A DNA stretch of 58,297 bases from Bryobacterales bacterium (GTDB lineage Bacteria; Acidobacteriota; Terriglobia; Bryobacterales; Bryobacteraceae), in assembly GCA_019261985.1 (NCBI GenBank), contig JAFAQY010000058.1:1-58297 (forward strand). The letters are read 5' to 3'. Shown one piece after another: positions 1-58,297 of this stretch. Below the pieces are notes generated by a model. That model saw only the letters and a list, made by a program, of their open reading frames with translations. It was not told the DNA's origin and ran no database searches. Position numbers and translations under genes: made by a program. How positions within the stretch are numbered: position 1 is the stretch's first letter; every line of letters begins with the position of its first letter.

Positions 1-186
1 CAGTTGCTGGAACTCTAATTTCTCCAGCATGCTGGCCACCGGCAAAAGACCACCGTAGGCCGTCATATTCGAGCCTTCAAAATCGTAAGGCGTGGAAGCC
101 CCAATTTTCATGGGCTGGCGAGAGGTGATCTGCGCGCCTTGTTTGGCGGGCGTTTTACGCGTATGCTCGTTAGTGTTCTTCACCAT
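1..186 (-). CDS. Transposase, N-terminal fragment (IS1380-like), cut by window edge
   Basis: Reading the minus strand from an ATG at 186 gives 62 codons with no stop up to the window edge. The segment near residues 41-62 (MTAYGGLLPVASMLEKLEF) resembles the N-terminus of DDE transposases of the IS1380 type, where a GG-L-L motif precedes an amphipathic helix. The catalytic domain lies outside the window, so neither activity nor family can be confirmed. The ATG is internal to this strand's upstream region, and no terminal inverted repeat could be fixed between 187 and 321. It could instead be another IS4-superfamily member. Confidence 0.55.
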   Translation of the reverse strand, partial: MVKNTNEHTRKTPAKQGAQITSRQPMKIGASTPYDFEGSNMTAYGGLLPVASMLEKLEFQQL

Positions 187-321
187 TTGGGTGACTCCCG
201 AAGGTCGGCTCGCGAAGTTTCTGGCTTCGCGGCTCTTCTGTTTTAACGCAGGATTTTCGGGGTCACCAAATGGCGAGGCAGTCAGACCTTCGTCAGTGCT
301 CTTCGATTACGTGCATAATTT
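187..321. other. Non-coding stretch upstream of the transposase
   Basis: This stretch holds the leader of the transposase and probably one end of its insertion sequence. It has short self-complementary pieces such as CGCGAAG...CTTCGCG near 210-233 but no convincing terminal repeat or target duplication. I see no gene in it. Confidence 0.3.
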
Positions 322-360
322 AGGTGGCAACCCGCCGCAGGTTGGCAACCTGCCCCACTT
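322..360. repeat. Short copy of the GTGGGGCAGG palindromic repeat family
   Basis: It contains GGCAACCCGCCGCAGG followed by TTGGCAACCTGCCCCAC, the same words seen at 52116-52164, 37461-37508, 43374-43420, 24133-24241 and 16801-16911. It abuts the stop codon of the efflux adaptor at 369 and could fold into a hairpin downstream of that gene. Confidence 0.7.
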
Positions 361-368
361 TGGTGTGT

Positions 369-1622
369 CTATGGGAACACGGCTTTTACTTGCATGCCGT
401 TTTTAAGCTGCTTGTCTGTTAGTAGAGCTACTGCATCGCCCTCCTGCAAGCCTTCCACTTGAGCGCGGGTGGTGTTATTGATGCCTAGTTCCACCTTGCG
501 CCACGCTACTTTGTCGCCTTCCAGGAGGTAAACGCCGTTTTGGCCGGCCTCGCGGCGCAGCGCTTCTTTGGGAATCGTAAGCGCGTCCGCGACAGACTCC
601 GACATTATTTCCGCGTTTACGTTCGTGCCCGGAAGGAGATCGCGGTCGGGGTTCTCAATCAGGCAAACCACTTCGCCCACCTGGCGCGATCCCAGCGCCA
701 CGATCTGACTCGGGGTCTGATCGACTTCGCCCTTCCATTTGCGGCCCGGAAGAGCATCCCAGGTAATCGTGACGGGCATTTTCTTCGAGACGCGCCCGAG
801 GTCCTGCTCATCCACGTAGACGTTCACGTGCACGCGCTCCAGGCGGCCGATGTAGGCGACGGGGTCGCCCACGTTCAGATAGGCTCCGGGCTTCAGATCG
901 AACTGGTACACGGTTCCTTCCACCGGCGCGCGTATAATGCTTTGGCGAAGATGATCTTCAGCCAGCTTGAGAGCGGCCTGGGCGTCCTGCAAACGGGCAT
1001 CGGCGGAGGCGCGATCGGGAGCGGCGACCAGTGACGATTTTTTCGCCTCGAGCGATTTGATTTGCAGCGCGGCGCGATCCACGCGTTCCTTCGCCGCCGT
1101 AACTTCCACCCGCGTGGCAGCCTGCTTGGCTTCCAGACGCTTCAGCGCATCATATTCCTTCTGCGCGGTTTCCAGGTCCAGTCGCGCACGGTCGACGCCG
1201 CTGGAGATTTCCTGCAGATCGGCGGACCGGCCGCCTTTGGCGAGTGTTTCCATCTCGGCTTTGATTTGCAAGATGCGCGATTCCGCGGCAGCACGCTCCG
1301 CTTGCGCCTCAGCGGTATCTAACTCCACCAGCGGCGCGCCTTGCATTACAAATTCGCCTCGGCGGATCCGGATTTCGCGCACGGCCCCGGCACGGTCGGC
1401 GCGAGCTACAGCCCACACCACCGGTTCCACCTTGCCGTTCGTAGGAACCGTACTTGAAATGTTTTCGCGCACCGCGCGCGCGAACGAAATTTCGGGAGGC
1501 TGGTTTTTCCACTTGCGGATTTGCCACGCAGCGACGCCGGAGCCTGCCAGCGCCAGCAACAACAGCCACACCAGTGGCCTTCTCAACGGGGCCTCGCGCA
1601 GCGATCGAACAGCAGTTGCCAC
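369..1622 (-). CDS. HlyD/MacA-type periplasmic adaptor of an efflux or secretion pump
   Basis: Membrane-fusion protein that would link an inner-membrane ABC or RND pump to an outer-membrane channel. About 417 residues from the GTG at 1622. There is one membrane segment (about 16-33), a first lipoyl half-motif (GAVREIRIRRGEFVMQG, about 78-94), a long Ala/Glu/Lys-rich coiled coil (about 103-235), a second lipoyl half (APVEGTVYQF) and a beta-barrel/MPL region ending near NGMQVKAVFP. The frame stays open upstream to 1820, but that part overlaps the conserved-looking upstream gene. A TTG at 1586 forms a TTGA overlap with that gene's stop and is an alternative, translationally coupled start. No pump permease lies in the window, so the transported substrate is unknown. 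Confidence 0.85.
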   Translation of the reverse strand: MATAVRSLREAPLRRPLVWLLLLALAGSGVAAWQIRKWKNQPPEISFARAVRENISSTVPTNGKVEPVVWAVARADRAGAVREIRIRRGEFVMQGAPLVELDTAEAQAERAAAESRILQIKAEMETLAKGGRSADLQEISSGVDRARLDLETAQKEYDALKRLEAKQAATRVEVTAAKERVDRAALQIKSLEAKKSSLVAAPDRASADARLQDAQAALKLAEDHLRQSIIRAPVEGTVYQFDLKPGAYLNVGDPVAYIGRLERVHVNVYVDEQDLGRVSKKMPVTITWDALPGRKWKGEVDQTPSQIVALGSRQVGEVVCLIENPDRDLLPGTNVNAEIMSESVADALTIPKEALRREAGQNGVYLLEGDKVAWRKVELGINNTTRAQVEGLQEGDAVALLTDKQLKNGMQVKAVFP

Positions 1623-2134
1623 TCCGCCCGTTGAATATGCTGAGCGGCGCGCTCCTGATCCGAGGCGGGCTGCTCCCGCGCGCGCTCGCAAAACATGACG
1701 AATGCGTATGGATCCCAAGCGCCTACGCGGAATTCGGCTTTGGGAAACTCGTGGATGATCTTTGCGGCTTCCGCGGCGAGCGGCTCGTAAACCGGGTGGG
1801 CGCCGGTTTTGCGGAACCAATAAGCGGCGTTTCCGGAATCACCCTCGCGGCGGTGTACGATTGCTTGCCAGAAATAACCGTTCGGATTTTCGCAGGAATC
1901 GGCGGCCTGGTGCGCTTCGTCGAAGCAGTCGAAATAAAGCCACAGCCCGGCCATGGCGGCGCGCGGCTCAGGAGCGCCGGGAAATATTTGTGCGGGCTGC
2001 AGATTGCTCAAAAGGGACCGGACGTCCTCGCTCGGGCGCTGGTTCCAGGTCAAGGGCAACAACCTTTTTCCATTTTCGCCGAGTGCGAGTATGCGAGAAA
2101 CGCCGGGACCATACCAAGCGGGGTCAAACTCCAT
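1583..2134 (-). CDS. Conserved-looking hypothetical protein, 183 aa
   Basis: I do not recognise a named family. The ATG at 2134 starts a protein rich in Ala, Trp and acidic residues, with no signal peptide or membrane segment. A central block (about residues 62-120, including DEAHQAAD and AIVHRREGDSGNAAYWFRK) looks like a helical, TPR/Sel1-type fold. It overlaps the start region of the downstream HlyD-type adaptor, which suggests co-transcription. Clean codon usage and the coupled downstream gene argue for a real gene; the function is unknown. Confidence 0.7.
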   Translation of the reverse strand: MEFDPAWYGPGVSRILALGENGKRLLPLTWNQRPSEDVRSLLSNLQPAQIFPGAPEPRAAMAGLWLYFDCFDEAHQAADSCENPNGYFWQAIVHRREGDSGNAAYWFRKTGAHPVYEPLAAEAAKIIHEFPKAEFRVGAWDPYAFVMFCERAREQPASDQERAAQHIQRAEWQLLFDRCARPR

Positions 2135-2215
2135 GAATTTGTAACATTTCTATTGTAAATCGCGGCTTGCGAGATAAACCGAACGCCCTATCCACGCGAT
2201 GAGCAATAGGCGCTC

Positions 2216-2224
2216 TGCTAAAAT
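2216..2224 (+). promoter_or_regulatory. Extended -10 promoter element
   Basis: TGCTAAAAT fits an extended -10 (TGnTATAAT) 15 bases before the ATG at 2240. No good -35 is visible. The transcript would have a leader of fewer than ten bases. Confidence 0.35.
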
Positions 2225-2239
2225 CTCCTTTTCCCATTC

Positions 2240-3799
2240 ATGAAGAGCGCAGCCATTTTCTTTAGCTCAGCCGCGGTGTGCTGGAGCCAACCGATCATTT
2301 CCGCCGTCGAAGATGCCGCCAGCAATATTCCGCTCAAAACATTCGGGTCGCCGCCGAGTTTCGCGAACGCAAGCATTGCTCAGGGATCTATGTTCGTGGT
2401 TAAAGGAAACGGATTAGGACCCGCATCTATCGTGGTAGCGAACTCGTACCCTCTGCAAACCACGCTTGCGGGAACATCCATTCAAATCGTGGTCTCTGGA
2501 ACGGCTACGAACGCGATCATGTATTACACGCAGGCGCAGCAGGTCGCGGCGATTCTGCCCTCCAGTACGCCGGTGGGCGCAGGCCACATCAGCGTCTATT
2601 ACAACGGCCAATATAATTCGTTCGACATTTACGTTGTACAAAACAACGTTGCGATGTATACAGTGGACGAGTCCGGCGGCGGGGATGCGGTTATCACCCT
2701 TGCGGACAACAGTTTGGTGATGCCGAATAATGCGCCAAACCCTGGCGATACGGTTGTTTTTTTGGCGAATGGCCTCGGCCCGGTTTCGGATGACGAATCG
2801 TTGCCGGCCACTGGCGGCGATATGACATCCGTTCCTCTGGAAGTGTTCATCGGCGGCCAGCCCGCGAAAGTGCTCTACCGCGGCAGAAATACGTGTTGCG
2901 TTTCTCTAGACCAAATCAACGTCCAAATCCCGCAAAATGTGAGCACGGGCTGTGTGGTTTCGGTGACGATGAGAATCGGCACCCTGGTAAGTAATACGAC
3001 CACGATGCCCATCAGGTCTTCGGGCCGGGTCTGCACGCCGACTAATCCCGCCATTTCACAGGCGGATGTGCAGCACCTGATGAGCCAGAAATCGCTGAAC
3101 ATTGGGATCATCTCGCTGGAGCGGAGCATCCCCCGATCAGGCGTTGACGTACTCACGCCCAGCTTCAAAAAAGTGTCGGGGCTCCCATCGCTGGTGCTGG
3201 ACGAGTTGGTGGATGTCCCAGCGCCTGGTTCCTGCACGGTCACTTACAATTTCGTTGGGAATAATTGGTATTTGAAGCTCCCCAACGCCAATTTGGATGC
3301 CGGAAGTATTGCGTTAAGCGGCCCGACGGGTGTTATCGCAATCCCAAATAATGGCGGGCGTTTTCTTGATCCCGGTCCGTACACCGTGACAGCCGCGGGT
3401 GGCGCGGATATCGGCGCATTTCAAATGGTGGAACGTGTTCCCCCGGCGTTTACTTGGAATTACTTGAACAATAGCACCATAGAAACGTTCGACCGCACGC
3501 AGGGAATTACCGTCACATGGTCTGGGGCCAACTCCAGCAGCTATGTCACGATTAGCGGTTACGGGAATGACGCCTCCTCGACGACTTTCTTTTCTTGCAC
3601 CGCGCGTGTTTCCGACGGGAGTTTCACAGTGCCGCCATTGGTTTTACAATCTCTTCCGGCGGACGGAACAATCATGGGTGCGGTAGAGATCGAGGCCGTG
3701 TCGATCCAGGCGCCGTTTGCCGCAAAAGGTTTGGATTTTGGCATCGCGTGGGCCGCGGAGTACGACGCGAGCGGGCTTGGTACAGTCGTCTTTCAATGA
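2240..3799 (+). CDS. Secreted protein with Solibacter-type TIGR03437 domain
   Basis: 519 residues. A short signal peptide ends near WSQ (residue 17). Residues about 40-260 carry the TIGR03437 signature: QGSMFVVKGNGLGP, a TQAQQVAAILPSSTPVG block, GDTVVFLANGLGPVS, and a stretch before VSVTMRIG containing DQINVQIP. This domain is an immunoglobulin/IPT-like beta fold abundant in Solibacter and relatives. The C-terminal half (about 280-519) is a separate beta-rich region with no family I can name. It probably acts outside the inner membrane. It stands alone between the adaptor operon and tsaB. Confidence 0.8.
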   Translation: MKSAAIFFSSAAVCWSQPIISAVEDAASNIPLKTFGSPPSFANASIAQGSMFVVKGNGLGPASIVVANSYPLQTTLAGTSIQIVVSGTATNAIMYYTQAQQVAAILPSSTPVGAGHISVYYNGQYNSFDIYVVQNNVAMYTVDESGGGDAVITLADNSLVMPNNAPNPGDTVVFLANGLGPVSDDESLPATGGDMTSVPLEVFIGGQPAKVLYRGRNTCCVSLDQINVQIPQNVSTGCVVSVTMRIGTLVSNTTTMPIRSSGRVCTPTNPAISQADVQHLMSQKSLNIGIISLERSIPRSGVDVLTPSFKKVSGLPSLVLDELVDVPAPGSCTVTYNFVGNNWYLKLPNANLDAGSIALSGPTGVIAIPNNGGRFLDPGPYTVTAAGGADIGAFQMVERVPPAFTWNYLNNSTIETFDRTQGITVTWSGANSSSYVTISGYGNDASSTTFFSCTARVSDGSFTVPPLVLQSLPADGTIMGAVEIEAVSIQAPFAAKGLDFGIAWAAEYDASGLGTVVFQ

Positions 3800-3815
3800 A
3801 GCGCGCGGGACCTAC

Positions 3816-4466
3816 TTACGGTTCCTTCCATAACAGTTCCGCGTCCGACCTTCGGACATAATTGGCATCGATCTCGGCGGGATCCTTCGCGCGGCCCGCG
3901 TTGAACTCCTGCGCGGCGATCCGGGCGATTGCTCCTGCCAAGCTGCGGCCTGCTTCGATGATCGGGAACTGTACCGGAGGTAGATTAAAGCCGCTGGTTA
4001 TGATTTCGAGCTCGCCCTGCGGCAACGTGGCGAGCCAATTCGTGAGCGGCATGACGACTTCGTCTTGCACGGGCCGCAAGCACGCGTCATAGACCGCGCC
4101 GTAAATTTCGCCCCGGCGGGCGTCTAGCACGGGCGCGCGCAGCGGGCGGGTTCCGAAAGAAGCGAGCGCTCGCAAATTTGAAACAGCGACCACGCGGCGG
4201 CCTGTCGCCTCTGCCAATCCTTTTACCGCAGTCAGTCCGACGCGCACGCCGGTAAAGGAGCCGGGGCCGGAAGCGGACGCGAACCCATCGAGATCGCGCA
4301 GCATCAGGCTGTGACGTGCAAGCAGGCGCTGGATTTCGCCGAAGATGATATGGGCGAAACCTTCCGGGGAGTGAAGCGGGATCTCATCGCTCAAACGCTC
4401 GCCATCGGTTAGGGCGATGCCGCCAAATTCATTGGTTGTATCTAGGGCAAGGATGCGGAGGGTCAC
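3816..4466 (-). CDS. tsaB: tRNA threonylcarbamoyladenosine biosynthesis protein TsaB
   Basis: TsaB is the non-catalytic ASKHA-fold partner of TsaD, needed for the t6A modification of ANN-decoding tRNAs. The 216 residues match the family: LALDTTNEFGG at 6-16 and SGPGSFTGVRVGLTAVKG at 66-83. Length is normal. The start is GTG at 4466, preceded by a GAGG about ten bases upstream. The gene converges with the TIGR03437 gene, and only 16 bases separate the two stops. No tsaD, tsaE or rimI lies nearby. Confidence 0.92.
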   Translation of the reverse strand: MTLRILALDTTNEFGGIALTDGERLSDEIPLHSPEGFAHIIFGEIQRLLARHSLMLRDLDGFASASGPGSFTGVRVGLTAVKGLAEATGRRVVAVSNLRALASFGTRPLRAPVLDARRGEIYGAVYDACLRPVQDEVVMPLTNWLATLPQGELEIITSGFNLPPVQFPIIEAGRSLAGAIARIAAQEFNAGRAKDPAEIDANYVRRSDAELLWKEP

Positions 4467-4500
4467 GCGAGACTACCTCATCGTATCAGGGGAGTTTAAA

Positions 4501-4552
4501 GGCGGGCTGAAGCCCGCCGCAGGCTAAAGCCCGGCTAAAGCCCGCCCCACAG
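4501..4552. repeat. Palindromic repeat of the GGGCTTTAGC/GGGCTGAAGC family
   Basis: GGCGGGCTGAAGCCCGCC is itself a hairpin, followed by AGGCTAAAGCCCGGCTAAAGCCCGCCCCAC. Close relatives sit at 10501-10556, 20241-20307, 27591-27712 and 57792-57900. It occupies the space between the divergent tsaB and the gene at 4596. Confidence 0.75.
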
Positions 4553-4583
4553 TGGCTCTACGCCAATTTCAGCAATCGCGTTG

Positions 4584-4589
4584 TACGCT
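4584..4589 (+). promoter_or_regulatory. Candidate -10 (TACGCT), six bases before the ATG
   Basis: TACGCT is followed by GGAGGC and the ATG at 4596. The spacing matches other TAnnnT-N6/7-start sites in this window. The GGAGG is too close (one base) to act as a normal ribosome binding site. Confidence 0.35.
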
Positions 4590-4595
4590 GGAGGC

Positions 4596-4946
4596 ATGCT
4601 CAAAAGCGTCCTGCTTTTATGTGCAATCTCTATCGCGGCCTTGGCTCAACCGGCTGAAACATATTACGTTGTCGCGCACGTCGATGTGCCGCCGCCGAAC
4701 ACCGCCAAGACCATCGCTTTACTAAAGCAGTTCGCCGCCGATACCCGCAAACAACCCGGATTGGTGCGCATCGATATTCAACAGGAAGAAGCAATGCCGA
4801 ATCACTTCGCCGTTATTTCGATCTGGGCCAACAAGGGCGCGTTCGAAGCACATCAGGGCGCGGCTACGACGAAACACTTCCGCGAAGAATTATTTCCAAT
4901 GTTAGGGGCGCCGCTCGACCAGCGTCCCGGACATCCTTTGGACTGA
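4596..4946 (+). CDS. Exported antibiotic biosynthesis monooxygenase (ABM) domain protein
   Basis: About 116 residues from the ATG at 4596; a TTG at 4581 is in frame but adds only five residues. A signal peptide (SVLLLCAISIAALAQ) precedes a ferredoxin-like ABM fold: TYYVVAHVDVPPP, then KQPGLVRIDIQQEE, then SIWANKGAFEAHQ and a conserved H-F-R (TTKHFREELFPML). ABM proteins are small cofactor-free quinol monooxygenases or unknown oxygenases. The exported location is unusual for the fold but common among Acidobacteria. Substrate unknown. Confidence 0.75.
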   Translation: MLKSVLLLCAISIAALAQPAETYYVVAHVDVPPPNTAKTIALLKQFAADTRKQPGLVRIDIQQEEAMPNHFAVISIWANKGAFEAHQGAATTKHFREELFPMLGAPLDQRPGHPLD

Positions 4947-4973
4947 ACAAACCCGTGGACTGAACAAACACGA

Positions 4974-5933
4974 ATGGCGAAGGCATTCAAAGACCTCTCC
5001 GACCGCGAGATCCTGGCGCTTGCGATTTCTCTCGAAGAGGAGGACCAGCGCATCTACGCCGACTTCGCCGACGGCCTGCGCGAGACTTATCCTGCCACGG
5101 CGCAAATGTTCGATGAGATGCAGAAGGAAGAGTCCGGCCACCGCGCCGCGCTCATCGATCAGTACCGGGAGCGCTTCGGCGAGCACATTCCCCTGATCCG
5201 CCGTCAGGATGTGAAGGGATTCATTACCCGAAAGCCGATGTGGCTGGTTCGGCCGCTGGGTATCGCGAACGTCCGCAAGCAAGCCGAGGTAATGGAACTT
5301 GAAACCCGCCAGTTTTACGACCGCGCCATTCAACAGGTTTCCGACGCATCGACCCGGAAGTTGCTGGGCGATCTCGCCGAAGTCGAGCGCAGGCATTATC
5401 AGCAGGCTGAAAACCTGGAAAAAAAGCTGTTAACGGCGGAGGCGCGAAGGGGCGAGGAGACCGCCGGCCGGAAGCTCTTCGTGCTTCAGGTAGTGCAGCC
5501 AGGACTAGCGGGTTTAATGGACGGCTCGGTATCGACGCTGGCTCCGGTATTCGCGGCCGCGTTCGCGACGCATAATGCGGGCGATGCGCTGCGCGTCGGG
5601 CTGGCCGCATCGCTCGGCGCCGGTATTTCGATGGGCTTCGCCGAGGCGCTGTCGGATGACGGTTCGCTCACGGGCCGCGGCCACCCGTGGGTACGCGGGC
5701 TGGCTTCGGGCGTCATGACGGCAGCGGGAGGAATCGGCCACACGCTGCCGTTCTTCATTTCGAATTTTCGGGTTGCAATGACTTTGGCCGTTATCGTGGT
5801 GGCAATCGAGCTGATTGCGATCAGTTTCATCCGCAACAAATATATGGACACTCCGTTCCTTAACGCGACGTTTGAGGTCGTGGTAGGGGGCGTCCTGGTG
5901 TTTATAACCGGGATCGTGATCGGGAGTTCTTGA
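4974..5933 (+). CDS. mbfA: MbfA-type membrane-bound ferritin (rubrerythrin domain + VIT1/CCC1 domain)
   Basis: 319 residues. The N-terminal half is a ferritin-like four-helix domain with paired iron-ligand motifs: an EEED run at 21-24 and E53xxH56, then E110 and E138xxH141. The C-terminal half (about 165-319) is a VIT1/CCC1-type membrane domain with several hydrophobic helices and the GLMDGSVSTLAPVFAAAF block. This is the architecture of MbfA, which exports iron and limits peroxide stress in alphaproteobacteria; the same role here is inference. The ATG at 4974 lies 27 bases after the preceding stop, so the two genes may be co-transcribed. Confidence 0.88.
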   Translation: MAKAFKDLSDREILALAISLEEEDQRIYADFADGLRETYPATAQMFDEMQKEESGHRAALIDQYRERFGEHIPLIRRQDVKGFITRKPMWLVRPLGIANVRKQAEVMELETRQFYDRAIQQVSDASTRKLLGDLAEVERRHYQQAENLEKKLLTAEARRGEETAGRKLFVLQVVQPGLAGLMDGSVSTLAPVFAAAFATHNAGDALRVGLAASLGAGISMGFAEALSDDGSLTGRGHPWVRGLASGVMTAAGGIGHTLPFFISNFRVAMTLAVIVVAIELIAISFIRNKYMDTPFLNATFEVVVGGVLVFITGIVIGSS

Positions 5934-5934
5934 G

Positions 5935-6028
5935 TTAGTTCTCAGTTGTCAGTTATCAGTTATCAGTTTTCAGTTATCAGTGCCGCGTGCGCCAAACTGA
6001 TCACTGACAACTGACAACTGAGAACTAA
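5935..6028. repeat. CAGTTNT heptad palindromic element
   Basis: Five heptads starting at 5943 read CAGTTGT, CAGTTAT, CAGTTAT, CAGTTTT, CAGTTAT. The outer 18 bases (5935-5952) are the exact reverse complement of 6011-6028, and the arms extend inward about 14 more bases with two mismatches. The left part is non-coding. The right part is read through by the FAD reductase gene, whose stop (5970-5972) lies inside a heptad. Confidence 0.9.
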
Positions 6029-7112
6029 TATGCAGAAACCAATCGTCCAAAACTACCTGGCGCACGAACCATTGCGTGCGCAGTAATTGTCGGGCTGCCG
6101 CGCTTATCGCCGGCGCTGGAATATGCCGCGCGATGCTCACCAGCAACGGCGAGTGCCCATTCGCAATGCGGGACCGGTACGGTTCGAATTGTTCACGGGC
6201 GTAGTGTCCTTGCGCTGCTATGATCGCTTGCGCGGCGAGAAGTCCGGATTCAATCGCCGGCAAAATCCCTTCGCCGCTCTGAGGATAAGCTAAGCCCGCC
6301 GCGTCGCCAATCAGGAGTACGGAATCATCCGCCACTTTACGTTGAGAGTAACCGTGGAGCAGGTAGGCGTGGCCGCGCGGGGACGGAATGTCGAAGCCGG
6401 TTCTCTCGGCGGACTTGAGAAATTCGAGAAACGCGCCGACATGCGTCGAAAGCTGATGCTGGTCGGCTCTTCCCAATCCGATGTTGAGGAAGTTTCCTTT
6501 TCGAAAGCACCAGCCATAGCCCTTCATATCGCGGGAAAAATACAGTTCGGGCGTTTCGCTGCGAATACGGCAGCACACGATCTGCTCCGCGTCCATTTCG
6601 AACTCAGTCTCTTGAGCCACTACCGCCGGCTCGCCGGCCGGTTTCGCTCCGGTGAGGCGCGCAACGGGGCAGAAATGTCCGCCCGCGCCGACCACCATGC
6701 GCGCTTGAATTGCGCCGTTTGCGATCCAGCCGGCGCCGGAACGTTCAAGGGCTATCAGCGATTCGCCAAGCCGCAGCCGCGCGCGCGACCGCCGCAGCAG
6801 ATAATCGTCGAACTCGCAGCGGCGAATGCCGTAGCTTACGGGACGGCCGTAATCTGTTTCGACGGGGCGCGAGCCAATACTGCCCACGCGAAATCCCGTG
6901 ATGCTCTGGAGCACGCGCCCGCGGGCATAGTCGCTTGCGTCGATGCCCAGCACCTGAAGCACACGAGGCGTAATCCAGCCTCCGCAGACTTTATCGCGCG
7001 GGAAGACCTGCTTATCGAGGAGTAGGACATCCAGGCCCGATTGCCGCAGGGCCCAAGCGCATGATGATCCCGCGGGTCCGCCTCCCACGATGAGCACATC
7101 GCAGGAGTCCAT
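5970..7112 (-). CDS. FAD-dependent oxidoreductase, geranylgeranyl-reductase-like
   Basis: 380 residues. The N-terminal dinucleotide-binding motif is VLIVGGGPAGSSCAWAL (6-22). The family motif KVCGGWITPRVL follows at about 41-52, and the second FAD motif is VLLIGDAAGLAYPQSGEGI. It belongs to the geranylgeranyl reductase / p-hydroxybenzoate hydroxylase superfamily, whose members reduce isoprenoid chains or modify lipids. Its ATG directly follows the stop of the CFA synthase gene, so the two are co-translated and a lipid substrate is likely. The last 19 residues (from ISSQLSVV on) are encoded by the CAGTTNT repeat and are not expected in homologues. Confidence 0.85.
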   Translation of the reverse strand: MDSCDVLIVGGGPAGSSCAWALRQSGLDVLLLDKQVFPRDKVCGGWITPRVLQVLGIDASDYARGRVLQSITGFRVGSIGSRPVETDYGRPVSYGIRRCEFDDYLLRRSRARLRLGESLIALERSGAGWIANGAIQARMVVGAGGHFCPVARLTGAKPAGEPAVVAQETEFEMDAEQIVCCRIRSETPELYFSRDMKGYGWCFRKGNFLNIGLGRADQHQLSTHVGAFLEFLKSAERTGFDIPSPRGHAYLLHGYSQRKVADDSVLLIGDAAGLAYPQSGEGILPAIESGLLAAQAIIAAQGHYAREQFEPYRSRIANGHSPLLVSIARHIPAPAISAAARQLLRTQWFVRQVVLDDWFLHISSQLSVVSDQFGARGTDN

Positions 7113-8372
7113 CTAAAACTTTCCGTCTGCGTAAAGCGAGGATCGAGTCCACGATTTCAGCGGGGCGTCCGGACCGGCGAAGCAGACCTGAAAAAGTTGC
7201 AGCGCGCCGGCCGTGAAGCCGGCGATGGATCCAGCCAGGTACAGCCGCCAGGCGCGCTGGAACCAGGGGCTATACATGTCCGCGACTTTGGTTCCCGCGT
7301 TCTCAAACCGCTCCAGCCAGTGCTCCAGGGTTCTTGCGTAGTGCGGCCGCAAATTCTCCACATCCGAAATTGTGTACCGGTATGGCTCCAGCATGGCGGC
7401 GGCTTCATCGAGCGTGGGAGCGTACGCGCCGGGGAAGATGCGCCGCCGAATCCAGCGGCTGAAATCCCCTTTAAAGCTGCGGCCGATAAAATGAATCAGC
7501 CCGCGGCCCGTGGAGCCGATGGCGCGTTGAATCGTGGCGCCGAATTCGGAGTAGTGGCGGAGACCGACGTGCTCCAGCATCCCCACCGAAACAAATACGT
7601 CAAAGCCGCCGGAGATATTTCTATAATCGTCTTCTATAAATTCGACCTTATCTCTCAAACCTCTTGCGGCCGCTTGATTGCGGGCGTAGCTAATCTGCTC
7701 GCGGGAGATATTAAACGCCTTCACCGAAACTCCATAGCGCTGCGCCATATGCAGCGCGAGCGCCCCCCAGCCACAACCCGCTTCCGCGACCTTCTCGCCG
7801 GGTTGCAGACGAAGCTTCCGGCAAACGTAATCCAGCTTCGCTTCCTGCGCCGCCTCTAACGTGGCACCGGGCGTTGGGAAGTACGCGCAAGTATAGACCA
7901 GCCGATCGTCCAGCCACAGCTTGTAAAAATCGTTGCCCAGATCATAATGCCGGTGTATGTTCTCGCGGGACCCGGCTTGCGAATTATCCTGACGCCACCG
8001 CATCCATGTCGACATCAGACGCTGATGCCAACGGCTGCCTTCGCCGCCGCCGCCGCCCGGCCAGGATCGATAGGCCGCCTCCAGGACCTTTACCAAGTCG
8101 CCTTGGATTTCGATCCGCCCATCTGCATAGGCGTCGCCGAAGGCGACCTCGGGATCGAAGGCCAATTTGGCGAGCGTCGCGCGATCACGAAATTTAACAG
8201 TGGCAATCGGCGAAATCCCGGGGGGCGTAATTTCGGTTCCGTCCTCGATAACTAAACGCACGGGGACAGGGCCGACGCCTTTAAAAAGCTGCCTCAGAAA
8301 CCATTTGTCTGGAAATGAAAGTCCCCGCTTGGACTGCAGGGTGCTTCTGGCCGCTACGTCCGAGTGACTCAT
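7113..8372 (-). CDS. cfa: Cyclopropane-fatty-acyl-phospholipid synthase family methyltransferase
   Basis: 419 residues. SAM-dependent enzyme that adds a methylene (or methyl) group across double bonds of membrane phospholipid acyl chains. Family features are present: HYDLGNDFYKLWLD at 142-155, the SAM-binding loop EAGCGWG at 197-203 (usually DIGCGWG), and MLEHVG further on. Length fits. The ATG at 8372 lies seven bases after a TAGAAT hexamer and has no Shine-Dalgarno. It is the first gene of a two-gene unit with the FAD reductase, a pairing that suggests formation of a reduced or branched acyl chain rather than simply a cyclopropane. Confidence 0.9.
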   Translation of the reverse strand: MSHSDVAARSTLQSKRGLSFPDKWFLRQLFKGVGPVPVRLVIEDGTEITPPGISPIATVKFRDRATLAKLAFDPEVAFGDAYADGRIEIQGDLVKVLEAAYRSWPGGGGGEGSRWHQRLMSTWMRWRQDNSQAGSRENIHRHYDLGNDFYKLWLDDRLVYTCAYFPTPGATLEAAQEAKLDYVCRKLRLQPGEKVAEAGCGWGALALHMAQRYGVSVKAFNISREQISYARNQAAARGLRDKVEFIEDDYRNISGGFDVFVSVGMLEHVGLRHYSEFGATIQRAIGSTGRGLIHFIGRSFKGDFSRWIRRRIFPGAYAPTLDEAAAMLEPYRYTISDVENLRPHYARTLEHWLERFENAGTKVADMYSPWFQRAWRLYLAGSIAGFTAGALQLFQVCFAGPDAPLKSWTRSSLYADGKF

Positions 8373-8379
8373 GTTTCAC

Positions 8380-8385
8380 ATTCTA
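8380..8385 (-). promoter_or_regulatory. Candidate -10 (TAGAAT), seven bases before the cfa ATG
   Basis: On the minus strand TAGAAT, GTGAAAC and ATG follow one another. This suggests leaderless transcription of cfa. No clear -35 is visible. Confidence 0.45.
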
Positions 8386-8415
8386 CCTGTGGATTGGTTC
8401 GGTAGGACGAGCTTT

Positions 8416-8478
8416 CAGTTATCAGTTATCAGTTTTCAGTTATCAGTTTTCAGTTGTCAGTTTTCAGTTATCGGTTCG
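8416..8478. repeat. Tandem CAGTTNT heptanucleotide array
   Basis: Eight heptads in exact seven-base register (CAGTTAT, CAGTTAT, CAGTTTT, CAGTTAT, CAGTTTT, CAGTTGT, CAGTTTT, CAGTTAT), then a degenerate CGGTTCG. It is the same unit as at 5935-6028 but without the inverted arm. It lies between the divergent cfa and 8569 genes. Confidence 0.9.
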
Positions 8479-8568
8479 TCGACCGAGACACAACGGGTCG
8501 TTATCGAGCGTTCCCGCTGTTAACCATCCGCTCTCGCTCGCGTAAGTAGGGGGCAGAGGAATAAGACT

Positions 8569-9411
8569 GTGCTTAAACGAGTACTGGGCCTGGCGATCGT
8601 GGTTTCGAGTTCGGCGTTTGCTCAGCCCAATAACCCGGTCCCGCCGGTCCTGGCCGACGCCTTCGGCCAGCCTGACGCGCAACGGCTTCAGCAGGAGCTG
8701 TCGACTCTTCTGCAGCGCTATCCGCCAACCCTGCGCAATGTGCTCGCGCTCGACCCCAGCCTGCTCATGAACCAGTCGTATCTGGCGCCGTATCCCGCCT
8801 TGGCGAACTTCCTTAACACGCATCCCGAGATCGCGCGCAACCCATCCTTTTATATTGGAGAACCCGAACGGCGCGAACGGGAGCCCGACACTAGCCGCAC
8901 CGCGGAAGAAATCGTCACCGATTTATCGATCTTCGCCGGGTTCGCCTTAGCAATGTGTTTAATCGCCTGGCTCATCAAAACGTTCATCGACTACCGCCGG
9001 TGGAATCGGTTGACAAACCTGCAGACTGAAGTGCATACGAAGTTGCTTGACCGATTTGCGGCAAGCGAGGACCTGCTCTCTTACATGCGCACGCCCGCCG
9101 GATCTCGATTTCTGGAATCCTCGCCGATCGTTCTGGACGCGGGCCCACGGAGCGTCTCCGCACCCATGGGGCGCATTTTATGGACAACGCAGGGCGGCGT
9201 GGTTCTGATTGCCGCCGGCATCGGGTTCCTGATTGTTAGCGGACGGGTTGCTTACGACGTCTCACAAGCTCTGCGGGTGCTGGGAGTGCTCGCAATTGCG
9301 ATTGGATTCGGCCTCGCCATTTCGGCGATAATCTCCTTCATGATTTCGCGCCGAATGGGGCTGCTCGAAGGCGCGGCTTCCCCCCGGCCCGAAGCGAATC
9401 CGCAAGGATGA
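8569..9411 (+). CDS. Membrane protein of unknown function, 280 aa
   Basis: I do not recognise a named family. GTG start at 8569, with a GAGGA eight bases upstream. A signal peptide ends near SSAFAQ (about residue 19). A Pro/Leu-rich region with QQELSTLLQRYPPTLRNVL follows, then a membrane helix (about 122-142), a cytoplasmic or periplasmic loop, and two closely spaced helices near the C-terminus (about 206-226 and 236-258). It lies 12 bases upstream of an ECF sigma factor gene and is probably in its operon, so it may be part of the same envelope-signalling unit. Confidence 0.7.
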   Translation: MLKRVLGLAIVVSSSAFAQPNNPVPPVLADAFGQPDAQRLQQELSTLLQRYPPTLRNVLALDPSLLMNQSYLAPYPALANFLNTHPEIARNPSFYIGEPERREREPDTSRTAEEIVTDLSIFAGFALAMCLIAWLIKTFIDYRRWNRLTNLQTEVHTKLLDRFAASEDLLSYMRTPAGSRFLESSPIVLDAGPRSVSAPMGRILWTTQGGVVLIAAGIGFLIVSGRVAYDVSQALRVLGVLAIAIGFGLAISAIISFMISRRMGLLEGAASPRPEANPQG

Positions 9412-9423
9412 CGGCATCCAGCT

Positions 9424-9996
9424 ATGTTTCGTGACGCTGCTTTTACCGATGTCAGGCGCACCGATGTCAGGCGCATGGAGCTCGATGAGTTGGCTCCAGC
9501 CTTCGTAATGGATGAAGAAGCTTTTCGCGCATTTTACGAGAGAACGGCTCGGGGCGTGTGGGCGTACGTCGCGCGCGTTACCGGCGATCGCCAGATCGCC
9601 GACGATCTGCTGCAGGAAACGTACTACCGTTTCCTGCGCGCGAATGCGGTGCACGACAGCGAAAAGCACCGCCGGAACTCGCTCTATAAAATTGCGACGA
9701 ACCTGGCTAAAGACGCGCGCCGGCGCAGCCGGACACATCCATTCGATCCGGCCGGCGATGAGATCGAGGCCGCAGCGGGCCGGGATCACGGCCCCGTCAT
9801 GGAGCGGAACACGGATTTTACGCGAGCTATGGCGCATTTGAAGCCGCGCGAGCGCGCCATGCTTTGGCTCGCATACGCCGAAGGCGCTTCTCATCGGGAG
9901 ATCGCGGATGTGCTCGGCCTCAACCCGGCCAGCATGAAATTGTTGCTGTTTCGAGCGCGGCGCAAACTAGCCGCGTTTTTGAGAGGCAAACGGTAA
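9424..9996 (+). CDS. RNA polymerase sigma factor, ECF/sigma-70 family
   Basis: 190 residues. Sigma region 2 is visible at about 44-75 (DDLLQETYYRFLR at 60-72), followed by a KIATNLAKDARRR helix. Region 4 at about 137-186 contains the helix-turn-helix (EGASHREIADVLGLNPASM). The N-terminus contains a tandem TDVRR-TDVRR from a 15-base direct repeat (about 9445-9474). The ATG at 9475 (MELDELAP) just after it is a plausible alternative start. The stop overlaps the anti-sigma gene start (TAATG). Confidence 0.88.
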   Translation: MFRDAAFTDVRRTDVRRMELDELAPAFVMDEEAFRAFYERTARGVWAYVARVTGDRQIADDLLQETYYRFLRANAVHDSEKHRRNSLYKIATNLAKDARRRSRTHPFDPAGDEIEAAAGRDHGPVMERNTDFTRAMAHLKPRERAMLWLAYAEGASHREIADVLGLNPASMKLLLFRARRKLAAFLRGKR

Positions 9997-10493
9997 TGGC
10001 GGCCGCATGCGAATTCGAAGCTGAAGTGCTGGCCGCGGCAATGGAATCGCGCTGGCCGGAAGGAGCTGAACCGCAACTTCGAGAACACGTTTCAACATGC
10101 GGCGTCTGTTCCGAGGCCGCCTTGGTGGCCTGCACAATTGGCGGCGATCGCGACACCTTGCGCCCCGCCGGCGCGATCCCCGACTCCGGCCGCGTGTGGT
10201 ATCTCGCTCAATTGCGGGCGCGCCGCGAGGCAATCGCGGCCGCGGATCGTCCCATCACGATCGTCCAAACCATGGCGTTAGCCTGCGCGACGGGCTTGTT
10301 GGGCGCTTGTTTCGGAGCTACATCGGGATGGTTTCAGGCGACCGTTGAGCGGCTCACCGCTCTGGTCGCGTCGCATGCTCTTCTGGCAGCCGGGACAGTC
10401 GTGCTGGTGTTGCTGCTCCCCGTCGCCATCTATGTGGCAATCCAGCAGGAAGGCACAGGCACGATCTCAGGCGGACGAAGACCTGCTGGTTAG
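9996..10493 (+). CDS. Putative anti-sigma factor with zinc-finger (ZAS-like) motif
   Basis: 165 residues from the ATG at 9996, which shares a base with the sigma gene stop. An H-x3-C-x2-C motif (HVSTCGVC) within the first 40 residues is typical of zinc-binding anti-sigma domains that hold ECF sigma factors. Two hydrophobic helices follow (about 90-110 and 124-146), which would put the protein in the inner membrane with its N-terminus in the cytoplasm. Role assigned from motif plus position. The coupling suggests equal synthesis of sigma and anti-sigma. Confidence 0.75.
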   Translation: MAAACEFEAEVLAAAMESRWPEGAEPQLREHVSTCGVCSEAALVACTIGGDRDTLRPAGAIPDSGRVWYLAQLRARREAIAAADRPITIVQTMALACATGLLGACFGATSGWFQATVERLTALVASHALLAAGTVVLVLLLPVAIYVAIQQEGTGTISGGRRPAG

Positions 10494-10500
10494 GGCTGCT

Positions 10501-10556
10501 CAGGCGGGCTAAAGCCCGCCGTAGGCTCAAGCCTGGCTCAAGCCTGCCCCACAGCA
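10501..10556. repeat. Palindromic repeat of the GGGCTTTAGC family
   Basis: CGGGCTAAAGCCCG forms a hairpin, followed by AGGCTCAAGCCTGGCTCAAGCCTGCCCCAC. It is nearly the same design as the element at 4501-4552. It lies between the convergent anti-sigma and cytochrome genes and could end transcription from both sides. Confidence 0.75.
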
Positions 10557-10583
10557 GGCCGCAACTGGCTGCTAGACCCGTGC

Positions 10584-11912
10584 CTACCTCAGTTCCGCGG
10601 TCCCGGCCTTGGCGCCCTGCTTCGGACGGGCCAAATCCAGCGGATTCATATCCACGGGAATCGCCAAATCGATGAACCCTGCGAGCATTTCGTCCCAGCT
10701 CTGGTCTCCCCAAAAAATTTCTTTCTTGGGATCCGGATTGAAGGCGTTGTTGGGCGAATTGTCGTAGAAAGCTGTGGCGGTCAACACGGTTCCCTTCGGC
10801 AGCGCGATCGGCTGATCCAGATAATAAGTCAACTGCCAGTTGAAGCTGTATTGCGGAACGCGAAGGAGAGTTTTGGTTGTGCCATCCGGGAATTTCGCGG
10901 CGTACTCGAAGGCCTTCCCGCGAAGATGCATATGCGGGAACAGCGACTGCAATGTCGCATCCTCCTGAAGCGTCACCTTCGCATCTACGCGATGATTGTC
11001 CGCTCCTGGCGGTATGCGGAGCGATTCATTCAGGATGAACGTGTTCACCACTCTTTGCTTCGGTTTTTCTTTCGCGAACACAATCCCGACCTTGCTGCGA
11101 TCCACCGTCTCTTTGCCGTTGGCTGTATAGTGCATCTGAAAGATGAGGTCGGCGCCCGCGGGAATCAGGCGCGCCTGGCCCGGCAAGGTGCGATAGGCAA
11201 CTCCGCCCGGCACGTATACCGCGACCATCTCGTACATGCCGTTATTGATTCCGTATAGACGTCCTTGATCGTTCTGCGGCGGACGCTTGTCGGCGGGAAC
11301 GGGATCGGCCGGCGGAACGTAGGGAACGCCCGGTTTGGCGTCGGCTACGAACTTCGAGCCCTTCGGCCGCACATACAGGACCACGTGATGCACGACAGTG
11401 CGGTCGCCCGGCCGCACCTCGATTTCCTTCACCCATTTGTCCTCGGTGAAGCCGGTCGGCGACACAAAATAGGTATAGTCGATGGTTCCCTTCGCCGGCA
11501 CTTTGAAATCCACGCCCGTATCCAACACCTGATCCGGTTTCCCGATCGTCCAGCCCTCGGTGAATTGGCGCGGCGCGGGCGCGCCCTTTGAATTGCCCTC
11601 CGGCGCGCCGTTATCGGCCCACCTGACTAGCGTGTCTATTTCGGCGGGTTGGAGAGAGGGATCGTTCGAAAATTTTCCGAAATGAGGATCGGCATACCAG
11701 GGCGGCATTTTTCGGGACAGGACGGCTGTCTTGATCGCCTTCGCCCAGGGCCGCGCGTCCGAATAGGTCAGCAGCGGCATCGGCGCAACCTCGCCGGGAC
11801 GATGGCAGGTCTGGCAATGTTGCACCAGGATCGGAGCAACGTCGCGATAGAAGGTGGGAGTCTGCGCGAGCGCCACCCCCGCCGCAACGAAGAACAATGC
11901 AAATGAACGCAT
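10584..11912 (-). CDS. Cytochrome c fused to PHM-like copper type II monooxygenase
   Basis: 442 residues from the ATG at 11912, with GGAG seven bases upstream; a GTG at 11924 is also in frame. A signal peptide (ends near VALAQ) leads into a heme-binding CQTCH at 33-37 with MPPW near 69-72. The rest resembles peptidylglycine alpha-hydroxylating monooxygenase: HH at 175-176, QMHYT with H261, HMH at 327-329 and a late M409. These line up with the two copper sites of PHM. The protein is probably periplasmic and redox-active. Substrate unknown; some homologues are annotated only as cytochrome c. Confidence 0.75.
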   Translation of the reverse strand: MRSFALFFVAAGVALAQTPTFYRDVAPILVQHCQTCHRPGEVAPMPLLTYSDARPWAKAIKTAVLSRKMPPWYADPHFGKFSNDPSLQPAEIDTLVRWADNGAPEGNSKGAPAPRQFTEGWTIGKPDQVLDTGVDFKVPAKGTIDYTYFVSPTGFTEDKWVKEIEVRPGDRTVVHHVVLYVRPKGSKFVADAKPGVPYVPPADPVPADKRPPQNDQGRLYGINNGMYEMVAVYVPGGVAYRTLPGQARLIPAGADLIFQMHYTANGKETVDRSKVGIVFAKEKPKQRVVNTFILNESLRIPPGADNHRVDAKVTLQEDATLQSLFPHMHLRGKAFEYAAKFPDGTTKTLLRVPQYSFNWQLTYYLDQPIALPKGTVLTATAFYDNSPNNAFNPDPKKEIFWGDQSWDEMLAGFIDLAIPVDMNPLDLARPKQGAKAGTAELR

Positions 11913-11970
11913 ACTTTTCTCCACTGACAGATTACTACGCTGAGATGGGGGGAATCGGTTCCCAAAGAAT

Positions 11971-12029
11971 CGGGGCCGCTCTTTTTCTCGCCGTTTAACC
12001 CTCCCGGCGAGTCCTCCGATGCGGCCCCG
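11971..12029. other. Nested hairpin between thiG and the cytochrome gene
   Basis: An outer stem CGGGGCCGC (11971-11979) pairs with GCGGCCCCG (12021-12029). An inner stem CTCGCCG (11987-11993) pairs with CGGCGAG (12005-12011). It may be a terminator for thiG or a structured leader upstream of the cytochrome gene. The rest of 11913-12147 shows no gene. Confidence 0.5.
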
Positions 12030-12147
12030 TTCTTCGTTTTATTCTGATTGTCTTATCGGCCGGAACAAGTCTATCGTAACGCCGCCCGGATTGTTTGCCG
12101 TGAATTCTGCGTGAAATTACCGTGGAGATATTGTGGGGCTGGCGCCA

Positions 12148-12930
12148 TCAAGCCGCGCTGCCCGCCACACCCGTCATTGGGCTGCTCGCGGATGCGTACA
12201 GCTTCTTCGGCATCCGCCCCGCAAGATAGGCGTACCTGCCGGCTTCTACTGCCAACTTCATCGCGGTGGCCATCGCCACCGGATCTTCGGCTGCGGCGAC
12301 GGCCGTGTTTAGCAAGACTCCGTCGTAGCCCAACTCCATCGCGATCGCGACATCGGACGCCGTCCCGACTCCGGCATCGACAATCAGGGGAACTTCGGTG
12401 ATCATTTCGCGCAGAATCCGCAGGTTGGTGAGGTTTTGAATCCCCAGCCCGCTCCCGATGGGAGCGGCCAAAGGCATCACCGCGGCAGCCCCGGCGTCGA
12501 TCAAGCGCCGGGCGTTAATCAGATCGTCGGTGGTATACGGAAGCACGACGAATCCTTCCTTCACCAAGGTGCGGGTCGCCTCAAGCAATCCGGCGTTATC
12601 CGGGAACAGCGTCTTTTCATCCCCGATCACTTCCAGCTTCACCCAGTTGGAAAGCCCCGCTTCCCGGCCCAAGCGAGCCGTGCGGATGGCGTCTTCGGCT
12701 GTGAAACAGGCAGCGGTATTGGGCAATATGAAATAGTTCGATGTATCGATGTAATCGAGCAGGGACTCCTTCGAGCGGTCGCTCAGGTTCACCCGCCGGA
12801 CAGCGACGGTAACCACTTCGGCGCCCGAAGCCTGGTGGCAGCGCGTCATCTCCGGAAAACTGCGGTACTTGCCCGTACCAATCAGGAGGCGGGAGCGGAA
12901 TTCTCTCCCCGCGATGTTGAGCGTGTCCAT
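12148..12930 (-). CDS. thiG: Thiazole synthase ThiG
   Basis: 260 residues. It makes the thiazole phosphate moiety of thiamine from DXP, a glycine-derived imine and ThiS thiocarboxylate. The Schiff-base lysine is K98 in WVKLEVIGD. Other family blocks are [10 protein letters not shown] near the start and [13 protein letters not shown] and [12 protein letters not shown] towards the end. Length is typical. The ATG at 12930 lies six bases after TACAAT. No thiS, thiF, thiH/thiO or TPP riboswitch is seen around it, so it is a single-gene unit here. Confidence 0.93.
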
Positions 12931-12936
12931 AGCTAG

Positions 12937-12942
12937 ATTGTA
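12937..12942 (-). promoter_or_regulatory. Candidate -10 (TACAAT), six bases before the thiG ATG
   Basis: On the minus strand TACAAT, CTAGCT and ATG follow one another, with no Shine-Dalgarno. The expected -35 position falls inside the repeat beginning at 12951. Confidence 0.45.
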
Positions 12943-12950
12943 ATCTCGGT

Positions 12951-13169
12951 AGTGGGGCAGACTGCCTGGCCTGCGGCGGATTGGTAACGCGACTGCCGGG
13001 GTTTACCAACACCGCGGGGGTTTACCAACGCCGCTTTACGAACCCCCACGGCTTTACCAATACCGCACAGCCTTACGAACACCGCACCGCTTTAGCGACG
13101 CCGCGCGGCTTTACCAACACCGGCCAGCGCGATTGGCAATCGCGCGCAGGATGGCATCCTGCCCCACAA
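12951..13169. repeat. Long palindromic repeat carrying an internal minisatellite
   Basis: The ends are AGTGGGGCAG (12951) and the inverse CTGCCCCAC (ending about 13168), as in the other members of this family. Between them sit about seven diverged copies of a unit of 15-19 bp such as GGGGTTTACCAACACCGC, CGGCTTTACCAATACCGC and CAGCCTTACGAACACCGC (about 12996-13125). A normal repeat tail (GCGATTGGCAATCGC, then AGGATGGCATCCTG) follows. With flanks it fills the 12931-13275 gap. No gene is seen. Confidence 0.85.
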
Positions 13170-13229
13170 AGCGAGAACGGCCAAAAGTTCATGACACAAA
13201 GCCAAAGCGAAAGCGAAACCTAAGCTGCG

Positions 13230-13258
13230 TTGCTCGCGTCTCGCGATCAGAGTAGAAT
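13230..13258 (+). promoter_or_regulatory. Candidate promoter for the GWxTD gene
   Basis: TTGCTC (13230-13235), a 17-base spacer and TAGAAT (13253-13258). GGAGG at 13263-13267 sits eight bases before the ATG at 13276. Confidence 0.4.
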
Positions 13259-13275
13259 CAGGGGAGGTGGTGGAA

Positions 13276-14964
13276 ATGCGTATGCGGATCAAGCACATCC
13301 TTGCTCTGTGCTCCCTTAGCTCGTTGTTCTTAATCCAACAAGGGGCTTCTGCCGACGACGATAGCAAAGACAAGAAGAAACAGGCGGACCCGCAGCGCGA
13401 AACTGTCGCGAAGCCGCTGTCGGAGCGACAGAAAAAGAAGAACGAGGAGAAACTCAAGAAGGAGTTGGAGTCTCCTTATAAGAAGTGGCTCAACGAGGAA
13501 GTAACCTATATTATTTCCGACGAAGAGCGCAAAGCCTTCAGCCGCCTGCAGACGGACGAAGAGCGGCAGCAGTTCATTGAACAATTCTGGCTGCGGCGCG
13601 ATCCCACTCCTGATACCGAAGAAAACGAATATCGCGAAGAGCATTACCGCCGCATCGCGTATGCCAACGAGCAGTTCGCCAGCGGTATCCCCGGTTGGAA
13701 GACCGACCGCGGCATGATCTACATCAAATTCGGTCCGCCGGATGAACGCGAGGAACACCCCACTGGGGGAACCTACGACCGGCCCATCGAAGAAGGCGGC
13801 GGCACCACCACCGTGTATCCGTTCGAGAAGTGGCGCTACCGCTATATCGAGGGCGTAGGCACCGACGTGAACGTCGAATTTGTCGATCCGACGATGACAG
13901 GCGAGTACCACATGACAATGGACCCGTCCGAGAAGGACGCGTTGACCAATGTTCCGGGGGCCGGTTTAACGTTGTACGAGCAACTCGGTCTGGCGTGCAA
14001 AACCAGCCGCTTTAACCGCACGGACGGCACGCATCTCGGGACGGGCAATATGCCTTTGCCGGCGAGCATGGACCAGTTCACTCGTCTCGAGCAATTCACC
14101 AATCTCCAAAAGACTCCGCAGACGAAGTTTAAGGACCTGGAAGCACTCGTCACGTCGTCTCTCAAATTCAACCTGCTGCCCATGCAGGTTCATGCCGATT
14201 TCATCCCTGTTACCGCCGCCAGCACGGTTGCCTACATAACGGTTCAATTCGTGAACAGGGACCTCCAGTTCAAAGAAAAGGAGGGCCTCTCTGAAGCGAC
14301 GGTGAATCTGTACGGCCGAATCACATCGCTCTCGCGGCGGCCCGTGAACTCATTCGACAACACCGTGACCGTAAATGTGCCGTCGGAGATGCTGGCCAAG
14401 GCGAGCGAAAGCAAGAACATCTACCAAACGGCTGTGCCGCTCGCTCCGGGGCGCTACCGGCTCAACATCGCGGCCAAGGACTTGGTCGGCAACAATGCAT
14501 CGACGTATGAGATGGCGCTGGATGTTCCGCACCTGGATGACGACCATCTGACGGCCAGCTCGCTGATTCTCGCGGACACGATCGAGAAAGTCCCGACCCG
14601 CAGCATCGGCACCGGGATGTTCGTAATCGGCACCACGAAAGTCCGGCCGCGCATGGATGCAACTTTCCATCGGAATGAGAAGATGGGCATCTACCTCCAG
14701 CTTTATAATTTCGAGCCGGACGAGAAGACCAAAAAGCCGGAGGGGACCATTAATTACGAGATCGTGAAGAACGGCTCGAACGAAAAGGTTTTTGAATATA
14801 GCGAAGACGCCGCAAAAGCGATGGGCGGCGCCGCGCAGCTGGTTGTCGAACAGATATTGCCGCTCCAGGATATGGAGGCGGGCCAGTATACCATTAAAAT
14901 CACCGCGACCGACAAGAAGCGTAACCAGACGATCACGCAGTCGGCCGCGTTTACGGTATTATGA
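13276..14964 (+). CDS. Exported GWxTD domain-containing protein
   Basis: 562 residues from the ATG at 13276, chosen because GGAGG is well spaced; GTGs at 13267 and 13270 are also in frame. A signal peptide (HILALCSLSSLFLIQQGASA) is followed by a highly charged Lys/Glu region. The family signature then appears as GWKTDRGMIYIKFGPPDE. The middle and C-terminus are beta-rich, with EKMGIYLQLYNFEPDE and a final ITQSAAFTVL. GWxTD proteins are widespread in Acidobacteria and Bacteroidetes, and their function is not established. The next gene, a beta-barrel protein, follows closely. Confidence 0.85.
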   Translation: MRMRIKHILALCSLSSLFLIQQGASADDDSKDKKKQADPQRETVAKPLSERQKKKNEEKLKKELESPYKKWLNEEVTYIISDEERKAFSRLQTDEERQQFIEQFWLRRDPTPDTEENEYREEHYRRIAYANEQFASGIPGWKTDRGMIYIKFGPPDEREEHPTGGTYDRPIEEGGGTTTVYPFEKWRYRYIEGVGTDVNVEFVDPTMTGEYHMTMDPSEKDALTNVPGAGLTLYEQLGLACKTSRFNRTDGTHLGTGNMPLPASMDQFTRLEQFTNLQKTPQTKFKDLEALVTSSLKFNLLPMQVHADFIPVTAASTVAYITVQFVNRDLQFKEKEGLSEATVNLYGRITSLSRRPVNSFDNTVTVNVPSEMLAKASESKNIYQTAVPLAPGRYRLNIAAKDLVGNNASTYEMALDVPHLDDDHLTASSLILADTIEKVPTRSIGTGMFVIGTTKVRPRMDATFHRNEKMGIYLQLYNFEPDEKTKKPEGTINYEIVKNGSNEKVFEYSEDAAKAMGGAAQLVVEQILPLQDMEAGQYTIKITATDKKRNQTITQSAAFTVL

Positions 14965-15003
14965 AGGCGGACGGGGAAAACCCGTCCTGGAAGCCGCAAG
15001 TGA

Positions 15004-16788
15004 GTGGTCTGGAATTCTAAAGTTGTAACAGGCGTCCTGGCCGGCTTGATTGCAGTGGCTCCGATGAGCCATGCGGATAGTGTCCCCGAACTTGCAGGCC
15101 AACTTTTTGGACAAGTCCAGGATAGTTCCGGGATCGCCCAAATGGGCGCAACTGTCTCGCTGTACAACCGTTACGATCAGCTGGTTCGCCAGTCGTTGAC
15201 CAACGGCACCGGTAAATTCATTTTCGACGGGCTTACGCCGGACACATATTCGATCCGCGTGGTGCTCGCGAGTTTTCTGCCTGCGGTGCGCCGCAATATT
15301 GCCGTTGCCCCTGGTTCGGAGAATCTCCTAAAGATCAATCTTGCCAACGTGCTCAGCACCGTGGAGCTGGTGCCGGCGTCGGCCTCGCAGGGAACCCTGA
15401 TGACCGACGATTGGAAGTGGGTTTTGCGCTCCTCTCAGGCCACCCGTCCCGTGCTCCGGCTAATGCCGGCGCCCAGCTCCTCAAAACCTCAGTCGACCCT
15501 AGCAAATTTCTCCGATATAACCGGAGTACTTAGGGTTTCGGGCGGCGATGGCGATCCGTATTCGGGGACCGCATCGCAGGACCTGGGGACCGCGTTTGGG
15601 CTTGCAACGCTTGTTAATGGTTACGCGCGCGTACGCTTAAGTGGGAATATCGGGTATATGGCCAATTCGGGCCTCCCGTCCGGGGGCTTCCGCGCTACCT
15701 ACTCGCGGGATAACGACTACGGTTTTGGGCCACAGTTGGCGCTGACCGCGCACCAAGTCTATTTCCCGGGTCTGGGCCCGGCCGGCGACAGTTCTCAGAC
15801 CGGCGATCAGACGGGTCCCGTGATGCGGACGGCCACTTTCAGCTTCATCGACAAATTGGAAGTGATCGATGGATTGCGCTTGGAATACGGCGGCCATATC
15901 GAATCGGTTGCTTTTGAGCAGCGCGTCACCTACATCAGCCCGTTCGCGCGGGCGACATACGATCTGGGCAATAAAGGGGCTGTAAAGCTGGCCTTTAGCT
16001 CGGGGACGCCGCCGGCTGAACTCATCGTCCAAAGCTTGCAGGCTCCCGAAGGACAAGTGAACGATCAAGCCGCCCTTAACCAAGACTTGGCGGCGCTATC
16101 CATCCTGCCGCGAATATCGCATCGGAATGGACAAATGGAGCTGCAACGCAATGAGACGTGGGAGGCAGGCTACGAGATAGTGCGCGGAAGCCGGAAGTAT
16201 TCTTTCGGAGCTTACGTTGAGGACGTGAAGGACCCCGCATACCTGGTATCGGGCCCCGTGGCGATGCTGCCGGCCGCCAACCTTCTTCCCGATTACGGAT
16301 CCCAGAACTTCGTACTGAACGTGGGAGGTTTTTGGCGCAGCGGTTATTTGGCTGCCGTGACTCAATCCCTTGGCGATCGCCTTGACGTCACCGGCGCCGT
16401 GGGCCAGGCCGGAGCGTTAGTCGGCGCGCCGGATACGAATGGCCAGGTTCGTATGGAGCAGCGCCCCTGGGTGAGCGCAAGGGCGTCCACAACGGTCGCC
16501 GAAACCGGAACGCATATCGTCGCCAGCTATGGCTGGACCGATTTCCGCTCGTTAATGCCCGTACACGTTTCACTCACGGATACGACGATGCAGGAACAAG
16601 GATTAAACGTGATGGTTCGCCAGCCTTTGCCGAGGTTGAACTGCCTGCGCGGCCGTATTGAAGCCACGGTAGAAGTGCGGAATGCGCTCGGCCAGGGGTA
16701 TCTGCCCATTGCCGGCGGACCCGGCGGGCGGACGATGCTGACGAACTCGCCTCGCACTCTGCGAGGCGGATTAAACTTCCTGTTTTAA
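15004..16788 (+). CDS. Outer-membrane protein: carboxypeptidase-regulatory-like domain plus beta-barrel
   Basis: 594 residues from the GTG at 15004; the start is uncertain because no clear ribosome site is seen. Signal peptide about 1-24. Residues about 33-105 form a CarboxypepD-reg-like beta-sandwich (GQVQDSSGIAQMGATVSLYN ... FIFDGLTPDTYSIRV). The remainder alternates polar and aromatic residues and ends in LRGGLNFLF, with a C-terminal Phe as in outer-membrane barrels. There is no TonB box or plug domain, so it is not a standard TonB receptor. It follows the GWxTD gene by 39 bases, probably in one operon. Confidence 0.7.
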   Translation: MVWNSKVVTGVLAGLIAVAPMSHADSVPELAGQLFGQVQDSSGIAQMGATVSLYNRYDQLVRQSLTNGTGKFIFDGLTPDTYSIRVVLASFLPAVRRNIAVAPGSENLLKINLANVLSTVELVPASASQGTLMTDDWKWVLRSSQATRPVLRLMPAPSSSKPQSTLANFSDITGVLRVSGGDGDPYSGTASQDLGTAFGLATLVNGYARVRLSGNIGYMANSGLPSGGFRATYSRDNDYGFGPQLALTAHQVYFPGLGPAGDSSQTGDQTGPVMRTATFSFIDKLEVIDGLRLEYGGHIESVAFEQRVTYISPFARATYDLGNKGAVKLAFSSGTPPAELIVQSLQAPEGQVNDQAALNQDLAALSILPRISHRNGQMELQRNETWEAGYEIVRGSRKYSFGAYVEDVKDPAYLVSGPVAMLPAANLLPDYGSQNFVLNVGGFWRSGYLAAVTQSLGDRLDVTGAVGQAGALVGAPDTNGQVRMEQRPWVSARASTTVAETGTHIVASYGWTDFRSLMPVHVSLTDTTMQEQGLNVMVRQPLPRLNCLRGRIEATVEVRNALGQGYLPIAGGPGGRTMLTNSPRTLRGGLNFLF

Positions 16789-16800
16789 ACCAGCGGAGTG

Positions 16801-16911
16801 TGTGGGGCAGGCTGCCCAGCCTGCGGCGGGTTGCTAACCCGCCTGCCGACCTTTCGTCACACCCCGAACAGCGCGGTTGGCAACCGCGCGCCGGATGGCA
16901 TCCGGCCCCAC
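16801..16911. repeat. GTGGGGCAGG palindromic repeat
   Basis: Outer words GTGGGGCAGGCTGCC and GGATGGCATCCGGCCCCAC. Inner hairpins GCGGGTTGCTAACCCGC and GCGCGGTTGGCAACCGCGC. It is open in the frame of the next gene but is not expected to be translated there. Confidence 0.85.
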
Positions 16912-16952
16912 GATGCGGAAAGAAGCAATCCGCGTATTGTAAGCTAGAATCC

Positions 16953-18608
16953 GTGCAAACGTTGAATGGTCTCCGCCAGCTTGTCGTCCGCGATCTGGAT
17001 GGGAACGCAATAACCGTCCCGCTCGATCGCGACCGCATTGGCTTGGGCCGCTCCGCTGCAAACGAACTCTGTTACCCGGATGACCACGGTCTTTCGCGCC
17101 AGCATCTCGTCATTGCTCGCGATGGCCCGGAGTGGCGCGTCGAAGATCTCGGCAGCAAGAACGGTACGCTGCTGAACGGCCAGCGGCTGGAAAAATCCGC
17201 TCCCTTCCGGCCCGGCGACCGCGTCTCCGCCGGACATCTGGTCATCGAATTTGCCGAGCCCGGTGAAGCGCCTGTTGCGAACACCGTTATGTTCGTCGAT
17301 CAGGAGAGTTTTTCGACCACTGCCACGACGGTGGTCGCGCACCTGGAAAACGCCCTGAACGAAAGCAGCGACGAAATGCACGCTACGCAGGTAATGCAAG
17401 GGAATCCGCAGATCCGGGCGCTCATCAAAGCCGGGCGGGAGCTCGCGGGGCACCGCCCGTTAAGCGAATTGTTCGAGGTCATCATGGATCTCTCGATGGA
17501 TGCCGTCACCGCCGGGCGCGGCGTGCTGATGACTCTCGAAGACGGCGAGTTGCAGATGCGCGTGGCGCGCGGCGAGGGCTTCCGAATTTCCTCCATGGTT
17601 CGGGACCGCGTGATCAAAAAGAAGGAGTCGCTTCTGGTTCGCGATGCAATGCTCGACCAGGCTCTTAAAGCGCAGATGAGCATTGTGGAGCAGAAGGTCC
17701 GCAGCATGATCGCCGTGCCGCTCCAAACCAACGATCGCGTGATTGGCCTCATCTACGTCGATTCCCCGACAGCCATTCGCGAGTTCAGCCGCGAAGACCT
17801 GAACCTGCTCACCGTGATGGCGAACGTCGCGGCGATCCGTATCGAGCATGCCCGCCTTGCCGAAGTCGAGGAAGCCGAGCGCCTGATGGCGAAAGACATG
17901 GAGCAAGCCGCGTTGATTCAGGCGCGATTGCTGCCCGCGAAAGCCCCCACTGTGCCGGGTCTCGATATCGCCGGAAGGACCGCCGCATGCCGCACGGTTG
18001 GCGGCGATTATTACGACTACCTCACCTTTCCCGACGGGCGGATTGCCATGCTGGTCGGCGACGTCGCGGGAAAAGGCATGCCCGCCAGCCTGCTGATGTC
18101 GAGCCTCCAGGCCCGCGTGCAGGTGCTGTTTGAAGACGGCGACGATCTGGCCCACAAGGTCGAGCGGCTGAATAAATCGACGTGCCGAAACTGCCCGGAT
18201 AACCGTTTCATCACGTTCTTCATGACGGTTATCGACCCCGCGAGCGGCGAGCTGGTGTATGTGAACGCCGGACATAATCCGCCTCTCGTCTTGCGCCGCT
18301 CGGGCGGATTTGAGGTCTTGAAGGGCGGCGGGATGATTCTCGGCATTCTACCGATGGCGAAGTATCAGGAGGCGCGCGCGACGCTGCATCCCGGCGACGT
18401 ATTGGTGCTTTTCAGCGATGGCGTGACGGAAGCCAGCGATCCCAGGGGCGAGGAATTTGGCGAAGAACGTCTCGCACAAGTTGCCGAGTCGCTGCGGCAT
18501 CGCAGCGCCGAAGAGATGGTGGACGAAATAGATAAGGCGGTGATCGCGTTTTACGAAGGCGCTCCCGCCGCGGACGATATAACCGTCGTCGTCGCGCGCC
18601 GGGTGTGA
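16953..18608 (+). CDS. FHA - GAF - PP2C (SpoIIE/RsbU-type) serine phosphatase
   Basis: About 551 residues from the GTG at 16953. The frame is open to 16800 only because the repeat is open, so I reject the longer start. FHA domain at about 8-100 (GRS 32-34, SRQH 48-51, N70-G71) binds phosphothreonine. GAF domain at about 170-300. PP2C domain at about 315-551 has GGDYYD (350-355), GDVAGKGMPA (369-378), SDGVTEA and ADDITVVV, the metal-binding and catalytic set of RsbU-like phosphatases. Such proteins usually act on anti-sigma antagonists. TAAGCT ends seven bases before the GTG. The next gene starts one base after its stop. Confidence 0.88.
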   Translation: MQTLNGLRQLVVRDLDGNAITVPLDRDRIGLGRSAANELCYPDDHGLSRQHLVIARDGPEWRVEDLGSKNGTLLNGQRLEKSAPFRPGDRVSAGHLVIEFAEPGEAPVANTVMFVDQESFSTTATTVVAHLENALNESSDEMHATQVMQGNPQIRALIKAGRELAGHRPLSELFEVIMDLSMDAVTAGRGVLMTLEDGELQMRVARGEGFRISSMVRDRVIKKKESLLVRDAMLDQALKAQMSIVEQKVRSMIAVPLQTNDRVIGLIYVDSPTAIREFSREDLNLLTVMANVAAIRIEHARLAEVEEAERLMAKDMEQAALIQARLLPAKAPTVPGLDIAGRTAACRTVGGDYYDYLTFPDGRIAMLVGDVAGKGMPASLLMSSLQARVQVLFEDGDDLAHKVERLNKSTCRNCPDNRFITFFMTVIDPASGELVYVNAGHNPPLVLRRSGGFEVLKGGGMILGILPMAKYQEARATLHPGDVLVLFSDGVTEASDPRGEEFGEERLAQVAESLRHRSAEEMVDEIDKAVIAFYEGAPAADDITVVVARRV

Positions 18609-18609
18609 G

Positions 18610-20094
18610 ATGTCTCCTGAACAGCGGCACAGGGCCGGCGCGGCCCTCCCTGAATCCAAAGACTCGCCGGCGCCGGCCGCGCCAAGCACCGTTGCGCCGC
18701 GGGATTCCGAAGAGTTCCGGCGCGCCGCGCACGAAGCCGTAGACTGGATCGCCGACTACCTGCGCGATACCCGCGATTATCCGGTGCTCCCGCGTATCCA
18801 GCCCGGCGATCTCATCGACCGGCTTCCAAAATCCGGCCCGGAACAGGGCGAATCGATGGATACCATTCTGCGGGATTTTCGCGAGCTGATTGTTTCCGCC
18901 ACCACTCACTGGAATCATCCGCGATTTCTCGCGTACTTCGCGAACTCGGCGTCCGGCCCGGGAATTCTCGGCGAGTTGCTCTGTTCGGCGCTCAACTCAA
19001 ATCACATGATATGGAAGACCGGCCCGGCGGCGGCGGAACTGGAGCAGGTGGCCTTGGGATGGCTGCGTCAGTGGCTCGGCCTGGGCGGCGAATTCTTCGG
19101 CAACATCCATGACACAGCGTCCACGGCAACCATGCACGCAATCATGGCGGCGCGCGAAACCGCTGCTCCGGAAATCCGGCTTACGGGTGTGTATCCGCCG
19201 CTGATCCTGTATACCTCGGAACACGCGAATTTGTCTGTAGATCGCGGCGCGCTGGTCACGGGTCTCGGCCTGAATCGCATCCGTCACATACCGATCGACG
19301 ACGAATTCCGGATGCAACCGGCGGCGCTCGCGGCAGCTATTGAGGGCGATCTCGCAGCCGGCTGGCGGCCTTTCTGCGTTGTTCCGACGCTCGGCACAAC
19401 TTCTTCAGCGAGCCTCGATCCGCTCCCGGAGATCGCGGCCATTGCGCGGCGCTACGGTCTATGGCTGCACGTCGATGCCGCTTATGCCGGTCCTGCCGCG
19501 GTGCTTGAAGAATACCGTCACATTCTAAATGGCGCCGAGCTCGCCGACTCTCTCGTTGTGAATCCGCACAAATGGCTCTTCACGCCGATGGACCTGAGCA
19601 TCCTCTACACGCGGCGCCCCGAGGTCTTTCGCCGCGCTCTTTCGCTTGAGGAGACACCCGCTTACATCCAGACCGCGGGCAGCGACCGCGCCGTCAATTT
19701 CGCCGATTATGCGTTGAGCCTGGGCCGGCGGTTCCGCGCTTTGAAACTGTGGTTCGTCCTGCGCTATTACGGGCGCGAGGGCATCGCGCGGATATTACGC
19801 GAACACATCCGGATCGCTCATAACCTGGCGTGCCGGATTCAAGCGGACCCCGATTTCGAGCTCGCCGCGCCCGTCATGTTTTCGCTGGTTTGCTTCCGTT
19901 TTTGCGGCTCCGACGAACAAAACCGGGCGCTTCTGGAGCGCATCAACGCAACTGGGAGGGCATTCCTATCGGGCACGGTCCTGAAGGGACGCTTCGTCCT
20001 GCGCGTCGCAATCGGCAACATCGGGACGACCGAAGCGGACGTCCAGGAAGTCTGGGACATGCTGGGGAAATTGGCGAAGGATCTCGCCATTTAA
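18610..20094 (+). CDS. PLP-dependent decarboxylase, aromatic-L-amino-acid decarboxylase family
   Basis: 494 residues. Group II decarboxylase fold: NHPRFLAYFANSASGPGILGE is the substrate region (about 102-122), HVDAAYAGPA at 287-296 holds the PLP-contacting Asp, and NPHKWLFTPMD has the PLP lysine K321. Homologues decarboxylate DOPA, tryptophan, tyrosine or phenylalanine, and substrate cannot be read from sequence. It begins one base after the phosphatase stop, so the two are co-transcribed, though no functional link is obvious. The first ~35 residues are Pro/Ala-rich and poorly conserved. Confidence 0.88.
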   Translation: MSPEQRHRAGAALPESKDSPAPAAPSTVAPRDSEEFRRAAHEAVDWIADYLRDTRDYPVLPRIQPGDLIDRLPKSGPEQGESMDTILRDFRELIVSATTHWNHPRFLAYFANSASGPGILGELLCSALNSNHMIWKTGPAAAELEQVALGWLRQWLGLGGEFFGNIHDTASTATMHAIMAARETAAPEIRLTGVYPPLILYTSEHANLSVDRGALVTGLGLNRIRHIPIDDEFRMQPAALAAAIEGDLAAGWRPFCVVPTLGTTSSASLDPLPEIAAIARRYGLWLHVDAAYAGPAAVLEEYRHILNGAELADSLVVNPHKWLFTPMDLSILYTRRPEVFRRALSLEETPAYIQTAGSDRAVNFADYALSLGRRFRALKLWFVLRYYGREGIARILREHIRIAHNLACRIQADPDFELAAPVMFSLVCFRFCGSDEQNRALLERINATGRAFLSGTVLKGRFVLRVAIGNIGTTEADVQEVWDMLGKLAKDLAI

Positions 20095-20144
20095 GACGCA
20101 GGCGGCGTTGGCCCGGCGTCGCGCTGAGTAGATTAAAACAATCG

Positions 20145-20209
20145 CTCGCAAAGACGCAAAGATCGCAAAGAAAAACAAATTAACTTTGCGATCTTTGCGT
20201 CTTTGCGAG
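20145..20209. repeat. Perfect 26-bp inverted repeat (CGCAAAGACGCAAAGATCGCAAAG type)
   Basis: Left arm 20145-20170 and right arm 20184-20209 are exact reverse complements, with the 13-base A-rich loop AAAAACAAATTAA. A cruciform or strong RNA hairpin is possible. It sits downstream of the decarboxylase. Confidence 0.92.
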
Positions 20210-20240
20210 AAAAATTTATTTCTAGCTGTTGGTAAACCGC

Positions 20241-20307
20241 CATCAGGCTTCAGCCTCGCGCCCGGCGGGTGCTGAAGCACCCGTTGCGGGCTAAAGCCCG
20301 CTCCACC
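20241..20307. repeat. Palindromic repeat of the GGGCTTTAGC family
   Basis: CAGGCTTCAGCCT, GGGTGCTGAAGCACCC and GCGGGCTAAAGCCCGC are three hairpins in a row, ending in TCCACC. With the 26-bp inverted repeat it fills the space before the DoxX gene. Confidence 0.75.
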
Positions 20308-20328
20308 TGCGGCGCGCTGGAGTTGTGA

Positions 20329-20334
20329 TATGGT
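20329..20334 (+). promoter_or_regulatory. Candidate -10 (TATGGT), six bases before the DoxX ATG
   Basis: TATGGT, CTCCAA and ATG follow one another, with no Shine-Dalgarno. Confidence 0.4.
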
Positions 20335-20340
20335 CTCCAA

Positions 20341-20739
20341 ATGACCTTCGACCTCGCGCCGTACGAACCTCGCTTGCGATCCTTGCTGCGGATTATGGCC
20401 GCGTTTACTTTCTCACTGCACGGGTGGCAGAAGTTTTTTGGGATGTTCGGCGGCATTGGGGGCCACAGCGTGCCGGTCAATACGATGCTGGGCGCGGCGG
20501 GGCTGATCGAAACCGTCGGGGGAGCGCTTATGCTCCTCGGACTTTTTACGCGTCCGGTCGCATTTATTTTGTCCGGTGAAATGGCGATCGGCTATTTTCG
20601 AACGCACGCGCCGCAGGGGTTCTGGCCTTTGAAGAATGGCGGCGAGCTGGCTGTGTTTTACTGCTTCTTATTTTTGTGGTTCGCCGCCGCCGGCGCGGGC
20701 CCCTGGAGCGTGGATCGCTTATTGGGGAGGAAAACGTAG
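20341..20739 (+). CDS. DoxX family membrane protein
   Basis: 132 residues with four hydrophobic segments. The DoxX pattern is visible: LRIMAAFTFSLHGWQKFFG, then AAGLIETVGGALMLLGLFTRPVAFILSGEMA, then a late aromatic helix before GAGPWSVDRLLG. DoxX-type proteins sit in the inner membrane and are linked to redox balance or quinone oxidation; the exact role is unknown. It stands alone and converges with the GT-C gene, whose stop is three bases away. Confidence 0.85.
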   Translation: MTFDLAPYEPRLRSLLRIMAAFTFSLHGWQKFFGMFGGIGGHSVPVNTMLGAAGLIETVGGALMLLGLFTRPVAFILSGEMAIGYFRTHAPQGFWPLKNGGELAVFYCFLFLWFAAAGAGPWSVDRLLGRKT

Positions 20740-20742
20740 GCG

Positions 20743-22338
20743 TTATTCGGTTACGCGGTAGACCCATAGACCGCTGGGAGGAAAATATAGCGAGCCTGAG
20801 TACTTCAGACTTTCCGGATGCGCGGGTAATTTTTCATCGATCAACGTCGCTTTGTATCCCGATTTGCGCAAGTACTTGTTCACGGGATTCCACCAGCCAT
20901 CGTTATCCAGACGCCGCCGCGTGGAAACAAGCAGAAATGGGGCCTTCGGGGGAGAATCGACGATCGGCACCTCGGGGTGGCCGCGCAGCACGTACTCGAG
21001 GGTTTGCTGGCAGTACCAAGGATAAACGTCAACGCGCCCGTTTTGTGTCCAGTCCGTCAAGAGCTCGGCCTCATTGTAGGGGATCATGCGATCGGCGTAA
21101 AATTTCGGCAAGTTGATAGTCCAGAGGCTTAAATAGCCTACGGTGAGCGCGCCAGCCGCAACCCGAGTGGCCACGTTCGCGCGCAGAGCGTAGATGCCGA
21201 GCGCCGTGAAGACCAACAAGAACGGGCTCAGGAACAGGGTCTGGCGGACGCCTCCAAACGGGAACAGTTTGAAAAACGAAAGTGCCGCAACCACGGCGAT
21301 CACCGCCGCTGCGAGCCTTGATAGCTGCCTCGCTACAGGCCCATATTTTCCAGTGGCCGAAAGCCACCAACCGGCGGCGCACAGAATCACAAGAGGCAGG
21401 AGGACAATGTTGAGCCGCTCGGGCCAATATAGCGCTGCGTTATAGAAGAGATTGAGGTGATACGTCGCGAGGTCGTATCCGTGGAAGATCGCCTTCACCA
21501 CGGAGCGAAGCGAAAACTCGTGGTAATACTGCGCCAAGTAAGGACGAAAGCCGAATTTGGGGTTCTTGCGATTAAGAACGAGCAGCGCGCCGATCACCAT
21601 CGCCACGCCGATACACCAGCGGATAATACGGCTCCGTTCTGAGCCGGGACTGGCGGCGAGTACGCGGGCAATCTCGATCCCCAGAAAAAGCATCGAGAGC
21701 GCCACCAGAATATTTAGGCTGGGATGTATACAAACCACGAATCCGCCAATCACGGCATACCAGGCCATGGCTCGTAAAAGGGGCCGTACGCCGGCCTTCG
21801 CACCGGAAACTTGCGATACAAGAATTTTTCGATAAAGGTGCGTATGCGCCAGCAGTAATAAAGCGCCCATCAATGGCGCCGCGGCGTACGGATATGCCCG
21901 CTGAGAGAATTCCATTTGCGGCATTGCGATGGCCGCGAGCAAGCTAGCCCCGAGGGCGGGCACGAATCGGTTTCCGGGAAAATCATCGGGGAGTAGGTTA
22001 TAGATCAGAAAAAACATTGCGGCCACCAACAAGGTGCCGGCAATGACTCCCGGGGTTCGCGCCACCTGAACCGTACCGCCGAATATCCTGGCGGCGATCC
22101 ATAGAATGGCGGGCCAACCCCACGTATTCGTGGTCGCGTCGCGGGTCCCGACGACATAGGGGATCAGAGGTTGCGGTGGGTTACGAAAAAGCTTGGCGTT
22201 GAAAAAGTCCGTTTCGTCAGCCCACAGGAATACAGCAGATACATTGTGGGATCGAACGATATAAGCCCCTGTTAACACAACCAACAGGAGCAGCCATCCC
22301 CATCCGGGTACGGCTTTGAACCGCTTGCCTGCACTCAT
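20743..22338 (-). CDS. Multi-spanning GT-C type membrane protein, glycosyltransferase 39-like
   Basis: About 531 residues from the ATG at 22338, preceded by GGGGAAG; a GTG at 22371 is also in frame. About ten membrane segments, and a first extracytoplasmic loop with the acidic motif WADETDFFNA, in the place where PMT-type GT-C enzymes carry their catalytic acidic residues. The last ~100 residues are soluble. It probably transfers a sugar from a polyprenyl-phosphate donor to a surface acceptor. Related architectures occur at 45344 and 52174. No partner genes flank it. Confidence 0.65.
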   Translation of the reverse strand: MSAGKRFKAVPGWGWLLLLVVLTGAYIVRSHNVSAVFLWADETDFFNAKLFRNPPQPLIPYVVGTRDATTNTWGWPAILWIAARIFGGTVQVARTPGVIAGTLLVAAMFFLIYNLLPDDFPGNRFVPALGASLLAAIAMPQMEFSQRAYPYAAAPLMGALLLLAHTHLYRKILVSQVSGAKAGVRPLLRAMAWYAVIGGFVVCIHPSLNILVALSMLFLGIEIARVLAASPGSERSRIIRWCIGVAMVIGALLVLNRKNPKFGFRPYLAQYYHEFSLRSVVKAIFHGYDLATYHLNLFYNAALYWPERLNIVLLPLVILCAAGWWLSATGKYGPVARQLSRLAAAVIAVVAALSFFKLFPFGGVRQTLFLSPFLLVFTALGIYALRANVATRVAAGALTVGYLSLWTINLPKFYADRMIPYNEAELLTDWTQNGRVDVYPWYCQQTLEYVLRGHPEVPIVDSPPKAPFLLVSTRRRLDNDGWWNPVNKYLRKSGYKATLIDEKLPAHPESLKYSGSLYFPPSGLWVYRVTE

Positions 22339-22352
22339 CAACTTCCCCGATT

Positions 22353-22382
22353 GCTTCGTACGGAGCAGCACTCCGTACGAAA
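22353..22382. repeat. Hairpin upstream of the GT-C gene
   Basis: TTCGTACGGAG and CTCCGTACGAA pair as an 11-base stem around a five-base loop. It lies just before the ATG at 22338 on the minus strand and could affect translation or bind a regulator. Confidence 0.6.
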
Positions 22383-22438
22383 GCAGTCACTTCATCAGCA
22401 TAGCCTGTTCGGGGAAGGGGAACCGGGTTTATGAATGC

Positions 22439-23053
22439 TTATCCGACGCTGGCTTTTAATAAATTGTTGACCCGTTTGACTCCATCCGTACCCATCGCCA
22501 TGCGGCCGGCTTCCTGCTTTGCTTGCGCGCTCTCGGCTGTTCCGCGAAGCGTAACCACGCCGTTGACCACATCGATATTCATCTTATGGCCTGGAGCGGA
22601 CTTGCCAGCGAGCTTAGCGGAAAGGTTCGAATGAATCCACGCGTCATCTTGCGCCGGGCCGATCTTATCGCCGCTCCTGAGCGCAAGGGTCCGCTCTTGC
22701 TGCGCGAGGTCCGCGTTGTAGGCGCTCTTGGGCATCTCGCCGGGCTTTACCTCGATTTTGTCAACGACGTCTATTCCGGGACGCGCGGCCTTAGCGGCAT
22801 TAATCGCATCGGTGCGCGCCGTTTCGGAGTAAACCGTGCCGGATAGCGTCACCTGGTTTTTATCCGCGTCTGCGCTGACGTTGATTTTGTCATTCTGCGT
22901 GCGCTGGTCGGATGCGAGCTGATTCTTTATCGCCTGCTCGAGATCGGAGTTAGACAGCTTCGGGGTTGTAGTCGTATTAGTCGCGGTCGTATTATTGGTG
23001 CTGGTGCAGCCAACCAATGCCGCCGCGATGGCAAGAATAGGTAGAATTCGCAT
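22439..23053 (-). CDS. BON-domain lipoprotein
   Basis: 204 residues from the ATG at 23053, set by GGAGG five bases upstream; a TTG at 23065 is rejected. A lipobox (AALVGC, about 15-20) indicates a lipoprotein. A Thr/Asn-rich linker follows, then two BON domains: about 35-95 (VTLSGTVYSETARTDAINAAK) and about 130-200 (VVTLRGTAESAQAKQEAGRMA). BON domains bind membranes or periplasmic ligands and are frequent in envelope-stress proteins such as OsmY. Monocistronic. Confidence 0.88.
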   Translation of the reverse strand: MRILPILAIAAALVGCTSTNNTTATNTTTTPKLSNSDLEQAIKNQLASDQRTQNDKINVSADADKNQVTLSGTVYSETARTDAINAAKAARPGIDVVDKIEVKPGEMPKSAYNADLAQQERTLALRSGDKIGPAQDDAWIHSNLSAKLAGKSAPGHKMNIDVVNGVVTLRGTAESAQAKQEAGRMAMGTDGVKRVNNLLKASVG

Positions 23054-23130
23054 TGAGACCTCCAATATGGAAGAAGCTCAAACGAAGATAGCCGTTCCAA
23101 AAGGGGTGGATTTGTTGAGAATTCAATCGG

Positions 23131-24111
23131 TTACTCGGGCCGGGACAAGAGTTCCAGCAGCGCCGAGGCTACGGCCTCGGGTCTTTCGCGGGGCATAAAA
23201 TGACCCGCGCCCGCGATAACGCGGCGGGCAACGAGGTTCGCGAATGGCGCTCGCTCGGCGGGGGTGGATTCGGCTGCCGGCCGCCCTAACGTATCGTCTG
23301 CGCCGTAAAGAGTGATGGTTGGAGCTTGAATTTTCGGCCGCTCGGCGAGTTTGCGTTCCATTTCAAGAAGGCGCGGCTCGCCGGGGGCATTGCCGATACG
23401 GTGGCGGTAGGAGTGAATTACGACGCTCACGAAATCCGGGTTGTCAAATGAAACGGCCGTCCGGTTAAATGTTTCGTCTGTGAACTTCCACGTCGGCGAC
23501 CACGTCTGCCATAAAAGCTTGCAGATGCCGCGCCGGTTCAATTCGAGACCCGCGCGCCCGCGCTCGGTATTGAAATACCACTGGTACCACAGCGCGCGCT
23601 CGGCTTCGGGGGCGCCCGGAGGCGATGCCGCGACGGTGTTCTGAACAGAGTAACCGCTGATGAGGACTGCTGCCCGCACTCGCTCCGGATGCAGCGCCGC
23701 CGCGATCGCCGAGGCGCGACCGCCCCAATCGTAGCCCGCCACTGCAAACCGCGTGATGCCGAGAGAGTCTGCGAAGTCGATCACGTCCTGGCCGATGGCG
23801 GCTTGTTCCGCCATGCGCGGAGCGGCGGCATCGCGGAAGCGCGTCGGCCCATATCCGCGCAAATATGGGACCAGCACGCGGTGTCCGGCTTTTACGAGAG
23901 GCGGCGCGACGTCATCGTAAGCTCGAACGTCGTCGGGGAATCCGTGAAGCAGGATTATTGGAAACCCCTGCGCATTGCCGCTTTCTTCATAAGCGATGTC
24001 GAGCACGGGGGTTTGAATTGTTCGTGTCGAACCCATAGATTGCGTGATACCACGGTTAGTGGACGCGGCTGCCAGACCCGCAACTTGGAGAAACGTCCGG
24101 CGAGTGTGCAT
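23131..24111 (-). CDS. Tat-exported alpha/beta hydrolase, epoxide-hydrolase-like
   Basis: 326 residues. The twin-arginine signal is RRTFLQVAGLAAA (4-16). The fold is that of soluble epoxide hydrolases and haloalkane dehalogenases: oxyanion-hole LLHGFPDD (54-61), nucleophile elbow GYDWGG (126-131) with Asp128, and the catalytic His in AGAGHFMPRE near the C-terminus. The Asp nucleophile excludes ordinary Ser esterases. Substrate unknown. TACCTT lies six bases before the ATG. Confidence 0.82.
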   Translation of the reverse strand: MHTRRTFLQVAGLAAASTNRGITQSMGSTRTIQTPVLDIAYEESGNAQGFPIILLHGFPDDVRAYDDVAPPLVKAGHRVLVPYLRGYGPTRFRDAAAPRMAEQAAIGQDVIDFADSLGITRFAVAGYDWGGRASAIAAALHPERVRAAVLISGYSVQNTVAASPPGAPEAERALWYQWYFNTERGRAGLELNRRGICKLLWQTWSPTWKFTDETFNRTAVSFDNPDFVSVVIHSYRHRIGNAPGEPRLLEMERKLAERPKIQAPTITLYGADDTLGRPAAESTPAERAPFANLVARRVIAGAGHFMPRERPEAVASALLELLSRPE

Positions 24112-24117
24112 CGGACC

Positions 24118-24123
24118 AAGGTA
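24118..24123 (-). promoter_or_regulatory. Candidate -10 (TACCTT), six bases before the hydrolase ATG
   Basis: On the minus strand TACCTT, GGTCCG and ATG follow one another. No Shine-Dalgarno is seen. Confidence 0.4.
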
Positions 24124-24132
24124 TCAGATATG

Positions 24133-24241
24133 AGTGGGGCAGGCTGCCAGCCTGCGCGCGGTTGCCAACCGCGCTGGGCGGCTTTCGCACACCCGGCCAG
24201 GCGGCTTGGCAAGCCGCCGCAGGATGGCATCCTGCCCCACA
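24133..24241. repeat. GTGGGGCAGG palindromic repeat
   Basis: AGTGGGGCAGGCTGCC and AGGATGGCATCCTGCCCCAC form the ends. GCGCGGTTGCCAACCGCGC and GGCGGCTTGGCAAGCCGCC are inner hairpins. It is the closest full-length relative of 16801-16911. Confidence 0.88.
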
Positions 24242-24299
24242 AGCACAGCACAGGCTATTCTGCTCCACCTGATTTGGATGTTCTGGCCAGGGTTTGAGA

Positions 24300-26129
24300 T
24301 TAATCGCCGCAGGCGTCGGTTATGCAGATCGACTCTAGGGTCCGGCCCACCGGGGGGGCGGGAAGGCCGCGCTCCGTCATGAGCTCGCGTAGCAGCAGGC
24401 CGGCTTCCGGGTGGGCGATTGCCGATTGGACGCCGACACGGACCAAGCCATCGGCATAATCCACCGGCTGCCAGGTGTGGATGGCGAGCTTGCCGCCGCG
24501 ATTATCGGTGTTTCCGTAATCGCGAACGTCGAGCTTGGCTCCGTGATCCACCAGAAGCTGGATGACATCGGTGCGCCCCTTATGCCCGGCTCCGTGCAGA
24601 GCGGTGCGGCCGGTATCGGCCTGCGCGTTTACGTCCAGGCCAAGGTCGATGAGCATTTTGCAGGCTTCAAACGTCGCCTGTGGGGACCATTCGTAGGTGA
24701 TGCCTTCCACCCAGCCGATTCCCGCGGCGACCTGAAGCGCGGTCACATGCAGCGCCGTGTCGATTTTCGGATCGGCTCCGTGCGCGAGCAGCAGTTTCAT
24801 CAGCTCGATATCGCCGGATTGGGACGCACGGAGGAAAGCCGTGGCGCCGTTCTCATCCAGCCATTGATTAGTGAAGACGGTGCGCGTCTCGGTGCTGTCC
24901 TTCATGCGCGCATTCACGTTCGCTCCTTTATCGAGAAGGAGCTTGATGAAATCCAGATGGTCCATGTCCGGCCGGCGGACGGGATAATCGCCGCTCTCGA
25001 TATTGCGGTTGTCCGTCGCAAGATAGAGCGGCGTCCAGCCGCCTTTATTGGCGAGATTCACGTCCGCGCCACGGCTGATCAGGTAGGCTGCGAGCTTGTA
25101 ATACCGGTTCTGGGTGGCGACCAGCAGAGGGCTCCAGCCGTAGCCGGAGGTTTGGTTGACATCCGCTCCGGCATCCAGGAGAACTTTGGCCGACTCGACA
25201 TCATTCGAACGAACGGCATAAATCAGCGGAGTGAGCGCGCCGCCGTCCTTCACAGCGGGCCGGCCGCGGGCGCCAAAAGCGGCAACAAACGCATCATCCT
25301 GTTGGTCGGCGCCTTGATCGTTGCCCCCGGCTGCGCCTGCGCCTCCACGGCCGCCACGGCCCCGGCCACCGCCGGCAGCTTGAGCGCCCGCGGCGCCTGC
25401 GCGCCCGGCTCCGGCCCGGCCTCCGCCGATTCCGTTGTTATCGCCGCGAAGGCCGCTGAGCTGCGATAAATCGAGCGCCTGACCGGCCGCGAGTGCCGCG
25501 CCTTGCGCCGCGACCTGCTTCCTGGGGTCGTTCGCCTTTCCTAGCGCCGGGCCTCGGCCGCGCTCGGCCATATCCGAGCGCGCGGCGATATCGGCGCCAT
25601 GCTCGAGAAGGAACTTAATCGCGGGCGCATGGCCCTCATCCGCCGCCCACATAAGCGGCGTGGTTCCGCGCAGGGTCTCCTTCGCATTCACTTGGGCGCC
25701 GTGATCGAGCAAAACCTTAATCGCGTCCACCTTGCCCGTGCGAGCAGCCGCCATCAGCGGGGTTCTTCCTAAAGGCAGCTTTTCGTTCGGATCGGCTCCG
25801 GCTTTGAGGAGCGATTCCAGAATGGCGGCATCGCCGCTGATGCTGGCAAGCCATAGCGGCGTGGAACCTTCGCGATTCGCGATTTTTGGATCCGCGCCTG
25901 CGCGCAGCAGCATATCCACCAAATCTTTGTCGGAGTGGTAGACGGCCCAGTGAAGCGCGGTTGCGCCATCCGCCTGCGGCGCGTTGACGTCCGCCTTCTG
26001 CTGGATCAAATTCCGGACCGCAGCTTTGTCGCCTGACGCGGCGGCTTCAGCAACCGGAGTGGGCGCGGCGCCCCAAGCGGCGATGGCGATTGAGAGGGTA
26101 AGGCTGAGGGCTGTGATGCTGCGTGGCAT
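24300..26129 (-). CDS. Exported ankyrin-repeat protein
   Basis: 609 residues with a signal peptide (about 1-21). At least five N-terminal ankyrin repeats (ATALHWAVYHSDKDLVDMLL and similar, about 54-190), then a long Gly/Arg/Ala-rich linker (about 225-290), then further repeats to about residue 570. The layout matches the ankyrin protein at 38340-39770. It starts 16 bases after the DUF1552 gene and is surely in its operon. Ankyrins bind proteins; here the partner would be periplasmic, perhaps DUF1552 itself. Confidence 0.88.
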   Translation of the reverse strand: MPRSITALSLTLSIAIAAWGAAPTPVAEAAASGDKAAVRNLIQQKADVNAPQADGATALHWAVYHSDKDLVDMLLRAGADPKIANREGSTPLWLASISGDAAILESLLKAGADPNEKLPLGRTPLMAAARTGKVDAIKVLLDHGAQVNAKETLRGTTPLMWAADEGHAPAIKFLLEHGADIAARSDMAERGRGPALGKANDPRKQVAAQGAALAAGQALDLSQLSGLRGDNNGIGGGRAGAGRAGAAGAQAAGGGRGRGGRGGAGAAGGNDQGADQQDDAFVAAFGARGRPAVKDGGALTPLIYAVRSNDVESAKVLLDAGADVNQTSGYGWSPLLVATQNRYYKLAAYLISRGADVNLANKGGWTPLYLATDNRNIESGDYPVRRPDMDHLDFIKLLLDKGANVNARMKDSTETRTVFTNQWLDENGATAFLRASQSGDIELMKLLLAHGADPKIDTALHVTALQVAAGIGWVEGITYEWSPQATFEACKMLIDLGLDVNAQADTGRTALHGAGHKGRTDVIQLLVDHGAKLDVRDYGNTDNRGGKLAIHTWQPVDYADGLVRVGVQSAIAHPEAGLLLRELMTERGLPAPPVGRTLESICITDACGD

Positions 26130-26145
26130 TGTTTCTCCTGAAGTC

Positions 26146-27498
26146 CTACGATAAGCCGGTCAGACGGCCCGTGCTGTCGCCAATGCTGTCCTGATGAATG
26201 TCGTACATGTCCAGGATGCTTAACAGCAAATTTCCGGTTGGAAATGTCTTTGAGGGATACGCGAGATGCCGGCCGCCCTTGAGCTTGCCGTTTAATCCCC
26301 CGACCAGCACGTGCGGAACATCGTAATGCTGGTGCTGATTGGAATTTCCCATGTTGGAGCCATAAAGAACCAGCGAATGATCCAGCACGGTTCCGTCGCC
26401 ATCCTGAGTTTTGGCCATCTTGTCGATAAGATGCGCCAGCATCTTCACGTGATATTGATTGATCTTGGATAGCTCAGCGATGCGGCGCGGATCTTCGCCG
26501 TGGTGAGACGTGCCGTGGAAGCTCGCCGTGGGAGCTTCGCTCGCGGGATATGTCCTGCCGGTGAGGTCGCGCGCGAACAGCAACGTCCCCACGCGTGAAA
26601 TATCGGCCTGGAATGCCAGAGCCAGCAGATCGAATTGCAGTTTGATGTGTTCGTCGAAGGTCTGCGGCACGCCGACCGGGACGGCCATATCCTCGGGCGC
26701 GACAGTCGAGGCCTTCATCGCGATTTGCAGGCGCCGCTCGATCTCGCGGACGTTTTCCGTATAGTCATCGAGCTTGACGCGATCCGACGCGCCCGCCTCA
26801 TTCCTGAGCCGCGAGAGGCTGCCGGTGAGCGAGTCCAGAATGCTGCCGTCCCGCTTGCGCCGCTTGGCCCGCTGCTCGGGAGTGCTGCCGTCGCCGAACA
26901 TGCGTTCAAACACCACCTGCGGATTCAACTCCATTGGCAGCGGCTGGGTGGGCGAGGACCAGGAGATCGAGTTCGTGTAAGCGCAACTATAACCTTCGCC
27001 GCAGTTGCTGGAACTGGAACCAGGGTCTTCAACGGCGAACTGCATAGATGGCAAGAGATTGTCGCCGCCGATCTTTTGGGCGATTAGCTGGTCGATGGTA
27101 GTGCCGCACTCGATGTCCGCGCCAGCGGTCTTTTTGGGTTTGACCGCGCACATGAAGGCCGCCGCAACCCAATGATCGGCTCCTGTTGCGCCGGGAGGCG
27201 GCTCCGCCGAGCGCGAGTGCAGACCGCTCATGATCACCGTCTGTTTTACGAAAGGCTCCAGCGGCTTCCAGTTGACGGGAAGCGTGGCATCCAGGGGGCC
27301 CTCCTTTTCGGGAACCCAATACCCAGGCGCCATGCCGTGGCATACAAAGCAACCGACGAAACGGGGCTTCGGGCTGGCAGCGGTTTGCGCCAACGCCGTA
27401 CCGGCCGGGATCATCGAGTCCAAAAGCGGCAACGCGAGCGCGGTGCCCGCGCCACGGAGAAGAGTTCTTCGGGATATGTGCTTTTTCGTCAGGAACAT
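26146..27498 (-). CDS. DUF1552 domain protein, Tat-exported
   Basis: About 450 residues from the ATG at 27498. The frame runs on to 27804 only through the repeat. Twin-arginine signal KKHISRRTLLRGAGTALALP. The mature part shows DUF1552 features: WVPEKEGPL, CGTTIDQLIAQKIG, GYSCAYTNSISWSSP, MELNPQVVFERMFGDG, RLRNEAGASDRVKLDDY and VLYGSNMGNSNQH. The family is related to the DUF1501/sulfatase-like fold and usually accompanies DUF1592 cytochromes in Planctomycetes and Acidobacteria. No DUF1592 gene is beside this copy. It is a clear paralogue of 42046-43371. Confidence 0.88.
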   Translation of the reverse strand: MFLTKKHISRRTLLRGAGTALALPLLDSMIPAGTALAQTAASPKPRFVGCFVCHGMAPGYWVPEKEGPLDATLPVNWKPLEPFVKQTVIMSGLHSRSAEPPPGATGADHWVAAAFMCAVKPKKTAGADIECGTTIDQLIAQKIGGDNLLPSMQFAVEDPGSSSSNCGEGYSCAYTNSISWSSPTQPLPMELNPQVVFERMFGDGSTPEQRAKRRKRDGSILDSLTGSLSRLRNEAGASDRVKLDDYTENVREIERRLQIAMKASTVAPEDMAVPVGVPQTFDEHIKLQFDLLALAFQADISRVGTLLFARDLTGRTYPASEAPTASFHGTSHHGEDPRRIAELSKINQYHVKMLAHLIDKMAKTQDGDGTVLDHSLVLYGSNMGNSNQHQHYDVPHVLVGGLNGKLKGGRHLAYPSKTFPTGNLLLSILDMYDIHQDSIGDSTGRLTGLS

Positions 27499-27590
27499 GG
27501 GTACGTGCGCTCTCCTAATCCTCTTTATATTTTCATGGGCGCGAGTGGATGTCAACGGACCAATGGCCAATGAAACTCGAAAAAGGCAGT

Positions 27591-27712
27591 TGGAGCGGGC
27601 TTTAGCCGGTGCTTTAGCACCCGCCCGGCGGTCTTTAGCGGCCCGGCGGTCTTTAGCACCCGCCCGGCGGTCTTTAGTACCCGCCCGGTCGCACGCTAAA
27701 GCGTGCTCCACC
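27591..27712. repeat. Palindromic repeat with internal tandem copies (GGCGGTCTTTAGCACCCGCCC)
   Basis: GGAGCGGGCTTTAGC and GCACGCTAAAGCGTGCTCC bound three near-identical units of about 20 bases (CCCGGCGGTCTTTAGCRCC). It is a relative of the 4501 and 57792 elements. Together with its flanks it fills the 27499-27783 space between divergent genes. Confidence 0.85.
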
Positions 27713-27783
27713 ACGCGGCGATAAAATCGAAACCGAGTTGTCGATTTTGCAAAACCAAAGCGTCTTATTCGCAGGAGAACCGA

Positions 27784-28149
27784 ATGGCCAATCCATTTGT
27801 ACACGTAGAACTGAACTCCACGGACGTGGAGAAGTCGAAGGCATTTTACCGCCAGCTTTTCGATTGGAAACTGGAGGACGTTCCGATGGGCAACATGACA
27901 TATACAACGATCGGCGTTGGAAACGGAACCGGCGGAGGGATGACCAAGCAGATGATGCCGGGCGCGCCCTCTGCCTGGCTCTCATACGTGCAGGTCGACG
28001 ATATCCGTGCGGCGACCGGTAAGGCGCGCTCGCTCGGAGCGCACGTAATCCAAGACGTTACCGAGGTCTCGGACATGGGTTGGTTGAGCATCATCACGGA
28101 CCCGACCGGGGCCGTTCTAGGAATGTGGCAGGCTAAGCCGCGATCCTAA
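27784..28149 (+). CDS. VOC family protein (glyoxalase/bleomycin-resistance fold)
   Basis: 121 residues from the ATG at 27784, preceded by AGGAGAACCG. A single VOC domain: FVHVELNSTDVEKSKAFYRQLFDWKLE, then WLSYVQVDDIRAATGKARSLGA and ITDPTGAVLGMWQ. Such proteins dimerise to form a metal-dependent active site. Close relatives are annotated only as glyoxalase-like. Cytoplasmic, with no signal. Function not predictable. Confidence 0.85.
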   Translation: MANPFVHVELNSTDVEKSKAFYRQLFDWKLEDVPMGNMTYTTIGVGNGTGGGMTKQMMPGAPSAWLSYVQVDDIRAATGKARSLGAHVIQDVTEVSDMGWLSIITDPTGAVLGMWQAKPRS

Positions 28150-28158
28150 CCGCCGCGC

Positions 28159-30096
28159 CTACGAAGCCTTGCGCTCCTGGCGGCGCCATCCCACCCGCGC
28201 GGCGATTCGCGATGAAAGCGGCGCGACCATCTGTGACGCGCGGACGCGGAAAACGCGGCTGCGGCCGTACAGCAGCCAGTCCGTCAAAAGGCCCAGTCCG
28301 CCCAAAACGGCGAGCCACGGCCAGACATCCGTTTGAGTGGCGGATTGAATCGCGGCGCGAGGCACTCCGCGCCGCACGTTGGCTGGGGGCGTCCACACGC
28401 CTTCGGCGACATCGGGCAGAGTGAGCGAATAGACTACTTCGCGATCGCCGAGCATTACGCTGACATTGCCGGGAGCTCCCGAAAAAAACTGCAGCGTGTT
28501 CTCTTGAATCGTAAAGGGCAGCGGGCGCTGGTTTTCGTCCAGCACGCGCACGGTCCCAGGGTCGGTATTTTTGTCGACCGGCACCCGCACCGTTCCGACC
28601 GTGCCCGCCTGCACTTCCCATTGCCGGAACGAATCCGGCGCCATCCAACGCAGAATATTGGCCATCAGCAGGGGTGTCGCAAGCTGGTATTTCATTGAGG
28701 CGCGGCCAGGATGAAAACCGAGCGCGACCATTTTTGTGCCCCTGACTTGGCGGGCCACGATCAGAGGTCCGGCGGCCGCTTCGGCGACGATGATATCGCC
28801 GGACGCGGGCGTGAAGATTTCAGCGGACTCCAGCACCACATCCTGCGCGCGCAAACCGGCCCCGAGCTCAGTATCCGCGCGCCACTTTTCCAGCTTTACA
28901 TTGCTGGTTTCAGCGCTAGCCGGAATGGGAGATGCTTTCGCCGGCGGTTCAATCAAAATTGCATTGACGCGCGGCGAAGCGAGAGGCACAAAACGGTCGA
29001 GCACTACTACATCGGCCTTCACGGCGGCGTCATAGTGGTCCGGCGTGTCGAAGGTAGCTTGCACTTGTGGATTTGCGGCGATCAGCGGACGCAAAAGTTG
29101 AGGCTCGCTAGAATAAACCGCGACGCGCAGCGACGCTTGCGGAGGGAGCTCGAGTAAGGCGCGATCGTCTTGCGGGAAGGCATCTTTCACGTTGAGGCGG
29201 GCCTCGAGGTAACCCGCCGAACTGGCTTTGTAAGCAAACGCCACTTGCTCTTCGGACGCCGGCTTCAGACGCAGCAGCTTCTCTCCCGCCGGCGATTTGG
29301 CGAATTGCAGCGCCAGATCGACGTCGTGGGGACGAGCGCCGTAATTACGCACGACGACGAAAATATCCCACGTGGTCGGATCGGCAGGCGAGCGCCGCAA
29401 CCCGACCTTGCGAATGCCGACATTTTCCTGCGGCGTTCCCACGGGCAGTATCCGGAGGTTCGAAGGAAGCGCGCCGAGCGAACTCTGCTCCTCCGGCACG
29501 CGCCCGGCGCCCGCGTACACGATTTCCCCCGCGCGGCGCGATTGCAGCCTTTGCGCTCTCTCGGCATATTCAAAGGCTTGCTGCAAATTCAACGCGGAAG
29601 CGCCGGGTTGCGAGTTTAATATCGCTTGTTCAACTAGCTGGTGTTCCGATTCGAACGGCGTAGCCGGAGTGGCGAGCGCATCGGCCCGCACCAGCATTAC
29701 GCGGTCGCGTGAAGGCAACGAGCGCACATAGGCTCGCGCGGCTTCGCGAGCTTCATCGAACAGCGTGCCCTGCCGCGCGCGCGATCCCATCCACGCGGAG
29801 GTATCGAGGATCAGCACGTGATCGCGGCCGGAATTGTCGATGATGCCCAAGCGCGGTCCCGCGATTGCAGCCACCAGCAAAAACAAGCTGATCAGTTGCA
29901 GCAGCAAACTCCAAGGCTGCTGAATGCGGCGGCGATGCTTCAGTTGCGTGCGGATATCGGCGCTCACCCAGAAGCGCAGGGTTGCGACCACCTGATTGCG
30001 TTTGGAGCGGTCCAGCAAATATAGCGCAACAACGCCGGCGGAAATCGCTCCCGCTATGCCCAGAAGCTCGCCGAGGCTGAGATTTAGAAACGACAT
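28159..30096 (-). CDS. BatA-like membrane protein with von Willebrand A-like domain
   Basis: 645 residues. N-terminal BatA-type helices (about 9-28 and 63-80) are joined by the family's conserved basic loop. A VWA-like domain follows, whose metal-site motif reads DTSAWMGS at 98-105 rather than the usual DxSxS. A long beta-rich periplasmic part and a C-terminal helix complete it. It is third in a moxR-DUF58-BatA operon; such operons are linked to envelope stress tolerance and complex assembly. BatB, C and D genes are absent nearby. Confidence 0.8.
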   Translation of the reverse strand: MSFLNLSLGELLGIAGAISAGVVALYLLDRSKRNQVVATLRFWVSADIRTQLKHRRRIQQPWSLLLQLISLFLLVAAIAGPRLGIIDNSGRDHVLILDTSAWMGSRARQGTLFDEAREAARAYVRSLPSRDRVMLVRADALATPATPFESEHQLVEQAILNSQPGASALNLQQAFEYAERAQRLQSRRAGEIVYAGAGRVPEEQSSLGALPSNLRILPVGTPQENVGIRKVGLRRSPADPTTWDIFVVVRNYGARPHDVDLALQFAKSPAGEKLLRLKPASEEQVAFAYKASSAGYLEARLNVKDAFPQDDRALLELPPQASLRVAVYSSEPQLLRPLIAANPQVQATFDTPDHYDAAVKADVVVLDRFVPLASPRVNAILIEPPAKASPIPASAETSNVKLEKWRADTELGAGLRAQDVVLESAEIFTPASGDIIVAEAAAGPLIVARQVRGTKMVALGFHPGRASMKYQLATPLLMANILRWMAPDSFRQWEVQAGTVGTVRVPVDKNTDPGTVRVLDENQRPLPFTIQENTLQFFSGAPGNVSVMLGDREVVYSLTLPDVAEGVWTPPANVRRGVPRAAIQSATQTDVWPWLAVLGGLGLLTDWLLYGRSRVFRVRASQMVAPLSSRIAARVGWRRQERKAS

Positions 30097-30102
30097 TGAG
30101 CC

Positions 30103-30984
30103 CTACTGCAAGACTCCGCTGTTGACCAGTGAGCTGAACACCGCCTGCTCCACCGGAAGTGAAGTCGACAGGCCCGCGTAGCGTCCGCCATTGCGCAGCG
30201 CCACCCGTTCTAAATGATCGCAGAATTCGTCGAACCCGGCTGTATAACGTTCACGAGCATCGGCATCGAAGGCCAGCTCCACCCGGTCTCCCGTTTCGGC
30301 ATCTTCCAGTTCCAATTCACCATCCCAAGGCGGCTGCCGGTCTTCGTCGGCCCAGATCTGCACCAGCATCAGCTCGTGGCCAAAGTCGGCCAGGTATTGC
30401 AGCGGCCTCTCGCAATCGTTCTCGTCAAGGAAATCCGAGATGACCAGAAGCAGTCCGCGCTGCGGGTATTCGGAAATGAACCGGCGCGCGCAATTAAGGA
30501 AATCGGTTTTACCGTTGGGCTGAAGGGCGCTCAGGAAATTTACCGCTGGTTGAAACCGATGACGGCCGCCCGAAGCCGTGAAGGCATCGTGCAGCTTCGA
30601 TGAGAAAGGCTGAAGGCAGATCGCGTCCAGCCGCACCAGGCCCACGTAGCACAAAGCCGCCGCCAGCTTGCGTGCATAATCGAACTTCGATTTCGAGCCG
30701 GACGTCATCGACTTGCTGGTGTCGAGCAGCATACGCACCGGGATGCGCGGCTCGAGCTGAAACATCTTTAAGAACAGTTTTTCCAGGCGCAGGTAAACGC
30801 GCCAGTTGACCGCGCGGAGATCGTCGCCGTGGTGGAAATGGCGGTGATCCAGGAATTCCTGGCCGGCGCCCGCAAAACGCGAGGTATTATGGCCGCCAAC
30901 CAACCCGGGCAGCGATTTCTGCCAGTGAATTGTAAGCCGCTCCAGCTTCTCCAGCGTCCGCGTATCGATCAGGGGATCTGCCAC
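30103..30984 (-). CDS. DUF58 domain protein
   Basis: 293 residues. GTG start at 30984. A DUF58 domain with the signature HHGDDLRAVNWRVYLR (about 52-67) and a following VWA-like metal site DTSKSM (about 89-94). DUF58 proteins are the constant partners of MoxR ATPases. It begins 31 bases after moxR and ends six bases before BatA, so the three are co-transcribed. Soluble, with no signal. Confidence 0.9.
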   Translation of the reverse strand: MADPLIDTRTLEKLERLTIHWQKSLPGLVGGHNTSRFAGAGQEFLDHRHFHHGDDLRAVNWRVYLRLEKLFLKMFQLEPRIPVRMLLDTSKSMTSGSKSKFDYARKLAAALCYVGLVRLDAICLQPFSSKLHDAFTASGGRHRFQPAVNFLSALQPNGKTDFLNCARRFISEYPQRGLLLVISDFLDENDCERPLQYLADFGHELMLVQIWADEDRQPPWDGELELEDAETGDRVELAFDADARERYTAGFDEFCDHLERVALRNGGRYAGLSTSLPVEQAVFSSLVNSGVLQ

Positions 30985-31015
30985 TTCTTTTAGAGGGAAC
31001 CTTACCTCTCAGTCC

Positions 31016-32020
31016 TTACCGGCGCGATACCGCGGCTCCAGCGGCCTCTGAAACGCTGGGAATTATCTTGCTCAGGATCGTTTCGGCCGTCTGACCTTCC
31101 GCGTGCGCATCGAAGTTAAGAATGATGCGATGGCGGAGGACGGCAGGCGCGATAGCTTCGACATCTTCGATCGAAAGATGCAAGCGTCCCTTCATCAAGG
31201 CCAGCACGCGTCCGCATTCCACCAAAGCTTGCGCGCCGCGCGGCGAGCTTCCATAGCGGATATACTTTTGCGCCAGCTCATGTCCTGCTCCGCCCTCGGG
31301 CTGCGTTGCCATGACGAGATCGATCGCGTGATCCTGCACGTGGGGAGCGACGAGCACCTGGTGACAAACGTCGCGAAGCCCGAGGATCTCTTCCCGCGTC
31401 AGAACCGGGCTCACGCTGATCTCGTCTTTTTGAATCGTGCGCTCCACAATGCTCCCCAAGTCGGCGCGCGACGGATACTTCACCAAAATCTTCATCAGGA
31501 AGCGATCCAGCTGCGCTTCGGGCAGAGGATAGGTTCCCTCCATTTCGATCGGGTTCTGCGTGGCCATCACCAGAAACGGCGGCTCCAATTCGTGAGTGGA
31601 CGTTCCGCTGGTTACCGTGTGCTCCTGCATTGCCTCAAGCAGAGCACTCTGAGTTTTCGGGGTGGCGCGATTGATCTCGTCGGCGAGCACCAGGTGCGCG
31701 AAAATCGGCCCTGGTTGAAAGCGCAGCGCCTTCGTAGATCCTTCCGTATCGATGATCATGCTGCCGACAATGTCGGCGGGCATCAAGTCCGGCGTAAATT
31801 GAATGCGCGAGTATTTTAAATGTAGAACTCGCGCCAGGGTGCGCAACAACGTGGTCTTGCCGAGGCCCGGAACACCCTCCAGCAGCACGTGGCCGCCCGC
31901 CAGCAGGCAGATCAAAACGCCATCTACGACGTCCTGCTGACCAACGATAATCTTGCCGATTTCCGTGCGTACATGCGTGATCTGGTTTGTGGCAAGTTGA
32001 AGAGCGGCGTCAGGTTGCAC
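31016..32020 (-). CDS. moxR: MoxR family AAA+ ATPase
   Basis: 334 residues from the GTG at 32020. That start is supported by TAGAAT seven bases upstream; a TTG at 32041 is the longer option. Walker A is EGVPGLGKTT (about 48-57), Walker B is HLVLADEIN, the sensor-1 region reads MATQNPIEMEGTYPLPEAQLDRF, and an arginine-rich stretch follows. MoxR ATPases act as chaperones for metal-cofactor insertion or complex assembly together with VWA proteins. It heads the operon with DUF58 and BatA. Confidence 0.92.
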   Translation of the reverse strand: MQPDAALQLATNQITHVRTEIGKIIVGQQDVVDGVLICLLAGGHVLLEGVPGLGKTTLLRTLARVLHLKYSRIQFTPDLMPADIVGSMIIDTEGSTKALRFQPGPIFAHLVLADEINRATPKTQSALLEAMQEHTVTSGTSTHELEPPFLVMATQNPIEMEGTYPLPEAQLDRFLMKILVKYPSRADLGSIVERTIQKDEISVSPVLTREEILGLRDVCHQVLVAPHVQDHAIDLVMATQPEGGAGHELAQKYIRYGSSPRGAQALVECGRVLALMKGRLHLSIEDVEAIAPAVLRHRIILNFDAHAEGQTAETILSKIIPSVSEAAGAAVSRR

Positions 32021-32027
32021 AGGGTTT

Positions 32028-32033
32028 ATTCTA
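32028..32033 (-). promoter_or_regulatory. Candidate -10 (TAGAAT), seven bases before the moxR GTG
   Basis: On the minus strand TAGAAT, AAACCCT and GTG follow one another, with no Shine-Dalgarno. This argues for the shorter start and a leaderless message. Confidence 0.45.
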
Positions 32034-32121
32034 CGACACAAGGTGGGGCGGCCTTCGATCGCAGCCCGACTTGCTCACCCGAGCTTTGGGTGATTCGCGC
32101 CATCGCACTCTTTCGGATTCG

Positions 32122-33162
32122 CTATTGCTTGATCGCGATAAACCAGGAAGCGACGATCGGACCCTGTGGTCCGCGACCGCGTCCGCCCGCGGGTGGCTCC
32201 GCTCCAGGAGCGGGGGCCGGCGCCGGGCCGCGCTCGGGCTGGAACAGATAAGCGTTATGCGAGGTCGGATCGACGCAAATCGTCTTCGCGCCGGGGAATG
32301 TCGTTACGGTCGCTACGACCGTGTATTTATCCGGCGAATCCTGGTGCGCGACCGTGACGTTGCCTTCGCCTCCATTGGGAATAAAAAGCAGCTTCTTCGA
32401 TGGATCCCATGCCACCGCGTCTACACGAGTGCCGTTCTTAATGGTCGCAACAATTTTGCCGGAATTCGAATCGACAACCACAGACGTGTTGTTACAGGCC
32501 GAAAAGATCCGGTCGGAGGCCTTATCGTAAGCGATACCGGTCGGACCTTCGCACGGCGCCAGCGGCCAGGAAGCCGTAGCTTTCCAGGTCTTGGTGTCAA
32601 TCACCTGCATCGTGTTCTTGCGCTCATTGTTGACGAAGATATGGCCTTTGCCGTCGGCGGCGGCGCCTTCAGGCGAATTGTCCTCCAGCTCAGCGGTACC
32701 CAAGATATCGCCCGACTTCGGGTCGATGGCGGCAAGCGTGCCGATCGGCCGGCTGTGATTTGTCAGAATGATCTTGTCGTCAGGCTCGTCGTACATGATG
32801 CCGTCGAGGCCGCCCTGACTCACGCTGATCTTCTTGATCACGGCCAGCGTTTTCAGGTCGAACATAGTGACGGTTGAGTCGCCTCCGTTCGTCGTAAAGC
32901 CATGACCCGCCTTGGTGGCGATCCCGATTCCATGCACGACAGGCGTATCGGGAATGTCGCCGAGGACTTTTCCCGTCGCGCCTTCGACCACCATGACATG
33001 CGTTCCGCGGGAAACAAACACCCGCCCCGTAGCGGCTTCGACCGACACGTAATCGGTGCCGCCATCGCCCTTAATATCGAATTTTTCTACTTTGAAATTT
33101 TGTGCGTGCGCCGTAACGCTCACGCCGAGCACCACGCTTGAAATCAATAATGGTTTGATCAC
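32122..33162 (-). CDS. Exported YncE-like beta-propeller protein
   Basis: 346 residues. GTG start at 33162 with GGAGG five bases upstream. Signal peptide about 1-21. Repeated blade motifs of the 40-residue YncE type follow (GRVFVSRGTHVMVVEGATGKVLGDIPD is interrupted here for length, then KTLAVIKKISV, DTKTWKATASW, DSNSGKIVATI). Near the end is a Pro/Ala/Gly/Arg-rich insert (PAPAPAPGAEPPAGGRGRG). Propellers of this kind bind proteins, DNA or ligands in the periplasm. It is divergent from another propeller gene at 33378. Confidence 0.82.
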   Translation of the reverse strand: MIKPLLISSVVLGVSVTAHAQNFKVEKFDIKGDGGTDYVSVEAATGRVFVSRGTHVMVVEGATGKVLGDIPDTPVVHGIGIATKAGHGFTTNGGDSTVTMFDLKTLAVIKKISVSQGGLDGIMYDEPDDKIILTNHSRPIGTLAAIDPKSGDILGTAELEDNSPEGAAADGKGHIFVNNERKNTMQVIDTKTWKATASWPLAPCEGPTGIAYDKASDRIFSACNNTSVVVDSNSGKIVATIKNGTRVDAVAWDPSKKLLFIPNGGEGNVTVAHQDSPDKYTVVATVTTFPGAKTICVDPTSHNAYLFQPERGPAPAPAPGAEPPAGGRGRGPQGPIVASWFIAIKQ

Positions 33163-33257
33163 AAAGCCTCCTTCGAGCTTTAACGAGGACCTAAGAAATG
33201 ATTATCTGCTTCGAACGCCGGATGTCAAGCGGGGCGGACCGTAAAGCCGGGCGGCAG

Positions 33258-33284
33258 TTGACTCCGATGGCGCTTGGTTATAGA
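33258..33284 (+). promoter_or_regulatory. Candidate promoter for the 33378 gene
   Basis: TTGACT (33258-33263), a 15-base spacer and TATAGA (33279-33284). The leader to the ATG at 33378 would be about 85 bases. The spacer is short for a sigma-70 promoter. Confidence 0.4.
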
Positions 33285-33377
33285 CTCTCATGCCAGTGTC
33301 GCAACATTTTTAACAGGGAATGTCTCGCGGGTGGTAATCAAGTCTTCGAGGTGGAGGGAAGACGAGGAAAACTTATC

Positions 33378-34451
33378 ATGTCCAGAACGGTTCATTTTTT
33401 GCTGCCGGCGTTGGCGGCGGCATGCTTTTCACCAGGCGCGTTCGCACAGCCGGTGACCACGAACTATGCGCTTGTAACCACGATCCCCGTTCCGGGTGGA
33501 CTCGCCGGGTACGACATTAACTGGGTCGATCCCGCGAACTCAAGATATTACTTAGCGGACCGCACGGCGACGAAAGGGACGGGTCGCATCGATGTGGTGG
33601 ACACCCAGACAATGAAGCTAGTTGCCACCATTCCGCAAACGAAAACAGAGATTGGATTCACCGGCACTGTGCCCAATCCCTCGCCGGGCTGTAGCGCGAG
33701 CGGACCGAATGGAGTAGTTGCCATACCTCAGCTGCACCAGCTCTATGTTGGCGATGGCGACAGCACCGTTAAAGTCGTCGACACCAATGCGAATGCAGTC
33801 GTCGCGGTGATTCCGACCGGCGGCAAATGCCGCGCGGACGAACTGGCGTATGACGCGGCGGATCACATTATCGCAATCGCCAATGACCAGGAAAGCCCGC
33901 CCTTTATTACCTTTATTTCCACCGATACGCAGTCGGTGCTCGGACGCTACACCTATCCGGCCGCGCAGACAGGCAACGGCCTGGAGCAACCGGTCTGGAA
34001 TCCGAAGAATGACAGGTTTTATGTATCGGTTCCCGCGAACGCGAGCACGCAAGGAGGCATCGACGTGATTAACCCGCTCACTATGCAAGTGGAAAGGACC
34101 ATCCCCACGCAGTGCAGCCCGGCAGGCTTGGTGCTGACAGCCAATCAGCGGCTAATGACCTCCTGCGGACAATCGTTCGACGCTATCAGCGGCAATAGTT
34201 TAGGAGTCACCGCCAGTGCCCAAGCGGATCAGCTTTGGTACAACCCTGGCGACAACTATTTCTATTTCGGATATTTCAACGGCAACTTCGGTCCGTTCAC
34301 CGGCCAAGGTGTCGCCGTAGTGGATAACAGCAACAACCAGTTGTTAACGTTCATTCCCGCCTCAACTCACAGCCTGGCGGTGGATCCCAACACCAACCGC
34401 ATTTTTATACCTGTGACCGGTTCGGGAATCCAGGTCTGGGCACAGCATTAG
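33378..34451 (+). CDS. Exported beta-propeller protein, YncE-like
   Basis: 357 residues from the ATG at 33378, with GAGGA upstream; the longer frame from 33198 is rejected as it lacks a signal peptide at its start. Signal peptide ends near GAFAQ. Blade-like repeats include GRIDVVDTQTMKLVATI, STVKVVDTNANAVVAVI, GGIDVINPLTMQVERTI and a closing PNTNRIFIPVTGSGIQVW. It is not obviously a paralogue of its divergent neighbour beyond the fold. It probably binds a ligand outside the inner membrane. Confidence 0.78.
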   Translation: MSRTVHFLLPALAAACFSPGAFAQPVTTNYALVTTIPVPGGLAGYDINWVDPANSRYYLADRTATKGTGRIDVVDTQTMKLVATIPQTKTEIGFTGTVPNPSPGCSASGPNGVVAIPQLHQLYVGDGDSTVKVVDTNANAVVAVIPTGGKCRADELAYDAADHIIAIANDQESPPFITFISTDTQSVLGRYTYPAAQTGNGLEQPVWNPKNDRFYVSVPANASTQGGIDVINPLTMQVERTIPTQCSPAGLVLTANQRLMTSCGQSFDAISGNSLGVTASAQADQLWYNPGDNYFYFGYFNGNFGPFTGQGVAVVDNSNNQLLTFIPASTHSLAVDPNTNRIFIPVTGSGIQVWAQH

Positions 34452-34461
34452 TAGAGCGGCA

Positions 34462-34483
34462 GGGCGGGTCCGTGGACCCGCCC
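34462..34483. terminator. Perfect hairpin between convergent genes
   Basis: GGGCGGGTCC and GGACCCGCCC pair as a 10-base stem with a GT loop. It sits between the propeller stop and the RodZ-like stop and may end both transcripts. No T-run follows. Confidence 0.5.
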
Positions 34484-34516
34484 TCGACCCCTCGCTTATG
34501 GGGGGTCCGCTACAAC

Positions 34517-35338
34517 CTACAAGGTCGCGTCTCCGGAAGGCTCTAAAATCTCCAAATTATCCGGCGTGAAGACGATTGTCTTCACTTGACCGCTTGCTCC
34601 AATCGGGCCGACGGGCTTGCCATTCCAATGAATCTCGATTCCGCCCGCATTACCAACCTTCATCCTAGCTGCTTCCAAACCGGTGAGCGTCTTGGTTTCC
34701 CCGGGCTGAAGAATCCCGGCAAAAACTTCCTTGCCGGCGCTACTGACCGAAAGCCAAGTCCGTTCTGTAGCAGACAGCGAGAGGACAACGCCAGCCGTCT
34801 GTTCGGTCAAAGCCGGTGTAGTCAATGGCAGAGGTTCAGAAGTAGCCGAAGTGGCGGGAGAAACAACAGCCGGCTGAGTTTCCGGGTGCTGGTTAACAGC
34901 TTGCTGCAAGGGCGCCCGAGGTTCGACGGGGCGATTCCACCAGGAATAAAATCCTGAACACGTTAAGATCACGGCACCCAAAACAGCCACCGGAATGCCC
35001 AGCTTGCGGTCGGTGAAATAATCCCTATTCGATGCCTGCACAATTGGATCGAGCTGGCGGATCGGCGACGCGACCGCCTGAGTGGGCGGAAGCGGCAAAT
35101 GCTCCGCTTCCACCACCGATTCGATACCCGGCTGAAGGTGCTGCTCCGGCACCCCTAACGCCGCGGCGTACTGCTTCAAAAAGCTTTTGTAGAAAAAAGT
35201 TCCGGGAAGACTTTTAAAATCGTCGTCTTCGATCGCGCGCAAATACCTGGATTGAATGCAGAGACCCTCCGCGATCTCTGTTATGTCCAGTCCTTGAGAC
35301 TCGCGCGCGCTCCGGAGAAGGTTTCCAACGGAGGTCAT
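34517..35338 (-). CDS. RodZ-like helix-turn-helix membrane protein
   Basis: 273 residues. Cytoplasmic Cro/CI-type HTH (GNLLRSARESQGLDITEIAEGL, residues 5-60), a Pro-rich linker, a single membrane helix (about 113-133) and a periplasmic DUF4115-like beta domain (about 175-265). This is the layout of RodZ, which links MreB to the cell-wall elongation machinery. It lacks mreB neighbours, so a role in cell shape is inferred from architecture only. Confidence 0.8.
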   Translation of the reverse strand: MTSVGNLLRSARESQGLDITEIAEGLCIQSRYLRAIEDDDFKSLPGTFFYKSFLKQYAAALGVPEQHLQPGIESVVEAEHLPLPPTQAVASPIRQLDPIVQASNRDYFTDRKLGIPVAVLGAVILTCSGFYSWWNRPVEPRAPLQQAVNQHPETQPAVVSPATSATSEPLPLTTPALTEQTAGVVLSLSATERTWLSVSSAGKEVFAGILQPGETKTLTGLEAARMKVGNAGGIEIHWNGKPVGPIGASGQVKTIVFTPDNLEILEPSGDATL

Positions 35339-35396
35339 TATATTTACCCGATTAAATAGGTTTGTTTTTGTTTCCGGATCTCGCGAACCGGAGTAC

Positions 35397-35402
35397 TATA
35401 AT
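35397..35402 (+). promoter_or_regulatory. Consensus -10 (TATAAT) before the glycosyltransferase gene
   Basis: A perfect TATAAT ends 14 bases before the GTG at 35417. No strong -35 is visible. Confidence 0.35.
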
Positions 35403-35416
35403 ACAACAAAACGTAA

Positions 35417-36463
35417 GTGGGCACTCTCCCCCTCCGTTCTCCCTTGATAAGTGTGATCGTTGTCAACTGGAACCGCAAGCACCTCTTGCGGACCTGCTTG
35501 GATTCCCTTGCAAAACAAAGCCATCCCGATTTTGAAGTGGTTGTCATCGATAACGGCTCACAAGACGGATCGGCAGAAATGGTGCATTCGTTAATTACCA
35601 CCTATCCGGTCCCGCTCCGGCTGATTGAGAATTCCGTGAATAAGGGTTTCTGCGCCGCGAATAACCAGGGCTTTGCCGCGACACAATCGGAATTCGTTGC
35701 GCTCCTGAATAACGATGCCGAAGCCGAGCCGGGATGGCTCGCCGCAATGGAACACGCCATCGGGAAAACACCCGATGTCGGAATGGCAGCTTCGAAGATT
35801 CTTGTGTGGGAGGACCCGGCGCGGATTGATAAGTGCGGCCACTTGATTTATCCCGATGGCCAAAACCGCGGGCGCGGCTCCGGTCAGCTCGATCGCGGCC
35901 AGTTCGACCAGCTTGAGGAAGCGCTCTGGCCGGACGGCTGCGCGGCCATGTACCGCCGTGCGATGCTAGAGGACATTGGCAGTTTTGATGAAGACTTTTT
36001 TGCGTACGCGGACGACGCCGAATTGGGCCTTCGCGCACGCATCGCGGGCTGGCGTTGCTTTTACGTACCGAACGCGGTGGTTCGCCATCACCGGGGCTCG
36101 ACTTTAGGACTGGGCTCGGCCGAGCGGTTGGCGTTAATAGAGCGCAATCGCGTATTGTTGGTGGCGAAGCTGTTTCCGTGGAGCCTTATTTGGGTAAACG
36201 GCGCTTATCATTTCGCGAGGATCATAGCGGGAATTTGGGCAGCGGCGCGGAACAAGGGCGAGATTCGCAACTATCCGGGGGCGGCGGGGAAACTGATAGC
36301 GGCAGCCGGGTTGGCGCGGGGCCTATGCTCGGCCCTGCCGATGATTCCCAGAATGCTGCGCAAACGCCGCTCGCTGCGCCGGCGCCTGACATCGCGGCAG
36401 GTGAAGCAGTTGCTGCTGCGGTACCGCATCTCCCTGAAGGAGATTTCGGAGCAGGCGGTGTAA
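35417..36463 (+). CDS. Glycosyltransferase family 2
   Basis: 348 residues from the GTG at 35417. A TTG at 35444 would give the typical GT2 start MISVIVVNWN. GT-A fold motifs: VIVVNWNRKHLLRTCLDSL, EVVVIDNGSQDGSAE, and an NNDAEAEPGW metal-site block, then FFAYADDAELGLRARIAGW. It resembles rhamnosyl- and WcaE-type transferases that build cell-surface glycans. The basic C-terminus (RKRRSLRRRLTSRQ) may contact the membrane. The downstream methyltransferase gene overlaps its last 139 bases in another frame. Confidence 0.87.
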   Translation: MGTLPLRSPLISVIVVNWNRKHLLRTCLDSLAKQSHPDFEVVVIDNGSQDGSAEMVHSLITTYPVPLRLIENSVNKGFCAANNQGFAATQSEFVALLNNDAEAEPGWLAAMEHAIGKTPDVGMAASKILVWEDPARIDKCGHLIYPDGQNRGRGSGQLDRGQFDQLEEALWPDGCAAMYRRAMLEDIGSFDEDFFAYADDAELGLRARIAGWRCFYVPNAVVRHHRGSTLGLGSAERLALIERNRVLLVAKLFPWSLIWVNGAYHFARIIAGIWAAARNKGEIRNYPGAAGKLIAAAGLARGLCSALPMIPRMLRKRRSLRRRLTSRQVKQLLLRYRISLKEISEQAV

Positions 36464-37422
36464 CCGCTTTAGTAAAAGACCCGTGCCCCTTCTGCGACGC
36501 GGCCGAAGCCCGCATCCTTTTCTCCGCCGGCGATCGTCTGTACCGCACGACTTCGCGGATCTTTCACATCGTTGAGTGCGGCCGTTGCCGGCTCATCCGC
36601 CTGTACCCGCGGCCCCAAGAAGGCGAGCTCCACGCGTATTACCCATCCGGGTACTGGTTCGTTCCCGAACCAACTACCGCGGCGCGCCTGGAACAAACGT
36701 ATCGCCGGTTTGTTCTTCGCGACCACGTCAGATTTGTGGAGCGCGCGCTACGAGAGTGCGAGGAGCAAGGAATCGTGCTGGATGTGGGTTGCGGAGGCGG
36801 ACTGTTTCTTCAGACGCTCGCGAAGCGCGGAGCGCAGCGAATTGTCGGCTTCGATTTTTCGGCCGAAGCGGCGCGTTTAGCATGGAGCCGCGCCGTGGTT
36901 CCGGCGATCTGCGGGAATTTATCGAGTGCACCGCTCGCGCGCGGCAGTTGCGCCGCGATTACCATGTTTCACGTCTTGGAACATTTGGGCAATCCCGCCG
37001 GTTATCTCCACGCCGCGCACGATTTGTTGCGCCCGCATGGCCGATTAATCGTGCAGGTGCCGAACGCCGGCTGCTGGCAGTTCCTGGTCTTCGGCGAACG
37101 TTGGAACGGCCTGGATGTTCCGCGGCACCTCACCAATTTTCGGGCCAAGGATTTGGAGAATCTGCTCGACCGCTGCGGATTTGAAGTGCTGCGCACGAAG
37201 CATTTTTCATGGCGTGACAATCCCGCCGGCATGGCGACGAGCATTGCCCCTAACCTTGATCCCATGGCCCGGCGTATGCGGCACATGCAAGAATCGCCGG
37301 GGGGGAAACTATTGAAGGACCTGGTTTATTTCGGGCTCACCGTACTTGCGCTTCCGTTCACGATGCTCGAAGCGGCGTGTAATGCGGGGTCGACGGTGAT
37401 GGTGGAGGCTAGGAAGAGGTAG
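36325..37422 (+). CDS. Class I SAM methyltransferase with N-terminal zinc-ribbon
   Basis: 365 residues if started at the ATG at 36325, the only in-frame ATG/GTG/TTG I found between there and the conserved part. Two Cys pairs (CPFC near residues 54-57, CGRC near 85-88) form a zinc-ribbon-like N-terminus. The SAM motif is VLDVGCGGGLFL, followed by FHVLEHLGNPAGYLH and RLIVQVPNAG. This is the Methyltransf_23 pattern common in surface-glycan clusters. The first ~45 residues are Ala/Pro-rich and overlap the glycosyltransferase gene out of frame, so the true start may differ. Confidence 0.8.
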   Translation: MLGPADDSQNAAQTPLAAPAPDIAAGEAVAAAVPHLPEGDFGAGGVTALVKDPCPFCDAAEARILFSAGDRLYRTTSRIFHIVECGRCRLIRLYPRPQEGELHAYYPSGYWFVPEPTTAARLEQTYRRFVLRDHVRFVERALRECEEQGIVLDVGCGGGLFLQTLAKRGAQRIVGFDFSAEAARLAWSRAVVPAICGNLSSAPLARGSCAAITMFHVLEHLGNPAGYLHAAHDLLRPHGRLIVQVPNAGCWQFLVFGERWNGLDVPRHLTNFRAKDLENLLDRCGFEVLRTKHFSWRDNPAGMATSIAPNLDPMARRMRHMQESPGGKLLKDLVYFGLTVLALPFTMLEAACNAGSTVMVEARKR

Positions 37423-37460
37423 GCCGAACATCGAAGCCGCCTTGCGGGTATGGAGAAAGT

Positions 37461-37508
37461 CGGCCAGCGCGGTTGGCAACCGCGCGCAGGCTGGCAGCCT
37501 GCCCCACA
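37461..37508. repeat. Short GTGGGGCAGG-family repeat
   Basis: CAGCGCGGTTGGCAACCGCGCGCAGG (split here as CAGCGCGGTTGGCAACC and GCGCGCAGG) is followed by CTGGCAGCCTGCCCCAC. It resembles the right half of 24133-24241. Confidence 0.8.
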
Positions 37509-37514
37509 AAGGCA

Positions 37515-37520
37515 TAGAAT
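37515..37520 (+). promoter_or_regulatory. Candidate -10 (TAGAAT), six bases before the GTG at 37527
   Basis: TAGAAT, GATACG and GTG follow one another. This would drive the VOC-ankyrin-DUF1592-DUF1552 operon from a leaderless message. Confidence 0.45.
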
Positions 37521-37526
37521 GATACG

Positions 37527-38336
37527 GTGAACTTGTTCAGTCGGCGTGAGTTATTGCAGTTGGCCGGCGCCGCGGCGATGGCGCCGCTCGCACGCGCTCA
37601 GCAACTTCCCTTACACACCAGCGGGCTCGAGCACATCGGCATGACCGTGCCCGATCCGGAAGCGAGCGCGAAATTCTATGGGCGCATCTTCGATCCGCAG
37701 TTGTTTCAGGAGCGCGATCCACCGCCGCGCTTTTATGCGCGGACCGGCATCTCTTATATTGCATTCGGTGGAAACGCGACAGCCACGCCGAAGATCGATC
37801 ACTTCTGCGCGCTGGTCGACGATTACAAGGCGCAAGAGATGCGCAAGGCGTTGGAAGATGCCGGTATCGCAATGGGCAACGGTCCGGGCGGAATGGCGAA
37901 CGATCCCGACGGGCTGCGATTGCAATTGCTAGGAGTGCCCGGCGGACTCGCGCGAACGATTATTCCGGCCTCGCGGATTACGCAGGACGATCCGGCGCTG
38001 GAGGCCATCGGCTTCGACCACATTGTGCTGTCGGTGTCCGATCTCGAGAAGTCGGCGGCGTATTACCGCAAGTTCTTCGGCATGGAGGTTTCCCGAACGA
38101 AGAAGCCTGAGAGGATCTGGTTCGCGGCGGCGAAGACCCGGCTCGGCCTCGAGCCGGCGAACGGAAAAATGCCCGCCGTCGATCATGTCTGCATCCGCGT
38201 GGCGGGTTTTGAGAAACGTTCGGCAACGGAAAAACTCAAAAGGCTGAACGCGGAAATCGTTCCATCGAACGACGAGGACCTGTTGCGGTTCCGCGACCCG
38301 AACGGGATCGTGATGGAGTTGAAAGCGGGGGCATAA
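37527..38336 (+). CDS. Tat-exported two-domain VOC family protein
   Basis: 269 residues with a twin-arginine-like signal (SRRELLQLAGAAAMAP, 5-20). Two VOC domains: about 30-145 (LEHIGMTVPDPEASAKFYGRIF) and about 165-268 (FDHIVLSVSDLEKSAAYYRKFF). Two domains in one chain make a complete glyoxalase-like pseudodimer with one or two metal sites. It heads a four-gene operon with ankyrin, DUF1592 and DUF1552 genes, and the next start is three bases after its stop. Exported VOC proteins are unusual. Substrate unknown. Confidence 0.82.
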   Translation: MNLFSRRELLQLAGAAAMAPLARAQQLPLHTSGLEHIGMTVPDPEASAKFYGRIFDPQLFQERDPPPRFYARTGISYIAFGGNATATPKIDHFCALVDDYKAQEMRKALEDAGIAMGNGPGGMANDPDGLRLQLLGVPGGLARTIIPASRITQDDPALEAIGFDHIVLSVSDLEKSAAYYRKFFGMEVSRTKKPERIWFAAAKTRLGLEPANGKMPAVDHVCIRVAGFEKRSATEKLKRLNAEIVPSNDEDLLRFRDPNGIVMELKAGA

Positions 38337-38339
38337 CTC

Positions 38340-39770
38340 ATGCGGTACGCGCTGATTGCGTTTTCCTTTTCAGTTTTTGCGGCGGACGTTGAGACGCATT
38401 CGCCCGACGGAACCACTCCGCTGCATTGGGCCGTGCGGAATGACGATCTCGCAACGGTCGACAAGCTGATCAAAGCCGGAGCGGATGTGAAGACCGCCGA
38501 CCGCTACGGCGTCACGCCTCTGTACCTCGCTTGCACCAACGCCAGCGTGCCGATCATTCGCAAGCTGCTGGATGCGGGCGCGGACCCGAACGCTCCTTAC
38601 GCCTCAAACGGCGAGATACCGCTGATGACGGTGATTCATGCCGAGGACAACGTGGACGCGCTCAAGGCGCTGCTCGATCGCGGCGCGGACGTCAACATAA
38701 AGGACACCGTCGCCGGCGAGACGGCGTTGATGTGGGCGGTGCGCGAGAATCGTCCGCTTTCTGTGAGATTGCTGCTCGATCACGGCGCGCAAGTGGATAT
38801 CAGCACGCGCATTGGGAAGAGACCCGCTGCGCGTCCGCCCAACGCAGGCGGCGGATCGCATGGAGCAGGAATCGTCCGCAGCGGCTGGCCCGAGCGCGGT
38901 TTTCAAGATGCGACTCCGGGTGGTATGACCGCGCTGCTTTACGCGTCGCGCGACGGCCGGATGGAGACCGCGCGCATGCTGCTGGACTCGAAAGCCGGCG
39001 TAAATCTGGCGGAAGCGAATAAGCTGACCCCGCTTCTTATTGCGATCCTGAATAACCACATCGAGCTCGCGAATGTGCTGCTGGAGCGTGGCGCGGATGT
39101 GAACGCGCGGGATTTCTGGGGCCGGACGCCGCTATGGGCGGCAGTGGAATTGCGAAACCTGGATGTGAATAAAACGGATAATAACGGTGTCGATCGCGCG
39201 GCCGCGTTGAAATTGATCGACACCCTGATCGGTCGCGGCGCGAACGTCAACGCACGCACGCAGGAGGTGCCGCCGATCCGGCGCTGGATCATGCCGCTGG
39301 GAGACCTTTCGTGGGTGGACTTCACGGGGCAAACGCCGTTCCTGCGGGCGGCCCTTTCGGGCGATGTGACCGTGATGCGCCTGCTGCTTCAGCACGGCGC
39401 TGATCCGAATATCCCAACTTTATCGGGCACAACCGCGCTAATGGCAGCCGCCGGCGTGAACTGGATGGGAGGGCAGACGTATACGGAATCCAAAGAATCG
39501 CAGCTCGAAGCAGTGAAGCTGTGCGTTGAGAAGGGCGCTGATGTGAATGCTGTGAACTCGATGGGCATCGGCGCGGTGATCGGGGCCGTCAATCGCGGGT
39601 CCGATGACATATTGCAGTACCTGGTGGATCGCGGCGCTCGCCTCGATATAAAGGACAACGAGGGGCGCACGCCCATGGTGTGGGCGGAAGGCGTGTTTCT
39701 GGCGACGAATCCTCCGGAGCGAAAGCCGAGCACGGTGGCGCTGCTGCAAAAGTTGGGGGCCGGGAAGTGA
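38340..39770 (+). CDS. Exported ankyrin-repeat protein
   Basis: 476 residues. A short signal peptide (about 1-15) and about nine ankyrin repeats (TPLHWAVRNDDLATVDKLIKAGADV and similar). A Gly/Pro/Arg linker near 160-185 separates the halves, as in the protein at 24300. Blocks such as FTGQTPFLRAALSGDVTVMRLLLQHGADP closely match that relative. Its stop overlaps the GTG of the DUF1592 gene. It probably acts as a protein-binding partner of the cytochrome. Confidence 0.9.
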   Translation: MRYALIAFSFSVFAADVETHSPDGTTPLHWAVRNDDLATVDKLIKAGADVKTADRYGVTPLYLACTNASVPIIRKLLDAGADPNAPYASNGEIPLMTVIHAEDNVDALKALLDRGADVNIKDTVAGETALMWAVRENRPLSVRLLLDHGAQVDISTRIGKRPAARPPNAGGGSHGAGIVRSGWPERGFQDATPGGMTALLYASRDGRMETARMLLDSKAGVNLAEANKLTPLLIAILNNHIELANVLLERGADVNARDFWGRTPLWAAVELRNLDVNKTDNNGVDRAAALKLIDTLIGRGANVNARTQEVPPIRRWIMPLGDLSWVDFTGQTPFLRAALSGDVTVMRLLLQHGADPNIPTLSGTTALMAAAGVNWMGGQTYTESKESQLEAVKLCVEKGADVNAVNSMGIGAVIGAVNRGSDDILQYLVDRGARLDIKDNEGRTPMVWAEGVFLATNPPERKPSTVALLQKLGAGK

Positions 39771-42049
39771 AGAGTGTGTTCAGTAGGACAAGCTTCAGCT
39801 TGTCCTCTCTAGTGGACAAGCTGAAGCTTGTCCTACTTTCTGCGTCTTTCTGTTTTGGGCAGAACGCGGTCATAAACCAATACTGCGTCACCTGCCATAA
39901 CGAAAAACTGAAGACCGGCGGGTTGATGCTCGACAAGCTGGATGCAGCTCATCCCGGCGACAACGCGGAAACCTGGGAGAAGGTCGTCCGCAAAATCCGC
40001 GCGGGCATGATGCCGCCGAGCGGCGCTCCACGGCCGCAACGCGCCGCGCTCGATTCGCTTGCCGCGAGTCTGGAAAACGAGCTGGACCGAGCCGCGGCCG
40101 CGCATCCTAACCCTGGCGCCCCGGGATTGCACCGCCTCAACCGCACTGAGTACGCAAATGCGATTCGCGATCTGCTCGATATTGAAGTTGACGCGGCCAC
40201 TCTGCTTCCCGCCGACGATTCAAGCGAAGGGTTCGACAATGTTGCCGATGCGCTGGCAGTTTCCCCAGCGCTGCTGGAACGCTATGTGGCGGCGGCCGAA
40301 AAGATCAGCCGGCTTGCGGTGGGCGATATGCTGACGACAGCAGCGACGGCCACCTATCGCGCTCCCTCTGACTTGTCGCAAACCGATCACCTGGAAGGCT
40401 TGCCGTTGGGGACGCGGGGCGGGATTCTCTTCCGGCACAATTTCCCTTTGGATGCCGAATACTCGTTTAGAGTTCGCGCCCGCGCGGCAGCCATCGGCTT
40501 AGGCGCAACCGGATTTCAAGATGAAGATATCGAAATCACGCTAAACGGCGAGCGGGTGAAGCTGGTGAAGGCCGCGCCCTCGATCGATTTCAAACTGGAC
40601 GTGAAGGCTGGGCCGCAGTCGATTGGCGTTGCCTTCGTGCGCAAGAGCGGTCCCGGCGCAGACGATTTGTGGCAGACCTACGCGAACAATTCGGGCGTGC
40701 AAAGCGTAGCGATTATTGGGCCGGTAAATGCCACCAGTGCGGGCGACACGCCGAGCCGCCGCCGCATTTTCGTTTGCCGCCCGGCGAATCCCGCCGAAGA
40801 AACTACCTGCGCGAAGAAAATCATCGCCACGATTGGGCGCCGCGCCTACCGCCGGCCCGTGAGTGACGCCGATCTTGAAACGCTTCTGAGCTTTTATCAG
40901 GCTGGGCGGAATCACAGCGATTTCGATAAGGGCATTCAGCAGGCGCTGGCGCGCATTCTGGTAAGTCCGCGCTTCGTCTTCCGGTTCGAGCGCGACCCGG
41001 CCGACGTGTCGCCCGGCGGCATTTATCGCATCACCGACCTGGAGCTCGCGTCTCGGTTGTCGTTTTTTTTGTGGAGCAGCATTCCCGATGACGAGTTGCT
41101 GAACATCGCGGCTGCAGGCAAATTACATGACGCGGTTGTGCTGGAGCAGCAGACCCGCCGCATGCTGCTTGATCCGAAGGCAGAATCGCTTGCGACGAAC
41201 TTCGGCGGCCAATGGCTGTACTTGCGCGAGCTGAAAAACCAGCGCCCCGAAACAAAGGAATTCAACGAAAACCTGCGCCAATCGTTCCGGCGCGAGACGG
41301 AATTGTTCCTCGGCAGCATCATCAATGAAGACCGGAACGTGCTCGATCTGCTGAACGCCGATTACACGTTTGTCGACGAGCGGCTAGCACGGCATTATGG
41401 CATTCCGCATATTCACGGAAGCCAGTTCCGCCGGGTTAAGGCGCCGGAGGAGCGGCGCGGGCTGCTGGGCCAAGGAAGCATACTGCTGGTGACTTCGGTG
41501 GCGACCCGGACGTCACCGGTCGGCCGGGGCAAATGGATTCTCGAAAACATTTTGGGCAGCGCGCCTCCGCTGCCTCCGCCGAATGTTCCACCCCTCCCGG
41601 AGAGCGCGGGCGCGACCGTTCCGAGTTCCGTGCGGCAGCGCATGGAGGAACATCGCACGAATCCGGTTTGCGCGTCTTGCCACAAGATTATGGACCCGAT
41701 CGGCTTCTCGCTCGAGAATTTCGATTTGATCGGAAAATGGCGCGCCACCGATGGCGGTATTCCGATCGATGCGGCCGGGGCGCTGGTGGATGGAACGAAG
41801 ATCGACGGTCCGGCGAGCTTGCGGGAAGCGCTGCTGAGCCGCTCGGATCGTTTCATTTCGACCCTGACCGAAAAACTGATGGTTTACGGGCTCGGGCGCG
41901 GATTGAAATATTACGACATGCCGGCTGTGCGCGCGGTTACGGGCGAGGCAGCCAACTATGACAACCGCTTTTCAGCGCTCGTTATCGGTATTGTGAAAAG
42001 CGAGCCGTTTCAGATGCGTATGCAAGCACAGGAGACGAATTCCCAATGA
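39767..42049 (+). CDS. DUF1592-type cytochrome c-like protein
   Basis: 760 residues from the GTG at 39767, which overlaps the ankyrin stop. Order: signal peptide (1-31, mostly encoded by the palindrome at 39782-39837), heme motif CVTCH at 40-44, then the DUF1587, DUF1595, DUF1592, DUF1588 and DUF1585 blocks typical of Planctomycetes-type cytochromes. A second CxxCH (CASCH, 635-639) falls in the DUF1588 part. These proteins are probably periplasmic electron carriers; their reaction is unknown. Its stop overlaps the DUF1552 start (ATGA). Confidence 0.9.
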   Translation: MKSVFSRTSFSLSSLVDKLKLVLLSASFCFGQNAVINQYCVTCHNEKLKTGGLMLDKLDAAHPGDNAETWEKVVRKIRAGMMPPSGAPRPQRAALDSLAASLENELDRAAAAHPNPGAPGLHRLNRTEYANAIRDLLDIEVDAATLLPADDSSEGFDNVADALAVSPALLERYVAAAEKISRLAVGDMLTTAATATYRAPSDLSQTDHLEGLPLGTRGGILFRHNFPLDAEYSFRVRARAAAIGLGATGFQDEDIEITLNGERVKLVKAAPSIDFKLDVKAGPQSIGVAFVRKSGPGADDLWQTYANNSGVQSVAIIGPVNATSAGDTPSRRRIFVCRPANPAEETTCAKKIIATIGRRAYRRPVSDADLETLLSFYQAGRNHSDFDKGIQQALARILVSPRFVFRFERDPADVSPGGIYRITDLELASRLSFFLWSSIPDDELLNIAAAGKLHDAVVLEQQTRRMLLDPKAESLATNFGGQWLYLRELKNQRPETKEFNENLRQSFRRETELFLGSIINEDRNVLDLLNADYTFVDERLARHYGIPHIHGSQFRRVKAPEERRGLLGQGSILLVTSVATRTSPVGRGKWILENILGSAPPLPPPNVPPLPESAGATVPSSVRQRMEEHRTNPVCASCHKIMDPIGFSLENFDLIGKWRATDGGIPIDAAGALVDGTKIDGPASLREALLSRSDRFISTLTEKLMVYGLGRGLKYYDMPAVRAVTGEAANYDNRFSALVIGIVKSEPFQMRMQAQETNSQ
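39782..39837. repeat. Perfect 24-bp-arm palindrome inside the DUF1592 signal sequence
   Basis: Left arm 39782-39805 and right arm 39814-39837 are exact reverse complements around TCTCTAGT. The core word is GGACAAGCTTCAGCTTGTCC. A degenerate half-copy is seen at 57077-57104. Confidence 0.95.
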
Positions 42050-43371
42050 CGTTCATCGCCAAAAAGCATCTCCCCCGGCGGACATTTTTGCGGGGGGTGG
42101 GCGCGGCCGTGGCGCTGCCCTTGCTCGATTCGATGGTGGCGGCGCAAACGCCGCTGGCTAAGACGGCCGCAAGTCCGAAGAGCCGTTTGAGCTGCATCTA
42201 CGTTCCTCACGGGGCGACGATGTACAAGTGGACCCCCGAGAAGGAAGGCGGCGGCTTCGAGTTCCCCGAAATTCTAACTCCGCTTGAAAAATTTCGCGAC
42301 CGCGTGAACGTCATCACCAATCTCGCGCATCCCGCGGCCGGCGGCGTCGGCTCGGATGCAGGCGCGGATCATGCGCGCTCGGCGGCTGTGTATCTGAGCG
42401 GCGTGCATCCGGAGCAGGGCTCGGTTCACGTCGGCACGACTCTCGACCAGTACGTCGCGGAAGCCATCGGGCAGGACACGCCTCTGCCGTCGCTGGAAGT
42501 CTCGATCGAAGAAGTCGCTTTAAGCTGCGGGTCGGGGTACGCTTGCGCATATTCGAACACGATCTCCTGGAAAACCGCCACCACGCCGCTGCCGATGGAA
42601 AACAATCCGCAGGTGGTGTTCGAGAAGTTGTTCGGCGATGGCAGCAACGCGGCGGATCGCGCGGCGCGCAAGCAGGAAGGGCGCAGCCTGCTCGATTCGG
42701 TGATGGGCGAGGCGGCTTCGTTGCAAAAAGAACTGCCCGCGCACGACCGCGCCCGGCTCAGCGAATATCTGGACGATGTCCGCGAGATCGAGCGGCGCAT
42801 TCAGAAAGCGGAGCGCCAGATTCCGGAAGATTTGAAAATCCCTGAAGCGCCCGTGGGCATTCCTGAAGCATTCGACGATCACTTCAAGCTGATGTTCGAT
42901 TTGCAGATCCTCGCGTTAAAGGCCGAGATCACCCGGGTCACGACAATGATGTACGCGCGCGATACCAGCGGGGCGGTGTATCCGCAGAGCGGCGTGCGCG
43001 ACGGGTTCCATGTAGCTTCACACCACTCGAATGTGCGCGCCAGTATGGACAAATTCGCCTTGATTAACCGGTATCACGTGCAGTTGCTGGCCTATTACCT
43101 GGATAAGCTTCGCGCGACGCCGGACGGCGACGGGTCGCTGCTCGATCACTCGATGGTGTTATATGGCAGCAGCATGAGTAATGGAAATCAGCACGATCAC
43201 GATCCGCTGCCCATCATCCTCGCGGGTGGCGCGGCAGGGCAGCTAAAGGGCGGACGTCATCTGCAATTCGCCGCGCACACGCCCATGTCGAATCTCCTGT
43301 TGGCGATGGCGGACAAGCTGGGCGTACATCGCGCTAGCTTCGGCGATAGCACGGCCAAACTCGAAATTTGA
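42046..43371 (+). CDS. DUF1552 domain protein, Tat-exported
   Basis: 441 residues. Twin-arginine signal (LPRRTFLRGVGAAVALP). Family blocks: WTPEKEGGGFEFPE, HVGTTLDQYVAEAIG, CAYSNTISWKTATTPLP, NPQVVFEKLFGDG, VLYGSSMSNGNQHDHDPLP. It is a paralogue of the protein at 26146. It is the last gene of the operon and overlaps the DUF1592 gene by four bases, so the two are made together and probably form a complex. Confidence 0.9.
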   Translation: MTFIAKKHLPRRTFLRGVGAAVALPLLDSMVAAQTPLAKTAASPKSRLSCIYVPHGATMYKWTPEKEGGGFEFPEILTPLEKFRDRVNVITNLAHPAAGGVGSDAGADHARSAAVYLSGVHPEQGSVHVGTTLDQYVAEAIGQDTPLPSLEVSIEEVALSCGSGYACAYSNTISWKTATTPLPMENNPQVVFEKLFGDGSNAADRAARKQEGRSLLDSVMGEAASLQKELPAHDRARLSEYLDDVREIERRIQKAERQIPEDLKIPEAPVGIPEAFDDHFKLMFDLQILALKAEITRVTTMMYARDTSGAVYPQSGVRDGFHVASHHSNVRASMDKFALINRYHVQLLAYYLDKLRATPDGDGSLLDHSMVLYGSSMSNGNQHDHDPLPIILAGGAAGQLKGGRHLQFAAHTPMSNLLLAMADKLGVHRASFGDSTAKLEI

Positions 43372-43373
43372 CT

Positions 43374-43420
43374 TTGTGGGGCAGGTTGCCCAACCTGCGG
43401 CCGATTGCCAATCGGCCTGC
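43374..43420. repeat. Short GTGGGGCAGG-family repeat
   Basis: GTGGGGCAGGTTGCC, then CAACCTGCGG, then CCGATTGCCAATCGG. It begins just after the DUF1552 stop and may end the operon transcript. Confidence 0.8.
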
Positions 43421-43504
43421 TCGCGCAAAGAAAACAGCCCGCCCTCGCTAGCATTGGTTGCGGCTCCGCTGCTCGGCTGCGTGGGCAAAAAAAGCCTACG
43501 AGAT

Positions 43505-44260
43505 TCACTGACCCGTCGTGGGCTTTACCTCTTTTGTCGCTCCCTCCAGGCCGGCCTTCACCGGAACAGGCGGCTTGACCCCTTTCATTCCTTCCCAAAC
43601 GATGCGGGCCAGAAAGCGGGTGCCGTGGCGGACAACGCGCGACTTCATTTCGCCGCCCGCGCGGGCGCGTTCGTGCGAAATCACTTCAACTACGCGGTAG
43701 CCCTTCCGCAGGGCATTCGCGATGAGCTCGATCTCAATCTCGAACATGCGAGAAGTATAGGTGAAGCCGGTAAACACATCGCGCCGGAAGAGCTTGAAGC
43801 CGTTGAGAGCATCGGAAAGGTAGCGTCCCGTGGCCAAACCCAAAGACGCGCTTAGGAAAACATTGCCGAGGGCGCGCACGTGCGTGTACTCCTCGCTGCC
43901 GCCGAAAACGCGCGAACCGATTACCAATCCGACCCCTTCGCGCATGGCGGATAAAAAGGCCGGCATGTCTTCGGGGCGGTGCGAGTAGTCGGCATCCATC
44001 ATCATGAGCAGGTCCCCGGTCGCCGCCTCGAATCCTGCGCGAAGCGCATTTCCCTTCCCCGGCCTGCGGGCGTTCTCGACAACGCGGGCGCCCATTGCGC
44101 GCGCGATCGCCGCAGTGCGGTCGCGGCAGTGATCGTCGACCACGATCGGCTCGACGCCGTAGCCCTCTAGCGCCGGGATCGTTTTATTCAAGTCCTCCAG
44201 GACGCGCGGCAACGTCTCTTCTTCGTCTTTAGCGGGAATAATTACGCTTAATTTCATCAT
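43505..44260 (-). CDS. Glycosyltransferase family 2, polyprenol-phosphate sugar synthase-like
   Basis: 251 residues. LSVIIPAKDEEETLPRVLEDL, IVVDDHCRDRT, and the metal-binding MMDADYSHRPED follow the DPM1-like GT2 pattern; length fits the soluble form. It would make a polyprenyl-phosphate sugar, the donor used by GT-C enzymes. It is the last gene of the sugar operon, 19 bases after the epimerase, and so can supply the GT-C protein at 45344. Tandem ATGs at 44260 and 44257 are equally possible starts. Confidence 0.88.
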   Translation of the reverse strand: MMKLSVIIPAKDEEETLPRVLEDLNKTIPALEGYGVEPIVVDDHCRDRTAAIARAMGARVVENARRPGKGNALRAGFEAATGDLLMMMDADYSHRPEDMPAFLSAMREGVGLVIGSRVFGGSEEYTHVRALGNVFLSASLGLATGRYLSDALNGFKLFRRDVFTGFTYTSRMFEIEIELIANALRKGYRVVEVISHERARAGGEMKSRVVRHGTRFLARIVWEGMKGVKPPVPVKAGLEGATKEVKPTTGQ

Positions 44261-44279
44261 TTCTGTTCTTCCAGCAGTT

Positions 44280-45341
44280 TTAAGAGCGCACTCCGTTGGC
44301 GGCGCCGCATTCCACGGAATTATCGAACAGGCCTCCGTTTTCTTTAACCCATTCGATCAGCCGCCGGACACCTTCTTCGACGCCCACCCTGGGACGCCAA
44401 TCCAAATCGCGCTTGGCATTATCGATGTTGCTGATGAACACCGGCTGATCTCCGGGACGCCATTCATCGAAGCTTACACGAAGCTTCCGTCCGAAATTGC
44501 GGTTCAACAGTTCGACCAATTCGAGCAGCGAAAGCGTATTCTCCGGGCCGCCGCCGATGTTGTACGCCTTTCCGCTGGTCACGTCGATTTTCTTCACAGC
44601 GGCATCGTATGCCGCCACCAGATCTCCGACCCACAACGCGTCCCGCACCTGCTTGCCATTGCCGTAGATGGTTACGGGTTCTTGTTGAAGCGCCCGGATG
44701 GCGAACCATGCCAGCCATCCCTGATCCTCCATTCCGAACTGCCGTGGACCGTAGATGCACGACTGCCGGAACACGATGGTGCGGAGCCCGTAGATGCGGG
44801 CGTAGTCGATTACATACTGATCGCCCGCGCACTTGGAGCAGCCATAGGGCGAGTACGGATCCAGCGGCCGGTCTTCTCCAATACCTCCAACGATGCTCGA
44901 GTACCCGTAGCGTCCATTGCGTTCGACGATCCCCAGATCGGCGAGCTTACCATACACTTTATTGGTCGAACTGTAAACGACCACGGGTTTGGAGCCGGCT
45001 TTTCGCGCGGCTTCGAGCACATTGAACGTGCCGAACGCATTCACTTCAAAGTCGTGCCGCGGATCCGTTACCGAAGTGGTCACCGCGACTTGGCCCGCAA
45101 GATGGAAAACGGCCGATGCGTTTTCGATCGCGCCGTCCAACGCGCGTCCGCTATCGGTAATGTCGGCGCGCACTACTCGAAGTCCGGTGCTGTGCCGCGA
45201 TTGGAGCCAGGCCAAATTCCGTTCCGAGCCGGGCCGAGAGAAATTATCCAGAATGGTCACGCAAGCGCCTTGCGATAAATAGAAATCGGCGAGATTGCTG
45301 CCAATGAATCCGGCGCCGCCCGTTATTGTGCAGTTGTCCAT
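44280..45341 (-). CDS. NAD-dependent SDR epimerase, CDP-tyvelose 2-epimerase-like
   Basis: 353 residues. The NAD motif is GGAGFIGS (8-15), the active-site region is SSTNKVYG, and the catalytic Tyr/Lys is in YGCSK. GKQVRDALWVGDL and a block containing FRQSCIYGPRQFG closely follow Salmonella RfbE (CDP-tyvelose 2-epimerase). Its substrate here need not be CDP-paratose, because no 3-dehydrase or paratose synthase is in the window. It lies between the GT-C gene (two bases) and the GT2 gene (19 bases). Confidence 0.85.
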   Translation of the reverse strand: MDNCTITGGAGFIGSNLADFYLSQGACVTILDNFSRPGSERNLAWLQSRHSTGLRVVRADITDSGRALDGAIENASAVFHLAGQVAVTTSVTDPRHDFEVNAFGTFNVLEAARKAGSKPVVVYSSTNKVYGKLADLGIVERNGRYGYSSIVGGIGEDRPLDPYSPYGCSKCAGDQYVIDYARIYGLRTIVFRQSCIYGPRQFGMEDQGWLAWFAIRALQQEPVTIYGNGKQVRDALWVGDLVAAYDAAVKKIDVTSGKAYNIGGGPENTLSLLELVELLNRNFGRKLRVSFDEWRPGDQPVFISNIDNAKRDLDWRPRVGVEEGVRRLIEWVKENGGLFDNSVECGAANGVRS

Positions 45342-45343
45342 GA

Positions 45344-47152
45344 TTACAGTCCCGCCGCCTTCGGCTCCAGAATCGTGATCTCTCCAAAATAGTAGGGGTC
45401 CTCGGCCCAGTTCGGAACGGCCGCCGGAGCGCTAGCAGCCTCGATGGTTCCGCTTTCACGATAATTGTCCAGCAGAGCCTGCCGGATGCCGCTAGACTTC
45501 GGCCAAAGATAATAATCGTAAATGAAATCCGGCGCGTGAAACCCCCGGACGAGAATCTTCGAATAGCGCTTTGCGTTGATTCTTGAGAGGATTCCTGAAA
45601 AATCGCCGATCCCGGAATAGGCGCGATCGCCGATCGCCGGGCCGCGGTCTCCCATCACCACGCGATCTTTGACGTATACCCACGAGCCGGCATCGAGCAG
45701 AATGTTGCGTGCGTCCTGCCCTTGAAATTGCGCTTCAATGTCGCGAACGTACCGGTAGGCGTCTTCGGAAATGGGCCGGAGGGGAATGCGCACCAGTCCC
45801 ATTCCGTTTAGGACAAGGGCTATGCACGCCGTAACCGCAGACGCGTTGACCCAATCTTGTGCCGTTGCCTTGGTCCGCGCCTCCGCCGCCTCCCACAAAC
45901 GATTCAGACCCGCCAAAAACCAGACACCGGCGATGAGTGTGCCCGGGCCGATATGATTCATCATCCAGGCGATGCCGCTGGTATAGGTCTCGGTTGCGAT
46001 AATCGCGAGCCATACGAGCCATAATCCCAGCAATGGCCGCGAATAGCGTCCCTGAAGCACCGCGATTCCGCCCAAAAGCCCTCCGGCGAAATAGGTCCAG
46101 GTATCCAACATATGATGAAAACTTCTCAGCGGGGAAACCGCGGCTTTGCCCAAAACGTACCAGGTCCAGTAGAAGAAATCTCGTCCCCAGATGGCGTAGC
46201 ACAATCCTAATGTGCCGGCGCACACGGCGCCGGTCGCAGCCAAAAAGACCAGAAGCCGGGCCCAGCTTCGTCCGCAGATTGCTAGTACAAGCGCGATGAG
46301 CCCGGCCCAAATCAAAAGGCTCTGCTTCACGAGAAATCCAATGGGAGCGATCAACGTCATCGCTGCAAGCACCGTCGCGCGGCCCGATTCCACATACCGC
46401 AACAGAAGGTAATATGCGGCGATGGTCACCAGTTGAGCCAGGGCGTCTCCGTGCAGGTTGTGAACGAATGGATTCGTAATCGTGTTCGTCGCAATCAATA
46501 GCAGCAGTGCGAAGCCAAAACAACGCCATAGCCAGGAACGGCCGGTGCTCGATCCCGACAACGCGCTTAGGCGTAACGAGCAGGCGAGCGCGAGGAACGC
46601 CGCCGTTATTGTGTAAACGACCTGAATGGTTCGCAGCACCGGGATGGAATACGCGTGACCAACCAGCCAGCCCAAGGCGAACGTTAGCAGTTGGGATGCG
46701 GGCGCGTAAACGAATGAATCGTTATTCACCTGCGGACTATACAGTGGATACCCCACAGACAATTTGATGAGGTCGTTGACGAATTCCCCTTCCGACCACG
46801 TCAGAAAATCCGCGGGAAAAAATACATACCAGGCGATGCGAAAAAAATAAACGGCCAGCAGCAGCACAGTAATGGTAGCTAAGATCAGAAGTCCGGCAGT
46901 GGCGGGACGCGCCGCTCGGCCCTGGCTGAAGAAGTAGCTGGCGGCCACCGCGGCCAGAATCGCTCCGAACATCACGCCGGTTCGCATCACCGCCATTTCC
47001 GGCGAACGGCCTGCCTGGACAAAATAGATGGCCGCAGCCAGAGCCAGCGCGATCAGGAGCACGCCCGAGCCGCTATAAACACTCACCTTCCCGGACAGGC
47101 CTTCCGCGGGCGGGGAACTCGCGCGATCCTGTGGAGGCGCGGCAACCGTCAT
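45344..47152 (-). CDS. GT-C type integral membrane glycosyltransferase-like protein
   Basis: 602 residues from the ATG at 47152, which overlaps the preceding stop as ATGA; the longer frame to 47269 is rejected. About eleven membrane helices. The first large loop contains WSEGEFVNDLIKLSVGYPLY, an acidic motif placed as in GT-C catalytic loops, followed by FVYAPASQLLTFALGW. The last ~120 residues form a soluble domain. It probably adds the operon's sugar to a lipid-linked or protein acceptor outside the membrane. Confidence 0.7.
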   Translation of the reverse strand: MTVAAPPQDRASSPPAEGLSGKVSVYSGSGVLLIALALAAAIYFVQAGRSPEMAVMRTGVMFGAILAAVAASYFFSQGRAARPATAGLLILATITVLLLAVYFFRIAWYVFFPADFLTWSEGEFVNDLIKLSVGYPLYSPQVNNDSFVYAPASQLLTFALGWLVGHAYSIPVLRTIQVVYTITAAFLALACSLRLSALSGSSTGRSWLWRCFGFALLLLIATNTITNPFVHNLHGDALAQLVTIAAYYLLLRYVESGRATVLAAMTLIAPIGFLVKQSLLIWAGLIALVLAICGRSWARLLVFLAATGAVCAGTLGLCYAIWGRDFFYWTWYVLGKAAVSPLRSFHHMLDTWTYFAGGLLGGIAVLQGRYSRPLLGLWLVWLAIIATETYTSGIAWMMNHIGPGTLIAGVWFLAGLNRLWEAAEARTKATAQDWVNASAVTACIALVLNGMGLVRIPLRPISEDAYRYVRDIEAQFQGQDARNILLDAGSWVYVKDRVVMGDRGPAIGDRAYSGIGDFSGILSRINAKRYSKILVRGFHAPDFIYDYYLWPKSSGIRQALLDNYRESGTIEAASAPAAVPNWAEDPYYFGEITILEPKAAGL

Positions 47153-47499
47153 GAGGAATACGACGGGGCAGCGACGGCGCCGGGAATGGTTTCGCGCATT
47201 CGCTTTGCTATGAAGCCGGAAGCGAGCAGCGCGGCGACGAGAACCCGCGCCTTTGTGCCAATCAGACAAGAGAGCGATGCCAGCAAGCGCCGCACCGGCG
47301 ATCCAACCAGGTTAAAGTGGGCGTACACCCGGATTTGGGAGGCGATTGGGCGTACCAGCAGCAGCTGCAGGAACAAACTCCCCACGCTGATCGTCACTGG
47401 CGCCATGCCAATCACCATATAGAAGGCGTAAATCACCAAGCTCAGCAACAACCCCGGAACACGCGCCAGCGCTTGGGACAAAATGGCTGCTGAAGTCAT
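47149..47499 (-). CDS. Small membrane protein, unknown
   Basis: 116 residues with two or three hydrophobic segments (about 12-32, 38-56 and 80-96). I do not recognise a family. It overlaps the GT-C gene by four bases (ATGA), the signature of translational coupling, so it likely assists that enzyme. A flippase-like or scaffold role is possible but unsupported. Confidence 0.6.
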   Translation of the reverse strand: MTSAAILSQALARVPGLLLSLVIYAFYMVIGMAPVTISVGSLFLQLLLVRPIASQIRVYAHFNLVGSPVRRLLASLSCLIGTKARVLVAALLASGFIAKRMRETIPGAVAAPSYSS

Positions 47500-47542
47500 T
47501 GTTTGACTCTTTTCTGCACAATGGATGCCATTTGGGATGTAT

Positions 47543-47580
47543 TGGTGGAGCAGGCTTTAGCGTTCAATGGAGCTTTTACG
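47543..47580. repeat. Degenerate relative of the GGGCTTTAGC repeat
   Basis: GGTGGAGCAGGCTTTAGC resembles the left arm of 57792-57900. The rest has decayed. It lies in the 128-base space between rfbG and the small membrane protein. Confidence 0.5.
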
Positions 47581-47627
47581 CCCGTACCAACGTGGCGGAC
47601 CGAAGCCGGATTGAAGCCAGTTCCAGC

Positions 47628-48629
47628 CTAGCCCGCAAAGGCACGGTCCCGAAACGGCGATTCTTTTCCAAAGGAATGGGAATACCAATCAATGGTTTCC
47701 TTCAGCCCTTCTTTCATTCCGAAACGCGGTTTCCAATTAAGGACTTTCCGGGCTTTGCCGCAGTCCAGGTACTGCTTCGGGATCTCATGCGAGGCTTCAT
47801 TCAAGATGACCGGTTCGAGCGCGCCAGGCATCAGATCGATGATCATTTTCGCCATTTCGAGCACCGAAAGCGGCGTCTCATTCCCGAAATTGAAAGCCTC
47901 GCCGGGGACCAGATTCTCTGCGAGCAGAAGATACGCCTCAACGGCGTCGCGCACGTAGAAATAATCGCGAATGTAGGTTCCGTCGCTGCGAATCACAGGC
48001 GCTTCGCCGCGCAGAATCGACCGGATTGTTCCGGGAATTAAACGATTAAAATTCAGATCGCCGCCGCCGAATAGATTCCCGCAGCGCGTGATCGCGACCG
48101 GCAAGCCGTAAGTGTGGAAGTATGACAAGGTCAACAGGTCGGCGCACGATTTCGATACATCGTATGGAAAGCGCCCTTGTAAGGGCATGTCTTCGGAATA
48201 AGGCAATTGATCGTGCGCGCCGTAGGCCTTGTCGCTCGATGCGACCACAATATGCCGGATCAACTTCGAGCAGTTCCGGCATGCTTCGAGAAGATTCCAA
48301 GTGCCGCGAATATTCGATTCGAACGTGGAGAGTGCCGATCGCGCCGCGGTGCCTACGATGGTTTGCGCGCCCAAATGAAATACCGTATCGATCTCGTATT
48401 CATTCAACGCCCGGATTAAAAGCTGCAGGTCTTCCAACTCCCCGCGCACCACGTTGACCGATTCCCAGATCTCCGATCGAGCCAGCCGGCTCTGCGGCAC
48501 CCAATCGCGCACGAGGCAAATCACGCCGGCGCCTTGTCCAACCAGCGCCTCGGTCAGCCATGAGCCTAATAAACCGGTTGCGCCGGTGACGAACACGCGG
48601 CGCCCGCTCCAGAATCCGTTTACTGCCAT
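47628..48629 (-). CDS. rfbG: CDP-glucose 4,6-dehydratase
   Basis: About 333 residues from the ATG at 48629; an ATG at 48638 is also possible. It converts CDP-glucose to CDP-4-keto-6-deoxyglucose. NAD motif [11 protein letters not shown]; catalytic Tyr/Lys in YDVSK; family blocks [28 protein letters not shown] and [10 protein letters not shown]. The start fits the family N-terminus ([14 protein letters not shown]). It overlaps the end of rfbF, so the two are coupled. Confidence 0.92.
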
Positions 48630-49390
48630 ATTTTCCATGGCGCCTGTCCGCTCTGCCAAAGCGCCTCGAGCAGTTGCTTTTCCCGCAGCGTGTCCATCGG
48701 CTGCCAAAAACCGGGATGCCGGAATGCCATCAGCTCGCTTCCACGCGCCAGCCGTTCCAAAGGGTCCTTCTCGAGAATCGTCTCATCGTTTTCGAGGTAA
48801 TCGAAAATTCCTGGGTTAAATACGAAAAAACCTCCGTTGATCCATCCTTCATCCGTCTGTGGTTTTTCCGAAAATTCGCAAACCGCGGTCCCGCGCAGCG
48901 TCAAATTTCCGAATCGCGACGGGGGCCTTACCGCGGTGACGGTCGCAATTCTGCCGTGAGCCCGATGAAAGTCCACCAGAGCGCAGATATTCACATCGCC
49001 CAAGCCATCGCCATACGTGACCATGAATGGCTCTTCTCCGAGCCATTGCCGCAGCCGGAGAATGCGTCCGCCCGTCATCGTCTCGGCGCCGGTATCGATT
49101 AGCCCGACGCGCCAGCCGGTCCCACGCCCGTTTATTACCGTCCGTTCCCCGGTTGCCAGATCGATGAAATAATCGCTTGAGTGGATAGAGAAGTTGTGGA
49201 AATATTCTTTGATGATTTCGCCTTTATATCCGCAGGCAATCAGAAATTCGTTGAAGCCGTGAGCGGCATACACCTGCATGATGTGCCACAACACCGGTTT
49301 TCCGCCGATCTCAACCATCGGCTTGGGGCGTACGGCGGTCTCCTCGGCCAGCCGCGTGCCTTTGCCTCCGGCGAGAATCACCACTTTCAT
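48620..49390 (-). CDS. rfbF: Glucose-1-phosphate cytidylyltransferase
   Basis: 256 residues from the ATG at 49390, the usual length. It makes CDP-glucose from CTP and glucose-1-phosphate. The nucleotidyltransferase motif is [16 protein letters not shown] (3-18), followed by [28 protein letters not shown] and [11 protein letters not shown]. The ATG lies one base after the methyltransferase stop. First committed step of the CDP-deoxysugar route, together with rfbG. Confidence 0.94.
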
Positions 49391-49391
49391 A

Positions 49392-50735
49392 TCAGCGCTC
49401 AGCACCCGGCACAGCACCTGGCGCCGCTCCGGGCTCTGCCAAGTTGTCCGGCTCGCCAGCCGCGGCGGCCTGCGTTGGGTGCGGAGGAAGTGGACCGTGA
49501 ACCTGAGGCTCCGGTAAAGGTGTAAGGAAGCCTCCTCCCCGCGCGCGATAGACCTCTTGCTGGCGCATGATTTCGGACGCGAAGTTCCATGCCAGAATCA
49601 ATACCTCATCCGGCTGGTCCTCTAAAAGCGCGGATACAGGCCGCACGGGAAGATGCATCCCGGGAGTGAATAGCCCGACCTTCAATGGATTACGGTCCAC
49701 CGTAAATGGAACAATGCTCGCGTCGATCCCGCAGTAGTTCAGCAGTGTGTTCCCCTTCGCCGGGGCTCCGTAAGCAGCAAGCGTCCGGCCCGCCGAGCGC
49801 CGGTCGCACAAAAACGTCCGCAATTTCCGCCGGTGCTGCTCGACCTTCTCCGCAAACAATTCGTACGTCTGCACAGAGTCTAATCCCGCGCCGCGCTCCT
49901 GCGCCATCATCTCGAGCGCCTCCGGACAGTGCTCAAGCGAGTTCCGCCCCGCGTAGACACGCAGCGAACCGCCATGCACGGGCACTCGATCGATCCTCCG
50001 GATTCCCAACCCCGCTTCTTTACACAGCCGCCCCAGGGCCATCACGGAAAAATAACACAAGTGTTCATGATAAATGGTGTCATACTCGAGGCGATTCAGG
50101 AGTTCCACCAGGTACGGAACCTCGAACACCGCCAGCCCATCTTCAGCAAGCAAGCCCGCAGCTCCGCGCAAAAACCCGACGGTGTCGTCGACGTGCGCCA
50201 ATACATTGTTGGCGATCACCGCCTTGGCGGGCCCGTGCGATTCGCGAACTCCCACGGCTTCCGATTCATCGAAGAACCGGTCCAATGTTTCCACGCCCGA
50301 AGCACGAGCCGCCTCGGCGAGATTGCGGGCCGGCTCGACTCCCAGCGTCCGCACGCCGAGTTTCTTGAACTGCGCGAGTAAGCTTCCATCATTGCTCGCA
50401 GCCTCGACGACCAGATCCTTAGGACCCAATTGCAGCAGACCGGCGACTGTGGCCGCGTACCCTGCATTATGGCTTGCCATGGTTTCCGAAGTTCCGGTAA
50501 CATAAAGATAATTCCGGAACAGCACTTCGGGGTCGACAACATCCAGTAACTGGACCAGCGTACAGGACCGGCAGAAATAAACGTCCAGCGCGTAGAACTG
50601 TTCGGATGCGAATTCCGCCGGGCCGGAAAGAAAAGAATTGGCGAGCGGTTGCGCACCCAGGCTCAAAAATAGCTCGAGGCGGTCTCCGCCACAGGCGCGA
50701 CACAAGGTTCGTTTCCGGCAAGGTTTATCGGACAT
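49392..50735 (-). CDS. Sugar C-methyltransferase (TylC3/Methyltransf_13/14 family)
   Basis: 447 residues from the ATG at 50735. Zinc-binding N-terminus (C12, C15, C55, C58), a SAM fold with VVEAASNDGSLL near 108-119, and the C-methyltransferase C-terminal domain (YGAPAKGNTLLNYCGID, TPGMHLPVRP, ILAWNFASEI). Relatives such as TylC3 add a methyl to C-3 of nucleotide-4-keto-6-deoxy sugars. Next to rfbF and rfbG the likely substrate is CDP-4-keto-6-deoxyglucose. The last ~45 residues are Pro/Ala-rich and look like a non-conserved tail. First gene of the operon. Confidence 0.88.
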   Translation of the reverse strand: MSDKPCRKRTLCRACGGDRLELFLSLGAQPLANSFLSGPAEFASEQFYALDVYFCRSCTLVQLLDVVDPEVLFRNYLYVTGTSETMASHNAGYAATVAGLLQLGPKDLVVEAASNDGSLLAQFKKLGVRTLGVEPARNLAEAARASGVETLDRFFDESEAVGVRESHGPAKAVIANNVLAHVDDTVGFLRGAAGLLAEDGLAVFEVPYLVELLNRLEYDTIYHEHLCYFSVMALGRLCKEAGLGIRRIDRVPVHGGSLRVYAGRNSLEHCPEALEMMAQERGAGLDSVQTYELFAEKVEQHRRKLRTFLCDRRSAGRTLAAYGAPAKGNTLLNYCGIDASIVPFTVDRNPLKVGLFTPGMHLPVRPVSALLEDQPDEVLILAWNFASEIMRQQEVYRARGGGFLTPLPEPQVHGPLPPHPTQAAAAGEPDNLAEPGAAPGAVPGAER

Positions 50736-50849
50736 TTTTAGAATCGCTGCTTCCGGCAGGGCGCCGCAAAAAGCCCCACCGTTTGGCATTCTCCATACAA
50801 CCTTTCCAATCAATTGATTATCCCTTTGGTTTTGTTGGTGCAACTTCTA

Positions 50850-50875
50850 TGCCAGCGGTAATTTAACCGTTGGCA
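50850..50875. promoter_or_regulatory. Palindrome upstream of the sugar operon (possible operator)
   Basis: TGCCAGCGGT and ACCGTTGGCA form a 10-base inverted repeat with one mismatch and a six-base AATTTA centre, in the space between the divergent sugar operon and 51048 gene. Confidence 0.4.
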
Positions 50876-50881
50876 TACTCG

Positions 50882-50911
50882 CATTGCGCGATCGCCCATT
50901 GCGCGATCGCC
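50882..50911. repeat. Tandem 15-bp duplication CATTGCGCGATCGCC
   Basis: Two exact copies, each carrying the palindrome GCGATCGC. Apart from this, the palindrome at 50850 and the -10 at 51002, the 50736-51047 space shows nothing I can name. Confidence 0.85.
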
Positions 50912-51001
50912 GGTGTGAAATCGTTAGGGTCCGTTATCCGGCTAGTGATTCGGTGGGAAGTCGCAGATTAGCACGTTCCGTCCGCGAGGTTAAAATGCCT
51001 G

Positions 51002-51007
51002 TATAAT
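51002..51007 (+). promoter_or_regulatory. Consensus -10 (TATAAT)
   Basis: A perfect TATAAT lies 40 bases before the ATG at 51048. The -35 is weak. Confidence 0.4.
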
Positions 51008-51047
51008 CCACACCTCATTCAAATTGTTGGAAGCCACGATTGGCTGG

Positions 51048-51923
51048 ATGTTTAGCCCTTCCTGGTTGCCTCCCAAAGATTTCGAACTATTGCGCTGGCT
51101 TTTCGTGCCGGGCGGCGGCTACGGCTTTGTCCTGGTTGGCCTGGCGCTACTCGAGCTGTTGATTCCACAGAACCGCCGGCGCTGGACTCGGGCTTCGCTC
51201 TTGAGCGGCGCCTATCTGCTGATGGCCGGGAAGCTGGGCATCTACACGGTAGCGGTGACACCGTTGATCCGTAAGCTGTGGTTGTACTTTAACCTGCCAT
51301 CGGCGCACCTCGACCGCATTCTGCCCCTGCCGCTTTACATGCTCGTGACCGTGCTGGTGGCGACGTTTCTGGGCTATTGGGCGCATGTGGGGCTGCATCG
51401 GATCCCTCTGCTTTGGCATATCCACAAGATTCACCATTCGCCCCGAAATCTTAACTGCGGCTCGGTCTATCACAAGCACTTTCTTGAGTTGATCCTCCAC
51501 ACGCCCGCTGCTCTCATCGCTTCTCTGGCCCTCGGCACCGACCTCGTCGCTCCGTTCGGCATCATCTTCATTCTCATTGATTTCGTGGGCCATTCAAACG
51601 TAAAGCTGAACTTCGGGAAACTGAGCTATGTCATTTCGACTCCTCAAGTACACAGAATTCACCATTCCCGCGAGCCGCGCCACTACGACAGAAATTTCGG
51701 CAATCAGTTCATGATCTGGGATCACGTGTTTGGCACGTTCTGCGACGATGTGGAGAATCCCCCGACGGGTCTCCTGGAGGAGATTCCGGAGAGCTTTGTA
51801 AAGCAACAGATTCTGCCGCTGGCTTGGATCGCGCGCGATATGGGGAGGCGTGTTTCGGGGCTTTTTACTAGCGCCGAAACCCCGCGGAATCGACGTGGCG
51901 AAAGCCGCGGATCCGGCTGTTAA
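51048..51923 (+). CDS. Sterol desaturase / fatty acid hydroxylase family protein
   Basis: 291 residues from the ATG at 51048; TTGs at 51024 and 51027 are in frame. About four membrane helices carry the di-iron histidine clusters HVGLH, HKIHH and HRIHHS, plus a histidine in GHSN, as in the family. Such enzymes hydroxylate or desaturate lipids. Its place beside the surface-sugar operon, in the opposite direction, gives no clear partner. The tail after SGLFTSAE is Arg/Ser-rich and poorly conserved. Confidence 0.88.
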   Translation: MFSPSWLPPKDFELLRWLFVPGGGYGFVLVGLALLELLIPQNRRRWTRASLLSGAYLLMAGKLGIYTVAVTPLIRKLWLYFNLPSAHLDRILPLPLYMLVTVLVATFLGYWAHVGLHRIPLLWHIHKIHHSPRNLNCGSVYHKHFLELILHTPAALIASLALGTDLVAPFGIIFILIDFVGHSNVKLNFGKLSYVISTPQVHRIHHSREPRHYDRNFGNQFMIWDHVFGTFCDDVENPPTGLLEEIPESFVKQQILPLAWIARDMGRRVSGLFTSAETPRNRRGESRGSGC

Positions 51924-52002
51924 CCAACCCGCGCGAGCCCGCCCCGAAATGGTATCCTGAGGCGAAGATCATGCGCGCACAGGCCGCGCTGCGCCGATAT
52001 GT

Positions 52003-52078
52003 GGGCGGCTAGCTCAGCTGGGAGAGCACGGCGTTCGCAACGCCGGGGTCGTGGGTTCGAATCCCATGCCGTCCACCA
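52003..52078 (+). tRNA. tRNA-Ala (anticodon CGC)
   Basis: 76 bases. The acceptor GGGCGGC pairs with GCCGTCC with one G-T pair; D arm GCTC/GAGC; anticodon stem CGGCG/CGCCG with loop TTCGCAA, so the anticodon CGC reads GCG; T arm GTGGG/CCCAT with loop TTCGAAT; encoded CCA end. All stems are complete. Confidence 0.97.
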
Positions 52079-52115
52079 ATCCAACATATTCATTCTGCCT
52101 GCGTGGTGGAAAGGT

Positions 52116-52164
52116 CGGCAGGCGGGTTGGCAACCCGCCGCAGGTTTGGCAACCTGCCCCACTT
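52116..52164. repeat. GTGGGGCAGG-family repeat
   Basis: CGGCAGGCGGGTTGGCAACC, CGCCGCAGG and TTTGGCAACCTGCCCCAC. Almost the same words as 322-360. It lies between the tRNA and the GT-C fusion stop. Confidence 0.85.
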
Positions 52165-52173
52165 GTGATCCCT

Positions 52174-54891
52174 TTACTCTATTGGCAGCGAACTCTTGTT
52201 CGAGTAGATGGTCTCGCCCTCCACAACTACGCCTGCGGAGAGGGGAACATCCTGACCGGGTGGCGTGTCGCGCGGGATCTCGAAAGAAATCTCCACGACT
52301 CCCTTCATCGCAGTGGCATATTTGGCGGAAATCATCCGGGCCCCGCGATCTGCCACTTTGACGATGAGCTGCTGCGTGGGTTCCGAATCAGCGGCGACGA
52401 CTCCCAGTCCATTCAAGTGCGCCGGCGGGTGTCGCCATGACAGAAACAGCAGTTGTTGGCTCACAGGCCCAAGACCCGTCGCGAACAGCCGCAGGGTATC
52501 GCCACGATGCGCGGGATGTTCCAGGTCCACCAGGCTGCCGCCGGCGCGCATGACAATTCCCCGAAGTTTCGAATCGGACATACGCAATTGAAAAATTCCG
52601 GGAGTTGCGGGCAGAACTTGCACCTGCTTGTCGAAGACCCATTTGCCCGCGCGAATGCTCACTGGAACCGGGCCGGCCGGAACGTCAGGAGGTATTTGCA
52701 AAGTGATCGCTTGGTGGCCGCCGAACTCGGATACGCCAATCACATCGGCAGGCCGACCCGCGAATTGGATGGCAAGGTTACCTTGCAAAGCGGTGGCGCT
52801 AGAGGCGCTGCCGGGAGCGAATTCTTCGCCGTATTCAGTGGAGACGTTGGCAAGGTGCACAGGCAACGTACCCAGCAACGAGGAACCCGCCGTTCCGTGG
52901 AGGCCGGGAACGAAATTTGCGCCCATGAGGACCGCGATGCCTCCTGGGCTTACGCCAATTCGCAGATCCTCGCGCCGGCCTGCCGCATTGGCGATCGCGC
53001 TGATAATAGGCCGGTCGAACGGGACCAGCTGATCCGGCGCGTTGTCAGGATTATAAAGCCAGAATTGACGGTCGGGATAATACTGAATCAGTTCCTTGTT
53101 TTCGTCGCCCATATCGCGTGCCCAGATCGTCTGGGATTTATCGATATTGGCCTCATTGAAAACGATTCCATTATGAAAGGAATGGCGGTCGCTATAGCGA
53201 ACCAACACAACGTGTTTTCCCGTCTTAAGATATTGCGCCACTTGATGCCTGGGAGTATCGGTGGCGGCAACAAGCCATGGTGCGAGGATGCCGGCAAGCA
53301 TCGTCGGGAGGCCGCTCAGTCCGATCAGTAAAACCAGTACCCGCGACGCGCAGGCTCCGGCGCGATACGCGCGAATCCTCACCGCGCGAAGACATCGCAG
53401 ACCCAACACGGCAAGTAAGACGGTCAGCGCGCAGAGCGGGGCGGCATAGTGGGGAAAGAAGAACGGGTAGAGAGAGCCACCCGCCAACACAGCCGCTCCC
53501 GCTAATAAGGCGATGCGCAAGCGAGCGTTGCGCCAAAGAAACGCTAGAAATACAAGTGGCACAGTCAGAAGCGGTTGAAAGTAAAAATCCCAGAAAACCT
53601 TTAGGCGCGCGGCCTCTCCGTTTTGTGGCAGCCGTCCTTCGTGCGCGTCCAATTGCCAATGGAAAACGTCTTCGATGTCTTTCTGACGGTGTATTCCTGG
53701 AGCATCGATAATCGCCGGCTGCCAATAAAAACGCTGAGGGGTGCCGTAGATTTTTTGGTGAATGACGTAGGGCATTCGGAAAGCATTCCCGGTGACGCGC
53801 CAATTGTAAATTGCCGTTCCCGCTGCAAGCAGCGTAACCGCGGCGGCTAGAGGAAAGACGTTCGAGAGGCGCAGGCGAGCAGAAACGTCTCGCGACCGAA
53901 TGAGCCACACCAAGAGCCAGACGATCAGCGGAATCGCAAACAACAGGCCCTCATAGGGCCGGCTTTGGGCTAAGATCGCGAGGCCAAGTCCAAACAGGAG
54001 GGCATCTCGCACCCGTGGCCGTCTGATGATCCGCGGCAATGCCCCCAACAGCAACGCTCCGCCAAGCGCCGCGGTTGCACCGCCCCAATAGTTATTCATC
54101 CAGGGGCTGAAGATTCCGAAACGCCAGCCGGCCAGCAGACCTCCCAAAAAGGCCCACTTCGGAGGAACCCAAGCTTGCAGCATCCAACAGATCGTTCCAC
54201 ACATCAACGCCACGGTAAGGCATACTCCCACCCAAGGGGTTACGCCGATGATTTCGGGGATGGCGAGTAGAATGGCCGAGGCGATTGGATAGATGGAGGT
54301 GTAAGTAGGCTGCTGCAGGACATAGATACCCTCGAAGAATCGCCACAAGGGATGTGTAGGATTCGTGAGGCGGCCCGATGCAAATGTATTGGCCAGCAAA
54401 AGATAACCGAATTCGTCCGCAATTATGGGCTCCGGGACCCCGAGAATCGGAAGCAGAGCCAATCGAATCAGGACTGGGAATAAGGCGCAAAAAACGATCG
54501 CCCGGCGGCGATGATTCGCGAAAGTGCTGACCTTATTCTCCATTTGCACTAGCCAATGTGCCCTAAACCTCGGAAACGTAAGCACGATTCCAAGACATAA
54601 GGCTGCGGCGATCCACTCGAATATGTCCCTGGTGGACGGATCGAACAGAGGCATGGCGACGTCGGAGAGAGTGCGCGAGTGTGCGGGATCGGCAATATAC
54701 GGATTTCCGATTCGCGCAGCCAGGTAGATTGCAAACAGGCTCGCGCCCCCGATGAGCCATGCCTTCCAATTCGCCCGCGAGATGAGGCGGCTGACCTTGG
54801 GGGCCGCGTCTTGTGAACCGCGTTTCACTGAAAAGCGCCTCGGCCGAGCCGGACGGCTCCTGTGTTGGACACGCTTCCCCTTGGTGGTCAT
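52174..54891 (-). CDS. GT-C membrane protein fused to a Solibacter TIGR03437 domain
   Basis: 905 residues. A basic N-terminus, then about eleven membrane helices up to residue ~520. The first loop motif ADEFGYLLLANTFASGRL and PTHPLW resembles GT39-like transferases. A soluble stretch (about 525-640) leads to a C-terminal TIGR03437 domain (about 665-905) with GDTLRLFATGLGPVS, QLIVKVADRGA and a final YSNKSSLPIE. The extracytoplasmic domain may bind the acceptor or cell wall. It is divergent from the ribosomal block. A TATAAC lies eight bases before the ATG. Confidence 0.78.
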   Translation of the reverse strand: MTTKGKRVQHRSRPARPRRFSVKRGSQDAAPKVSRLISRANWKAWLIGGASLFAIYLAARIGNPYIADPAHSRTLSDVAMPLFDPSTRDIFEWIAAALCLGIVLTFPRFRAHWLVQMENKVSTFANHRRRAIVFCALFPVLIRLALLPILGVPEPIIADEFGYLLLANTFASGRLTNPTHPLWRFFEGIYVLQQPTYTSIYPIASAILLAIPEIIGVTPWVGVCLTVALMCGTICWMLQAWVPPKWAFLGGLLAGWRFGIFSPWMNNYWGGATAALGGALLLGALPRIIRRPRVRDALLFGLGLAILAQSRPYEGLLFAIPLIVWLLVWLIRSRDVSARLRLSNVFPLAAAVTLLAAGTAIYNWRVTGNAFRMPYVIHQKIYGTPQRFYWQPAIIDAPGIHRQKDIEDVFHWQLDAHEGRLPQNGEAARLKVFWDFYFQPLLTVPLVFLAFLWRNARLRIALLAGAAVLAGGSLYPFFFPHYAAPLCALTVLLAVLGLRCLRAVRIRAYRAGACASRVLVLLIGLSGLPTMLAGILAPWLVAATDTPRHQVAQYLKTGKHVVLVRYSDRHSFHNGIVFNEANIDKSQTIWARDMGDENKELIQYYPDRQFWLYNPDNAPDQLVPFDRPIISAIANAAGRREDLRIGVSPGGIAVLMGANFVPGLHGTAGSSLLGTLPVHLANVSTEYGEEFAPGSASSATALQGNLAIQFAGRPADVIGVSEFGGHQAITLQIPPDVPAGPVPVSIRAGKWVFDKQVQVLPATPGIFQLRMSDSKLRGIVMRAGGSLVDLEHPAHRGDTLRLFATGLGPVSQQLLFLSWRHPPAHLNGLGVVAADSEPTQQLIVKVADRGARMISAKYATAMKGVVEISFEIPRDTPPGQDVPLSAGVVVEGETIYSNKSSLPIE

Positions 54892-55084
54892 CGTTAGTAG
54901 TTATAGGGGATTCTAACGGGTCATCAATGTTGTTGCAAATATAAAACGCTAATTCCCGGATGTTAGTCGCCATGTGCGCGACGGCAAATGAGGCCTAGAT
55001 CTGGACCGAGTGCATTCAACCGTGGCAACCGGTTTCACTGGATTCGCGAAGGATTTGGAGCATCTTCACGCTCGCCACTGCCGT

Positions 55085-55120
55085 TTGACAAGCCTTTTCC
55101 CAATCGGCTACTCTATATAA
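55085..55120 (+). promoter_or_regulatory. Candidate promoter of the rplM operon
   Basis: A perfect TTGACA (55085-55090) precedes a TACTCT-TATATAA -10 region (55109-55120). The leader to the ATG at 55191 is about 65 bases. The remainder of 54892-55190 shows no gene. Confidence 0.5.
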
Positions 55121-55190
55121 CCAGAGAAGCTCGCCCGAGCGCGCCGCGCGCGGCGTGGTATGCGCTAAACTCTTAATAAGGTCTTTTTTG

Positions 55191-55634
55191 ATGAAAACCG
55201 CTATACCCTCGATGGCCGGTCTGGTGCGCCAGTGGCGCGTGATTGACGCCGACGGCGAAGTCCTCGGCCGCGTCGCGAGCAAAGCCGCAATGGTCCTGAT
55301 GGGCAAGAATAAGCCCAGCTACACTCCATTCTTGGATACCGGCGATCACGTCATCGTCGTAAATGCCGACAAGATCAGGCTTACGGGCCGCAAGGAAGAG
55401 CAGAAGGTTTATCGCCGCCACTCGGGCTATCCGGGCGGCCTAATCGAAACCAACGTTCGCACCGTGCGTCAGACCCGGCCGGTGAAGATAATCGAAGATG
55501 CGATCCACGGAATGCTTCCGAAGACCAAATTGGGCAAGCAGATGTACCGGAAGCTCAAGGTTTATGCGGGTCCCAAGCACCCGCACCAGGCGCAGCAGCC
55601 GGTTGAAATGGCAGTCAGCAGCCCGTCGAAATGA
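55191..55634 (+). CDS. rplM: 50S ribosomal protein L13
   Basis: 147 residues from the ATG at 55191; a GTG at 55155 adds 12 non-conserved residues. Family blocks: RQWRVIDADGEVLGRVAS, LMGKNKPSYTPFLDTGDHVIVVNADKI, HSGYPGG and HGMLPKTKLGKQMYRKLKVY. Binds 23S rRNA early in assembly of the large subunit. It heads the rplM-rpsI pair, and rpsI follows 25 bases later. Confidence 0.97.
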   Translation: MKTAIPSMAGLVRQWRVIDADGEVLGRVASKAAMVLMGKNKPSYTPFLDTGDHVIVVNADKIRLTGRKEEQKVYRRHSGYPGGLIETNVRTVRQTRPVKIIEDAIHGMLPKTKLGKQMYRKLKVYAGPKHPHQAQQPVEMAVSSPSK

Positions 55635-55659
55635 CGGCTAAACAGGTAGAAAAGGAAAC

Positions 55660-56052
<393 letters not shown>

Positions 56053-56160
56053 ATGAGTCTGTTTCTGCGCGCCATCGCAGTACGTGGCGTGCTCCCATCC
56101 ACCCCCAAGCCGCAAATTCCGCTTTGGGCCGCGGCGCGGGTTCTAAACCACATTCACAAG

Positions 56161-56166
56161 AGGAGG
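56161..56166 (+). promoter_or_regulatory. Ribosome binding site AGGAGG deciding the rpsB TTG start
   Basis: A perfect AGGAGG lies four bases before the TTG at 56171 (TTTT spacer), and about 19 bases before the next ATG at 56186, so it favours the TTG. Confidence 0.6.
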
Positions 56167-56170
56167 TTTT

Positions 56171-57064
56171 TTGCCGTCCATTAGCATGAAGGAATTGCTC
56201 GAAGCCGGCGTTCATTTCGGGCACCAGACCAAGCGCTGGAATCGAAAGATGAAAGAGTACATCTTTGGCGAACGTAACGGTATTTACATCATCGACCTGC
56301 AAAAAACGCTGAAGCTTTTTAAAGATGCTATGCGTTATGTGGGCGAAATGGCCGCGCAGGGTAAGACCGTGTTGTTCGTCGGCACCAAGCGCCAGGCGCA
56401 AGAGGCAGTCGCCGAGGAAGCCGGGCGATGCCAGCAGTACTACGTCAATCAACGATGGTTGGGCGGCCTGCTCACGAACATGAGCACCGTGCAGCGCTCC
56501 ATCAAACGCCTGAAGGATCTGGACGCGATGGCCGCCGAAGGCAACTGGGACGGCCGCGCGAAAAAGGAAGTGATCCGCTTGGAGCGGGAGCGCAAGCACC
56601 TGAATCAAAACCTGGCCGGCATCAAGGAAATGAACGGCCTGCCGGACTTGCTGTTCGTCATCGATTCCAATAAGGAGAGCATCGCGGTCGACGAGGCGCG
56701 CAAGCTTGGCATCCCAGTGGTGGCGGTTGTCGACACCAACTGCGATCCCGACAAAGTGGACTACGTCATCCCCGGCAATGACGACGCGCTGCGCGCAATC
56801 CGCCTGTTCACCATTAAGGTCGCGGACGCCGTAGTCGAAGGACGCCAGCTCGCGACCGAGCAGGACTTCACGGCCGAAAAGATCGTCACCGGCGATGAGA
56901 CGCCTGTCGAAGAGATTCCTGAATACTCGCAGTACGTCGACCCGAAGTACAACGAGCAGCTAATGTCGGAGAGCATGCCGGACGAGGATCTGCCGTCGAT
57001 GTCGCTGCCGCGTAAGGGCCCGGCTTCGGAAGTAGTGGAAGAAGCTACCATCCGGAACCAGTAG
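56171..57064 (+). CDS. rpsB: 30S ribosomal protein S2
   Basis: 297 residues from a TTG. Homologues begin [20 protein letters not shown], so the TTG fits better than the internal ATG. Conserved blocks: [62 protein letters not shown] and VVDTNCDPD. The acidic tail after about residue 245 is lineage-specific. Its 118-base leader after rpsI has no gene. Confidence 0.97.
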
Positions 57065-57076
57065 GACACACGAGAA

Positions 57077-57104
57077 GCAGTAAGACAAGCCTCAGCTTGT
57101 CAAA
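57077..57104. repeat. Degenerate half-copy of the AAGCTTCAGCTTGTCC palindrome
   Basis: TAAGACAAGCCTCAGCTTGTC resembles the left arm at 39782-39805 but lacks the right arm. It lies between rpsB and tsf. Confidence 0.5.
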
Positions 57105-57148
57105 GCAGTCGCAGTATGGCGCTCTTAGTGTAATCAAAGTTAACTTTT

Positions 57149-57757
57149 ATGGAAATCAGCGCACAATTGGTAAAACAGCTCCGCGAGAAGACCGGAGCCG
57201 GAATGATGGAATGTAAATCTGCCCTGGTAGACGCCAAGGGCGACGCGGCAGAAGCCGAAGTGATTCTGCGAAAGAAGGGCATCGCGCGCGCGGCCGGGAA
57301 AGCCACGCGCTCGACCAAGCAGGGCGTCATCGCCAGCTACATTCATCCGGGCGCGCAGCTTGGCGTATTGATCGAGGTGAATTGCGAGTCGGACTTCGTG
57401 GCCCGCACGGAGGACTTTCAGGCCCTGGTGCACGACCTCGCCATGCAGGTGGCGGCGGCCGATCCGCAGTTTCTGCGCAAAGAGGACGTGACGGAAGCCG
57501 CGCTCGCCAAGGAGCGGGAAATTCAACGCGCCCGCGCGCTTGCCGAGGGCAAGCCCGAGAAGATGGTCGATAAGATTGTCGACGGGCGGATGAACAAATA
57601 TTACGAGGAAGTGTGCCTGATGGAGCAGCCCTTCATCAAGGAAAACACCACCACAATCTCCGATCTGATTAAACAGAAAATCGCGAAGCTAGGCGAGAAT
57701 ATTTCTGTGTCGCGATTTGTGCGCTACAAGGTCGGCGACACCGCGCCCTCGGAATGA
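57149..57757 (+). CDS. tsf: Elongation factor Ts
   Basis: 202 residues, the short form of EF-Ts, with no extended C-terminal half of the E. coli type. The N-terminal UBA-like domain reads LVKQLREKTGAGMMECKSALVDAKGD, followed by the core IEVNCESDFVARTEDFQ. EF-Ts reloads EF-Tu with GTP. It follows rpsB in the standard order. No Shine-Dalgarno is obvious before the ATG. Confidence 0.96.
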   Translation: MEISAQLVKQLREKTGAGMMECKSALVDAKGDAAEAEVILRKKGIARAAGKATRSTKQGVIASYIHPGAQLGVLIEVNCESDFVARTEDFQALVHDLAMQVAAADPQFLRKEDVTEAALAKEREIQRARALAEGKPEKMVDKIVDGRMNKYYEEVCLMEQPFIKENTTTISDLIKQKIAKLGENISVSRFVRYKVGDTAPSE

Positions 57758-57791
57758 CGGCGATGAACGTTGAGGTGAAGCACGCTTCAAT

Positions 57792-57900
57792 GGTGGAGCA
57801 GGCTTCAGCCTGCAACGGGGACTTTAGTCCCCGCCGCCCGGCTGTCGAAAATGCGACGCGGCGGCTGAAGCCGCCGTTGCAGGCTGAAGCCTGCGCCACC
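57792..57900. repeat. Palindromic repeat between tsf and pyrH
   Basis: Arms GGTGGAGCAGGCTTCAGCC (starting 57792) and the inverse ending CCACC at 57900 match over 27 bases with one mismatch. Inside are GGGGACTTTAGTCCCC and GGCGGCTGAAGCCGCC. It ends 16 bases before the pyrH GTG. Confidence 0.92.
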
Positions 57901-57912
57901 GAGAGTCTCTAA

Positions 57913-58297
<385 letters not shown>

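Follow-up and report, generated by a model that had tools for sequence, protein, structure and literature searches.

In the available text of Bertels and Rainey (2011, PMC3116915) and Di Nocera et al. (2013, PMC3733652), GTAG REPs and their inverted dimers (REPINs) are characterised by a GTAG foot, a short palindromic unit, a high copy number and a tyrosine transposase (RAYT) flanked by REPs, and intragenic copies are on record in several species. The Rickettsia palindromic elements (RPEs; Ogata et al. 2000), as described in the accessible parts of PMC10969869 and PMC3733652, are palindromes of about 150 bp (PMC10969869) lying in frame within unrelated protein genes, with RPE-4 and RPE-6 classed as CGTC-type REPs (PMC3733652). 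In Yersinia, the sections available of Delihas (2007; PMC2759123, PMC2229807) present the 168-bp RU-2 element in YPO1552 as one highlighted case, along with weaker ones such as YPO2495, the proteins being putative. Both REPs within genes and a repeat-built signal peptide are already published; in the literature searched, which comprised articles without their supplements, no signal peptide built from a REP or REPIN, no recurrence of REPs in export signals and no sorting of REPs by reading frame was found.

The locus examined here lies in a window of 58,297 nucleotides (the whole stretch analysed) from a Bryobacterales bacterium and contains a perfect palindrome with 24-bp arms (39782-39805 and 39814-39837) and an 8-nt loop, with a fold z-score of -10.5 against 200 shuffles. 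The palindrome is a REPIN formed by a head-to-head, inverted pair of GTAG-footed REP units, spanning 39783-39836 on neither strand in particular (54 nt or 18 codons), as identified by the hairpin and exact unit matches; pairing is perfect for one further base on each side (39782-39837). The first unit, GTAGGACAAGCTTCAGCTTGTCC (39783-39805, forward strand), is read by the gene as RTSFSLS and the second (39814-39836, reverse strand) as DKLKLVL(L); both match the family unit exactly and start with GTAG, unpaired beside the palindromic unit. The spacer between them, TCTCTAGT (39806-39813, forward strand), holds bases one and two of a GTG (39812-39814) that could serve as an alternative start codon. 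At up to 3 mismatches, the 20-nt core occurs at three places in the window (39786, 39814 and 57083) against 0.01 expected by chance. What the original prediction had called a degenerate half-copy at 57077-57104 is indeed a single REP unit with 3 mismatches (57080-57102, forward strand), intergenic between an ORF ending at 57064 and one starting at 57149, which we take, by recognition without a search, to be rpsB-like and tsf-like, respectively.

The assembly, 138 contigs from one strain, contains about 250 units of the family: the core is present at 246 places if up to 3 mismatches are allowed, compared with 2 for a reversed control, and the exact GTAG-footed unit at 90, compared with none for the control (a further match set of 265 counts strands, so that some units enter twice). 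Opposed units make up the REPIN of the window and other clusters, while many clusters are single units. A REP-associated tyrosine transposase (C119; Pfam Y1_Tnp; NCBIfam REP_Tyr_transpos, NF047646, 88.8 bits against a cut-off of 80) has family units flanking its gene to either side. The exact unit is present in none of the 22 other genomes of the genus, and among 395 other genomes of the phylum, searched at up to 1 mismatch, it occurs in one, as a single exact copy; among 204 loci from other genomes it was seen (up to 3 mismatches) only in the locus that had itself been fetched by that pattern (L258). The window repeat is dispersed and very probably mobile, as had been proposed, and the REP-associated transposase of this genome probably moves it in trans. 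Its position within a gene departs from the extragenic one expected of GTAG REPs but does not affect the assignment to the GTAG REPINs, since the available text of PMC3733652 counts copies inside genes as family members. The element works like an RPE but is not one, being a GTAG-tagged REPIN of 54 nt, with 23-nt units and an associated transposase gene, as against the roughly 150 bp given for RPEs in the accessible part of PMC10969869.

The gene that carries the REPIN (39767-42049, forward strand; 760 aa and a stop codon) encodes a DUF1592/PSCyt protein with PSCyt1, PSD2-PSD5 and PSCyt3 domains. Its start codon, GTG 39767, overlaps the stop codon (39768-39770) of an ankyrin-repeat gene (38340-39770, forward strand), a neighbour conserved in the orthologous loci read, and its stop is overlapped by a DUF1552 (HXXSHH) gene identified from domain matches (42046-43371, forward strand). 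The first landmark of the mature protein is the heme-binding motif CVTCH (residues 40-44; 39884-39898, forward strand), evident from the sequence and a domain match. Given the start at the ankyrin overlap, the repeat is inseparable from the reading frame, as had been argued, and lies in frame wholly inside the gene, coding for residues 6-24. A check of both strands for another reading found the opposite strand open across the repeat for 119 codons only. A defunct gene or a misassembled junction, either of which would make the reading accidental, is very improbable: misjoins could arise among 138 contigs with some 250 similar repeats, but the 736 open codons beyond the repeat resemble coding sequence in composition (score 0.28; the 58 open codons ahead of the repeat score -0.13), the two neighbours are in place, with the end of an ankyrin gene preceding the DUF1592 orthologue in all 9 loci read, and the carB and murF genes also hold in-frame units.

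The putative signal peptide (residues 1-31/32; 39767-39862, forward strand), recognised by sequence and hydropathy, consists of MKSVF, the REPIN-coded S6-L24 and SASFCFG/Q, and would be cleaved near residues 31/32; the best four homologue alignments start at residues 32-33. It may fit the Sec pattern of a basic n-region, a hydrophobic core and a small residue before cleavage, with K18/K20 ahead of an uncharged run, L21-G31, whose best 10-residue hydropathy mean is 2.39. The original prediction that the palindrome covers residues 6-24 stands, but of the hydrophobic signal, most of which it was said to encode, just 4 of the 11 core residues (L21-L24) come from the REPIN, the rest of its contribution being the n-region. 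With an 11-residue core following a 20-residue n-region that includes an aspartate, this N-terminus is less typical of a signal than those of 8 orthologues, in which the uncharged runs measure 14-22 residues. In our reading, which we hold at a probability of about 0.75, a GTAG REPIN landed in the signal-coding 5' end of the DUF1592/PSCyt gene and now supplies part of the putative signal; the repeat probably spells part of the tag that sends this presumably exported protein out of the cell.

All ATG, GTG and TTG codons ahead of CVTCH lie at or before codon 16 and the next ones lie past the motif; no start downstream of the palindrome therefore keeps the heme motif, and any start that retains it also retains DKLKLVLL. 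Translation from GTG 39812 at the loop edge, with the right arm alone translated (MDKLKLVLLSASFCFGQ) and the left arm acting as a feature of the leader RNA, is improbable. It would give a compact signal with the core unchanged; the ATG (1473) of L185, which we recognise as PPIase-like, is likewise placed between two REP arms (at 1442 and 1493), and the DUF6152 gene has an internal GTG at the equivalent hairpin edge. However, a purine-rich ribosome site is absent upstream of 39812, GTG 39767 forms a stop/start overlap of the kind seen with ATGA in orthologues L022-L024, and DKLKLVLL would be REP-coded even then. Counted from the G of GTG 39767, the hairpin starts at +16, the local RNA fold being -61 kcal/mol, and a structure predicted to be so stable near the start codon could lower expression of the DUF1592 gene.

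None of the 9 syntenic orthologues read carries the repeat, and their signals differ from that of the window gene; a homologue with the same signal and no palindrome was not met among them. The (N/K)QYC landmark comes after 27-37 residues in the 8 orthologues whose N-termini were measured, after 36 in the window gene and after 18 once the REPIN is removed from it. Since the orthologous signals are repeat-free and of about equal length, replacement fits better than addition, and the REPIN seems to stand in for a portion of the signal instead of having lengthened it, presumably with loss of host sequence on arrival. A plain in-frame insertion into a short signal (MKSVF|ISASFCFGQ), which would have lengthened the n-region and replaced nothing, is possible, though on the unlikely side. 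The length of 54 nt is a multiple of 3, the joined flanks form a readable short signal (hydropathy 1.94 over 10 residues), and LLSASFCFGQ resembles LLATAPCCAQ of orthologue L052; against this, the N-terminus without the REPIN would be shorter than in any of the 8 orthologues, and on this ground pure insertion is ranked lower. Judged by eye, MurF gains about 10 codons over most relatives read, with an element of 53 nt, CarB about 1 codon over its closest relative (L236) and more over some, and DUF6152 2-3 codons, below the size of the element, comparisons that are suggestive only, the loops in these proteins varying in length. The REP repeat is absent from the 19 CarB and 18 MurF relatives read. 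The earlier proposal that the repeat became, or replaced, an export signal thus agrees with these data in its second half; the adaptive first half goes beyond them, as tolerance of a sequence-insensitive region would account for the repeat in the signal equally well.

A survey of the genome for copies inside genes covered 116 clusters (88 in 75 loci and 28 in 27 loci), seeded with exact GTAG-footed units having C (90 places) or A/T (47 strand matches, in which A-form units footed at both ends enter twice) at one centre base, neighbouring units being included in the clusters. Genes were called from open frames, codon scores and family matches. In-frame copies were found in genes in 15 of the 116 clusters, comprising the DUF1592 signal, 5 other probable export signals and 9 other genes. 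A Pfam or NCBIfam match supports 14 of the 15 genes (L305 and L140 falling under the NCBIfam cut-off), and the remaining one, L185, has homologues in 21 of the 22 other genomes of the genus. All six probable export signals use the RTSxSLS/DKLKLVL readings only, whereas seven of the nine other genes use VGQASACP/GQAEACPT only and one uses RTSxSLS/DKLKLVL only (6/6 against 1/9; Fisher p = 0.0014, a post hoc value with weak ORFs excluded). The nine include a nucleotidyltransferase gene (L179), kept in the count, in which a GTG right after the repeat may be the start, leaving the REP untranslated. Outside the count stand L319 (VGQASACL...GQAKACPT; weak coding score), an M20-peptidase ORF (L160) in which DKLKLVLP and two decayed copies precede RRTFLF, a sequence resembling a twin-arginine motif, the weak ORFs L006, L173:4896 and L166:3175 with DKLKLVL, and L313. 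The frame pattern would become stronger with L319 and L160 added, while the weak DKLKLVL ORFs would weaken it if real and not exported. Compared with the published GTAG REPs, as far as the available text of PMC3116915 and PMC3733652 describes them, 6 of 15 in-frame copies lie here in probable export signals, with the frame varying with protein context; unlike the Yersinia RU-2 case, the REPIN has five further genes with domain matches or homologues.

REP hairpins close to gene starts might instead act as regulatory RNA and be translated as a by-product, but this is rather doubtful. Many 5'-terminal REPs have been argued to be extragenic or to act post-transcriptionally (Di Nocera et al. 2013, PMC3733652, available text), and many units in this genome lie just upstream of likely starts (for example L131, L143, L147, L159, L171, L172, L180, L316 and L323, left out of the count); the six signal genes, however, have no downstream ATG, GTG or TTG that would leave a usable-looking signal (by eye) or, in the DUF1592 gene, the heme motif. 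A regulatory role is compatible with a coding one.

The preferred reading, partial replacement of the signal by the REPIN, would proceed as follows. Mobilised by the RAYT in trans, the element would insert into the signal-coding 5' end of the cytochrome-like DUF1592/PSCyt gene and provide the basic n-region and the start of the hydrophobic core, the host gene contributing the distal part of the core and the cleavage region (SASFCFG/Q). The arrival was presumably recent, as both units are still exact. We propose that the REPIN survived there because it comprises 18 codons without a stop in that frame and because DKLKLVLL of the second unit, basic and then hydrophobic, suits the tolerant signal-peptide format; elsewhere the element would survive in other frames, within proteins not read as signals, and selection may act on the REP reading frame. 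The much broader idea of the family as a portable signal-peptide cassette appears improbable; it would have mobile REPINs rebuilding export signals time and again at the expense of host codons, in a frame and orientation picked by selection, with the inverted unit after A/GT (ATG or GTG plus GACAAGCTGAAGCTTGTCCTA, read as M/V-DKLKLVL) giving the start, a basic n-region and the first hydrophobic turn.

The five other probably exported proteins of the same kind suggest that such repeats can help build export signals. The origin of new export signals becomes testable in one genome, where six presumed signals contain a common mobile sequence and repeat-free relatives exist. In addition, the family offers a natural experiment on selection, as one and the same element can be read in four frames, and those that survive in probable export signals are not those found in other parts of proteins.

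The original prediction of a palindrome with perfect 24-bp arms (39782-39805 and 39814-39837, separated by an 8-nt loop) was confirmed, and the structure folds far better than shuffled sequences. Each arm carries a GTAG foot and is near-palindromic on its own (GTAGGACAAGCTTCAGCTTGTCC), and the structure is therefore a REPIN, an inverted dimer of two head-to-head REP units. The proposed second copy corresponds to a decayed single REP unit at 57080-57102, flanked by ORFs that we take to be rpsB-like and tsf-like. Two more long inverted repeats, at 20145-20209 and 5937-6019 (CTTTGCGTCTTTGCGAG and CAGTTGTCAGTTATCAGTT types, respectively), possibly represent other dispersed palindromic families.

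The 20-nt REP core was identified at 246 places (<=3 mismatches) in the source genome (6.49 Mb, 138 contigs), compared with 2 for a reversed control. Exact footed units number 90 (control 0), with 47 more exact strand matches in which one centre base is A or T; strand matches at <=3 mismatches number 265, some units being counted twice. The 22 other genus genomes all lack the exact unit, and at <=1 mismatch it was found in one of 395 other genomes drawn from the phylum, as a single exact copy (L258), which is also the sole unit at <=3 mismatches among 204 loci from other genomes (1.16 Mb). Five Y1_Tnp matches are present in the source genome; that on contig 119 scores above the cut-off for the NCBIfam entry named REP-associated tyrosine transposase (RAYT) and carries units of the window REP family on both flanks, and the remaining four loci show no exact core match. 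The TTAA-centred REP form provides, in the corresponding frame, the stop codon TAA to ORFs ending in VGQA or LGQA (loci L306, L307, L310, L311, L323, L325, L008, L009 and L011).

The DUF1592 gene starts with the GTG at 39767, which overlaps the ankyrin stop, and its product has 760 aa with PSCyt1/PSD/PSCyt3 domains. As predicted, residues S6-L24 of its putative signal peptide (SRTSFSLSSLVDKLKLVLL) are coded by the REPIN region 39782-39837; host sequence (SASFCFG/Q) follows, and the heme motif CVTCH occupies residues 40-44. Translation from a start downstream of the repeat was considered: from the ankyrin overlap up to the heme motif, the available starts are GTG at codons 1, 4 and 16 and TTG at codon 12, and the next ATG/GTG/TTG codons all lie beyond the motif. 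DKLKLVLL is therefore translated with any of these starts, provided that the heme motif is translated. The RNA hairpin begins at +16 relative to GTG 39767, roughly where the footprint of an initiating ribosome would end, and translational coupling to the ankyrin gene should help initiation.

Besides the window gene, 29 homologous loci were obtained from one search and 80 from another, and nine of the closest (L022-L025, L051-L054 and L057) were compared. The ankyrin frame, judged by resemblance, ends upstream in all nine; the repeat is absent from every one, and their signals are unlike that of the window gene, so that homologues sharing the signal without the palindrome were not found among them. 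L022 resembles L024, and L023 resembles L025. The (N/K)QYC landmark is preceded by 27-37 residues in the eight orthologues with a clear ATG (leaving out L053, whose start is not placeable) and by 36 in the window gene, or 18 with the REPIN omitted; the L052 signal (MKRWIYALPLALLATAPCCAQ) resembles the host-derived half of the window gene's signal (LLSASFCFGQ). Thus, the REPIN seems to take the position of the n-region and the first part of the core, and the apparent loss of host codons roughly offsets it. In L053 (around 2944-3060) a tandem CTTCTGG repeat codes for the signal peptide (FWLLASGFLFLAP), giving a second case at this locus of a signal built from a repeat.

A survey of 116 clusters (88 and 28) at 102 loci of the source genome identified 15 in frame within a gene; family hits were obtained for 14 of these genes, the exception being a PPIase-like protein. 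Six, including the window gene, lie in probable export signals. The others are those of a DUF6152 protein (MRGKHVDKLKLVLLATMMVAPVVA then HHSF), a HlyD-type lipoprotein (L135, contig G000:C24; ...RDKLKLVLLALVLVVLAGC), the PPIase-like protein (L185:1442-1515, G000:C124; MKNWRNPDKLKLVLLVAALGHG), a beta-propeller protein (MRLSPSFGRTSLSLSYCLFAAISFA) and a PQQ-enzyme-like protein with a CASCH motif (MHVSTLCRTSLSLSGTSLSLSYLLVPLIACA). In L185 a decayed REP arm (1442) and an exact one (1493) flank the start ATG (1473), and the exact arm codes the signal core DKLKLVLL. The putative signals of DUF6152 relatives have 21-22 residues versus 24 in the source genome (four of eight relatives tried were readable). 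The lipoprotein n-region also includes a translated second palindromic family (GGTTGGCAACCTGC type; L135 upstream of 1560, minus strand); a paralogue in the source genome has a simple signal (MKILFVPVLLLTVWLFGC), and no REP was found in the lipoprotein relatives. An M20-peptidase ORF (L160:1452-1640, G000:C82) opens with three decaying DKLKLVLP-like copies followed by a twin-arginine-like RRTFLF and is a possible seventh, REP-extended signal.

The nine in-frame copies outside export signals occur in carB (L145, G000:C45; reading VGQASACPT), an SMC protein gene (L168, G000:C90), murF (L177, G000:C103; a 53-nt REPIN), genes for tricorn/S41-like and heparinase-like proteins, a membrane spermine-synthase-like protein (unit read KLKLALL, adjoining hydrophobic sequence), a nucleotidyltransferase and a 2-oxoacid oxidoreductase (both N-terminal), and trpA (C-terminal). 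CarB matches PDB entries and 21 of the 22 other genus genomes, with no REP in the 19 readable relatives (the segment is unreadable at 2 loci); MurF matches PDB and 20 relatives, with none in the 18 readable. A plain insertion of 53 nt would have broken the murF frame, and the net gain of ~10 codons against most relatives compared suggests that host sequence was lost there.

Four readings of the REP unit are stop-free: VGQASACP, RTSFSLS, GQAEACPT and DKLKLVL. The six probable export signals are all confined to RTSxSLS and/or DKLKLVL, whereas seven of the nine other genes use only VGQASACP/GQAEACPT, one (spermine-synthase-like) only the RTSxSLS/DKLKLVL type and one (heparinase-like) is mixed (Fisher p = 0.0014, counted by gene and picked post hoc); as the comparison was chosen with the data already seen, it is a lead and not a test. 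Six of the eight in-frame N-terminal copies are probable export signals (p = 0.004 assuming 25% exported proteins, p = 0.025 assuming 35%).

Intragenic REPs have been published from several species, in a source that also warns that those at N-termini may be mis-annotations (PMC3733652); Rickettsia palindromic elements are classic in-frame palindromes (PMC10969869), REPIN excision is described (PMC3116915), and a Yersinia repeat contributes to the signal predicted for YPO1552, whose homologues have unrelated signals (Delihas 2007; PMC2759123, PMC2229807). Our literature search found no report of one REP family repeatedly coding export signals, or of REP frame sorting by protein context.

The analysis establishes what kind of element this is, its family and associated transposase, its position in frame, the absence of the repeat from the orthologues compared, and its recurrence. 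Target loss is suggested at four loci (window gene, carB, murF and DUF6152), because the net gain, counted by eye at three of them, is smaller than the element. The REPIN would have reached the window gene via RAYT-mediated movement, either displacing nearby codons on arrival or being followed by codon loss. Signal peptides accept almost any basic-then-hydrophobic sequence, and the REPIN may persist owing to this tolerance.
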